The notes under the pieces: model-generated | What the model was told of the DNA's origin: nothing | What the model saw: only the letters and a program-made list of their open reading frames with translations | Database searches by the model: none | Source of the DNA: Whitmania pigra | Lineage: Eukaryota > Annelida > Clitellata > Hirudinida > Haemopidae | Direction: 5' to 3' | DNA length: 64,000 nucleotides | Assembly (NCBI GenBank): GCA_021613335.1 | Contig: JAJTWR010000236.1 | Coordinates: 1,501,001 to 1,565,000 of the forward strand | Made by a program: the position numbers and the translations under genes | Shown here: positions 1 through 64,000 of the stretch, piece by piece | Numbering within the stretch: position 1 is the stretch's first letter | Layout of the letters: each line of letters starts with the position of its first letter

Positions 1-98
1 AATTCGAATCCACTAATCAGCAGCTGGAACAAACTTCGTTGAAGTATCAAATGGGACCATGATTGTGGGAAAATATAAAAATAGCAATATTAATAATA

Positions 99-174
<76 letters not shown>

Positions 175-1126
175 TAATAATAATAATATAATAATAATAA
201 TAATTATTAACAACAATGATGACGATGACACGAGACACCATGCTGTTTGGCTTCACTGAGAAGCGCAAACAATTCCAAGTCAAATATTGGTAACAAATAT
301 TGGTTATGTAATTGAAAGTTAAGGAAAAAACCCAGAATAAATCAATCAAAAAATTACGAAGGCAAGATTACTTGAGAACCAAAAAATAATAAAAGGTGAA
401 AAAAATGATGAGAGTGAAACACAATTTAACTAGTAAAATGTCAAGAGAGTATCCGAAATGCTTCAACAAGCCAATGCGATATTTTCCTTTCGATGAGAGA
501 AACTCAACCATCCTTTGATGAAACAGATGTCATCTGCTACCAAAGGATCTGATGATCGAAAGAAAGTAACAGCTGCTTAGAAGAAGATGGAGGATGTGCA
601 TCAAAAGTTTTGTTTTGGAGATTTATACAATGTATAAATGCAAAAATGGATACAAAATTATTCGTGGGAATCAAGTTATAACAAATATTCAGGTAAATAT
701 GGTAATAATATAAACATCTGTAAATAATCATAAAATGTATAAAAGTAATTAAGATAATAATATGAACATCTGAATAAAAATAAACAAATTATGGAGAGAA
801 GAGCAAGTCAAGCCCTTTAACAATCGAAATGATTGCAATTTAAATGGCCTACCTCAACAATGGTAAATTAATTAATAAAGCCAATTTGAACTTGTAATCA
901 CCAATAATATCACCTTAAAATATGTAATCAGAGTAATTAATTCACAGCCAATACAATCCAATGACATTTCCACCACAGAACTCTCGTTCGAAAGAAAGCA
1001 CGGAAAGTTCGAACAAAGCAGAAAAACACGGCATCGACAAAAAAAAACTTCATTTTCATAGGAAAGTCGAGGTCACGAAATGAATCCCCCGGATGCAAAA
1101 AGGCAGAGGACGTGATTGGGCAATGC
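1..1126. other. Intergenic and 3' flank of the rhomboid gene
   Basis: No coding exon could be recognised before the rhomboid stop codon at 1127. The open frames across 13-349 are products of an AAT repeat. The stretch just left of 1127 is presumably the 3' untranslated region of the minus-strand rhomboid gene. The rest is AT-rich with no recognisable RNA gene. Confidence 0.6.
92..231. repeat. (AAT)n microsatellite
   Basis: Nearly perfect AAT units with a few interruptions (AGT, GAT, ATA), degrading into CAACAATGATGACGATG. It generates spurious poly-Asn, poly-Ile and poly-Leu open frames on both strands. Confidence 0.95.
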
Positions 1127-3039
1127 TTAGCACATCCCCATGGTCGCGTTGCAGCAAGGCCTCCAATCGGTGGCAGGGAACGTCGTGGAAAATCCGTTCC
1201 ACAGGACTGCAAAGAGGACAAGGAGGAGGTAGGTGACCAGGCACACCCACCACAGGACTTTCTCCCAGCGCAGAACCTCCAGGTTCTTCAGCACCGGAAT
1301 GCCGATCAGCACACCTGGAAAAATAAAGGTGCGGATGATGGGAGGGGGTAGTGCGGTGATGATATTGATATGATGATGATTTGTAGGTTGAAAATGAGTG
1401 AATGTTCAATGTTGATAAAGAAGGATGACAGTCAAATCTCAACAGATCTACAAAGATCGTCACTGCCATCATCACCACCACCACCATCATTGTTATCATC
1501 ATCATCATCGACGTCATCATCACCATCCCCATCACCATCACTACCATCCTCACCACCATCATCATCGTTATCATCATAATTGAGATCCCAACCAGCAATC
1601 ATCCCAGCAAAGTGTGCAGCATAGGATATCTTGTTTGGATTGAAATGACGAGACCAGATGGCGGTTCCAATGTCCACTGCAACTGGAATTCAAATTTATT
1701 TTATTTTATTATTTATTTTATTTCCAGTACGGAACATTTGCAATGAATCGTTGTCGGCAATTTAAATAAAAATTAATCAAAATGAGATTAATTTCTAATA
1801 AGATTTAATTATGAATGAAAAATGTTATAAATAATGTTGTTAGAACATACAACGTTATATCTTACATTTTACTCAAAAATATTCAACAAGTATTCTCATA
1901 ATTTTATAATGAAATATTAATTTAATGACAATTTAATATTATTTGATAATTTAATGATACTTTAATAATAATAATAATGATAATGTGATATTATTATAGT
2001 TAATACATTAACGAATAATAATGGAATGTTTCCGGCTATAACCATAGAGATCAAGAAACAAACCATAGATGGACCAGAAGGCAAGCTGGACAGGTGCACT
2101 TAAGATGAATTTGATTGGACCCGTCATCCAGTCGTGGGTCATATTCTTCCAGTTCTGAGATGAATCATCAATTATGCCATTAATTAAGGTAATTGTGATA
2201 ATTAACGTATTAGTAATTAATATTACAAATGTATTAAATGGATAATATTATTTGTAATCATAAATATTACCAGTGCTACAAGATAGCAACTTCTTAATCA
2301 AAATTTCTTTACTCATTAAAACTTTCAAAGGTACATCTTCTGGTGATACAAAACAAGAAAATCTGCTCAGAAAAACCCGACCAACCATAATGATGGTGGC
2401 AAAGTGAGCACCGATGAGAGCATAGCAGCCTCCGCTAGCACCGACCAGGAAGGTGTAACTGTCCACGATGGACGACCCGAGGGAGCCTGCGATGACCCCG
2501 AGAAGGTAAACAATTCCGACCCTCCAGAACTTGTGGATGAGTTCCAAGGGGAGGCCGATGATCAGCTGGAAGATGAGGTTGGAAAGGATGTGCCAAATGC
2601 TGGAAGGAAGGAAGAAAGGAAAATGAATCACCATATCTGGATCTACCATCTGAATCGATGATGATTATTGGTTATCATCAGTGATGTCTCGTCAGTGATG
2701 TCTCGTAAGAAGTTAGACTTAGAACTATAACTACTTGAGAGAAGCAAAAAATATTAAGACCAAACAACTATTAGCAAACGAGTCGTTGAGAACATTTCAG
2801 TTACAAGTGGATCTCAATATATGCAATCTCCGAATGGTTTGAATTTCTTGAAACAATTCGATTCGTCAAAGTCAACTCAGTGAACGATGATATTCAAATT
2901 GTGCAAAAACATTGTCAGTGGCAAGCACATTGCTTTTATTTTTTTTTAGTTTTTATAACAAGGTGACACTTTGACATAACTGCCCTTCTGAACAAACCCA
3001 AGATGTCTTTCATCATCATCATCATCATCATCATCAATA

Positions 3040-3085
<46 letters not shown>

Positions 3086-4822
3086 GTCTACCCACCCATC
3101 ATGGATGAACATGTAGGAGAGAAATCTCCAGGCCTCGTATCTCCTTCTTGGGTTATAGGTCAGGGGGCTGTACAGGGGAGCCCCGGATTTGAAGGTCGTG
3201 TTGCAGCCCTTGTGCTTCATGTCTTGCACATAGTAGATAAACATGGCCAGCTGTTTGGAACACATCAATGATGATGATGAATGATGATGATGATGATGAT
3301 GTTGTGAACAAAGGTTAGTTAGTTAGAAGGTGCTTGTTATTATTATCCTTATTGTTAAGATAACATAATTCAATAATACAATATTAATTTTAAAGAAAGT
3401 GAATTTATAATAACCACAGTGAATGTCACAACAACACTTAATTATTTATTATTATAATTATACATTCATTATTAAAGATGATTTAAAAGATTAAAGGTTG
3501 TTCTTACATCACACACCATGATCGCAAGCATAAATTCCCACGGAGATCAACAATAGGTCATCACTACTGGCATCATTACAACCATTTAGGCTGATATTAA
3601 TACTGTTAATTATTATATAATAATATTAATATAATTAATAATAATATTCTAGAATGGTCAATTATTAAACATTATATCAGTGATAAATGATGATCAAAGG
3701 TATGCTTCCAAGTAATCTGCCATTTGAAGGCATTCGGATAATTAAAAAGCAACAAAGATTAACATGCTGATAATAACAATATCCTTACAGTTGACATCAT
3801 CATCATTGCATCCAATACAAAACTTGTTATTGCCCAATGGCTTTATCTTTGAGGAAGAAATTTTATTAACCATTTATCATCATCATCATCATGACCAACA
3901 CCACAATCTTCATCACAACCATAAGCACAACCATCATCATCACCACCACCATCATGCCAACCTCAACGAGAGAGATGAGGATCATGAAGAACGGAGGAGG
4001 GCAGCAGTTGTAGTGGTCCACGTACTGCTCCACGTAATCCTCGCCCATCGAAGTCTTCCTGGCAGGTACCACCGAACTGACAGCGATTCGAAGCAATTGT
4101 CGGAAGCCTGTCAGCTGAGAGTGGTCGAGATCCCGCATCTCTTCGGATTCCATCTGATTGTGGTGATGATGATGATGATGAATAATAATAAAATGGTCAT
4201 GATGGTGGTGATGATGATGATAAAGATGGTGAAGGTGACGATAGAAGAACTGCGAAGCTGATCTTTAAAAATTAATCTGCGTAATCATGGGTAAAAGCGG
4301 ACTGAACACTGTTAATAGTTACTGATGTGGGCAATGATTAATTTTAATTAATAACTAATTTAATTAATAGTTATCATTGTCATCATAATCATAACCATCA
4401 CCAGTGCTCCTTCTTTTCCACTTAAAAAGAACATTCTCGACATGCAGTACTGCTTAGATATTATGCATAATGTTTCATATCATTTAATGAACAGCGTAAC
4501 AATTAAGATTAAAAATTTATTATCTAATTCTGGGTGGCTAATCAGAGGCTGAATCAGTTAAGCATTTTAAATATCATTTAAGAATGATGAATGAAAAACT
4601 GGAGAATATTGCAAGAGCCAAATGTCTTAATTGCTTCTGGATGCTTCACTAAGTGAGGCCAAACATTTCTGATGATCAAATTTCAATAATTACACCCTAG
4701 AGATAATGAAGTCAATAAATATATAATAATACTAACAATAATAGTAATAATAACTACAATAATATAATTAAAATATAGTTACAATAATAATGGTAACAAT
4801 AATAATAATAATAATAATAATA

Positions 4823-4862
<40 letters not shown>

Positions 4863-6319
4863 CTAGTAATACTAATTGTAAAATTAACTATTAATATTCA
4901 TTAATTTATGGAAGCTTTTTAAAGAATGTTTCATCACAGGCACATCTCTTAGCTCTTAGCTTGTTTGGGACTTGTACAGGAATCAAAGAGATGAAGGTAA
5001 TTATATACAATTACATACGACAAACGATCACTGACACGTGAAACGAATTATTATTGTAATGAGTAATTGCTTTTGTGTTTTATTAATGAAATAGTCAGTT
5101 AATTAAAGGTGTCTTAAGGAAGCACAACAGAAGCTGTGTGATTTAATTTGCAAGTAACCAAGCAAACCTTGAAACAGAACTAGTGGCTTCACTAATGCCT
5201 AAATGTGATTAATATATTATTATTATTATTATATACAAAATATTATTATAATTTTAGCTTAACCATTTCAACCTATATTTATCGCAACCTCAATCAAAAT
5301 AAATGCACATTCAAACCCTATGTTGACGAAATGACAAATGTGGAAATTCCCAAATATCAATTATAGCTGAGCAGGACATTGACATAATTCTTGACAACAT
5401 TGCAGTGTCTTGAGTCACAACTCGACTCCTTTTAAAGCATTGCTTTATGCAACAGTGATGAGATGTTGATCATAAATTAGTTACCATAATTAGTTGAATA
5501 ATAAATCGTTAATAAAATGCAATATCAGCCTCTGAGCCACAGATATGGTTAATTTTTGTTACGGCACTAAATTCTAAACTATACCAAATAATAATTAGTA
5601 AACATTTTCCAATTAGTCTCCTAAACTGGTACATAAAAATAAATGTCAGTAATTAACATGTTTATTCCTTTCCGCTTACCAGTTCCACAAACTCCTTGTA
5701 ATCAAGAATCTTGTTCTTGTCCCTGTCTGCTTTTTGCAGGGCCATTTCAATGACCCTGGGAGGCAAATCAGAGCCACCAGCTCTGGCAAGGGTGGCCTTG
5801 AGTTGGCTCAGTGGAATGCCCCCTTGCTCTGCAAACTGCAAGTCATTCATGAAATTTGAAACTCATGATATTAAACATGAATTGTCAAATTGAAATAGAC
5901 TTTATTTTTATAGTATTGTATAGTATTATATAGTATTTTTATAATATATATATATATATATTTATAGTATTGATTTTGACTAAAGATTGAAGTTTTGTTT
6001 AAATGTGCTTATGGACATCATTTACAAAGATAACAACTAACCTGGTCAAATATTGGCTTGTAATGCTGAAAAGCAAAAGTTCAGCAATTAATGATTTTAG
6101 TCGCTTATTAATTATAACGAACAATTTAATGAAGTCTCTGGAACGAATTTATAAGTCAGTCCCAAATGTTTACAAATGCAAAAAAAGCACAAGTAATGAT
6201 AAGTAATAATAGCATACATAATTCGCACAGAAGAATCTTACTCGGTCAAGATTATCCTTGAGAGGAATAGTTTCATTCCTCTCTCGCTGAGCCTTTCTTC
6301 CACCTTTGGAACTAGCCAT
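1127..6319 (-). CDS. EF-hand rhomboid intramembrane serine protease (RHBDL1/3-like)
   Basis: Nine exons with matching phases: 6242-6319, 6042-6065, 5680-5835, 3962-4153, 3096-3250, 2386-2599, 2043-2154, 1593-1676, 1127-1314 (400 aa, close to the roughly 400-440 aa of RHBDL1/3). An N-terminal canonical EF-hand loop (D71, D73, N75, D79, E82) precedes a CCPPP motif and seven membrane segments. Rhomboid hallmarks are the WR motif (RYEAWRFLSYMFIH), H-x-x-x-N in IWHILSN, the catalytic serine in GASGG (S257) and the catalytic histidine in AAHFAG (H332). The family cleaves single-pass membrane proteins, classically EGF-type ligands, within the membrane of the secretory pathway. All catalytic residues are present, so it should be active. 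Calcium control through the EF-hand is an inference. Exon 2 is only 24 nt and is the least certain exon. Confidence 0.93.
1317..1592. repeat. GAT/ATC-rich intron of the rhomboid gene
   Basis: Intron 8 reads on the sense (minus) strand as degenerate GAT/GGT units after the 5' splice site and ATC units before the 3' splice site. It creates overlapping open frames on both strands that have no family similarity. Confidence 0.85.
3016..3083. repeat. (ATC)n microsatellite in rhomboid intron 5
   Basis: Nearly uninterrupted TCA/ATC triplets. On the sense strand of the rhomboid gene this is a GAT tract beginning a few bases after the exon 5 donor (exon boundary at 3096). Confidence 0.95.
4797..4860. 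repeat. (AAT)n microsatellite in rhomboid intron 3
   Basis: About 20 AAT triplets with one ATA interruption, inside the 1.5 kb intron between the EF-hand exon and the CCPPP exon. Confidence 0.95.
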
Positions 6320-8298
6320 TTTTAGTTGATTCTATTTATCCTCTTAAAATAGCGTATATTTATCAGCGAACACACTTCGCAACTCAGAAACTAAATTTTA
6401 AGAGCTCCTAACCAAGGCTACAGAATAATAAATTGCAACGAGCCCATCGGCTTATTTATTCCATTCAACCAATAAGTTTTTTGTTTATTATTGCTTGTTA
6501 ACAAGATTCAAAAAAGTTGTTTGATTAATATTTACAGAAAAGGGACTTAATTTGTTAGGTGTATTTCCGCATATATCTATAATTTTTTTGGCATTATTAA
6601 AAAGTATTGATAGGAAGGGTAATTTTTTAATTATTATAATTGATGATTATGATAAATAAAATTGGTACAAAGTCAAAAAGTTTTAGGAAAGCCATCGATC
6701 AGCACAAACATTATTTCAAAGTTGAAGATTGAACTATTTATAGACTCCTTTTGCTTATGTCGTGCCGCCTTCAGAATTCAAAAACGACGATTTCATTTTA
6801 ATGGAAGGCAAGAATAACGGAATTTTTACTTATCCATGGGCGAGGTCTTACCTTTTAATGACATGATCTATTTGACCTATGCGATCAGAGTTCCAACATT
6901 GCTAATCTTAAGAACGAAAACGTCTATTTTGATGATTGTCTCATGTTAGTAATAAAATTACTTTTGAAACTCAATAGAAACAAAACAAATAGAGTAGTAT
7001 TTTTGTTGCATTTGGTTTAATAAAATATAAAGACAAGAATAACAATTTCTTAATATTAAAAGAAATATTTTTTCCTTAATGGAAGTTTCGGGTTTTATGG
7101 ACTTTTATGAAACCAACCTTTTAATCTATTCGTAGAAAATACTTCTGAAAACTTGACGACTGTATATTCAATTAAGTTGTCCATCATACTCTTAAGGCAG
7201 CATTATTTTCAAATTGCTTTCAGAAATGCAAATTGTAGTTACTAAAGATCTTGTTGTCTTAATATTTCTAGCACTGTACTTTGCTGTTATGGCCGCAAAC
7301 AAGTTATTTTAGTTAGTTAGCTTTAAAGTTTACTGCGTCCTAAATAGTTCTTATAAACTTTAAGTTTCAAAAATTTATTGTTTATAATTTTGGGCGTCAT
7401 TTTTTAAAAGTTATCTCGGTTAGGTGTCTCACTTCTAATTAGATGATCTTGGATCACCTTGATAAGGGATTTATGCAGCAATTTGCAACTCGAGGACAAA
7501 TAAATCCCTGGCAGTTTTAGCCTAGTTATCTAGAGCAGGTTGATGTGGAAGGTTTTGGATTAATTAATAAGGGGTAGATCATTATTCTATAATAAGGCCA
7601 ATTATTAAATCAAGGTTAGTCGGACTCACCTGATAATGAAAACAATGAAGGAATAATGAAATCAACTAGGACAACTCTATAAAATATACGAACCTGGTTG
7701 TAGGCCAGTAACTGCTATAAGTTATATATGTGTAATCTTTATTGATAATTATAAATTATATTTACAGAATAATAAAATGCATATGTATTATAAAGTTTAT
7801 ACATGTTTATTAATGATAAAAAATAATTGATCAGGTGATATAAAACGTTAAAACAAAACGTTTCATTGTTGAATTATTTCTGAAAACTAATAAGCTTGGT
7901 AAAATATAAAAAATAAAACATGCAATCATTGCAAAATTTAAATTAAAACAATTTTAGTTTAGCATATTTATTTCTGAAAATCATGTCAAACAGCCAACGA
8001 TATCAATTGAACAAAACCATAAATTAATAATGAATAAATGCTCCTTATCATTTATAATTAAAAAATTCTATGCTTTAAAATTTGAAATCGTTTCGCAGTG
8101 GATGTAAAATGGCCTCAGATGCGACAAAATAGTATTTGAATGGCTGGATTTTCCAAAGCAAATAAGATGGGTATGCTTAACATTCATCACAAAATAGAGG
8201 CCCTTAGTTAGACACAATATAATGCAAATTTTATAATAATAAAAAACAAAAAGTTACGAGCTTACATTATCATGAAGTATTTATGACAATTATAATTG
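6320..8298. other. Intergenic, rhomboid 5' flank to GST1 3' flank
   Basis: About 2 kb of AT-rich sequence with frames broken in all six readings and no recognisable exon, tRNA or long repeat. It must hold the rhomboid promoter (right of 6319) and the 3' end of the first GST gene, but I see no specific element I can defend. Confidence 0.6.
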
Positions 8299-10751
8299 TT
8301 ATTGCATGTCAAGGACTTTCTTGACGAGAGCCACTCTCTCAGGGGCATGTGGTGGCGTTCTAATCTCCTTCATGTACTTTTCAAAGAAGATCTCTCGACC
8401 CATGGTATCAAGAAAATTCTAAAATAAATTAGTTTCCGGGCTTCACAACTGATTTCGAAACACATCATTATAAACATTAATTAAATTCATTTAGTCTATA
8501 CATTTACGCTAGAAAGCAAAGATTACACCATGCTATAGGGCACAGATGAACTATCTATTTTTACCGCTCGATAATTCGATCCCATTTTAAGCTTTTAATG
8601 TAACTGTCATTTGAGCGCATTTCAAACAAAGTGCGAACTTTATCGAAATAAACTCTACAGCCACAGTTGTACCTGTATAGCAGGGTAATCCTTCAAAACA
8701 CTCTCATCGTAGTAGTCTTTCAAGTAGAGAAGAGCCTCTAACAGTCCAAGATCTGCCAGAGTCAAAGAATTCCCAACCAAGTGGGCATTATTCCTGTTTT
8801 CTCTGAGGATCTGCATAGCAACAATTTCCATAGCCCGCATTCATAAGTAGGAATACGAGATGTGCACGCATTATGAACTACTTTTTTTTTTTAAATGTTT
8901 TGAATGAGATTTTCGTGAACCATTTTTCAAAAACCTATGTTACATAAATGACTCCTCGAAGGTCTTGACAATCAATGTGACAACATTAGACGAAATGAAG
9001 CAGCTTGTGAGAGCACGCTTGGTGAAGAGAATAGAATTATTTAATAATAAATTAGTAATGTCAAAGTTGTTAGATTTTTTTTCTAAACTTCAAAACTTTT
9101 TTAAACATTGCAAACGACCTTCTCAAAGAATGGCAAGTACTTGGCCACTGCATTCTCAGTCATTTCCTTGACTTTATCAGCAGGGAATTTGAAGCCAGTC
9201 GGGTAGAAATGTGCTCCAAAGTCCCGACTTCCATCGAAATACATATCCACTCTGAGATATTTAGAAGCGGTTTAAGAATAAAATATAGAAAACCAATCAA
9301 CTTATATGATATTTGTCTTATTATTATTATGTTACTAATATTGCTTTGGATGTCATAGATTTAAAAAGCATTATTAGTTATTTTTATTAATAAAGACATT
9401 GTAATTTATGGCTTATTAAATTACTTTGTCTCATCGTCCTCATCGTTGCCATAAAGATGATGCTTCCTCGCCAAATATCTCACTATTGCACTCGACTGGA
9501 CTAAGTTTTTGCCATTGATTTTCAAGAGCGGTAGCTGTCCAAATGGTAGTTCTACGGCAGTTAGTTTTAATGTTATTCATCTATTGCTGGAAAACATGAA
9601 TACACATTACCCTGTCTCAGTTTCAGAAACTCTTCTCTTGATGTCAAATGAACCTCCTTGAACTTAAAAATTATGATTGAAATAAATAACTAATGCATTT
9701 TCATATTTTCAAAAATGGTTAAAAAGTCGTAAAATTAATTATACGGCAAAACTCGAGTTTGGAAGTACAACACTTTATTTGTTTATTTGATTAAAAGCAT
9801 AAAATATAAGAAAATTTTTTATTTTATTGTTCTTAATGCACAGGGTCGTATTTAGAAATTGATTTCGGTTGGGTTCAAATCAGGGCCCCCGAGAGAAAAA
9901 ACAAGTGTCGATTAGAGACTTTTTCTGGGCCCCCTTTCCATCACTAGTCTTATCTAGATGATTCACTTTGAGAGCCAAAGGCATAAAATGATAGAACGAT
10001 ATGAAGTTGCTCAAACTTAATAAAATATAAAGACAAAGACAAAAATAATTTTTTTTTAATTTTCATCCCAGCTCTCTAAAATTATTATACCTCCCCCACA
10101 CCATATAAAAAACTCTTGATTTGGAAAAATTAGGTGAGCCTCTCTGGAAGAGGTTGAGGTGAAATTTTCCTTTCAGCATCAAAGTAACAAAAAAGATTTC
10201 ATGAGTAATTGCCCAATCCACTTTTAGGTTCTAATGTTCATGGGTCCCCCAAACTTTTCTAAGCCCCGGTGCGGCGCAACGTCTGCACCCCTTATCTTGG
10301 GGCCTGGTTCAAATATATTATTTGTAAAAGTTCAAGTTATTTGTTACTTAAAAAAAACGATAGTTGATATAAGACCTAATTAATTACTTTTATTTAATTA
10401 TTTATTAGTCCTATATCAGTTTTGTTTAGAAATTGCAAATTTGTTTGAGGTTTTGCATTTAATTTTTTTTTAATTATTTCAAAGAAGGCTTGAACCCATA
10501 AATCTAGGATTGATATTAAAAAATTGGAGTGTACGTAAATGTCGTTTGCGCAATAGTCTATGTGCGCAACTGCCATGTGAGCAACCGCCTCGTGAGCTAT
10601 CGCCATTTGGGCAAAAGTCAGGGAATCGCATGCGAATTACTTTAAGGGGAACTAAACCTCTTCTAACCTCAATTCCACAAGTCGTGAGAGTAAGTCTTAC
10701 AATCTCCCCAAAACCTCTTGCTGGAAAATAGACGAGTGTAGCGAAAGACAT
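8299..10751 (-). CDS. Sigma-class glutathione S-transferase (copy 1)
   Basis: Six exons, 10668-10751, 9611-9662, 9425-9551, 9119-9251, 8673-8810 and 8299-8418, give 217 aa with every phase closing. The thioredoxin-fold half starts MSFATLVYF with the catalytic Tyr at position 8, then LPFGQLPLL (cis-Pro) and [11 protein letters not shown] (the conserved Q-S glutathione-binding pair). The helical half carries [13 protein letters not shown]. The exon structure (84, 52, 127, 133, 138, 120 nt) is shared by every GST here, so the set arose by tandem duplication. Sigma GSTs conjugate glutathione to electrophiles and some isomerise prostaglandin H2; substrate cannot be told from sequence. Intron 1 is unusually long (about 1 kb) and holds a transposon-like segment. 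Confidence 0.95.
9840..10318. mobile_element. Possible degenerate non-autonomous DNA transposon in GST1 intron 1
   Basis: The segment is unlike its AT-rich surroundings. It opens with CAGGGTCGTATTTAGA and a GGGCCCCC run, and closes with AAGCCCCGGTGCGGCGCAA followed by CTGCACCCC. Such G/C-rich ends around an AT core are seen in decayed non-autonomous DNA transposons. No transposase frame and no clear target-site duplication are visible, so the call is tentative. Confidence 0.35.
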
Positions 10752-11798
10752 CGCAATTCCTGAATTAAACCCGAATAGAACAATTACCAATTAAGCCAAG
10801 CACGTATTCACAAGCGATCGCATATGGGCGCATATTCGTCTGTCGACCTTATGAAGGCAATTTATTCCTTAATTGAAATGCTCAGCTAAGGCTTGGCATG
10901 GCATCAGTAAAGTTTTTTGACACAATTTATTATTTCAGTCATTGAAGTTTTAAACCACCCCACAAATTCTGCACAAACAATGCTTTTGGTTTGAAATGGC
11001 AATTTCAGCGTCTGAAACTTGGTAAAGACATGTGTTTAGAATAAATTTGAAAATCGGTTTTATTCCTTTTTTTATAATTTTGTGAAAGTTAGCAGAACTA
11101 AGCAAAGAAAAAAACAAACTCTCGTTCGAAGTAACTGAATGCTTCTGGCTGCGATTGCCATGTGATCGGCCATGTGAAAGTTCAATTTTTTAAATCTCAG
11201 CCAACTTCGATCATGGAATCAAAAATCATCTTCTTGACTTCTGAGTTTTATTTACAATACTTCATTTACTGAGAATAACATTTTGTCACTGAATCCCGCT
11301 CGTATAATTTTAAATAATGTTAGACAATCCCCTCCGAAATCATCAACCCCCTGATAAAAATAACTTAACTTACTGTTTGCAACTTCTTTTCAGGTCACTC
11401 CGAATAACAATAAACTCTAATTTACGCTCGCCCGGTGCGCATAAGCAAAGTCCTCATCGTCTGCAAGGCATCATCCCCTTCAGACTCAATCCAACTCTCT
11501 CTATCAAATCAGCCGGATGAAGCCCTGGTTTCATCATAATCATCTTCTTTAAGAGTTATTGTTTTCGTCAACGTCATCACATTCGTTTTCGCCAAGATTT
11601 TTGCAACTACGGCTATTCTCAACATCAACTTCATGAAATAATTTAAAAATAAATTTTTTTTTGTAGATTTAATCAAGAATGAAAATTAGTAACTGATATG
11701 TCTTGAAAGAACAACTTAAGAATGAAAACCACAAGAAGGAAGTGCAAAATGAGTAGAAACACCAGTCAAACTGTCTCTGCCATCGAGATATGCTATCA
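10752..11798. other. Intergenic between GST1 start and GST2 stop
   Basis: About 1 kb. It should contain the GST1 promoter (near 10760-10900) and the GST2 3' end. The 67-codon plus-strand frame at 11317-11520 has no family resemblance and is treated as chance. No RNA gene seen. Confidence 0.6.
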
Positions 11799-13289
11799 TC
11801 ACTTAGTATATCCAAGGACCTCCCTGGCATGCTCGATCTTTTCAGGGGTGTGGAGAGGTTTTCTGATCTCCGTGATGTACTTCTCATAGAAACCCTGTTC
11901 TGCCATTTTCGAGAGAAATTTCTAGAAATAATGATTTGCAATAGTCAGGATTAAGAAATCTCTCAAATTTCATAATAAGTGATGCTTTGATTGAACGGAT
12001 TATCCTACAATTTAGAATGCAGAACAATCTGACAATACTAAAATTTTTCGCTGCGAAGCTAACTCGCACTCTAAAAATGAAATTTTTAAAAGCAAAACGA
12101 AAGTTTAGGACCTCTACTTCAGGATAGCTGTCATAGATATTCTGCTCGTAAAAATCCCCCAAGTACAGAAGCACTTCAAGCAGACCAAGATCAGCAAAAG
12201 TGAGAGAATCACCAACCAAATAACCAGTACCGTTGTTCTTCAGAATCTTCAGATCAATAAGTTGTAATTCTATTCAATTTGCTGAGTAATAACTTTTAGC
12301 ACATTAGATGATTAATTATATTGAATAATTAACTTAGTGAGACATCGAAGATGCAATTTTAGGCGATCTTTTTCATCATTCATTCACTCATACAATGAAC
12401 AAATCAATATTTTTGTTTTTGGATATTTTGAATCAAATTAATTTCAGCAAAGTCAGTCAACAACATGTCAACAATGAATCAGAAATGATGCTTAAATTAA
12501 TTTAAAATTTACATTTTCTCAGTTTTAGCTTGTAGTCTAAAACTACACATTAATTGACATTTCAAATCAGTTTCATTAAAACCTGTTCAAAGAGAGCCAG
12601 ATATTTCTTCACAATTGCTTCAGTGTTTTCGACTGCCTTGTCGAACGGGTACACCACACCAATTTGCATGATTGGTTTCAAGAAATCCCTGGACCCTTCA
12701 TAGCAGGCATCCACCCTGAATTAATGAAAGATCATCTACTAGAAATGTCTTCCACAAATATGGAATCAAATTATTAATGAGTAAACATGTTAAACATAGG
12801 CAGAAACAAAAACAGATTCCTGCAAAAACTGAAACAATGTTGCAAGAATGCATGCAATATAAAAATTTAGAATAATTCACATCGTCATCTTATCTTCATC
12901 ACTGCCATAGAGATTGTTAGTCCTGGCGATGTGTCTCACAATTGCACCTGATTGAACCAGGTGTTTGCCATCCACAATCAGTACTGGAACTTGGCCAAAT
13001 GGAAGTTCTAAATAATTTCAGATTTATCCTTAAAACAGTTTTTTGATAAGTCTTAAAAGATTTAAAACATTCAAATCTCACTGGGTTTCAAAGCCAAATA
13101 CTCCTCTCTCGACTTCAGGTGGCTCTCTTTGAACTGAAAATAATTATTTCATCATCAAAACAACTTAGGAAGCTCGCAGTTTACTTTTAAAATTCGAGCT
13201 ATTACTTCGACATCACATGCCGCAAGGACCAATCTTATTATCTCTCCGAATCCTCTTCCATTAAAATAGATCAACTCCGGTACAGACAT
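11799..13289 (-). CDS. Sigma-class glutathione S-transferase (copy 2)
   Basis: Exons 13206-13289, 13082-13133, 12881-13007, 12583-12715, 12112-12246 and 11799-11921 give 217 aa. The start MSVPELIYFNGRGFGEI places the catalytic Tyr at position 8. KLPFGQVPVL and VQSGAIVRHIA form the glutathione site, and VGDSLTFADLGLLEVL is the conserved helical-domain motif. Exons 1-5 and their introns are nearly identical to GST copy 4 (17418-18595), whereas exon 6 is not. This copy is therefore the likely donor of a recent duplication or conversion. A TATAAA on the minus strand lies at 13347-13352, about 58 nt before the ATG. Confidence 0.95.
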
Positions 13290-13321
13290 CTTTGCTTCCG
13301 GCGTGCGTTGAGGGCGTCGAG
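11951..13321. repeat. Segmental duplication, copy A (donor side)
   Basis: A block of about 1.37 kb containing GST2 exons 1-5 with introns is repeated at 17246-18627 with few differences (small indels and scattered substitutions). Similarity stops in intron 5 on one side and about 30 nt upstream of the start codon on the other. Confidence 0.9.
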
Positions 13322-14575
13322 TTCAAACCGAAACGGGTCGGTTCTCTTTATATTTAAGCTCATTTTCGCAAAGCAGACAGAGGCTTCTACTAAAAAAAAA
13401 TTCTTAACCTAATTTATCGATTTTTTGAAAACAGCAAAGGTTGTTTTTTAAAGATGCATCAATTAATTAAGTACGATTGAAAATGCTGTGAATGACTTAT
13501 ATTGACAAAATTTTGAATTGAGTTAAAAACATGCCAAAATGTTTTTTTTAATAAAAAAAATTGTTTTTGAGGATAACGCAGATGTTTGAGTGTTGTTGAC
13601 AGCAAAAACATCTGCTTCAACCTAATCGATTTAGCTACCAAAGCAATTGATTAATGTACTTATTAATTTTTAAAACGGATAATCTATTTTGTAAGCGCTT
13701 AAATGATCGAACTCATTAGGTTTTACTTCAAAACGAGAGCTTCAAAAAATTTTGCTGGGAAATAAAATTGGTTGCTACTATTAAGTTTGGACTAATAGGC
13801 CTTTTGAACAACAAGCGATGAAAATCATTTTTTGCGGGCATTAATGCGAAAATATTTTTGCTTTGTTAAAATCTTTAGCACGACAGCAGTTTAAGTTCGA
13901 ATACATTTGCTCAGTAATCTGTTATCGTATCGGGATTTTTATGGATCATTTTGTAACATTCATGAATACTGTACTTAGCCAGCACCATAAAATGCTTTTT
14001 AATGATCCAACTGCACTTAATGCCCTCTACTAAGAAAGACATTAGGCGTTTGCACTGACAGAATGTCAAGAATTCTATTCAACTGCTGGGCCCCAAATGG
14101 TATTGCTTTAGAAGGAATTAATGATTTTGCAAGATATTTCCACCCTTTACAAACCCAGATTATGATTCGACTTGCGAATTATACCAATAATAATTGCTGT
14201 TCTTTTACAAATTCTAGTGTGATAATTGATAATATAACAGGTTAATTCTATAACGAGCGGCGCTTTATAATTAAACTCATTAACATCATAATAAATCACA
14301 TTAACTTGCAGTGACAGCAAATCTACATAGGTTTTACTCGCGTGGGAAAAGGTGTTCCAGCGTTTAAAATGAATTTTCGACACTATCTTAAGATATTAAA
14401 CCATGAAATTTTTTGACAACTTTAAACAAGAAAAAATATCGAAAAAGATAAAAAGAGGTTTTAAAAAAGTGAATTGATTGTCGTAAAAAATAATTCGGCA
14501 AAAAGAAAGCCATCAATCAGGCATTTGACAAGCTTCAACAATGCTTATGAATTGGCACTCATTAACTTCATTCAT
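13290..14575. other. Intergenic between GST2 start and GST3 stop
   Basis: About 1.3 kb with broken frames on both strands and no recognisable gene or repeat. The segment next to 13289 holds the GST2 5' flank with a candidate TATA box. The rest is AT-rich and unremarkable. Confidence 0.6.
13347..13352 (-). promoter_or_regulatory. Candidate TATA box of GST copy 2
   Basis: Minus-strand TATAAA within TTAAATATAAAGAG, 58 nt upstream of the GST2 ATG. It lies just outside the duplicated block, so GST4 does not share it. Confidence 0.4.
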
Positions 14576-16056
14576 TCAATGTCCCAGTACATCCTTGCAT
14601 AAATTGATGACATCCATTGTGTGAGGAGCTGTCCTGACCTTCTTCAAATACTTTTCGCAGAATTTTTCGTGAGACATTTTGGATAAAAATTCCTGCGCAT
14701 AAAATCAATGCGATCGATCATCAAATTAGCAGTCTAGTATTATAATGTAAACGAAAGAAACATGCAATAATGACTACTTAAACATGTAAATCTTAAATTA
14801 TCTGAAATCTAATAATATTTGAATTTAATTGGAAATTATTTTTCACACTTTTAACTTGTATTAAACAATGCCAACGTTACCAAGACATTAGGATATGCAT
14901 CGAATATAGCTGATTCATAGTAATCCTTCACGTACAAAAGAGCCTCAAAGAGACCCAAATCCGCAAAAGTCAGCGATTCTCCAACCATGTAACCGTTGCT
15001 TCCATTTTTATGGAGAATCTTCAAAATAAACGAGAGCAAATATTTAAACAAATATTAAACCTCGATGTTTTCTTCGGAGAAAATCAAATTATTAAATGAA
15101 GTTTGTAAACGGGTTGTTGCCTTGGCAACATTTTACTCTTTCAAAGAAAGGCATGTATTTGTCGACGTCAGATTTTGTGTTCTCAACGACCTTGTCCAGA
15201 GCGTAAGCCGTGCCAAGGGAGGAGAAGGATTTCAAAAAATCCCGAGTCCCCTCGTAGTATGCGTCAATTCTGGATATCAATAAACATTATAAGCCGCATC
15301 TAAACGAAAGTTCCTAAATTTGAAGTGATATTGTAGGCTGGCCGAACGGGTTGCGTTCCTGCGTTAATGGCAACAGTCGTAACGTTCGAAACCCAGCCTG
15401 TACTGCCACAAATGCCCTTGGGAAGGCGCGCTATTTAAATGGCTACAAGAAGCGCCTTTGGTGCTATGGATATGGCTCTTCATAAATGAGGTACAACTAC
15501 AACAATTTGTATTGTAATCTGAATTGTAATTGATGTCTTTACCTAACTCTCTCCTCCTCATTTTTGCCATTAAGATCATAGAGCCTGGCCAAGTGCCTCA
15601 CGATAGCATCGGACTGAACCAAGAGTTTCCCGCCAATTTTTAATGCTGGAACTTGTCCGAAAGGCAGGTCTGGGAAAATATCGCGTTTCGGATATTTACG
15701 ATAAAAAAAAATAAATTAAACTAATTTATAACAATTAAAAATAATTTAAACTGTATAATTCTCCACCGGGCTTCAAGTTGAGAAATTGTTGTCTTGACGT
15801 GAGATGGACTTCTTTAAACTAACAAAAAATAACTAAATTTATAACAATCGACAATGTAGATGTGGTTATTAATGCAATCTTTAGTTTCAACAACTTCCAA
15901 TCAGTCGCGACAAAGTTTATCATGGAAAAACTTTTAACAACGTCTATTGTCCAAAGTAGATGCAAGTTTTACCTCGATATCACAGGCTGTTAGCATCAAT
16001 CTTACAATTTCCCCATACCATCTGCCGTTGAAATAAATTAATTCAGGAGTCGACAT
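14576..16056 (-). CDS. Sigma-class glutathione S-transferase (copy 3)
   Basis: Exons 15973-16056, 15767-15818, 15543-15669, 15137-15269, 14881-15018 and 14576-14692 give 216 aa with consistent phases. The start MSTPELIYFNGRWYGEIV has Tyr 8. DLPFGQVPALKIGGK and VQSDAIVRHLAR form the glutathione site, and MVGESLTFADLGLFEALL is the helical-domain signature. It is a more diverged paralogue of copies 1, 2 and 4. The intron between exons 3 and 4 (15270-15542) carries a tRNA-derived SINE. An AT-rich TTTAAATATC on the minus strand about 35 nt before the ATG may serve as a TATA element. Confidence 0.95.
15333..15530 (+). mobile_element. tRNA-derived SINE (copy 1) in GST3 intron 3
   Basis: An RNA polymerase III A box-like GGCTGGCCGAACGGG and a B box GTTCGAAACCC (15384-15394) head a body that matches a second copy at 47541-47744 over nearly its whole length, including GCCCTTGGGAAGG and TACAAGAAGCGCCT. 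The tail is an ACAA/TTGTA-rich degenerate repeat. It is diverged from copy 2, suggesting an old family. Confidence 0.85.
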
Positions 16057-16208
16057 CCTCGTTTAACTTGCCTAACTTTTGGACTCCGATATTTAAACAC
16101 AGTGTATTCACCATAGCAAAATGCATTCTTTAATAATTTGTGGCATTAGGCTTGCTTTTTTTTTTAACTTTTTGTTTCTATTTATCAAATTCATTTTTCT
16201 TTTAGTTT

Positions 16209-16245
<37 letters not shown>

Positions 16246-16799
16246 TCTTTTTTTAGGTATTTGAAACATTCACGAGGCTGCTTCAATAAATAACATCTAG
16301 ACGTACGTAACTGCCTCTTCCACACAACAAGCTGAACTCTGCACCCATCTCGAATTTCAATTAGCTCAGACAATGCTACAACATTTGAGATATTAAATGT
16401 GTTTTAAAAATTTCAGATTTAGTCTTCCTACTACTGATTTTCATATTTGAGAACATATAAATAACATGTTCCCTTTAGCGATAGCAATATGATTCGCATA
16501 ATAATGTTACATGTCTCTCTTTAATATCGATTTTTTATCATAGAAAGCCCCTAATTATCCTAAAACATCAATTTAATTAAATGTCTTTCTTGACATTCTT
16601 GGATGTAAGGATAAATCTCTACCATGTTTTGACCAACAACAGAAGTTTATTAGAAAAAAAAATAATATAAAAAGTAAAATTGAACAAAAATGTTAATTTA
16701 AGTCTGTGTTGTTTAATATGTTCGCGCTCATTTCAATTCTACTGCGTTCAGATAAGGTAGCGAAAATTTGGATAACGACAATTTCGCAGAATTTCGCGC
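16057..16799. other. Intergenic between GST3 start and GST4 stop
   Basis: About 740 bp of AT-rich DNA with an (ATT)n microsatellite at 16209-16241. No exon or RNA gene recognised. Confidence 0.6.
16209..16241. repeat. (ATT)n microsatellite
   Basis: Eleven ATT triplets in the GST3 upstream region. Confidence 0.95.
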
Positions 16800-18595
16800 T
16801 CAGTAATCAAGCACATGCCTGACGTGTGCAACCAATTCAGGAGTGTTGATTGGAGTCCTGTATTCTTTCACGTACTTTTCGTAAAACTTTTGCTGGGACA
16901 TTGTGACCAGAAATTTCTGAAAATGAGATGCATGAGCTAGTTATTAGGACTATCATTGTTCTTGTTGATATGATTGCAATTATTTAAATTGTTTAATTTA
17001 ACTGGTTAAATTAATGTTAATGTATTGAATTGGTTTTTAAAATCGTTATTTGGACAGTTGTTGCTTGAATATATAGATATACATATATATTTTTTAGTTA
17101 TTAGACACAATGTTATGTTGACATATAAATTTTCTATATTAGTAATAAAGTTTTGACAATAAACTCTAAAGCCACTGAATTTCATAAGCAAAAATGTAAT
17201 TAGTTGCACGTATTACCAAGACATTATGGTAAACATTGAATAGGGTTAAGAATATTTAAAATCTCTAAAATTGATGCTTTGATTGAATGGTTGCACAATT
17301 GTGGAAGATCCTACAATTTAGAATGCAGAACAATCTGACATAACTAAAATTTTTCGCTGCGAAGCTAACCCGTACTCTAAAAACGAAATTTTTAAAAGCA
17401 AAACGAAAGTTTAAGACCTGTACTTCAGGATAACTGTCATAGATATTCTGCTCATAAAAATCCCCCAAGTACAGAAGCACTTCAAGCAGACCAAGATCAG
17501 CAAAAGTGAGAGAATCACCAACCAAATAACCAGTACCGTTGTTCTTCAAAATCTTCAGATCAATAACTTGTAATTGTAGTCAATTTGCTGAGTAATAACT
17601 TTTAGCACATTAGATGATTAATTATATTGAATAATTACCTTTGTGAGACATCGAAGATGCAATTTTAGACATTGGTGATCTTTTTCATCATTCATTCACT
17701 TATACAATGAACAAATCAATATTTTTGTTTTTGGATATTTTGAATCAAATTAATTTCAGCAAAGTCGGTCAACAATGAATCAGAAATGATGCTTAAATTA
17801 ATTTAAAATTTATATTTTCTCAGTTTTAGCTTTTAGTCTAAAACTACACATTAATTGACATTTCAAGTCAGTTTCATTAAAACCTGTTCAAAGAGAGCCA
17901 GATATTTCTTCACAATTGCTTCAGTGTTTTCGACTGCCTTGTCCAACGGGTACACTACACCAACTTGCATGAATGGTTTCGAGAAGTCCCTGGACCCTTC
18001 ATAGCAGGCATCCACCCTGAATTAATGAAAGATCATCTACTAGAAATGTCTTCCACAAATATGGAATCAAATTATTAATGAGTAAACATGTTAAACATAG
18101 GCAGAAACAAAAACAGATTCCTGCAAAAACTGAAACAAACAATGTTGCAAGAATGCATGCAATATAAAAATTTAGAATAATTCACATCGTCATCTTATCT
18201 TCATCACTGCCATAGAGATTGTTAGTCCTGGCGATGTGTCTCACAATTGCACCTGATTGAACCAGGTGTTTGCCATCCACAATCAGTACTGGAACTTGGC
18301 CAAATGGAAGTTCTAAATAATTTCAGATTTATCCTTAAAACAGTTTTTCGATAAGTCTCAAAAGATTTAAAACATCCAAATCTCACTGGGTTTCAAAGCC
18401 AAATACTCCTCTCTCGACTTCAGGTGGCTCTCTTTGAACTGAAAATAATTATTTCATCATCAAAACAACTTAGGAAGCTCGCAGTTTACTTTTAAAAATT
18501 CGAGCTATTACTTTGACATCACATGCCACTAGGACCAATCTTATTATCTCTCCGAATCCTCTTCCATTAAAATAGATCAACTCCGGTACAGACAT
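16800..18595 (-). CDS. Sigma-class glutathione S-transferase (copy 4, chimeric)
   Basis: Exons 18512-18595, 18387-18438, 18186-18312, 17884-18016, 17418-17552 and 16800-16916 give 215 aa. Exons 1-5 and their introns are a near copy of GST2, with the same MSVPELIYFNGRGFGEI start and Tyr 8. Exon 6 instead encodes its own tail (MSQQKFYEKYVKEYRTP) and resembles an older paralogue. Between exon 5 and exon 6 the intron retains a fossil of the previous exon 5 end at 17214-17242. The protein is therefore a recent fusion of a GST2 body with the resident gene's final exon; all frames and splice sites look functional. Confidence 0.92.
17214..17242 (-). pseudogene. Relic of ancestral GST exon 5 (3' end plus splice donor)
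   Basis: On the minus strand this reads TTCAATGTTTACCATAATGT and then CTTG before a GTAAT donor. It aligns with the end of GST3 exon 5 (F-D-A-Y-P-N-V-L then GTAAC) at 23 of 29 positions. It lies inside intron 5 of GST copy 4, where no exon is needed, and has no counterpart in GST2 intron 5. Confidence 0.7.
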
Positions 18596-18627
18596 CTTTG
18601 CTTCCGGCGTGCGTTGAGGGCGTCGAG
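17246..18627. repeat. Segmental duplication, copy B (recipient side)
   Basis: Near-identical to 11951-13321. The clear left edge is near 17273 and the right edge at 18627, beyond which both flanks differ from the GST2 flanks. Confidence 0.9.
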
Positions 18628-18631
18628 TACT

Positions 18632-18721
18632 TAAATAAGGCTAGCATGACTTGCGTAAGACATGCGTAAGACTTGCATAAGGCTAGCAGGACTTGCGCAA
18701 GACTTGCATAAGGCTAGCAGG
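18632..18721. repeat. Short imperfect tandem repeat
   Basis: Repeated ACTTGCRYAAGAC and ATAAGGCTAGCAKG words, about four partial units of roughly 20-40 bp, directly upstream of GST4. Confidence 0.7.
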
Positions 18722-18801
18722 GTGTTTACAAATCATTTATTTATTTATTTGATTGTCGTCCGTTGCATGACTAAGATGATTTGGACTTGTGTTTACAAAT
18801 C
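18722..18801 (-). mobile_element. Mini-retroposon, copy 1, with 13-bp target-site duplication
   Basis: A 54-bp core (18735-18788) is flanked by the exact direct repeat GTGTTTACAAATC (18722-18734 and 18789-18801). On the minus strand the core starts AAGTCCAAATCATCTTAGT and ends in an (AAAT)n tail. A second copy with the same two ends, but a different flanking duplication, lies at 42430-42505. Same ends, A-rich tail and target-site duplication fit insertion by LINE machinery. Confidence 0.75.
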
Positions 18802-19550
18802 GCCAGAAGGGTGTTTATATTTAAAGCGAAAAACTGCTTGTTGCAGAGAGTAAAAGTGCAACTTTAAATTTTTTTTATAAAGTGTAACGATAGAATAAGT
18901 TTTCGCCGGGTTATCTAAATTTCCAAATGTATGTAATCTTTAAAATTAAACTTATTCAAATAAAAGTATTGCAATAACTTTCGCAATCTCATTCACCCAA
19001 TCTATTTACAGTCAGCCACTATCCTAGTCGTTCAATAGGAGCATACCAAATTGTCATTACAGCCATACAACTGCCAAGAGATACAATCAACTAAGATTGC
19101 GGTTTTTCTGGATTTGAAGGTCTTCACCTCAATTTCAACTCTCGCAAATCATTTCATCGATCGCCCTGGACCCATAATATAATAATATACTTATATATAA
19201 TATGAATATGTCTCTATTCATTATTGAGTGAAGGGCTTGTCGACTTCATCTCACGACATCCCGTGATAGCTCTGTAACCGACACTGACACAATCTGCTGC
19301 CACACTGTCATACAACGGCAGCGTTAACCAGATTCAAAAACGTAAACGCGAAGTTCAAGTGTTAAATTTTATTAATATACCAGTTTACTAAAGAACCTAC
19401 AGGTTGCAATGTAGAGTAACCCCACTTGATGGCAGAATCGGATACGGCAATTAAACTTCAGTGAAAATAGAATATTACTATTAAAATTTACTATTAGTTC
19501 CTTTTTCTCCTTTAATTTATTTACAGAGTTAACAAAAATTAATTGATTAC

Positions 19551-20064
19551 CTAATGTTATCATCTTCACCCTTGCCATAAAGACCATGTCGTCTGGCTAA
19601 ATGCCTTACCATGGCACCAGGCTGGATTAATACTTTATCGTCATATCTGAGGAGTGGTACTTCGGCAAAAGTGAGCTCTGGGATTCAAAATCAATTTCGT
19701 TAGCATATTTAATATAATTAACAAGTAATCATCATGTATTTATGTCGTTCAATTAATTATTCAAATTGTTATTAACCCGACTTCAAAGACAAAAATTCCT
19801 CTCTTGATCTAACCTCGGTGAACTAAAAATAAGCTTATTATATTTATTAATAATAATAATTGTTTTAATTACAATTGTTAATTGAATATTATTTAATAAT
19901 TGCATTATTTTCGAGCTCTGAGCGATTGTAAACTATTATTAATAATATTAAACATTAAATAACAACTTTGTGAGAACTACCTGAATGTGACAAGCAGCCA
20001 AAATCAACCGAACGATCTCAGCATATCCCCTACTATTGAAATATACCAGTTCAGAAGCAGATGA
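19551..20064 (-). pseudogene. Sigma-class GST pseudogene (exons 1-3 only)
   Basis: Three exon-like blocks match the array: 19981-20064 (SASELVYFNSRGYAEIV), 19777-19822 and 19551-19677 (EVPLLRYDD then IQPGAMVRHLARRHG). Splice sites and phases are preserved, but the start codon position reads TCA, an in-frame stop lies upstream without any ATG between, exon 2 lacks two codons, and no convincing exons 4-6 follow. This looks like a dead or truncated array member. A functional role through an alternative first exon is possible but unsupported. Confidence 0.75.
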
Positions 20065-21074
20065 TTTCTTGCAGAATATTGTTTTGACTTTGATAATAAA
20101 AAATACAGTTTTTTAAACTGTTAGACTGCATCCATTGGCGTAATGTAGATGTGGAAATACAATTGTCTAAATAATGCAATAAGAAATTGTCGGTGAATAT
20201 TTAATTCCATTATTATGATGATATGGAAAGTAATTAATAAATAGTTTTCCGAAGTTATTGACAGATCAGTGAGAAATTGCCTTCGATTGGTCCGTGTCAT
20301 TAAGAACGAAAATTTTGAACACGCCACAACTTGATTTCATATCGATTTGAAAATGAGAGCTTTAATTGCAGAGGTGTTAGACCATTCTGAAAATAATTTC
20401 GGGGGGGAATTGACGTCAAGAAGGAGATTGAAAATCACGGATATTGACGCCATTTCGAAGGATTTCTACAATTTCAAAACAATGTGAAAAATATGATCAT
20501 TTGCTCAGAATAAATACGTTAATCTAAATTAGCTGAATTCTGATGTTATTTTGTTAAAAGAAAAATCAAATCGATCCAATGTCTCACACCTGCAAACTTC
20601 TTAATTTTAATAAATAAACTAACAAAGTAATGGTCGAAATTCGGAGTTTATTTCTGAAGCTCTACAAAAACAAAAAAAAGTGTCCGTGTTGGCACCGTGA
20701 ACGATTGCATGAGTTCGTGGAATCCTGAAGCGATTATTCTTCGGAATGGAATTAATTAATTAATTGATGAATTCTCGGCAATAATTAACGACACGATTAA
20801 ATGCCTTGCACCTGCGTTTGGATGTTAAAATGATGATGTTCACTTTTGTTCACGCTTCCTCCATTTTTATTTCTCGAAAACTGATCTTAAATGAGAAGAT
20901 ATTTCTTCAAATTCTAGACTTTTCAAATCTAAAAATTAAGCTTTACTATTGTGATTAACCGAATAATAATAAATCACATTACACACCCGTAAATAATCCT
21001 ATCGAATTAATTTGAAAAGTCAACTTGAGTTATAATTTAAAAAAACTAACTTGCACCTGGGCGGCAACATAGCC
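20065..21074. other. Intergenic between GST pseudogene and the receptor gene
   Basis: About 1 kb, AT-rich, with frames broken on both strands. Presumably holds the promoter of the plus-strand receptor gene that starts at 21075. No repeat or RNA gene recognised. Confidence 0.55.
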
Positions 21075-24000
21075 ATGCATTTTTCAACATTTCGCCTCTG
21101 CGCCATCCTCATCTTCAAGACAATCATTCTCTCCCCATTCGTTACCAGCAAACTCGAAGTTATGAATCAGATCGCGATTGGGGCAACTCTTCCCCAGGAT
21201 ATCTATCAGAGTTGGATGTCCTACTACGGGTCTAGCCGCTTTGGTTACGTGGATATCAGACCGAAGTACAATGCCAGAGGGAGCAAGGCTGGTCAGACAG
21301 CCATGGTTCAAACTTTGGGCTACGGAACTCCACAACAGAGTCCATTTCTTGTGGAAAGCCTTTTGCCCGACTTTGGTACTTCTGAGATACCCTTCACCGC
21401 TAAAGAAGCTTCGAACTACACGGACCTCGCTACTTTTCCAGTTCTTGCTGGGTGAGTAAATGGCGCCATTTCTTGTGCTCTTAGGGAAATGTTTAACTCA
21501 ATAAAACAAAAACAAAAAAAAAAGTAAAATCTGTAATATATTATTAGTCATGATGAACATTAAATTGAGCAACAAAAAAATAATTGAACACACCACTAAC
21601 TGAAAAAATAAAATAATTAAGAAATAAAAATTCTCAACAAAAAGAAACACTGCACCGTTCTCATTTTCGAATCTCCTTAAAGGAATTTAGTGCTGGCATA
21701 CAACGTTCCGGAGGTGGAAAACCTGGTACTGACTCTCGATCATGTGGTTGGAATCTACAACGGCACTTTCAAATTCTGGAACGATTCCACGTTCGCTATT
21801 CTGAACGAAAAGGAAACTTTTCCAAACGCTTCCATCAAACCAGTTGCTAGATATTTCCCTTCAGGATCGACCTACATCTTCACAAGAGCATTATCTATCT
21901 ACAGCAGTGCTTTTAACAAAGCTTATAGTTTTTTCGACAATCGTTTTGGGTGGCAGGGGTCTTCTGACTTTGAATTTGGCCAGTCGTCATCAGGAATGGT
22001 GGACACCATATTCAATCTACCCTACAGCATCGGATACGTGCCTGTGTGGTTAGCTGAAACGTCTCAGATAAGGTTGGAAAGTTATTTATTTAAATGTCCG
22101 GGCTTTGAATGTTAACAATCTAGTAATTGAATTCGTTAATTCTTATAAAAGATCATTTTTCTGAGCAAAAGCCATGTGTTATTTTGGTTTGAACTTATTA
22201 CTTCAAGGTTATTATTCAGAGTTGAGAGAGTGAAGTAAACTCTTTGTAAACATTAATCTTAATAATGCGCTTTCAAAGCAAGGCAGGATAGCTGATAACT
22301 ATATTAATATTTAATTAATTAATTATTAATGCCCTCAAGGTACGCGAGTATCGTCAATAGAAAGGGGGAGATTGTTAGCCCGAAGTCAATAAAACATATT
22401 TCGAATTCTGTGCAAGAAAACAAACTGAAACTTCTGTCTTCTAAATATTTCAACTCCGACTTGGCCGAAAGTTCTGAATCGAATTACCCCATAGCTGGAT
22501 ATTCGTACATGATTGTCAAACTCAATTCAATAGCCTCCTGCTCAGAGGCCATAGAGCTGACGAGGTAAATTGGTCAATTTATCGAGCAAATACATAAATT
22601 CGCTTTTAGAAAATTTATCAATTAAGATTAAATCGTTAAAAATAAATATTAAATACTCTATCAACCGTTTAGAAATGAATTTACCCAGGTTTATAAAGTG
22701 GATATCGAATGATCCAGACGCTAATTCTTTGGCACGTTCTTTCTATATGGTAAGCGTCGGTTCTGGCCTGATGGATGAAATCAACACTCGCGTCCTCAAA
22801 CGAATGACCTGTGGTAAAAAACAAGTCGAAGACCTCTTGAATCAACAGATCAGAGAAGAAGAAGAAATGAAGAAAACATGGAAAACTCCACTGGGAATTG
22901 CCACTCCATATGTCTGCTCATCGCAGCTGGAGTTGGTTTCGGCATATGGAGGCAAAAGAAGAAGTACTTGGAGATGATTGACAAAAACGAGTGGAACATA
23001 AACGCCTTTGAAATCGAGATTAACATTGAGAAAAACATCGGAGCCAAATTTTCCCCCAGTCAGGTCAACGCAAGCTTGGATGGTTTCAGGCCGGCTGTTC
23101 CACCACAGAACACTTCGAAATTTAAGTGCGCCCAGAAAATGTTCACTGCCAACGGAAGTTTAATTGGGAAATACAACGAGATCAAAATGTGCTTCACGCC
23201 CATGTGGCTTGAGGGCTACTTTGACACGAACATCAAAGTCAGACTGGCTCTTACTAAAATGAAAAGCTCCATCGACCACACGAATCTGCTTAGATTTTAT
23301 GGCCTAACCTGGATGAACGATAGACTGTATTTGGCCGAGGAACACGGAGAAAAAGGACTCTTGATCGATGTACTGAGACATTCCAAGTTTGAACTCAGTA
23401 ACGACTTTAGGTATGAAACTTTCTTAAAATAGGCTGTGATCGTACAATTAAAGAATTAGTCAACCATGAATAATTTAGTTGTCCAATTAATTTTATTTTA
23501 TTAGTTATTTGTTAATAATGTGTAAGCATTTTAAAATGAGTTTCCTTGTAAATTACCAGATACGCCATAACCAGGGACATAGCATCCGGCATGTCCTATC
23601 TTCATCGCAAAGACATCGTACATGGCTTTCTGACGACAGATTCATGTGTGGTTGATTCGAGATGGTCGGTCAAAGTGAGATGTTGGGGTTACAACCTCAT
23701 CAATCAGACCAACAAACAGGCTGGCAGAAGCAAGACAAACCTCAACATCTATGACATTCGGAGGCAGCAACTCAATGAAGCCGATCAGAAACAGTTTGAG
23801 TTCTGGATGCCACCTGAAGCCAAGATGGCCAGAGAAAAAGACTTCAATCCGACCAAAGCATGCGATTCATTCTGTTTTGGTCTCGTCATGTTTAAGATAT
23901 TCACCACCATTTCTTTGAGGGCTGTTATGCGCCAACCCCAAGCAAACTCAAACCGTCTTCCTCTAACTGATGATGGGAATCAAGGCAGCTTTGATGATAA

Positions 24001-25431
24001 AACTCAAATACTCGTAGCCCGTTTGACAAAGGAAGACGGGGTGAAAAGTCTCCCCAACAAAGTGAAGGTGATAATTGGACAGGCTTGTGTCGAAGATCCC
24101 AACCAAAGGCCATCTTTTGAGAAACTGTCGGTGATGTTGATGGCAGCTCACAATTCCAAGTACATGAGCACTCTGGACAATATTATCGAATCATTGGAGT
24201 TCTACGGAAGCGAAATTGAAACAAAAATGGAGGATCTTGGTAGAAGATTGAGAAAAACTCTTGATGAAAAAGACAATATTATGTCGCAAAGGATTCCAAC
24301 TTGGGCAATGAGCCAGGTAAATTGCTCGATCATTAACCATTGTACTTGAAAGATGAATATTATTTGTTAAGTAATTATTTTGTATCACCTTGCATTTTCT
24401 ACTAAAGATAAGGATGGGAAAGGATATGGACTGCAAAATGTGCAAAAATTTAGCAGTAATTGCTATAGAAATCGATCTATCCCACATCGAATCTGCTATC
24501 ATACCGTCTCCAGAGATTGAAGTCAACAGCGACGCTCGACAAAAATTCCAAGAAAAGAAAATCATTTTCTGTCTTGAAAGTTTCAATTCAGCAGTAGAGG
24601 AATTGGTTGATGAAAATTCGTGGCTCTTCAATGTCGAACAGACTTCCAACTGCGTTCTGTTCGTAGCTGGATTTAATGGGTTTTCCTTTGCCCAGAACAT
24701 CGGCAAGCTTATCGAACTCTTGTGGACCTGGGTGACTCCAATAAAAAAAAATTGTCTGGAGGTGATTTTTGGTCACAATTACTCAAATCAGGTTTGGTAG
24801 CTTGGTGCAGGTTAATTCAGATGTAATTCGATTTATGATGCACCATCAGTAGATTTTAACTAATAATAAATATTCAAGTTTTACTCGGGATGTAATAATT
24901 ATGCTTAATTGTATTATGAAAAATTCCAAATCTGAATGTTTATGCTTGACTTTAGGATCACATTCCAATTCCTATGTTCACCGTCACTCTCCACGGTGGA
25001 TCGGCTTTGTTCGGTCTCAGCAAACAGTCAGGGAATCAAGGCAACATGAAGTTCTTCTCTTACGGGGAAGTCATTAAAACGACTCGAAGACTAAACGCGT
25101 CTAGACGTCTACAAGCAGGAACAGACTGTGATCGAATTCTCAGCACCGATGTCATCGTTAAAAATCTTCCGATGTCTCTGAAAAACTTCAAAATCACTCC
25201 AGCAAAAATCTATTGCGAAGTATGTTGTTTCGGAGCAATATTTTTAATAGAATAAAATAATTGGCTCATCGATTAAATGAACTTGTGCGACAAACGAGGT
25301 TTATTGTAACTCAACGATTTATAGTTTTTTAAATTCTATTTTAATTTCAGATTTCTGCTGAAATGCCATTGTACTGGATAGATAAAGAGATTGAAATAAA
25401 ACATGCCAAGATCCCCGATGTCGTCTGTTGA
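21075..25431 (+). CDS. Receptor-guanylyl-cyclase-like protein with PstS-like ectodomain and degenerate cyclase
   Basis: Exons 21075-21451, 21683-22072, 22340-22564, 22689-22749, 22854-23410, 23560-24316, 24408-24791, 24956-25219 and 25351-25431 give about 1031 aa. A signal peptide (1 to about 24) precedes a bacterial-type phosphate-binding fold: IGATLPQDIYQSW, DFGTSE, FPVLAGNLVLAYNVPEV, PSGSTYIFT and YASIVNRKG. Then come one membrane segment (ICLLIAAGVGFGIW), a kinase-homology domain (SYLHRKDIVHGFL, CVVDSRW) and a cyclase-homology domain. In the last, the two metal-binding aspartates are E (about 810) and N (about 870), and the usual Cys and Asn of the RYCLFGDTVNTASR region are Phe and Lys. 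It is probably a catalytically dead receptor. The junction at 22750-22853 and the exon 6 donor are uncertain. Confidence 0.85.
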
Positions 25432-26092
25432 GGGGTGGATTTCGCGTTGTGGCGATGTGTTGGCAGCGGCTCGCCATGACTATTTTTTGCCAATTCCGAA
25501 ACATACTTAACTGAAACTGAATTAAGTCGAACTGCACCGACATGCCTCAGAAAAAGAAAAACGAATTTGAAAGATTTTGATAGGTTATCGGGGGCTGATT
25601 CGCCAACGCTAGATTATCTGTCGTCCTGTTACTAAAAATAAAATTAGTTTTAAATTGCATTCGTCGTAACCTGAGTGCGCGTAATATCAAATAACATTAA
25701 ACAGCTCGGCATCCAAGAGTTTATTTGCATATGGAACAACAATAAACCAGGACTCATCAAAGTGGACTCCAATGAACAAGATCACACAAGAATGTTTCTG
25801 TCATGATAATAAGTGAAACTAAGGAAGCAAATAATTCGTTCAATCCTGGATGCTTAGGCATTGAACAAGCCAAGTAACAAATTTCTCGGCACACATGACG
25901 GCGCAAGAATCGGAAGTAAAGTTTAGCGGTGACACAATCAAATTTAATAACATTATCACTTCATTTACATAACTGGATAGTGATATCATAATCGGGTAGG
26001 TGAGATTAATTTAGTGCTCAAGTTGCAGGAAGAGCAAATTATGCATACCATGTCAGTTTATGTATGCCAGGAGCAAACAAAGGCGCACGAGA
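25432..26092. other. Convergent 3' intergenic region
   Basis: About 660 bp between the receptor stop and the BCKDK-like stop, with both 3' ends facing each other. No gene or repeat recognised. Confidence 0.6.
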
Positions 26093-29000
26093 CTAAATGC
26101 GGAAGCTTTCCCTCTTCCCTTCGATGTGTCCGAGCCTCAGAAATGTGTCTGTTCCGAAGCCTTCCATTGATTCTACCTCGATGTTTCCTCCGAGGCATCT
26201 CGCATAAGTCCGACACACCGGCAGGCCAAACTGCAGTCTGCAATGGTTTTTGAATCGGTCAATAAATTCTAATAAGTAGATTCTCGAGTCATCGTCATCA
26301 TCATTCATCCAATCGTAATAACAGATCCGATCTAAGCGTCCAAGTCAGAATTCTCACTCGTCTGCCAGATATCCGCCCTCCTCTTCACACAGAGTGTGGT
26401 GCTGCTGTTTGGAAAGATCGAACTCCCACAACTTATCCAGTTCGGCATGGTGAAGCCCTCTTCCTCGATCGCTCACCCTGCAACCCAAGGACGACGCGAT
26501 GATAGCAATAAGTACATTAAAATCTTTCTCACAGATTGTTTGTACCACAATGAGCCAGTAATAGATTACAGGTGATATAAGAAATAACAGAAGTCAAGGT
26601 GAATTTATCAAATAAATTTCCATCCTTAAGGTAAATTCACATGTAAATAGCATTTTCAATGCAGAATGCACGTACTTGATGATAAAGTCTAAATCATTAT
26701 TGGAGATGGTAATTTGTACAGGGGGCATGGGCAGGCTAGAAGTGGTTTTATGGTTCTCGACCGTGGCCCTGCAAAATAAAAAGCAGTACCACTGACTGAA
26801 AATGCCTGTAGACCGAAGACAACCTTCTATTACTGACACGGCCGCTCTGTACAGCAGTTCCTGAACGATGTTTCCGAAAGGTTGCGGAATGAAGGCGAAC
26901 TTCGCGTCGAGGTGTCCAGAAATGGAGAAGTAAGGACAAGTGCCGTGCTGTTCTTCGCATGCGGTTCTGTTCATCGAACGAAGAAAATTTTATTTTGTCA
27001 GCAAGTAGTTCGGTCAAGGAGATAGTGGTATTTGCAGAATTATTTGTTTTCACCATTATTATTATTATTAAAATCATCATTTATTACCATTACTATCATT
27101 ATCGTCATCACCTCACGCTTTCAATCTTCTTCTCGATGATGAGCTTTGGACTGAAGTTGACAGCTATGATGCCGATGATTTCGGGCTAAAATTAGAACAT
27201 CATATGCAAATTGGCAGTTTTAAAGGACTGAATAAGTTTTTGTCGATCCCATTCGTGGAGAATTTTGTAAATGTTGAAAACAGAAGATTGATAACGCTTC
27301 GTTATTGTGGTGATGATGCATGGCAGAACAGTACCTTATGTCAAATTTGTTCATTTTCCACGATAGGTTACGCAAGACAAACGACAAAACATTTTAACTC
27401 GAACACTTGGTTGAAATACAAGATGAATTAGAATGGCTTAGAATGCAATAGTCAAATATTAAAAAGAAAGATAAAAAGTATTTACATTCTCTTTCTGTAG
27501 AGCAATGTGGTGCTTGCAGAGTAGCTCAGTGGCAATCCTCGAGTTCAATGCCCTGTCCAGGAACTTTCTGATGGCCTCGTCACTCTGTAACACAATTGCT
27601 ATCACCTCATCTTGTGTCTTTATCAAGATGTTCTTATTAGATTTATCATGTAATATTAAATGATGTTTTATATTTTCCATGTGTCAAATTCTAATGTTGC
27701 AAACAACTCAAGAAATATGTTGCTGAGGTCATTCATGGCTACTGGACTTATTACTGCTCGAAATAAAGACATTTCATAGGCTCGTGCGACAACTCTGCAT
27801 TCAAATGATCAACCACTCACAAGATCAATTTGCTTGCTGTCTGCTCCAATAATATCATGACATGGTAACGAATAAATTAAATAACAAGTTAATTTAAACT
27901 AGATTTAAGAGAATAGCCATTAAATGGATCAATGCCATGGTTCTCTCTCTCTCTCTAATTTAACTATTTAATTAACTATTTAATTTAGGCATTAGTTTAA
28001 TAATTATGTATTATGCCATGGATGCCTAAGCATGGTTCTCTCTCTCTAATTTAACTATTTAATTTAGGCATTAGTTTAATAATTATGTATTATGCCATGG
28101 ATGCCTAAGCATGGTTCTCTCTCTCTAATTTAACTATTTAATTAACTATTTAATTTAGGCATTAGTTTAATAATTATGTATTATTACTACAGACCATACT
28201 TTTTATCTTAATTATTTATCTTTCCATACTTTGTTCTCTTACTCATTATCTTATTCTTCATAACCTGTTACTATGCTAACCAAAGCACTATTCGTAACTG
28301 ACACACCCACCTTAAAGTATCTAATTTCCTTTAACCCTTTACACAGCAAGGCGATGTCATTCTTGTGCTCATCCAAAAACTGTCTGAGGATGCCACAGTA
28401 CTCCAGCTCTGACTTCAGATCTGTTATCTGTCGAGGTCAGACAGCAACCTAGTCAGTAGTCAATGACTTCATGCCATTTCCAAATTACGAGATGTCTAGT
28501 CAACTAAAGATGTTAAATGACAGTTATTAATGATGACGAAATAAGCTATTTCTATTAAACTACAATAATAACCAATAATAAATAAATATTGAAATAACAG
28601 TTCTGTAGAAATCACTAACTTTACTTTTTAATAACATCATAATCTTGACAATCTCTTTAACATTAAGTAGGAAAACCAAAATCTATGGATATATGAACAA
28701 GTATCAACCTTAGAAACTTCATTGAGTCTGTAGAAACTCTTTAGGTAGAGTTTGTGCTGGTTTCAAATGAAAGCATAATGTTTATTAACAGGAATTCGAG
28801 TGATTACTTAAGAATTTGATGTGATCTAATAGGCCTTTATTTTAAAACCAGGAAATAAACGTACCTTATCAGGAAATCAATAAAGTCGGTGTATTTTCGT
28901 AATTGTTAGGGATTACGAAATTCTCTTGGATAACAGATAACAATATAATTGAGCTGGTTAAAAGTCAACAAAACCCACCACTTCGAGAATCATTGGATGA

Positions 29001-29521
29001 ACACCAGCCACAAAGGGAAGCTGCCTGAATCTTGAAATCTGATGTGCTAACCTAATTGGAAGTTCCCTCTGCAGATACTGAGCACTCCTCTGAAAGCAGA
29101 CACAAATTTTAAAGCAATCTTTTCAGCACATGAGGCTAATTACTGACTTAGATGACTACAAACAAAATTAACCGTCATAAAATTTATGAATGTTATCGAT
29201 TTTTCCCTTCAAAAGAATGTAGCTCACAATCAGATGATTCTTGTTCGTACTTCGCCCAGTATATATCATCGTCAGAGGCATTAACCTGACAGGCGACTAA
29301 AGAAATATAACAGCCCTGATAAAATTATTCTCGACGTCGCATTAAAATGTTCCAAGTACCATTTTTGTGGCTAGGTCGATCGCATTCTGATAGTAAAACG
29401 AAGTCACGTATTTCATTCTGTCAACTTGGTCGGAGGGTGGAGTCCTTGCGGAAAATAACCTCTGACATGATATCAACCAACCTCTCCTCGAAGAGGTATA
29501 AACATTGCGCGCGCGATACAT
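26093..29521 (-). CDS. Mitochondrial branched-chain alpha-ketoacid dehydrogenase kinase-like protein
   Basis: Eleven exons: 29360-29521, 29228-29296, 28979-29089, 28709-28756, 28311-28412, 27486-27584, 27112-27185, 26838-26966, 26676-26768, 26358-26477, 26093-26237 (383 aa; human BCKDK is about 412). The Arg-rich, acid-poor start MYRARNVYTSSRRG looks like a mitochondrial presequence. It aligns to BCKDK throughout: VT-SFY, RLMPLTMIYTGRS, the H-box ELPIRLAHQI (H93), HLDAKFAFIPQP, G1 box DRGRG (D299) and the C-terminal GTDTFLRLGHIEGKRESFRI. BCKDK phosphorylates and inactivates the E1 of branched-chain ketoacid dehydrogenase. Here the N-box ELLKN is ELLYR, so the Mg-coordinating Asn is Arg, and the ATP lid/G2 region is shortened. 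Kinase activity is therefore doubtful. Confidence 0.92.
27931..28184. repeat. Tandem repeat in BCKDK-like intron 5
   Basis: About three copies of a 75-95 bp unit built from ATGCCATGG, TTCTCTCTCTC, TTTAACTATTTAATT and AGGCATTAGTTTAATAATTA. Copies differ mainly by an inserted AACTATTTAATT and by the length of the CT run. Confidence 0.9.
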
Positions 29522-30176
29522 CGTCTGTCATTGACACGTTGTTTACTTCCATTCCGAACTATTTTATTAAGTCCAGTTTTAAACCTCTAGGTCGGTCCTA
29601 ATTCCAGATTAAGCGCTTGTACAACAAAAAAGTTTACATTTTCAAGTTCACATTGGCTAATAATATTGGCTTCTGATATCGATACATCTCCTCAATAAAT
29701 GAGTAGCTTTAAGTTTGGACACATCAATTTTCCACGAATAAAGGGACTCTAGATTAACCACAGCCATGTAAATGAAATCAAAACATTGATCACGTCTTGT
29801 AAAAACTAGGCATCTTCAATTTGTTTTCCGGCTAAAGAATCGTTAGCTCAATACACTACAACCGTCTGCTATCTCCTAAATTCCATCAACAACAAAGATT
29901 GGTAGCCAAAGCCACGTCTTATCAACTAACTGAAAAATCAGTCACCCAAAATTTAGAAAAATCCATATAATCAAGCCAAATAAACCAATGTTTCATTAAA
30001 AAAATCTGCTGCATGCATTATTAGTAGCAATAGTAACAACCAATCAAGTAAAACTTAGTGAATAAATTTTCAATGTTTTAACTAATCACTTTCCAATTGT
30101 AAACAATTTTGCCTGATTTTAAATGTAAAATTGTCATTTAACAGTGTCCAAACATCCACATCATCACCATGGATCA
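29522..30176. other. Intergenic between BCKDK-like start and QPRT stop
   Basis: About 650 bp. It holds the BCKDK-like promoter and the QPRT 3' end. No other feature recognised. Confidence 0.6.
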
Positions 30177-31778
30177 TTAATCAGACTTCAAAATTTTCAG
30201 TGAGAAATCAATGGCATCGTATCCCTGGGTAGTTCGACTGAGGGAGATGACGTCGATATCTTTCCCAACAAATTGGAGGATGTTGCTCTCGTTGATGCCT
30301 CCACTTGCCTCTATTGTCAGTGATGGATATTGCTTCTTAATGCTTGAGGCGGTCTCGTGCAGCAGCTTTTAAAAGTAATCATAACATGATGTAATAGGTA
30401 ACGACAACATTAACATTAAGTGTGGATATTGAAAAATGCTTGTGATATTATTAGTTGTTAATTAAAACCATTTCTCTACTTCAACGGAATTCTGACAACT
30501 GTTTAAAATCAATCGTTTTGCCAAATTATAAAAAAATAAATATTTAATAAACATCTGCAACCATGTTAGTGAAATCTCTATTGGAATAAAACAGAACATT
30601 AAAGATCTAGTAGAGTTCAAGGCACGTAGAAAATAAATCTAGAGCTTCTCGAGGTCATTTCCAAGGAAGTTCAAACCTGAGGAATAAAGTTGTCGAGCAT
30701 GACGATGTCGCAGCCCGCCTCAGCTGCTTCGAGTCCTTCCTCGAGTGACCTGCACTCAACCTCTATTTTCAGGCTGAAGCCCCCAACAGACCTGGCATCT
30801 TTTACCACCTGGAGGATTTAAAAGTACAATCTTGAAGTAATTTTCAGAAATTTTGTGGATTAACATGGATAATTAATTAATTAATTAATATAGATATGAC
30901 ATATTTTTATGGTTCTGCTATTCATAGTCAATGAATAAGCTTATATAATTGAAGAACAAAATGATCTTTAGCTAATATTATTTTCTAAAAGGAAGCTAGT
31001 ATGATATCCCAATCATTAATAAAATTCAACAATTTTATACAATTCAATTAAATAGAATTTAATATAATAGAAACAGTAGTTATATTATTTTATCATACAA
31101 AATCCATATGTAAGTTGTTCAATTACCTGTGTGATGCTTCCTGCAGACCAAATGTGATTGTCCTTGAGCATGATCATGGAGGAGAGGTCGTATCGATGAG
31201 TTGCAAGCCCTCCAACCAGAAGGGCATATTTCTCAACAATCCTGAACCCTGGAGTGGTTTTTCTTGTTCCAGCAATTTCGCCATGCCAGGGAGCTCCAGT
31301 TTCTTCGATTACATGATTTGAAACCAATTTGTTTAGTTTCCTTCCATAGGTTGCTATCCCACTGGCACGAGTCACACAATTCAATGCTATCCTTTCTCCC
31401 AGTAAAATATTCCTCACTCTGCCTGTTACAGTTGCCACCTTTGTGTATGGCTGCAAATCATCTCCTTCTTGGGCCTAAGACATGAACGACGTTAAAATAC
31501 AGATGTTAGATTACCCAATAATTTAAAAGTGATATGATACTCACGTGCCAGTCTATGGTGCAATCTAACGTTTTGAAAACTTCTTCGAAGAAAGGAAGGC
31601 CGGCAAGCACGCCTTCACCTTTGCACAACAAGAACGCCTTCTCGACCTTCTCTCCGACCACAAATCCACCATAATCAAAGTTCGGTGTGTCCTCCTTGAG
31701 CCATTCATTTACAGTTTCTCTCAAACGAATAGGATGCAACAAATGACTTAGATTCAGATTCTGCCTGCGAGAATCCAT
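30177..31778 (-). CDS. QPRT: Quinolinate phosphoribosyltransferase (nicotinate-nucleotide pyrophosphorylase)
   Basis: Four exons, 31545-31778, 31127-31474, 30677-30808 and 30177-30365, give 300 aa (human 297). The enzyme makes nicotinate mononucleotide from quinolinate and PRPP with loss of CO2, the entry step from the kynurenine pathway into NAD. Signature motifs are present: [41 protein letters not shown] and MLDNF, then TIEASGGI in the C-terminal barrel strand. These carry the substrate-binding Arg/Lys/His and acidic residues of the family, so it should be active. Phase 0 introns throughout. The start [10 protein letters not shown] fits the family N-terminus. Confidence 0.97.
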
Positions 31779-32533
31779 TCTCGCTCTTAGTCACAATAAC
31801 CGGGACCAGTAAATCACTAAAACAAGACTCGAAACTCATAGCGAGAAACGTCAGCCCCAAACAAATTCGATGAATTGAATTAGTTGAAGGACCATTTAAA
31901 TGTGGATTTGCATTATTAGTGCAGCTCATGAGCTATTCCTTTTAATTCTTACAGATTGAATCATCATTCGAGTCATAATATTTTGTATTAAATAGTTATT
32001 TCGGTTCAGTAGAGCAACCAATTAGGAGTATCGCGAGATTGTGACCTTCGCTCTTTGGAACGTGCTGTCAGTCTTTATTGGCTCCATTTCGCCAAACAGC
32101 AGACTCTCCAAAGTAATATGAATTCGACACTATGTCACATCTTCAACTACACACAAAGCATGGAAAGCTGAAGAAATGCAGGCAAACATTTTAAAACATT
32201 TATTTTCAACAGCAGACCAGCTTAATTAAAACACATTCTACCCAACTTTGACAACATTGGTGTAACGCTACTAAAACCTACCTCTAGGGCCTAAACATAT
32301 TTTGGATTTACATCCAACAAAATGGTTCAAAAATGGTAAAACTGAACAAAACAAAGCTTAAACAATCAAAGGACACTTTAATCTGATAACTGAGCCGCAC
32401 TTTCAGGCTCCAAATTGATAAGATTTGTTGTGCTCATAGCAATCAAAGATGTCTCTAATACTAAACGAAGTGATTCAAATAAAAAAAATGATGCTAAGAA
32501 GTTGCAATTTGTCATTCTCTCATCCATTGTCTT
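31779..32533. other. Intergenic between QPRT start and GST6 stop
   Basis: About 750 bp holding the QPRT promoter and the GST6 3' end. AT-rich, no further gene recognised. Confidence 0.6.
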
Positions 32534-33915
32534 CTAAACATTGAGCACCTCCTTGACACAGGCCACATACTCCTCTGAATTTTTGGGCTTTCTTGTCTCT
32601 TTTGAGTATTTATCAAAAAAGGGAAGTTGGCACACGGTCTTCAGAAACATCTGAAACGAGCAAATAGACTTGTTTGTACACAGTGTTTTGTTACTTACTT
32701 CAATCTAGCCTAGCATGACCGGAAATTAAACATGGTACAATGCCAGCCATGCCCATCAGATATCATAGATAAAATTTTAACCCATACATTTACACAGAAA
32801 TGAACAAATTCATCGTTCATTACCTCAATCTCAGGAAAGTCTTCAAAGACCTCAGGCTCATAGTAATCCTTTATGGCCAGAAGAGCTTCAAGCAATCCAA
32901 TGTCAGCAAAAGTTAGAGAATTTCCTACAAGGTAGCCATTGCTACCGTTGTCTTTGAGTATCTGCAATGATTGCAATACAAGTTAATACAAGAGATACTA
33001 AGAAACCTTTAAGTCATTTTTTAATTTTGAATAGAAAAATCCCAATTAGTATACAAAAGAAAGAAATAAGCTTCATTAAGACAAGAGCCTCTATTTAAAT
33101 CAATCATTCTTGTAGTGAGTTTTAACAATGCAAGAGAAATGTTGCAAATTGATCAGAACCAACCTGTTCAAATAATGGCAAATATTTTGCCACAGTGTCT
33201 GCTGTTTTCTCCTTGACTTTGTCTAGTGGAAAGAAAAAGCCTGCAGGCAAGAATGCTGTGTAAAAGTCTCTGGTTCCCTCATAGACAGCATCCACTCTGC
33301 AGTTACAAGTACATGTGGAATGCTTATAACTTCAATCATGGACTATTTATTGTGAACTTAGAAAATGAGTTACGATCAAAAGCCATCAATTAATTATTTT
33401 GTAATAATCCCTAAATATCTTTTACTTGGTTCTCTCATCTTCACTTTTACCATACAGACTGTGAGCTCTTGCAAGATGCCTCACAATAGCATTTGTCTGG
33501 ACCAAATTCTTGCCATCAATTTTAAGAAGAGGCACTTGTCCAAATGTCAGTCCTGAAAAAATGAAATGAAAAGTATCACTTTTGTCTGACCCTACATATA
33601 TAAAAGACCCTACATAGATACAACATGTTTATACTAGTCGAACAAAGGAATTTTTATAAATGATCTTCTTACCCTTCTTTAAATCAAGAAACTGCTCTCT
33701 TGTCTTGATGGGAACTTCTTTGAACTATGATATATAATATGAATTAATTTTAAGTTGAGATCTTAATAAAAGTTTAAACTGTAAATAATGTTATTGAGAA
33801 AAACTATCAAATCGTGCAATGAATGTACCTCTAACGAACATGCACTCAACAGCAGTCTGACAATCTCTGCGCGTCCCCTTCCCTCAAAATAAACTAATTC
33901 AGGTACAGCAGACAT
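32534..33915 (-). CDS. Sigma-class glutathione S-transferase (detached copy)
   Basis: Exons 33829-33915, 33673-33724, 33426-33552, 33164-33296, 32824-32961 and 32534-32650 give 217 aa. The start MSAVPELVYFEGRGRAEIV has the catalytic Tyr at position 9. LTFGQVPLLKIDGK and VQTNAIVRHLAR form the glutathione site, and VGNSLTFADIGLLEALL is the helical signature. It shares intron positions and phases with the array at 8-20 kb but is separated from it by three unrelated genes. It is the most conventional-looking member and lies head-to-head with MCCC2. Confidence 0.96.
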
Positions 33916-34714
33916 ACTTTGAGATGAATTTAAACAGAATCGTCAATAATGACTATTTCAATCGACTCTTATCGAAGAACCAATCGAAGGCCGAACTTTG
34001 AAACGTACTGGTTCGTCTTCAAACAGACGAGTTCAAAGATGTTTGATTAAAATTAGATTACAGTTCATTATTGCGTCAATTGATTCGTGAGTAAATTTAT
34101 TTTATTCCAAAACGTAGGAATAAAGACAAATATTTTTAAGGGTCTATATACCCCTTTTGACTACTTTGAGTGGAACGATATTTAAAGACCTTTTTTGGAG
34201 AGAGCAGGAAGATTTTTCATTCTTAAAATATGATACTTTTTGAAAATGACAAGCAAAAATGGCTGTTAATTAGGTTCGATAGAACCTCCATGCACTTGTT
34301 TCATATGTGAGCTATAAATTTTGTTAAGCTCAACCTTCTCAAAATTAGATGGCCACTTTTTCTTGTCACTTAATGCTACATACAAATTGAGAAGTTATGA
34401 CTTTAGCGCATGGAAAATCAAATTATGCTCTAAGGTTTTTTCCACCAGCAGACTGTCACTATCTTACTGCAATCTACTGTCATCAGCTTTTTTTAGTTTT
34501 TACTCAATTTAAATTAATTTTATAAAATGATTTAATTTATATGCCAAACTGATTATTAAATCATTTTAAATTCTAAGATAATTAATTTCTGGCTATGAGG
34601 CCTATTTAGCTTTTCGTGTGTCGTCTGAATTGTGCCGGGCCGGCATTTTTTTCAGATTTTGATGCTAGGGCGTGTTTTTAAGATTAATTTAAATGAAATG
34701 TCACATTAAGAATA
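33916..34714. other. Divergent intergenic region (GST6 and MCCC2 promoters)
   Basis: About 800 bp between two start codons facing away from each other. The small plus-strand frame at 34321-34512 lacks family similarity. No defined promoter element recognised. Confidence 0.55.
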
Positions 34715-35992
34715 ATGATGAAGAAATTAATTAGACAACCACATTTTTTACGCCTCCTGAACAGATATTACCATTCTGACAATGTCGTTCGGATAGGGTC
34801 AACACCAGATTTTTCTTCTAAGGAATATAAGGTTAATCATTGTTAATATTTAACATTTAAATACAGAAATGTTGCTAGTATCTTTAGCTTAACTGGCTTG
34901 TCGAACCTGCACTTTAATGCTACAAGCCTTTACATGTACATGTACATGTACATGTAAGACGGTAACATGTACATTCAAATCATATTTATTAAAGGAAAAT
35001 TATGATCACATGAAGACTCTCGTCGATGACTTGAAGAAGGAAGTGGACCAAATTGCTTTAGGTTGACTAACTTATAATTCACTGATTCAGGTCCTTAAAG
35101 CAGACGATGTTAAGCATTGCTTTTTCTAAGGTGGAGGAGAGAAAGCTCGGAAACTGCACCTCTCTAGAAATAAGCTGCTGGTCAGGGACAGGGTGGACAG
35201 GCTTCTAGATCCTGGGTTAGTCTCACTTGATATTCTCTCTTCTGCTTATTATGGAAAAGGGGTTCTTTTTTTGCTGAGTTTATGAGGTATGATAATTTTA
35301 TCTTCAGTTATTTCTTTTCGTGTATTTTCTTGAATTCTGCAAGAAGCATCATCAATAATGGAATAATATTAAAATGTAAAATATTCTTAAAAATGTAACT
35401 TTAATTATTTAACTTTTTATTGTTTTCTTTCAGGTCTCCTTTCCTTGAATTTTCTCAGTTTGCAGGTTACCAGATGTATGGAGAGGATGTCGTTCCAGCA
35501 GGTGGAATAATCACCGGGATTGGAAGAGTTTCAGGGTAACTGTTCGGGCCTAACTGATGAAAGCATGTCGTATTCGATATTATTTTATTAAAACATTATT
35601 ACCTATATATAACGATACATGTATTTTGTCTTTTAAACTTTGCGACGTGACATTTAGAAGTAGAAATGCTTTAAATGTTTTCGTTTGTAATACATTTTGA
35701 GCCCTATTGGTCAACTGTGAGGGACCAAAATTCTTTTTTCTTTAGGGTTGAATGCGTGATAGTGGCCAACGACCCCACAGTCAAGGGGGGTACTTATTAT
35801 CCCATCACAGTCAAGAAGCACCTCAGGGCACAGGAGATCGCCCAGGACAACAGACTGCCCTGCATTTACTTGGGTGATGTTTGGTTTTGTGTTTGATATT
35901 TTTCCACTTTATTTATTTGATGATTTGCAATTAAAATTTTAATTACTGTTATTATTATTATTATTATTATTATAATTATTATTATTGTTATA

Positions 35993-36027
<35 letters not shown>

Positions 36028-39000
36028 CCAGTACACATGAGTTCCATTCGTTAATTATTCATTATTCTTCACCATTATCATGCATAGCAGTCTTTTATCG
36101 TCGCTTGTCGTAGAAGCCATGACAATGACGATCATTATCATTTAATATCTGAAGCAATATTTAATAACTTGACGGAATTAAAACTTAATGACTCAAAGTA
36201 TTAATCATCGTTCAACGAATTGTGTATCATTATCATAATTCACCTCCAGTCGACTCAGGCGGAGCCTACCTCCCCCTACAGGACGACGTCTTCCCTGACA
36301 AATTCCACTTCGGTCGAATCTTCTACAACCAGGCTCGCATGTCCTCCACGGGCATCTCTCAGATCGCCGTGGTGATGGGGAGTTGCACGGCCGGGGGGGC
36401 CTACGTGCCCTCCATGGCAGACGAGAGCGTCATCGTTCGGAGGCAGGGTACGGTCTTCCTGGCTGGACCTCCTCTGGTGAGCGTTGTTGAAGTTTCGATG
36501 ACGTTTAATGTTATCGTAATAATGGTTATTTGGTCAGTGAGGATTATTATTTTAAATGGCTAGCATTGTTGAACTAATTTGTTCGATTTCAAACCCTGCA
36601 CAGGTAAAGGCAGCCACAGGGGAAGAGGTGTCGGCCGAGGATTTGGGAGGAGCGGACCTACATTGCAGGTAAGTAATGGAATGTGATTGGATAATTAATC
36701 ATGTTACTAAGCCAATGAATGTCAAATGAATTGACCGTTATTAGAGATGATTTAATGAGGGACAAACGTAGCTTAATGAGAGTTTCCGGTTGGATTATAG
36801 CATAGTTGTAGATACATCATCATCATCGTCGTCGTCGTCATCATCATTATCGTCATCATCATTATCATCATCATCAGTTGATGTGATGAGGATTTGAGGG
36901 TAAATTCAGTGCTTGACCTTTCAATTCTTTACCTGTACAACATCAGGAGGTCAGGTGTGACTGATTACTACGCCCTCGATGATGAGCATGCTCTACACCT
37001 GGCCAGAAGGTGTGTCAAGAATTTGAATCATCATAAGCCTCAGGTGAGGGTAACACATCTGATTGGATGAGCTGAGATGATTGCAAATATGTATAGAAAG
37101 TTTATGTGGAGATGTTGAGTCTAGCCACTGATTAAATAAAGTTATTATGGCTATAATGATATAATAATGATGATGATAATAATAATAATAACAACAATGA
37201 TTATGATAATAATAACAGTTATATTAAATAGTAACTATTTGTTTGACGGTTAACAATTATAACTAATAACACAGGTTACCTGTTATGAACCTGTTGACCC
37301 CTTGTTTGACCCTGAGGAAATCTATGGTATTGTAGGAGGAAACCTGAAGAGGCCTTATGATGTCAGAGAGGTATGGAGGAGCTCGAATAATTTAGTCTGA
37401 TTTTATAATTTGCCTGCTCCAATTAATTAGGCTAATATACCTAATTGATTATTCATGTTGCCGTTCGACAGGTCATTGCGAGGATTGTGGACGGGAGCGA
37501 GTTCGACGAATTCAAGGCTCTTTATGGGGAAACTCTTGTCACAGGTTGGTCGGGGGATGACTCGGTTTCATTTGTTTTACGCAACGTGATTGGAGGATTC
37601 CATTGAATATTATTGATTTATTTCCAACTAATCCTCCTATTGGTCGGGCTTACAGCCCCCAATCAGATTGCAATTATTTTTGGATCACGTTAAACATATC
37701 ATTAATTCATATTTTGCATGAAAATGATGTACTCAATCACGTGATGCGTCGTTTGTCGTTGCAGGGTTTGCTCGAATTTGGGGATACCCAGTCGGCATCT
37801 TGGCCAACAACGGTGTTCTCTTCTCCGAATCTGCCCTCAAGGTAATCAGACTGGTGGTCATTCGATTTAGATTTGCTTGTTCTGAATGTGAAATTAATGT
37901 TAAAATGAATTCTGTATTGTAGGATTGTTTATCTTGTGATGATCATGTGATGAGGGATGTGGAGATCACTGTTACACATGTCAATTATAGTAATGATAGA
38001 AACATGATGATGATGATGACGCCGACGGTGGTGGTGGTGATGGTGGTAATGGTGATGATGGTAATGGTGATGGTGGTAATGGTGATGATGGTAATGGTCA
38101 AGTTTGAAGTTTTAAATAAATCGCAGGGGGCACATTTTGTTCAACTGTGCAGTCAACGAGGCATTCCTCTGCTCTTCCTCCAAAACATTACAGGTGACGT
38201 CATCATCATCGTCATCATAATCATCAATAAAAAATAAAAATGTTCAAATCAATTGATGTCAAAAATATCAATTCTATTATTCGAGTTTTGCATTAATTAT
38301 TAATTAGAAGCTTAATTATTTATTCGAAGGTTTCATGATCGGCAAAGAGGCAGAAGCCGGAGGCATAGCGAAGGACGGTGCAAAGATGGTGACCGCTGTA
38401 TCCTGTTCCAACGTCCCCAAGATCTCGGTCCTAATCGGTGGTTCGTACGGGGCCGGTAACTACGGCATGTGCGGGAGGGCCTTTGGGTTAGTGCTTCATC
38501 AAGAATGATTTTTTACGTTCACGAATAGGACTATGATAATGTCAATGCTACTTACTTCTCCAAATAGTTAACGAGTTGCCATTTACTTGGTATTATTACT
38601 TAATCTCAATTTGTTAACATTTGCAGTCCTCGCTTCATGTACATGTGGCCAAACAGTAGGATGTCCGTCATGGGGGGCGAACAGGCCGCCAATGTCTTGG
38701 CAACCGTTGCCAAGGACCAGCGAAAACGACAAGGAAAGGAGGTGAGTGAGTCAGCACAGCCAGCTGGAAGTGCATGAGAACATAGTTTGTCAATTAATTT
38801 TATTTATTCTATAAAAATAGTTTTATTATCTGAAAATAATATTATTAACCAAAATGATTTAATTTTCATTGCAAAAGTTAAGTGAAGAGGAGGAGAAAGG
38901 AATCAGGGAACCAATCCTGGAAAAGTACGAGAGGGAGGGTCATCCGTACTATGCCGGAGCTAGGTGGGTTCATTGATGTCTTTGCCACCGTTGTTGTTAT

Positions 39001-39277
39001 TTGTTATTGTTATTGTCGTTGTTATTATTATTATTAATTATTATTAAACTTATTGTCACTACAATTTATGATATTAACACTTATTGTTGTTACCACTTGT
39101 CGCTTGTTCACCTGAGTGAATATTATCCTTCTTAAGCTCCTGAATGCATGATTATTCAGGTTGTGGAACGATGCCATAATTGATCCAAAGGACACGCGCC
39201 TGGTGCTCGGACTCAGTCTCAGTGCTGCTTTTAACCAGCCAATCGAACCCACGACCTTTGGGGTTTTCAGGATGTGA
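34715..39277 (+). CDS. MCCC2: Methylcrotonoyl-CoA carboxylase beta subunit
   Basis: Sixteen exons: 34715-34831, 34995-35061, 35131-35215, 35434-35535, 35746-35873, 36250-36476, 36604-36668, 36947-37043, 37275-37370, 37472-37544, 37765-37841, 38127-38193, 38330-38486, 38627-38741, 38878-38963, 39160-39277 (558 aa; human 563). This is the carboxyltransferase subunit that moves CO2 from biotin to 3-methylcrotonyl-CoA in mitochondrial leucine breakdown. The basic start [20 protein letters not shown] looks like a presequence. Family motifs include [76 protein letters not shown] and [12 protein letters not shown]. All phases close with no damage seen. Confidence 0.97.
34928..34957. repeat. (TACATG)n self-complementary microsatellite
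   Basis: About four to five TACATG hexamers in MCCC2 intron 1. The unit is its own reverse complement when phased as ACATGT, so the tract can fold on itself. Confidence 0.9.
35947..36028. repeat. (ATT)n microsatellite in MCCC2 intron 5
   Basis: ATT/TTA triplets with two short interruptions, between exons 5 and 6. Confidence 0.95.
37989..38098. repeat. GAT/GGT-type degenerate repeat in MCCC2 intron 11
   Basis: Interspersed GATGATG, GGTGGTGATG and GGTAATG units ending about 28 nt before exon 12. Generates a Met/Val-rich spurious frame. Confidence 0.9.
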
Positions 39278-40940
39278 TTGGCTGTTGATGGACTATGATG
39301 CGATATCATTGGTCAAGTTGATGCATTCGTTGGTCCACATATCAAGGCTTTTTTTTAAATTGAATTCTAATGATTGAAATTATTTTGGCAGTTTTTCATA
39401 TTTTGTGCCTTATCAACTGATCATGTTCATTGTAGATCATATTGTATCAGTACTTTGTTTATGGATTTCCTGGGTGTGCCTTAGAACATTCGGAATCACT
39501 TCAGTTTGCATTGAACTGTGATAGTAGCAGCATAATAAATAAGCCTTTATTTTTCAGAAACACAATCACAAGTTGATTTACTTTTAATTGTTCTTAATTG
39601 AAATGTGTTATATTATGTTATGTCAAGTCATTGCATACTCATCATAGTCTTCACATTCACAGTGATGGAGAAGAAAAGAAACAAATCCTGTCGTTCCAAT
39701 AACCATTACATTAATAATATTATACTAATAACAACCATTATATTAATAATATTATACTAATAACAACCATTATATTAATAATATTATACTAATAACAACC
39801 ATTATATTAATAGAATTATATTGCTAACAGCCATTGTTAATTGCAACCATGTTTGATTGATTCTTTGTTTCTGATTGCACTATTCTTGTGATTGTTGCTT
39901 ACTGTACTGTGAACTAAACAACTCCTTCCTCAAAAAAATTGTGTCAGTCGTTTCATTGTAGCTGTTTCATTTCCTGAACCAAGAGTTGATAGTGAGGGTT
40001 TGTTTGTTAATTAAAAATATTTTATTTATCTTCTGATCATGTAATCAAGTTGCTTACTGATTGAGGTAATTATCAATTTTGTTCTACCATGGTACTCTCT
40101 GCTCATGAGTCGATCTTAAATACTCTGACTGGATTTCCAGAAGTCGTTTTAAAGCGCTTAATTTATTTTTTAATTAATTAGATTTAATTAATTTATTTTT
40201 CAGCTGGTAATTTAATTTATCAAATGAAGACAACCATGTTCCATGCTTCTTAACTTCTCCACATGTTTTAGTGGAATTCACGAGTTCATGAGGATGAAAT
40301 TGACAGGAACAACAGCGCAACACACAATTAATGTTTCAACAGCAATGGTAATAATTAGTTGCTAGAGCTAAAGATATGAAGAAATATTGGACATTGTACC
40401 CAAAACAATTTCCCCAAGAGATGATATAAATAAATCGAGAATTGAATGATACGATTGAAAATTGATACAATGATATGTTTGCGAGGTGAGGTATTGAGGC
40501 TGATTGTGTGTTTGGCCCCTCCTTTCAGTGGCCTGTTTTACATGAACAAAGTATACAGACTCACACAACCATCTGAATAGAATTAAAACAATTTTGCATA
40601 ACTCATTTACCAAAAGTCATTCAAAATGAGGGCAAGGTCAGGTGCACGAATACAGTTGGTTGTCGTTAACATGTTAATGAAAATCAAACCGAGGTACTGT
40701 TACGAGTGAATTTGACGAGTTGTCGTCGTTGCCAAAGAATTTCGAGCTGCTGCCATAGAAAACTAACGAGAAAAATACGTCATGCAAAGCATAATGAATA
40801 AAGTGAAAAATTATTTTCAGATCGTTCCTAAATAGTTTTTGAAATAAAAAAATGCTAAAATTTAAAGGCCTTTGATGGATAAATCAGATCACCAGTGAGT
40901 ATTGGGTTAATGGTTATTATTATTATTATTGTTTTTATTT
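39278..40940. other. Convergent intergenic region between MCCC2 and MTR
   Basis: About 1.7 kb with a short tandem repeat at 39699-39812. Both flanking genes end here. An AATAAA at 39535-39540 is a candidate MCCC2 polyadenylation signal. No further gene recognised. Confidence 0.6.
39699..39812. repeat. Tandem repeat, about 32-bp unit
   Basis: About 3.5 copies of AATAACAACCATTATATTAA followed by TAATATTATACT, in the MCCC2 3' flank. Confidence 0.9.
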
Positions 40941-41213
40941 TCAAGGATCGTAAGACAAAACTGGCAAGAGCCATCTTTCAATCTGCTCAAACTCCACATT
41001 CTTTCTGGAGGCATAATCTTGTATCTGATCACAAATAAATAGAATATTTACACAAATAAGCATATGCTCTGAGCTAGCTTGGATGAGTGAGCGAGTGATA
41101 ACATAAGATCAAGTATGAATTACTCGAGATATACTCCTCATTACTCATGCTGGCAATTTATCATGGCTCCACTGAATATTTAACCAATACATCAATCAAT
41201 AGACCAAAATAGC

Positions 41214-41303
<90 letters not shown>

Positions 41304-44300
41304 ATCATCGAACCTGTTCTCTGGTTATCTTTCCAGTGCTGAAGTAGACCGATTTAGGATGCGAGAAATAGAGGCCGCAAACTGAAGCGGCTGGCATCAT
41401 AGCCAGCGATTCCGTGAGTCTGATGCCCACGGAGTCAGGTCTCAGTAGCTTCCACATGGTCTCCTTCTCCGTGTGGTCGGGTTGACTAGGGTAGCCGGGA
41501 GCGGGACGAATGCCCTGTAGGGGTGGAAATGTAATTAATTGGGAAATTAAATGTTGATTAATGTTAACAATGCTCATCTAACTTCATAAATAAACTTATC
41601 ATCACCACTGACGTTATTCTTATTAGTGTTATTATTAATGTTAATATTATTATTTTTTATGCTTACCCAGTATAAATATTAGATACAAATATTTGGTAGA
41701 AATATTAAATATTATTATTATTATCAGAATTAAACATTCAAACATCCAACGAACCTGATATTTAATTTGGTGCATTTCACTGGCATTGAGGTTTTCACCC
41801 TTGCAATAGCCCCAGAGTTCCTTCCTCACCTTCTCGTGCAGTTCCTCTGCAAAAGCCTGGAGTAAAAAATCTTCAGTTTCAGAATTCTTTTTTTATTGCT
41901 GGCAATTTTCGTTATTTTGTAATGCACATATGTAAATGAGATGTCGACATTAGCTAGAATCGATGTGGCCCTCCATAGAAAATGTTTGTCCACCCCTAAG
42001 CTGGATCATTCCACCATCATAACGTCACCAACACCACCATCATTATCATCACCACTGCTAACCTCAGCCAATCTGTCAGCCAGAGCTTTAACCATGATGA
42101 CGTTGTAATCGTCATAAGGTCCATATCTGAATAAATATAATGTCGTCATCATTTCCTAGTCACATTCCATTTTATTGTTGTTTTTTTCATTTACCATAAT
42201 TTCATAACCATTAGTCTAATCTAATCATATAATTAACATCACTATCATCACCAAACCTCCGCCTCGAGAAGCACACTTACGTCTCCGCCAGTTCGTTGGC
42301 ATTGAGGCAGCTGACCGCAAACATCCCGATGTAATCTTCGAGCCCCGTCGATTCGGGAGCGATGAAGTCCGACAGGCAGTGGTGGGGCTCTTCAGGGTTG
42401 GTTTCCTTCTCAGTCTGTCGACCAATCAGTTGATGATCAATTTGTTTGTTTATTTGATTATAGTCCTTTTCATAACTAAGATGATTTGGACTTTTGATGA
42501 TCAATCATTATGCAGTCAATATGTATTCATTAACCGGTCGTTATGTTTTCATTATGCATTCATCGAGTAGTCATTAAGTAGACATTATGTATTCTACAAT
42601 TAAAAGAGAACAAAACCCAAAATTAATTTCATCATCATTATCATCATGAATATCATCATCATCATCATCATCATCATCACCTACCTGCTGCCGTATTCCA
42701 TAGAGCGTGGCTATGTGGTTGTCTTGGCGATCGAACAGCTTGACGTCGTCCCCGACACTCGCTGCCCTCCAGAACCCAACGACCCCATTGCACCTGAGCA
42801 GGTGCTTGTTGCGGATGTTCATCAGCATCGTCTGCGCCTCGTCGAACAACTTCTTTGCCTCTCGACCTGTCGTCATGGCGATCGCGAGTTAATCTTTAAG
42901 AGATCGATTATTGATATTTTTAATTGTTAAGAGTTATTAATAGATGTGTTGCTCATCAACTGAGGTTAAGGATGGTTATGTGATTAGTAATTATTATTTA
43001 TTTAGTAACTGGTATTTTTCAAGGCATCAATAAGCACCATCACCATCGTTGTCATGTAACGAACCATCACTCTGACGTGCTACTACCCCCAACCGTTAGA
43101 CCAGCAACAGAGGCCCTGTAACCCACCCACAGTCGGATCGTTGAAGATCTTCGGGTACCCCCTGTTGGGGTACTTGCCCCTGATCTGCCAAACGTTGAAG
43201 AATTCCTTCCAATCGATCTTGGGGATGATCTTCTGCAAGTCGTAATCCTCGAACTCTTCTCTGCCCAGGAAAGAAGGTCGACCTGAGGAAAGGTCAAAGT
43301 TGAAAGGTCATCACATGCAGGATGGTTTTGAAAAATAGATATTCATTGAATAGATATATGTCTCCTTTGATAGGTTTAGTTAGGCTGAGAATAATAAGAA
43401 TATTAATAATAATAACAATAATAGTATTATTGGATCTATTAAGATGTGTTTATTTTCATAAATCAGCTAATGTAATTAGTATTCTAATAATATTAAATTG
43501 GTTCTGAGTTGAATATTTTATGTTAATTATTAATCGTATAAACTGACACATTGGCGGTTCGAGTTTCCAGTTGATCTTCAGCTTCTTCTGCCTGGATGAC
43601 TCCAACGAGAGGTAACTCCGATCCTTTGGGTAAAAGTAAACGTGTCAACCACATCTATTATCAGTTAATCATAATCACATTAAACGCATATATACATATA
43701 TTAACTATGTATTATTTATTATGTTAATCATAATAAGTTAATCTTAATCACAGTTAATTTAATAATATGCTAATCACCTTGAGTGACTCGTAGTGCTCCT
43801 CCCTGAGCTCCTCATATTCCTCTGCTACCTCCTCAATGAACTCGACCTTCTTCGAAGGATCCATGAACGATCCACACTGAACAACATCAACGATAAATAA
43901 ATAATTATTATTTGGTAATGCTACAACTAATTAATTAATGCCATAACTCGATGATGACAATAATGTTATAATTAATCGTTAAAACTAAAACATTGAGTGA
44001 GATAGATATAAAAACAATTCTCCAGCAATCATTTCATTTCTCAAAAGTCATTTATTAAAACCTCTCCAAAGAATTCATGACAACAATGACTTACCACAAC
44101 AACTATGACTCACCACAACAACTAAGGCCCATCACAACAACAATGACTTACTACAACAACTACAATTCACCACAACAATGACTCACATAACTACGACTCA
44201 TCACAACAATGATGACTTACCATAACAACTATGACTCATCACAACAACAGTTACGACTCACCGCAACGATGACTTACCACAACAACACTCTTGGAGGCAT

Positions 44301-46397
44301 CAAGGACATGAACAGTGGAACCAGAATACTTGGGTGCTATCTTTACGGCTGTGTGCGTTCTGTCAATTGTTAATAAGGAATAATTAATGCATAATTAATA
44401 TTAATAATTGGTTATTAAACAATTAAATTAATAATAATTACAACATATATCAATACTGCAATACTATCTTATTATCACAAAATTATTAAATTTATCTCTT
44501 CATAAATGCTGATTATTATGCAAATCTAAAAATAAATTATGATAATGACTTTGAAGTTGTAGCTCCACCAATGAGGAGAGGAATCTTGACATTCCTTCTT
44601 TCAAGCTCCTTGGCAACGTGGATCATTTCGTCCAATGAGGGAGTGATCAGTCCGGACAGGCCGATGAAATCTGAGGGTTTAAAAATAATTATGTTAACTA
44701 AATATGTTATAAAATAATTTTACAAAAAAAAGTACAAGATAAATTCAAATTGCAATGTGCAATGCAAAATTAATTGCAAGTAAAATCTGACCGACATAAC
44801 AACAACAACAACAACAACACAACAAATGACCATATCAATAAACAAGCCTCGATAAAAATTGTTATGGTTTTAATTTGTCAAACAATAATAAATTAAACAT
44901 CACCAACCTGCATTCTCACTCAGGGCAGTTTCGATGATCTTCTCACAGGGGGTCATCACCCCGAGGTCGACCACCCTGTAGTTGTTGCAGCCGAGGACCA
45001 CCGAAACGATGTTCTTGCCGATGTCGTGGACGTCCCCCTTCACCGTCGCTATGACGACCGTGCCAACATAAGCACCTTTCTGGAACGACGATCACGATAG
45101 AGAGATGCTTTGATTATGATACTGTTTGTCAACATCACTCATTTCGAATCATAGCATTCATCGTGTCCTACACATCCATTAGAACATGCTGTCATCATCA
45201 TCATCATAATCATCATCCACTCACCAAGTCATCGATACCAGTCTCCTCGATGTTCTTGAGCCTCTCGACCTCCATAAATGGAATGAGGTAACCAACTGCC
45301 TTCTTCATCACCCTCGCGGACTTGATGACCTGCGGCAGGAACATTTTGCCGGATCCGAAAAGGTCGCCGACGATGCTCATGCCCTGTGGTCGGTGATGAT
45401 GATGATGATTATGGTAATGGTTATTATTATTATTATTATTAATATTGCTTTATATGTGCATACGAGTATAGTACATAACCATAGTTGTTGTGAGCAGAAT
45501 GATTCGTTATTAATATTATTAATTTATTGTACCTATTGTACATTGTCACCCCTTTGGGTTTATTTGAATTTATTTGCTTCTTCTGAATAAATATATAACA
45601 GCTTGTTTGTTTGTTCGATTCAATAAACTCATAAACCAAAAAAAAATTGTGCATAAAAAATTACAAAAAAATGTTAACTATTATATTATAGTTGTTAATT
45701 ATCTGATTACTTATCATATGTACTATCTCTTACATAAATTATGTAATTACTTATCATATGCACTATCTCTTACATAAATTAAATGAATACAACCCAATGA
45801 AGACAGGTGAGCAAGACTAACCTTCATGAGTGGTCCCTCGATGATGTTCAATGGCCTCGGATACTTCAACTTGTCTTGTCGAGCCACCTCCATGTCGTCG
45901 ACGATGTACTTGTCGATGCCCTGCATAGTGATGATGATGATGACAACATTGCAATGATGATTGTGATAACCAACACCAACAACTGGTGATGGCATTAACA
46001 ATATTGGAGATGATGATGATAATGATAACATTGGTGATGCCAAGAAGACATCACTATTACCATCATCAACATCATCATCAATATAACAGTCATCATCATC
46101 ATTTCCACTCACCCGAACGAGTGCATGTTCGATTCTTTCCTCCACACTCAGCGACCTCCATTCCTCATCAATGACTTGCTTCTTGTCTTTACTTCCAAGA
46201 CCCTGTGACAACAATAATCAATTAATATTGGTTAATAAATAAATTAATATTTAAGCTGGAGTCAATAATTAAATCAAGCAAAAATAATATCTGTCATTAT
46301 TGTGCTGTTATGTATTAACATAGTCATGACATATCCACTCACTCTTATTGAATATGGAAATGTAAATTTCTTTATAATAATATTAATGATAACATTA

Positions 46398-46428
<31 letters not shown>

Positions 46429-46660
46429 CAATAACAATAGCAATGATAATCGTCATCATCACCTGTGCATAGACGAGCAGCCTTTCGGTGGCTTCCGGCG
46501 ACTTGTTCCAAAGGATGTCTTCGCAAAGGTCGAGGAGTTCCTTGTTGAAGTCGCCGTACAAAGGCAGGTTTCCTGCATTCACAATGCCCATGTCCATGCC
46601 TGACTGCAATATCGGTGAGAAGAACTGTCTTTGTAGATCACCATCACCAATGCGACTGCT

Positions 46661-46694
<34 letters not shown>

Positions 46695-49600
46695 CCAACA
46701 CCACTATCGTCATCATCACCGTCAACATTATCATCAGCATTACCACCACCATCATCAACGAGGATTGGACGGATACCTTGATGGCGTGGTAGAGGAAGAC
46801 ACTGTGCATGGCCTCTCTGATCCTTTCCTTGCCTCGGAATGCGAACGACAGGTTGGAAACTCCACCGCTTATCCTGCAGCCTCGATTTTTTTCCTGTAAA
46901 TCATTATCATCATCATCATCATCACCATCATTATCATCATCACCATTACTGCCGTAACCATCACCATCAGCGTCAAATGCCATGATTGATAACACATTCA
47001 TCTTCTCTGAAACTTTTACAGTCATCATCACCATCACCATCACCATCATAATGACCTTGATGAGCTTGGTAGCCCTGATGAAGTTGATGCCGTATTCGTT
47101 GTGCTCCTCCATGCCCGTCCCGATGGTGAGAATGTTGGGGTCGAAGATGATGTCCGTCGGGTTGAAGCCCACCCGATCGACGAGGATGCGGAACGAACGG
47201 GTGCAGATCTCGACCTTCCTCTCCACCTCTGTTGCCTGGTGTTGCAATTATGATGATAGTTGTTGTTGTATTAGGTTATGGAATATATATAATATATTAT
47301 TATTATTATTATTATTAATATATACGATATATTGAATAACATATTATGATGATAGTTGTTGTTGTGTTGAATTGTGAAATGTATAATGCATTATGTTATG
47401 ATGTTAGTTGTTTAGTATTTTGAAATATATTATGTACGATGTATTATGTTAAGAAAAATATTTTCAAATTGAAGTTAGAACATTTTGTGTCTTGTAGATT
47501 GCTTTGTAACTTTCAATAAATTCTAATGATAACAACAACTTTGGGGCGTGCAGGTTAGCCGAATGGGTTATGTGCCTGCATACGGCAGTAATGGCAACAG
47601 TCGTAATGTGTCGTGTTCAAAACCCAGCCTGCACTGCCGCAAGCGCCCTTGGGAAGGAGCGCTATATAAATGGTTACAAGAAGCGCCTCTGATGCTATGC
47701 ATATGGCGCTATATAAATGAAGTTACAATTACAATTACAATTACTTTCAATTTCATGACAACAAACATACATCGCCGGCCAATAACAACCTCTCTCACAA
47801 AATCCACGGCCAATCGAAACGAAGATTAAAACAGCTCACCTGACCAATCTCGTCGAAGGCCATGACGACCACGGCAGCTCCGAACCTCTTGATGAGTTTG
47901 GCTTTCCCTACAAAGTCCTCCTCGCCTTCCTTGAGGCTGATGCTGTTGACGATGCACTTGCCCTGAGTGCATTTGAGGCCGGACAGGATGGTCTCGAAGT
48001 TCGACGAATCTATGCACAGAGGTACCTGGTGAGGGTTGTTGTTGGATGAATAATTGATTGGTTGATTGATTTTTTTGTAACTTGTTAAAATAATAATAAT
48101 AATAATGATGATGGTGCTTGTTAACTACGATATTAATAAGATACTTGTTGCCCTGTTACAATGCATAGTCTATTACAACAAACTGACACAGGACAAAGCG
48201 ATGCTTAACGAAAGCAGAACCCAACATAAGACCGATCAACTCATCTCCACCATTTTTCATAAAAAATAGATAAAAAAATAAAAAAACATTATTATAGAAT
48301 CAATGAAAAGAAGACATATTAATTTAATAATAATATTTATTTGAATAATAAATTTAATACAAATTAAATTTTAAACATTATAAACCAAACCAAAACTACG
48401 ACAACAAACATCCGCCGATCTCACCTTTCCGATGTCAGGCTCAGACGAGATGAGGTTCACAAACTTCGACATGGCAGCCTTCCCGTCCAACATTCCTTCG
48501 TCCATGTTCAAATCCAAGACCACTGCTCCATTCTCGACCTGGGTCTTGGCCACGCTCAGTGCCTCCTAGTTACGATTGGTTGGCATAAATTTTAATAAAG
48601 TTAATGAATAATAATAATAATAATAATTAATGATTAGTAATCATCATCATCATCATCATCTCACATCAAACTTGTTGTCCTTGATGAGTTTACAGAAGGC
48701 CCTCGAGCCAGCCACATTGCACCTCTCCCCGATGTTCACAAAGTTTGTGTACGAGTCGATCCTCAGTGGCTCCAGGCCTGCAGCGGGTGGGAATATGATA
48801 ATTATCAATTGTAATTATTCATAATTATAATTAGTCGCAACAATGTGTAATTTAAATATGATAATTATTTATTTTTTAGGATGTTTTTTAACATTCAAAA
48901 CAGGAGATGACCTTTGATTAAAAATGAAATAATGGATGATTAATTATTCATGACATTATCACCTGACAACAACAGCGACTCATCGTGCAGGGATTTTGGT
49001 GGAACTCTCGGCGAAATGTGTTTGACGGCCTCCGCAATGGCCCTGCAAAGAATTAAAGATAATTCATGAATACTGATGATCAAAATTATAATTCTGATGA
49101 ATATTCATGATAATTATAACGAGTGGCTACCTTATGTGAGGTGGAGTCGTTCCACAGCAACCTCCGACAATGTTCACGAGTCCATCATTTGCAAAGGACT
49201 GGTGAGACGAATTAATTAATTATTTAAAGCATTCTTCAAATCATAACATCAAATAATTTCATTAAACATTATTATATATAATTTAATATCAGCACAAGCT
49301 AAAATTCATAAATAATATTATCCAGAACATTCTACAACAACACTGTCCCATTAATGGTTTAACAACAACCTGCAACATCCTTCCCGTGTATTCAGGCAGC
49401 TCGTCGTATTCGCCAAAAGTATTGGGAAGACCTAGAGGTGGAAAGGAATTCTTACGAGTTCATTTACATGTCCTGCTTAATGAATACGACATGTCATTAT
49501 AATATTATTATTAATAATCTTTAACCATGTGCAATGATTGGTCTCACTGCTGGGCAGATGTTATTTTAAATATTGAAGAATTTAATGAACGAAAACTGAT

Positions 49601-49999
49601 TAGAAAATCTAATAGCTAATCTATTCTGCATAAAACTCATTGCATCGGACAAGCATTTTAAACGGTCAAGTACTTATTAAGTATTTTAATTAAGTATTTA
49701 TTGTAAATTATAATAAATTATGATAATCAGGTGACCTACCGGCATTAGGGTAGCAGATGACGAAAGCCTTTGTGTTGAGTCCCACGCTTTCTATGAAAGG
49801 TCTCATCTCAGAGGCTCCCAGGGCGCAGTTCAAACCCACACTTCGTAAAATATTTATCATAACTAATTAAATTACATGTCGACAAATGTAAACGATAATA
49901 CATAATACCATGATCATCAGCAGCAGCAGAAGTACCATCATCGTTATCACCATATTAAAAATCATCATTGCCATCATTGTCAGCATCACTATCATCCTG

Positions 50000-50030
<31 letters not shown>

Positions 50031-51153
50031 ATCGACTTACCACATGGGGTTGACATGGGATATGCTGATGAGGAAAGCCTCGGTGGTCTGCCCCGACAGG
50101 GTCCTGCCACTCTTGTCGACGATTGTTCCCGAGATGAAGATCGGAACCCTGATGTTTCTCTCCTCGAGCACCGTTTCTATGGCGAAGAGAGCGGCCTTGA
50201 ATTTGTGAGTAGATGATGATTTGGTTATATTATCATAATTTATTATAATACATATATTTATTTAAATGTGTACAGGTTTTTTGAGATGATTTAATAAAAT
50301 GGTAGAGTATGTAGCGTAAATTGTGGTACGAATTAACGGTAATAAATTATGATGAGTAAATAATTAATGATTTTATTAAAAGTTTTCAGATCATCACATT
50401 GCCGAAACTGCACTGTTGTAGGTGATGTAGATCAAGTATATTGTGAGTATTTATAATATTATAATTAATATCTATCAATGGAATATAAACAGTTAAACCA
50501 CAATAAAATTGAATTACAAGTATCACATAAGACAGCATATTGCAACACCAGTTATTACATAACAACGAACATTATCAAAACATAAACAAGTTAAATATTT
50601 TAACGAGTTAAATATTAAGTTACCTTGGCATTGGCAGTGTCGAAGATGGTCTCAACAATGAGAACATCCACCAATCCATCCAGCAGTCCGTTCGTTTCCT
50701 CGGTGTATGCAGCTACCAGCTCGTCGAAGGCTGGAGAGGTTTATTGTGCATATTTATCGGGTTAATTAATTAATTATTCATGCTGTGCGGATCGAGAGAC
50801 GATGCGATTGGATGGCATTTTTTTATCGTAATCATTTTGTCGTTAATATCATCGATGTAATGAGCCTAAACACAGTTTGTGTTAAATAACATTGAAGGAA
50901 TTATTATTATTATCCATTGAATAGATTATTAGGTTCCTATTAAGTTATTCAATTAATTAAGTTATTAATTTCATCATCATCATCATCATCATTTGCATAA
51001 TCATCATCATGATTGCTAACTTATATTCCTGTACTCGGGTTTTTCGACGGAGGGTGATATGGACAGGGTCCTGTTTGTTGGTCCCAGTGCTCCTGCTACA
51101 TACCTCTGTATACCTGAAGAATTGTCCAAGAGGTGGCATTATTACGAATAATT

Positions 51154-51186
<33 letters not shown>

Positions 51187-52996
51187 CATCATCATCACAA
51201 TAAAAGTTACATTTTTGACAAGTAACGTGTTAATCGATTAGCAACAATATGATCATGTAATAAGCTGTTCTGTAAGACAACATGATTTTACATCGCAGAG
51301 CTAGTTTAAGGCTCAACAAATTTGACAAATTGCTAAAGAGATTTACGATGATGATGAAAGTTGTTAATGTTGATGATAATATGTGATGATGTAATGATAA
51401 TATGTACTAAGTGATGATGATAGTGATGATAGCAACCTGTTTCCCTCGTGACATCATCAGCAGCTCTCCTGGCCAACATGGCCGATTCGTAATTGAGCCT
51501 GTAAGCCTGAAAAAAGTAGAAGAAGAATAAGGAGCACGTTTATAGCAATTTTATGGATAATAAATAAAAAATTGTAAAAAAAAAAAACAATTCGGCTAAA
51601 TAAAAAAAAAAATATTACTCCGAAAGTAATGTGAACATAGATTTCGCAGAATTAATCGTGCGTGAGCATGTAATGTCGTCCATTAATCACCGTGCGAGCA
51701 AATGGTTTAGACATTTGTCTCGATTGGGTCCCTCCAAAAACACTGCGAACTCAAAAGCTGAGCCCAAAATGCACATCAAGGTCGAGAATTCAGGATTTTG
51801 GATTAAGTTATCGGAAATTTTCTTTAAATACAAATTTGGCGATCACATTAATTACTGCTTCAAATTAAGTGAGTAAATATGAATTCAAAACAAAGTGCAG
51901 TTTGAACTCTCTGAACTCGGGCGTTGAACTTTGAACTCACTAGATGTTCAAGGCCGTAGTCTGCCTGAGCTATGCTTGTGCTGTTGAATGTGTTTGTCTC
52001 AATGAAGTCAGCTCCTGCTTCCAAGTATTCCTGATGGATTTATGATTATGATAATGATGTTTAGTGAGGACGATGACAATGATAATGATGAAAATGAATA
52101 TGATGGTTAAAAAATTATGCGAACAAAATGTGTGATTAATAACAGTTTTTAAAACAAAAAAAATAAAAATATTGATTACCTGTTTTCCAATACATTCATT
52201 AAATATTAAATTAATATTCATTAAAGAAAAATGGCAATAATAAACTGTCAGTTTACAATTAATTATTTTTGCACATTCAGGGAGAACTTCTGAATCTGTC
52301 GAAGTTTTGTTGCTTTTCAACTCACATTTAGAGCAATCGCATGCAAACAACTTTCAAATTGTGACAACTTAAACTAACTGAACTCAGTTCATCAAATAAA
52401 TATCAATAAATATTAAATTAATCAAACTAATAAATCAACTTGATATAAATAATCTAGAATTAATAAATTATGGAAAACAGTTAAGTCTAGGACAAACCCT
52501 GTGGATCCTATAAATGTGGTGTGGTATGGTCAAACTCAGGAGGTCGTTATCCCCTTTCAAGGACTTTGGATGATCCTTGAACTCCTCGCCTCGAAAATCC
52601 TTTTCCTCCAGTTTCAATTTCTGGATCATGGTTCCCATGGCGCCGTCGAATATCATTATCCTTTCCTCCAGAGAGTTGTATATATCTCTCTCGACTGTTT
52701 GTTTACATTTTAAAGGTTCATTAAAATTGATGCATTACTGTAACTGATTTTGATACTTTAGATAATGTAAAAGAATGAATATTCATTCAATTATGTGAAT
52801 TAGATTAACTGATCTGTTATTGTAATGTAATAAATGTTAATGACTAGTTATGTAACCATCTCGTTAATTAAGCCAGTAGTAACGTGCACCAGTAGGTACT
52901 ACTACAGGTATTTTTAAGGTGGACACCACCAACTGATCATGACAAAATCTAAAACTCCAGCCTACTGGCATCGTAGTCTTTGTCTTTCCAACTCAT
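40941..52996 (-). CDS. MTR: Cobalamin-dependent methionine synthase
   Basis: Thirty-two exons, in gene order: 52966-52996, 52498-52694, 51941-52030, 51437-51506, 51021-51113, 50624-50730, 50041-50195, 49740-49840, 49370-49431, 49131-49198, 48963-49042, 48665-48777, 48425-48565, 47840-48025, 47056-47235, 46777-46893, 46463-46603, 46113-46202, 45822-45920, 45225-45383, 44908-45079, 44550-44670, 44278-44359, 43778-43876, 43548-43623, 43127-43282, 42685-42866, 42281-42414, 42063-42126, 41755-41856, 41314-41514, 40941-41024 (1250 aa; human 1265). Homocysteine domain: [10 protein letters not shown] and zinc ligands in GLNCALGA and GGCCGTTP. Folate domain: [11 protein letters not shown]12 domain: DVHDIGKN. 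Activation domain: [14 protein letters not shown]. It methylates homocysteine from methyltetrahydrofolate and looks intact. Exon 1 ([10 protein letters not shown]) rests only on phase fit. Confidence 0.96.
41215..41301. repeat. (ATC)n microsatellite at the last MTR intron
   Basis: About 29 uninterrupted ATC triplets. On the MTR sense strand it is a GAT tract beginning some 12 nt after the penultimate exon's donor. Confidence 0.97.
42430..42505 (-). mobile_element. Mini-retroposon, copy 2, with 12-bp target-site duplication
   Basis: A 52-bp core (42442-42493) is flanked by exact TTGATGATCAAT repeats (42430-42441 and 42494-42505). The core shares TTTATTTGATT, then ACTAAGATGATTTGGACTT, with the copy at 18735-18788, and ends at the same base. 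It sits in an MTR intron (42415-42684). Confidence 0.75.
44085..44285. repeat. Degenerate tandem repeat overlapping an MTR 5' splice site
   Basis: Imperfect units of CACAACAACTATGACTCAC and ATGACTTACCACAACAAC. The motif GACTTAC (GTAAGTC on the sense strand) occurs at 44088-44094, 44145-44151, 44214-44220 and, as the real donor, 44271-44277. The last repeat unit runs into the coding exon 44278-44359. Confidence 0.85.
47541..47744 (+). mobile_element. tRNA-derived SINE (copy 2) in an MTR intron
   Basis: A-box-like GGTTAGCCGAATGGG (47553-47567), B-box GTGTTCAAAACCC (47613-47625), a body shared with 15333-15530, two GCGCTATATAAATG motifs, and a tail of (ACAATT)n. Inserted antisense to MTR. Confidence 0.9.
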
Positions 52997-54103
52997 ATTT
53001 AAGGATTAAATTCACGGAAAATCCCCAAGAGAAGTATTGCGCTATAATTTTCAAAACACGTGTTCACCAACAATCGTCTGACGACAATCTGCCAAACAGG
53101 CTTGCAAAGACGAGGTAAACACTGGCTATTCAACCGCCTTTATACCTACTGATAGTCGTTTCTCATTGGTCAGAAGATTGTTTTTCTTTTCTTTCTAAAA
53201 AATAAAGGTAAATGTTAATTGAGATAAATTTTTTTTCAAAGTTTGTGTTTTAAACAATTTGTTTCGGTACGACTTTTAAATGAATTGATCTAAATGTTAA
53301 ATTAAAAAAGTTAATTAGAATATTTGTTTGTAAATGATTTCGTTCACCTGCAGTGGAATTTTACAAACATGAAAGTATGATATATTGACCGTCCCAGTTT
53401 TTTGCTAATTTTTCTTATCTTGAATAAGCCATTTGAAATTAATTCTTTTTATTCCCGTGAAAGCTAATCCAGTTTAACAACTTCCAGTCCTTAATTGAAA
53501 TTCTAATTCCGAAAATTAGCTTGATTTGACTTCTTTCATAAAGATTAACCCAAATCTTATCTTATTCTCCACGATTATTAGTCTTCAAAGTTATCTGTTG
53601 AAAAATTTCGGACAGTCTTATAGAAAATCGACCTGAGGGAAAGAATATTCCAGATATTTAATCAAAGATATTTAAGAGATTTAAGCTTTGGTTTACGCTT
53701 TTCCATCCGCAGTTTTCAGATGACGTTGTTAAATTTCATAAACAAGTCTGGCCAGGTTTTTTAAGTTCTTTTAGTTGAAAAATGAGAGTCTAGTTGCAGA
53801 AAAAGGAAAAAATAAATTGGCGAAAGCGCTGTGAATTCTTAACAGGCAATCACTTTGGATGATAAAGTCTGATGGTGCTCCTCCATTATTGATTATTTTA
53901 CAAACTGAATAACACTCAAATCTTCAGACTATAATTAACAATTAGACTATAATAGCTATGTATTTATAAATGTCCACAAATTTGCAGTAGAAAAAGTTTA
54001 AGAAAGGTTAGATTGGCAGGTATTGAAAAGTCAGTCTACTATCCAGGAGAGCTTATACCTGGATTGACAAAAACTTTTTCTACATATTTCTGGTTCTGAA
54101 AGT
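52997..54103. other. Divergent intergenic region (MTR and KLHL10-like promoters)
   Basis: About 1.1 kb between the proposed MTR start and the KLHL10-like start. No exon or repeat recognised. If the tentative first MTR exon is wrong, the true one may lie here. Confidence 0.55.
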
Positions 54104-59293
<5,190 letters not shown>

Positions 59294-62149
59294 TGTCTGC
59301 CGGCATGTCTGGTTGCAGCCTGGTTTTTATTTTGAGTTATTCCAATTTTTTTAAACTTTTATTTATTTTATTTATTTATTAATTTATTTATTTGGAGATT
59401 TTAAAAAATATTCGAGGTGGACTTTTTATTGGAGGATTTTTTTGAGAATTATAACGTGAAAGGCCAGCGTTTTCTCTTATTCTCGAGATCAAGCAGTAAC
59501 AATAACGAAGAAAAAATTATTTATTATTATCATCATTGTTATTATAATATTATTTTCAAACATTAATCATTTATCGGTTAAGATTTTCAAATACTTTCTT
59601 TCTTAATTTTCCGTGACCTAACACCTACACATGTTAAGGTTATCTATCAGTAGCTGATTTATTTTTGGAATTGAAGCTCTTCCTTAGATGATTGGGTGCT
59701 TCTTTATGACGTCAGGAATTTTAGAGAAGGAACATCGCACAAGTTAATGTTCCAATTACAGGCGACCATGTTAAGTATTCAACATTCGCATACTTCCTAT
59801 CTTTAAAAACAGCATGTTATTGCAACGAGAATTGGTCTGTTGATGTAGCGCCGTTTTCCTAACTCAGATGCGCCAATCCATTTACAGAATGCTTACTCTC
59901 GGCGGGCATTAGAAGTGACACTAGACGCTAGGTTTTGAACACGACACGTGGAAACTTTTGGTTGTTTGAATTTCCATTTAGATTTTGTTCTAAAGTATAA
60001 ACTAAAATTTAAAGAGTAAAGAATCAGTTTCCGAAAAGGTGTATTGTATTACCATTGTAAAAGGTGTATTATATTACCATTGTAAAAGACGTATTGTTTT
60101 ACCATCGTAAAAGGTGTATTGTATTACCATTGTAAAAGGCGTATTGTATTACCATTGTAAAAGGTGTATTGTATTACCATTGTAAAAAGTGTATTACATT
60201 ACCATTGTAAAAGGTGTATTGTATTACCATTGTAAAAGGTGTATTGTATTACCATTGTAAAAGGTGTATTGTATTACCATTACAAAAGGTGTTTTGTATT
60301 ACCATTGTAAAAAATGTATTGTTTTACCATCGTAAAAGGTGTATTGTATTACCAAATGTAAAAGGTGTATTGACTTACCATCGTAAAAGGTGTATTGTAT
60401 TACCATTGCAAAAAGTGTATTGTATTACCATTGCAAAAGGTGTATTGTATTATCATTGCAAAAGGTGTATTGTATTACCATCGTAATGACTACAGCTGGA
60501 ATGAAGTGAACACGAAAACACGGAGACATGTTTTGTTGTCCTTGAAAAGAAACACATTTCGATGTTTTAAAATCATGAATGACTTCTAAAAACAATTAAA
60601 TTATACTTTAAAAAATTTTCAAATTATTTCAAACATCAAAGTTATATTTCAATAATTATTCAATTAAATATAATTTATTCAATCGTCTCCCAGCATAGAA
60701 AACCATTTTTTTAGCTTCGAAAATGACGAAATGAATGAAGAATTTTGAAGATAAAAAATTTGAAACCATATTTTCGGTTGAATTAATGCGAAATATTTTA
60801 AATAACTTGAAATAATTTGTTTTTTTTAATTTAATAATTAATTCAATGAACATTCTTTTAAATCATTCTATAAAATTTAATTTGATTTTGAATTTCGATT
60901 TTTGTCGACGTCAAGATTTCCAAGTCTCGAGAACAATTTTGCAGACACGTCGTTGAAATAAATAATGATCGAAATTTTAAAATATCCTCTGCTTTTGAAC
61001 TCTTACTTATAGAGAAATTCGAATAAACACGATCAATGATTTGTCGACAATTAACACATTATATATAAATGTAATGAGCTACAAAAATGTAGATATTAAG
61101 AGTTAAACCTTTTATTTAACTGTTTAATAACATAATTAACATAAATACATTGCACTATTGATTTTATAATCAAAATCATTCGTTAACTCACCTGAAATCA
61201 AAATTTGAGGTTATTTCAAATTAAATAAAAAATGAAAAAATTATGACATAATATCGTACATAAAAAAAAAAATTGACAATCACCAGGCAAGAAACTGAAA
61301 GATTACGACTTGAGTATCTAATAGACAACAGTTTGAACAACTTCAGAGAAAGTAGAACTCTTTGCGAATTAATCTCTCTAAAGATGCATGACCACAGCTC
61401 CTCTCAAGAAAACTGTACTGAAAGTACTGAATCGCACTCGGTGCACCAACTTGAACCCACGTATTAGTGTACTAATTGAATTGTACTGCCTTGTACGGAT
61501 GATTGGAATCCTCAAATCCGCGTACCAGGAAAGGTGATCGTGTTGCGAAGTACAATTGAAAATAATCGAGAGAAAGCGAAGATGACCAACGAGTTTTGGA
61601 AAGTAATGGAAAAGATGGCGAGACGATGTAACTGCGCTGAAATTGTTGACACCAGTGACAAGCTGCTGAATGAATGCTAAGTGCCTCTTTGCCTCCATAG
61701 ATATAAAATCACGATTACCATAGAAAGTGGAATCGACGAACACGATTTTCTGTTTTGGTCCCCAAATTTAAAACCAGCCAGGCAAACAGAAACAACCTTT
61801 GCAACTTTACCGGAGTCTCAAAATTCGACGCTTCAGCAATTCATGCGAGGCAAGATAACAAAGTAGAGATGCACTCGAGACAAATATCGAAACAATTGTT
61901 ATTTTAATTTAACCGGAAAGTGATTGTCTCGGGTAAATCCCTAAAATCCACCAAAAATTCACTCAAAATCTACCCAACTCCTACCCAAATCCACCCAAAC
62001 TCCACCCCAAACTCCACCCCAATTTCACCCAAACTCCACTCAAGAATACACTCAGGCAACAAACACCCAAAGAATGCCTTCTTCTCAGAAGAGTACACAG
62101 ACGATCGATCGATCATTCCCATCCCGATTCCAATCCGTAGGATGCGGTT
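59294..62149. other. Convergent intergenic region between KLHL10-like and stomatin-like genes
   Basis: About 2.9 kb with a 25-bp minisatellite (60034-60486) and a short CCACCCAAACTCCA-type repeat (61965-62040). Overlapping frames at 61273-61866 on both strands resemble nothing I know and lack splice support. Otherwise AT-rich with no recognised gene. Confidence 0.55.
60034..60486. repeat. 25-bp minisatellite, about 18 copies
   Basis: Unit AAAAGGTGTATTGTATTACC followed by ATTGT, period 25 bp, with scattered substitutions and one 1-bp insertion. Because 25 is not a multiple of 3, the long open frames across it (60214-60589) cycle through all frames and are not evidence of coding. Confidence 0.95.
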
Positions 62150-62744
<595 letters not shown>

Positions 62745-63195
62745 CTGTCATCGTTTGACAAATTATAATAAATTATAATAAATTAATAATATTATTAATA
62801 ATAATAAAAATAATAACGTTCTGCTGTTGCAGGAAGTTCCAATCGATAAGGTATTGTTGAGTGGAAGGGATGAGATTGCATTTCAGAGGAAAACATATTT
62901 TCTGTCTTGTCAATGTTTTGTTAGGATTATGATTATGATTACGATGATCATGATGATGACAATGACCATGATGACGAAGACGACGATGATGATGATGATG
63001 ATGGTAATAATAATGGTGGAGATGACGACGGCGATGATGATGATGATTGATGTAGTTATTGCTGCGGCTGATGTTATTATGAAATGTTCGAGAGAAACAA
63101 GAAAATAAATAAATTTGAACGAAAAATAATTTTAATCCGCACTTGAAATACTAATTAAACCTCCCAGAAAAAGAAAGAAGCACACGCTTCATAAA

Positions 63196-63348
63196 AATGG
63201 TGAGATCAACTTCAGCGACGACGTTACGTAATTGTTTCAAATTTTCTGACGCAACATTCAACAACAGCAGCAGCAACAGCAACAACAACAACAACAACAG
63301 CAGCAGCAATAACAGCAGCAACAACAGCTTTTGTGTGGAGCCTGTGGT
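63196..63348 (+). other. Possible coding exon with Asn/Ser-repeat
   Basis: An ATG at 63197 opens MVRSTSATTLRNCFKFSDAT, followed by an Asn/Ser run encoded by AAC/AGC triplets and SFCVEPV, ending at a good donor-like GTAAGC. It could be a first exon on the strand opposite the stomatin-like gene, or just repeat-driven chance. No homologue recognised and no second exon found. Confidence 0.2.
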
Positions 63349-63936
63349 AAGCAACAATAATCCTTTGTTGATCGATGAAGAACATATATAATATGTTACA
63401 TCAAAAGAACTAAAATTGATCAATAAATGAAAAAAAAACTAAATCTAAAGACTTTAACTTAGATAAGCTATAGAAACAATAACGTTATTTTGTTTCAGAT
63501 GTAATCAGCATTGCCATCATCATCCTTATCATCGCCATAATCATCATTATCATCGTCATCATCATCAGCATCGCCATTATATCATCGTCGTCGTCGTCGT
63601 CCGAAAGTTCAGATTTTTCTTAATTAGCGAGTAATTGTCGCTCCAATTAAAGACCTGTTGAAGTAGGTATTAGTTCGTAATATATATATATATATCAATT
63701 AATAATGATAATATTAATTAAAATTATTATTATTTTTTAAAATGTAATTTATAATTACTAATAATTATATCATCATTGTCATCGTCAACATCATCATCAT
63801 CATAGTCATCACCATCGTCATCATGATCATCAAAAGGTGCACTCTTGGAACACGTGAGACAAAAATAAATCCTCCTTTTAACATTCTTCTTTTAAAGCCT
63901 CGGGAATTTAAAGAATAAAAGAGAAGATAAAGCTGC

Positions 63937-63938
<2 letters not shown>

Positions 63939-63983
<45 letters not shown>

Positions 63984-64000
63984 CGATGATGATGACGACG
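63939..64000. repeat. (GAT)n microsatellite at window edge
   Basis: GATGAT repeat with GAC interruptions running off the end of the window. Confidence 0.95.

Follow-up and report, generated by a model that had tools for sequence, protein, structure and literature searches.

The leech Whitmania pigra carries a predicted gene that joins an ectodomain of the bacterial phosphate-binding PstS family to the inner half of a receptor guanylyl cyclase whose cyclase domain is degenerate. The gene lies at positions 21075-25431 on the + strand of the window (the whole stretch of 64,000 nucleotides that was analysed). We propose that its product is a pseudoenzyme whose extracellular part binds phosphate or a related oxyanion and which modulates an active partner cyclase within the cell, a reading to which we give about an even chance.

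Gene structure and integrity

From the N- to the C-terminus, the receptor consists of a signal peptide, a PstS-type ectodomain, one predicted membrane helix, a kinase-homology domain and a degenerate cyclase (Table 1). A sequence-only reading of this DNA had proposed eight coding exons encoding a PstS ectodomain, kinase homology and a dead cyclase in one protein. The spliced model agrees, with eight exons on the + strand and GT-AG boundaries at all seven introns. Profile and PDB matches back this architecture, as do an orthologue in Helobdella and relatives with a single frame across the PstS-membrane-kinase junction. PF12849, a juxtamembrane TWK motif, the membrane helix and the kinase-homology domain occur together in the window receptor (alignments A1 and A2).

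Table 1. Coding exons and frame break of the PstS receptor gene, in window positions
Feature	Position	Strand	Evidence
Exon 1: start codon, hydrophobic signal peptide, start of PstS domain (GATLP, GSKAG, TSE)	21075..21451	+	Spliced model, donor GT; hydropathy peak at residues 5-23; contacts aligned to E. coli PstS
Exon 2: PstS core, clamp R-Y-F-P-S-G-S	21683..22072	+	Frame 21681-22115 matches PF12849 (E=3e-4, 21.1 bits, below the cut-off of 27) and TIGR00975 PstS (E=1.8e-18)
Exon 3: second lobe of PstS domain	22340..22564	+	PF12849, 48.9 bits on the spliced ectodomain; alignment to PDB PstS
Exon 4: end of PstS domain, juxtamembrane stretch, predicted transmembrane helix, start of kinase-homology domain	22689..23410	+	Translation; P0002 spans the exon in one open frame
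One-base frame break in this assembly, within the membrane helix	22909..22913	+	Window against P0002; no fitting GT-AG intron
Exon 5: C-lobe of kinase-homology domain and signalling (dimerisation) helix	23560..24316	+	PF07714, 52.7 bits (cut-off 23.1); weaker second PDB matches to GC-C (0.066) and NPR1 (0.0026) through the helix
Exon 6: degenerate cyclase, first half (first metal Asp to Glu, second to Asn, guanine Glu kept)	24408..24791	+	Alignments; AF2 model of the exon
Exon 7: degenerate cyclase, second half (Cys to Phe, Asp to Glu, Asn to Lys, Arg kept)	24956..25219	+	Alignment; open frame
Exon 8: C-terminal end, stop codon	25351..25431	+	Acceptor AG, in-frame stop

The frame had also been described as open across all eight exons. 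This holds for seven of them, but in exon 4 a one-base break interrupts the frame within the membrane helix, and no plausible intron accounts for it. A micro-intron was considered and rejected; the candidate frame-restoring GT-AG pairs all lose either the juxtamembrane TWK stretch or the membrane helix seen in P0002, a protein from another assembly. P0002 reads through the site in an intact frame. It agrees with the window gene at all 78 residues upstream of the break and at 171 of 172 downstream, with the single mismatch falling within intron read-through. Because P0002 is near-identical on both sides and intact at the site, the break is, on sequence comparison, more likely an assembly error or an allele than a fixed lesion. 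A decaying pseudogene would explain both the break and the degenerate catalytic residues, but it is very improbable: P0002 is intact over exon 4, the other exons are open and joined by GT-AG introns, and the Helobdella orthologue is open and similar in every domain.

The assembly also contains bacterial-looking contigs with PstS-type genes of their own, and the fusion might thus be an artefact of bacterial contamination or misassembly. The chance of this is negligible. The PstS part bears introns, and exon 4, which is common to the ectodomain and kinase parts, encodes the end of PstS, the membrane helix and the beginning of the kinase domain. Named genomes from several phyla carry this fusion too, which refutes the artefact.

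A second PstS receptor in the same genome, C5, retains the PstS domain, the juxtamembrane motif and the kinase domain, after which its frame soon ends. The window gene, C5 and C360 were the only matches listed in a protein search of the genome. A genome scan with PF12849 was run exon by exon and missed the window gene itself, so diverged paralogues could escape it. C360 and C105 adjoin pst transporter genes and C47 and C270 have bacterial-looking surroundings; all were set aside as bacterial contigs.

The PstS-type ectodomain

A PstS profile search, set beforehand as a test that could refute the identity of the ectodomain, returned a significant match. The spliced ectodomain exceeds the cut-off of Pfam PBP_like_2 (PF12849) and matches 17 distinct solved PstS sequences in the PDB (best E = 1.5e-20). 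The NCBIfam PstS model TIGR00975 scores 66.7 bits on the second-exon frame alone (below its cut-off of 205, which is set for the full length), and the relative P0143 exceeds that cut-off with 208.1. The PstS assignment made from the sequence alone is thus confirmed.

The phosphate contacts of E. coli PstS are taken to be Thr10, Ser38, Asp56, Arg135, Ser139, Gly140 and Thr141. In the window ectodomain Thr10, Ser38, Arg135, Ser139 and Gly140 are kept, Asp56 is replaced by Glu and Thr141 by Ser; the nearby Asp137 is Phe. The clamp is conserved across the family, and its arginine is found in 32 of the 32 eukaryotic ectodomain rows aligned. Counts of sequons gave means of 1.63 and 0.40.

The substitutions bear on the ligand. 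The window gene and Helobdella share three substitutions (Asp56 to Glu, Asp137 to Phe, Gly138 to Pro), and Helobdella has Ala in place of Ser139, as might be expected if phosphate binding had been lost and the ectodomain bound another oxyanion or an unrelated ligand. We consider this a real possibility, although the less probable outcome. Arg135 and Gly140 are retained in both proteins and Thr10 and Ser38 in the window gene, paralogue C5 keeps Asp56 and Asp137, and E. coli PstS mutants at these two positions (Asp56 to Asn; Asp137 to Asn, Gly or Thr) were solved with phosphate, according to their PDB titles. The receptor may act as a phosphate sensor or as a decoy, as the sequence-only reading suggested.

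The kinase-homology domain, the cyclase tail and their relatives

The membrane helix is predicted from a hydropathy peak in P0002 and is followed by the kinase-homology domain, which scores 75.7 bits against PF07714 when spliced (cut-off 23.1). Among PDB sequences, this domain matches guanylyl cyclase C best (8.5e-17), followed by natriuretic peptide receptor 1 (4.2e-16). Second, weaker stretches of the same two matches place a signalling helix between the kinase-homology and cyclase domains, and a structure model of the Helobdella orthologue (P0153) predicts a helix at 775-815.

The cyclase was scored at seven catalytic or substrate positions with an intact family member, Hypsibius P0155, as reference. 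Five of the seven are changed in the window tail, which retains only the guanine Glu and the catalytic Arg. The four changes first noticed in the sequence (Glu for the first metal Asp, Asn for the second, Phe for the guanine Cys and Lys for the catalytic Asn) are all seen against P0155, although the alignment at the first position is uncertain, with another Asp two residues downstream. The Asp of FGD, changed to Glu, adds a fifth. The check with cyclase profiles came out negative; no Pfam cyclase model, PF00211 included, matched the window tail at E <= 1, and PF00211 did not match P0153 at E <= 0.01. Because the Pfam models give no match, the cyclase assignment rests on relatives, position and predicted fold. 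The tail connects to cyclases by profile through intermediates (hhalign, with rows aligned by MAFFT). An AF2 model of exon 6 (pLDDT 76.3) suggests a cyclase fold, in that its best 18 Foldseek rows are all nucleotide cyclases, with a best E of only 0.067.

The receptor is a member of an old family. Among the matches listed, 28 proteins carry PstS and kinase domains and 10 of these have a Pfam cyclase call; named carriers of PstS and kinase include octopus, argonaut, oyster, leech, tardigrade and the ichthyosporean Chromosphaera. Across 691 alignment columns the Helobdella orthologue shares 45% identity with the window gene (100/100 support), and the similarity extends to every domain. In a 25-row tree, the window gene, Helobdella, C5 and nine further proteins form a clade with 100/99 support. 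The ectodomain of the family was probably derived once from bacterial PstS.

Fourteen tails were aligned, two of them incomplete, and only the tardigrade tail has all seven cyclase residues. Active relatives, for which the sequence-only reading had proposed a search, are thus indicated at the level of residues: P0155 has 7/7 in a gene model that misses a cyclase stretch, and P0136 has 3/3 of those covered by its incomplete sequence. Judged by these residues, the cyclase is decayed in every named lophotrochozoan tail examined (octopus, argonaut, oyster and Helobdella).

The kinase-homology domain could signal alone as a scaffold, leaving the cyclase tail as a vestige under weak constraint. Constraint was gauged per domain by protein identity between the window gene and Helobdella, and the tail is the least conserved (31%, against 50% for PstS and 39-44% for the kinase domain). 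The inner half of the window gene matches C5 over residues 14-380 only, and none of the 93 genome-wide cyclase matches falls on C5. However, that search also misses the window gene's own degenerate tail, so C5 may have a similar tail. The tail is open in both the window gene and Helobdella, where 68 of 217 aligned residues are identical, including the blocks DENSWLF, QTS, AGFNG and QN.GK, and octopus, argonaut and oyster have likewise retained degenerate tails. We consider signalling by the kinase-homology domain alone, with a vestigial tail, unlikely.

Proposed function and comparison with known systems

As a pseudoenzyme that modulates a partner, the receptor would work as follows. The ectodomain would close on an oxyanion between its two lobes, by analogy with bacterial PstS. 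Closure would be relayed through the membrane helix, the kinase-homology domain and the signalling helix within a dimer, as in receptor guanylyl cyclases. The dead cyclase half may still fold, pair with the cyclase half of an active receptor and lower or tune cGMP. More broadly, animals and their unicellular relatives may own an undescribed class of extracellular phosphate receptor, in which a bacterial phosphate-binding protein was captured once onto a receptor guanylyl cyclase chassis that would still make cGMP in tardigrades and would have become dead-enzyme, re-tuned anion receptors in leeches and molluscs. We advance this tentatively, at a little under an even chance.

To our knowledge, how animal cells sense extracellular phosphate is an open question, and the wider family could give an entry to it. 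A literature search (mostly open-access, without bioRxiv preprints) found no description of PstS-ectodomain cyclase receptors among the matches listed. The family provides candidate phosphate receptors in tractable animals (octopus, leech and tardigrade), and since the bacterial counterpart of the ligand site is known in atomic detail, binding is directly testable. The family is also a case of a receptor ectodomain with an apparent origin in a bacterial transporter protein and, in annelids and molluscs, of a receptor cyclase that persists with a degenerate catalytic domain.

Animal receptor guanylyl cyclases such as natriuretic peptide receptor 1 and guanylyl cyclase C have the same order of ectodomain, single membrane helix, kinase-homology domain, signalling helix and a domain at the cyclase position. 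Their usual ectodomain is of the ANF-receptor type, whereas that of the window receptor is PstS (PF12849), and its cyclase is changed at most of the tested residues. Bacterial PstS is the substrate-binding protein of the phosphate ABC transporter. In the window protein, in contrast, a single exon links the PstS part to a predicted membrane helix and the kinase-homology domain, and the protein is not a soluble or lipid-anchored Pst subunit; its gene has introns, it carries N-glycosylation sequons, and Asp56 and Asp137 are changed.

The same combination of PF12849 and a kinase domain is found in GC-E-like of Octopus vulgaris, gcy-5-like of Argonauta hians, guanylate cyclase 2G-like of Saccostrea cucullata, Guanylate cyclase 2G of Hypsibius exemplaris and HELRODRAFT_194445 of Helobdella robusta. 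PF00211 is called in four of these five, and all seven catalytic residues are present in Hypsibius but not in the other four. Database names such as GC-E-like and 2G-like conceal the PstS ectodomain.

PstS ectodomains have likewise been captured by class C seven-helix receptors (P0147 of Jimgerdemannia flammicorona, and P0168), whose ectodomains share a branch of eukaryotic PstS domains with those of animals (SH-aLRT 94). These proteins have a seven-helix receptor (PF00003) in place of the kinase-homology and cyclase domains. Natriuretic peptide receptor C, the clearance receptor, is a peptide-binding member of the cyclase receptor family that has no cyclase output. The window receptor as proposed would resemble it in this respect, but unlike the clearance receptor it has kinase-homology and cyclase domains.

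Gene structure and reading frame

The gene model rebuilt from eight exons has GT-AG borders at all seven introns and encodes a product of about 1,065 residues. The frame, which the sequence-only reading had described as open across the eight exons, is open outside exon 4 but carries a single one-base break at 22909-22913, in the membrane helix. P0002, a 252-residue protein on two contigs of another assembly, spans exon 4 and equals the window protein at 78/78 residues upstream of the break and 171/172 downstream, the sole mismatch being a residue read from intron. P0002 thus shows that an intact copy of the exon exists, and the break probably reflects an allele or a mistake in the assembly.

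Exons of the window gene and of the PstS receptor L033 on contig C5 of the same genome, with window reading frames recognized by eye
Feature	Position	Strand
Exon 1	21075-21451	+
Exon 2	21683-22072	+
Exon 3	22340-22564	+
Exon 4, carries membrane helix	22689-23410	+
Exon 5	23560-24316	+
Exon 6	24408-24791	+
Exon 7	24956-25219	+
Exon 8, stop codon ending at 25431	25351-25431	+
C5 exon 1	3688-3992	
C5 exon 2	4287-4572	
C5 exon 3	4916-6640	
Frame like pyruvate or branched-chain dehydrogenase kinase ATPase motif	26093-26344	-
Exon-like frame resembling nicotinate-nucleotide pyrophosphorylase	31088-31474	-
Exon-like frame resembling methylcrotonoyl-CoA carboxylase beta	36192-36560	+
Exon-like frames resembling methionine synthase	45750-47247	-

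Kinase-homology domain and cyclase tail

The kinase-homology domain of receptor-cyclase type recognized from sequence alone is confirmed by a PF07714 match (75.7 bits; cut-off 23.1) and by its top PDB sequence matches, guanylyl cyclase C and natriuretic peptide receptor 1; a further stretch matches both less strongly (0.066 and 0.0026, respectively) and covers the helix that leads into the cyclase. A Pfam profile search found no cyclase match in the tail at E <= 1. The tail is read as a putative dead cyclase because it occupies the cyclase's usual place in the receptor order, is alignable with relatives in which the cyclase family PF00211 is recognized (39.9 bits in octopus P0151), belongs to a set of four pseudocyclases that, pooled, matched four family cyclases in a profile comparison (E = 5.6e-6; window plus leech 0.0097, window alone 0.19), and corresponds to residues 833-1043 of the Helobdella orthologue P0153, whose predicted fold arranges its strands and helices in the order we take as typical of class III cyclases. 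A structure model of exon 6 alone returned nucleotide cyclases in Foldseek rows 1-18, with a weak best E of 0.067.

Compared with P0155 of Hypsibius exemplaris, five of the seven positions to which we assign catalytic or substrate roles are altered and two kept, in agreement with the proposed loss of key residues. Of these changes, the Glu at the first metal site is the least secure, since an Asp lies two residues downstream. Among 14 family tails (P0136 and P0139 truncated, with three of the seven positions visible in each), this position holds Asp in three, Glu in six (window, octopus, argonaut, oyster, P0135 and P0137) and other residues in five. The check for active relatives proposed from sequence alone points to P0155 as a candidate: it is the only tail with all seven residues, although part of the cyclase is missing from the interior of its gene model, perhaps through a mispredicted exon. 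In P0154 of Chromosphaera perkinsii, both metal Asp residues are kept and the catalytic Asn and Arg are not.

Between the window protein and its Helobdella orthologue, 151/305 residues are identical in the PstS domain, 53/135 and 87/197 in the two kinase lobes, and 68/217 in the dead cyclase, the fastest-changing domain, in which DENSWLF and AGFNG are among the blocks that persist. One chief rival reading treats this protein as a scaffold acting through its kinase domain, with the cyclase tail a vestige. P0153 has a long Thr-/Asn-rich stretch (about 395-450) at the start of its kinase-homology domain that is absent from the window gene.

The C5 receptor has 771 residues, retains Asp56 and Asp137 (E. 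coli PstS numbering) and stops shortly after the kinase-homology domain; the inner half of the window protein matches it only within residues 14-380 of that half. None of 93 genome-wide cyclase matches lies on C5. The same search also missed the window protein's own tail, so a degenerate cyclase tail may be spliced on further downstream. Four other PstS matches of the assembly (G000) were set aside as they sit on bacterial-looking contigs; such contigs, with PstS-type genes or bacterial surroundings, include C360 (L035), C105 (L036), C47 (L037) and C270 (L038), one of 2.9 Mb.

Family and ectodomain

A search with an alignment of the window protein, P0001 and the C5 paralogue gave 31 proteins, of which 23 have the PstS-type domain PF12849 and a kinase domain and six of these also PF00211. 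Saccostrea P0140 has all three. A full-length alignment search added, among the best 120 of 178 proteins, at least five with both domains (octopus, argonaut, Helobdella, Chromosphaera and Hypsibius), four of them with PF00211; the Chromosphaera protein is assigned to that organism by its code Nk52, in agreement with PMC6981761. Partial Lamellibrachia P0143 has a PstS domain (208.1; NCBI PstS cut-off 205) and a membrane helix.

A tree built from 25 of the 31 available family rows pairs the window and Helobdella proteins (100/100; 45% identity over 691 columns) within a 12-member clade (100/99) that includes C5 and nine further proteins; the deeper order between phyla lacks resolution. In a quick PstS-domain tree of 44 rows, 17 of 32 animal and ichthyosporean rows share one branch with two PstS-GPCR rows (SH-aLRT 94, without bootstrap). 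This branch adjoins bacterial rows of the P0003, P0011 and P0022 (Anaerolineales) kind, picked from this query's own matches, and would fit a single capture from bacteria. P0147 (Jimgerdemannia flammicorona) and P0168, on the animal-ectodomain branch, have PstS fused to a class C seven-helix receptor. P0154 (1378 aa) has two tandem PstS domains, each with Asp56-Arg135-Ser139-Gly140-Thr141.

Arg135 is present in 32/32 eukaryotic ectodomain rows, Ser139 and Gly140 each in 30/32 and Asp137 in 22/32; two of these rows are the Chromosphaera repeats. The rows are interdependent, several may share a species and they were partly found through the same region. The nine rows truly reaching position 56 have Asp (four), Glu (four: window, Helobdella, octopus and argonaut) or Asn (one). 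P0134 (E) and P0135 (K) were discarded there, their residues coming from unrelated leader stretches. A changed ectodomain ligand is the other chief rival reading. Sequons number 1.63 per 100 residues in eukaryotic ectodomains and 0.40 across the 118 free PstS-type proteins compared, in line with what secreted parts should show.

Proposed function and known receptor cyclases

The receptor cyclase plan is already known; the new parts are the PstS ectodomain and the retained dead cyclase. The combination was not found described in a literature search covering few subscription journals, and database names of family members do not mention the ectodomain.

The domain content of the window receptor is established. 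Canonical cyclase motifs occur elsewhere in the genome (L002, L004 and L007), which, with the dimerising parts kept and residues for cGMP synthesis lost, argues that the protein is most likely a pseudoenzyme anion receptor; we infer its ligand, pairing and direction of effect. It would pair with an active cyclase and modulate its activity. Receptor cyclases dimerise through the helix preceding their cyclase domain, and deleting it yields inactive monomers, according to PMC1592074. Compared with these enzymes, the window protein keeps the binding, membrane-crossing and dimerising parts but lacks residues required for cGMP synthesis.
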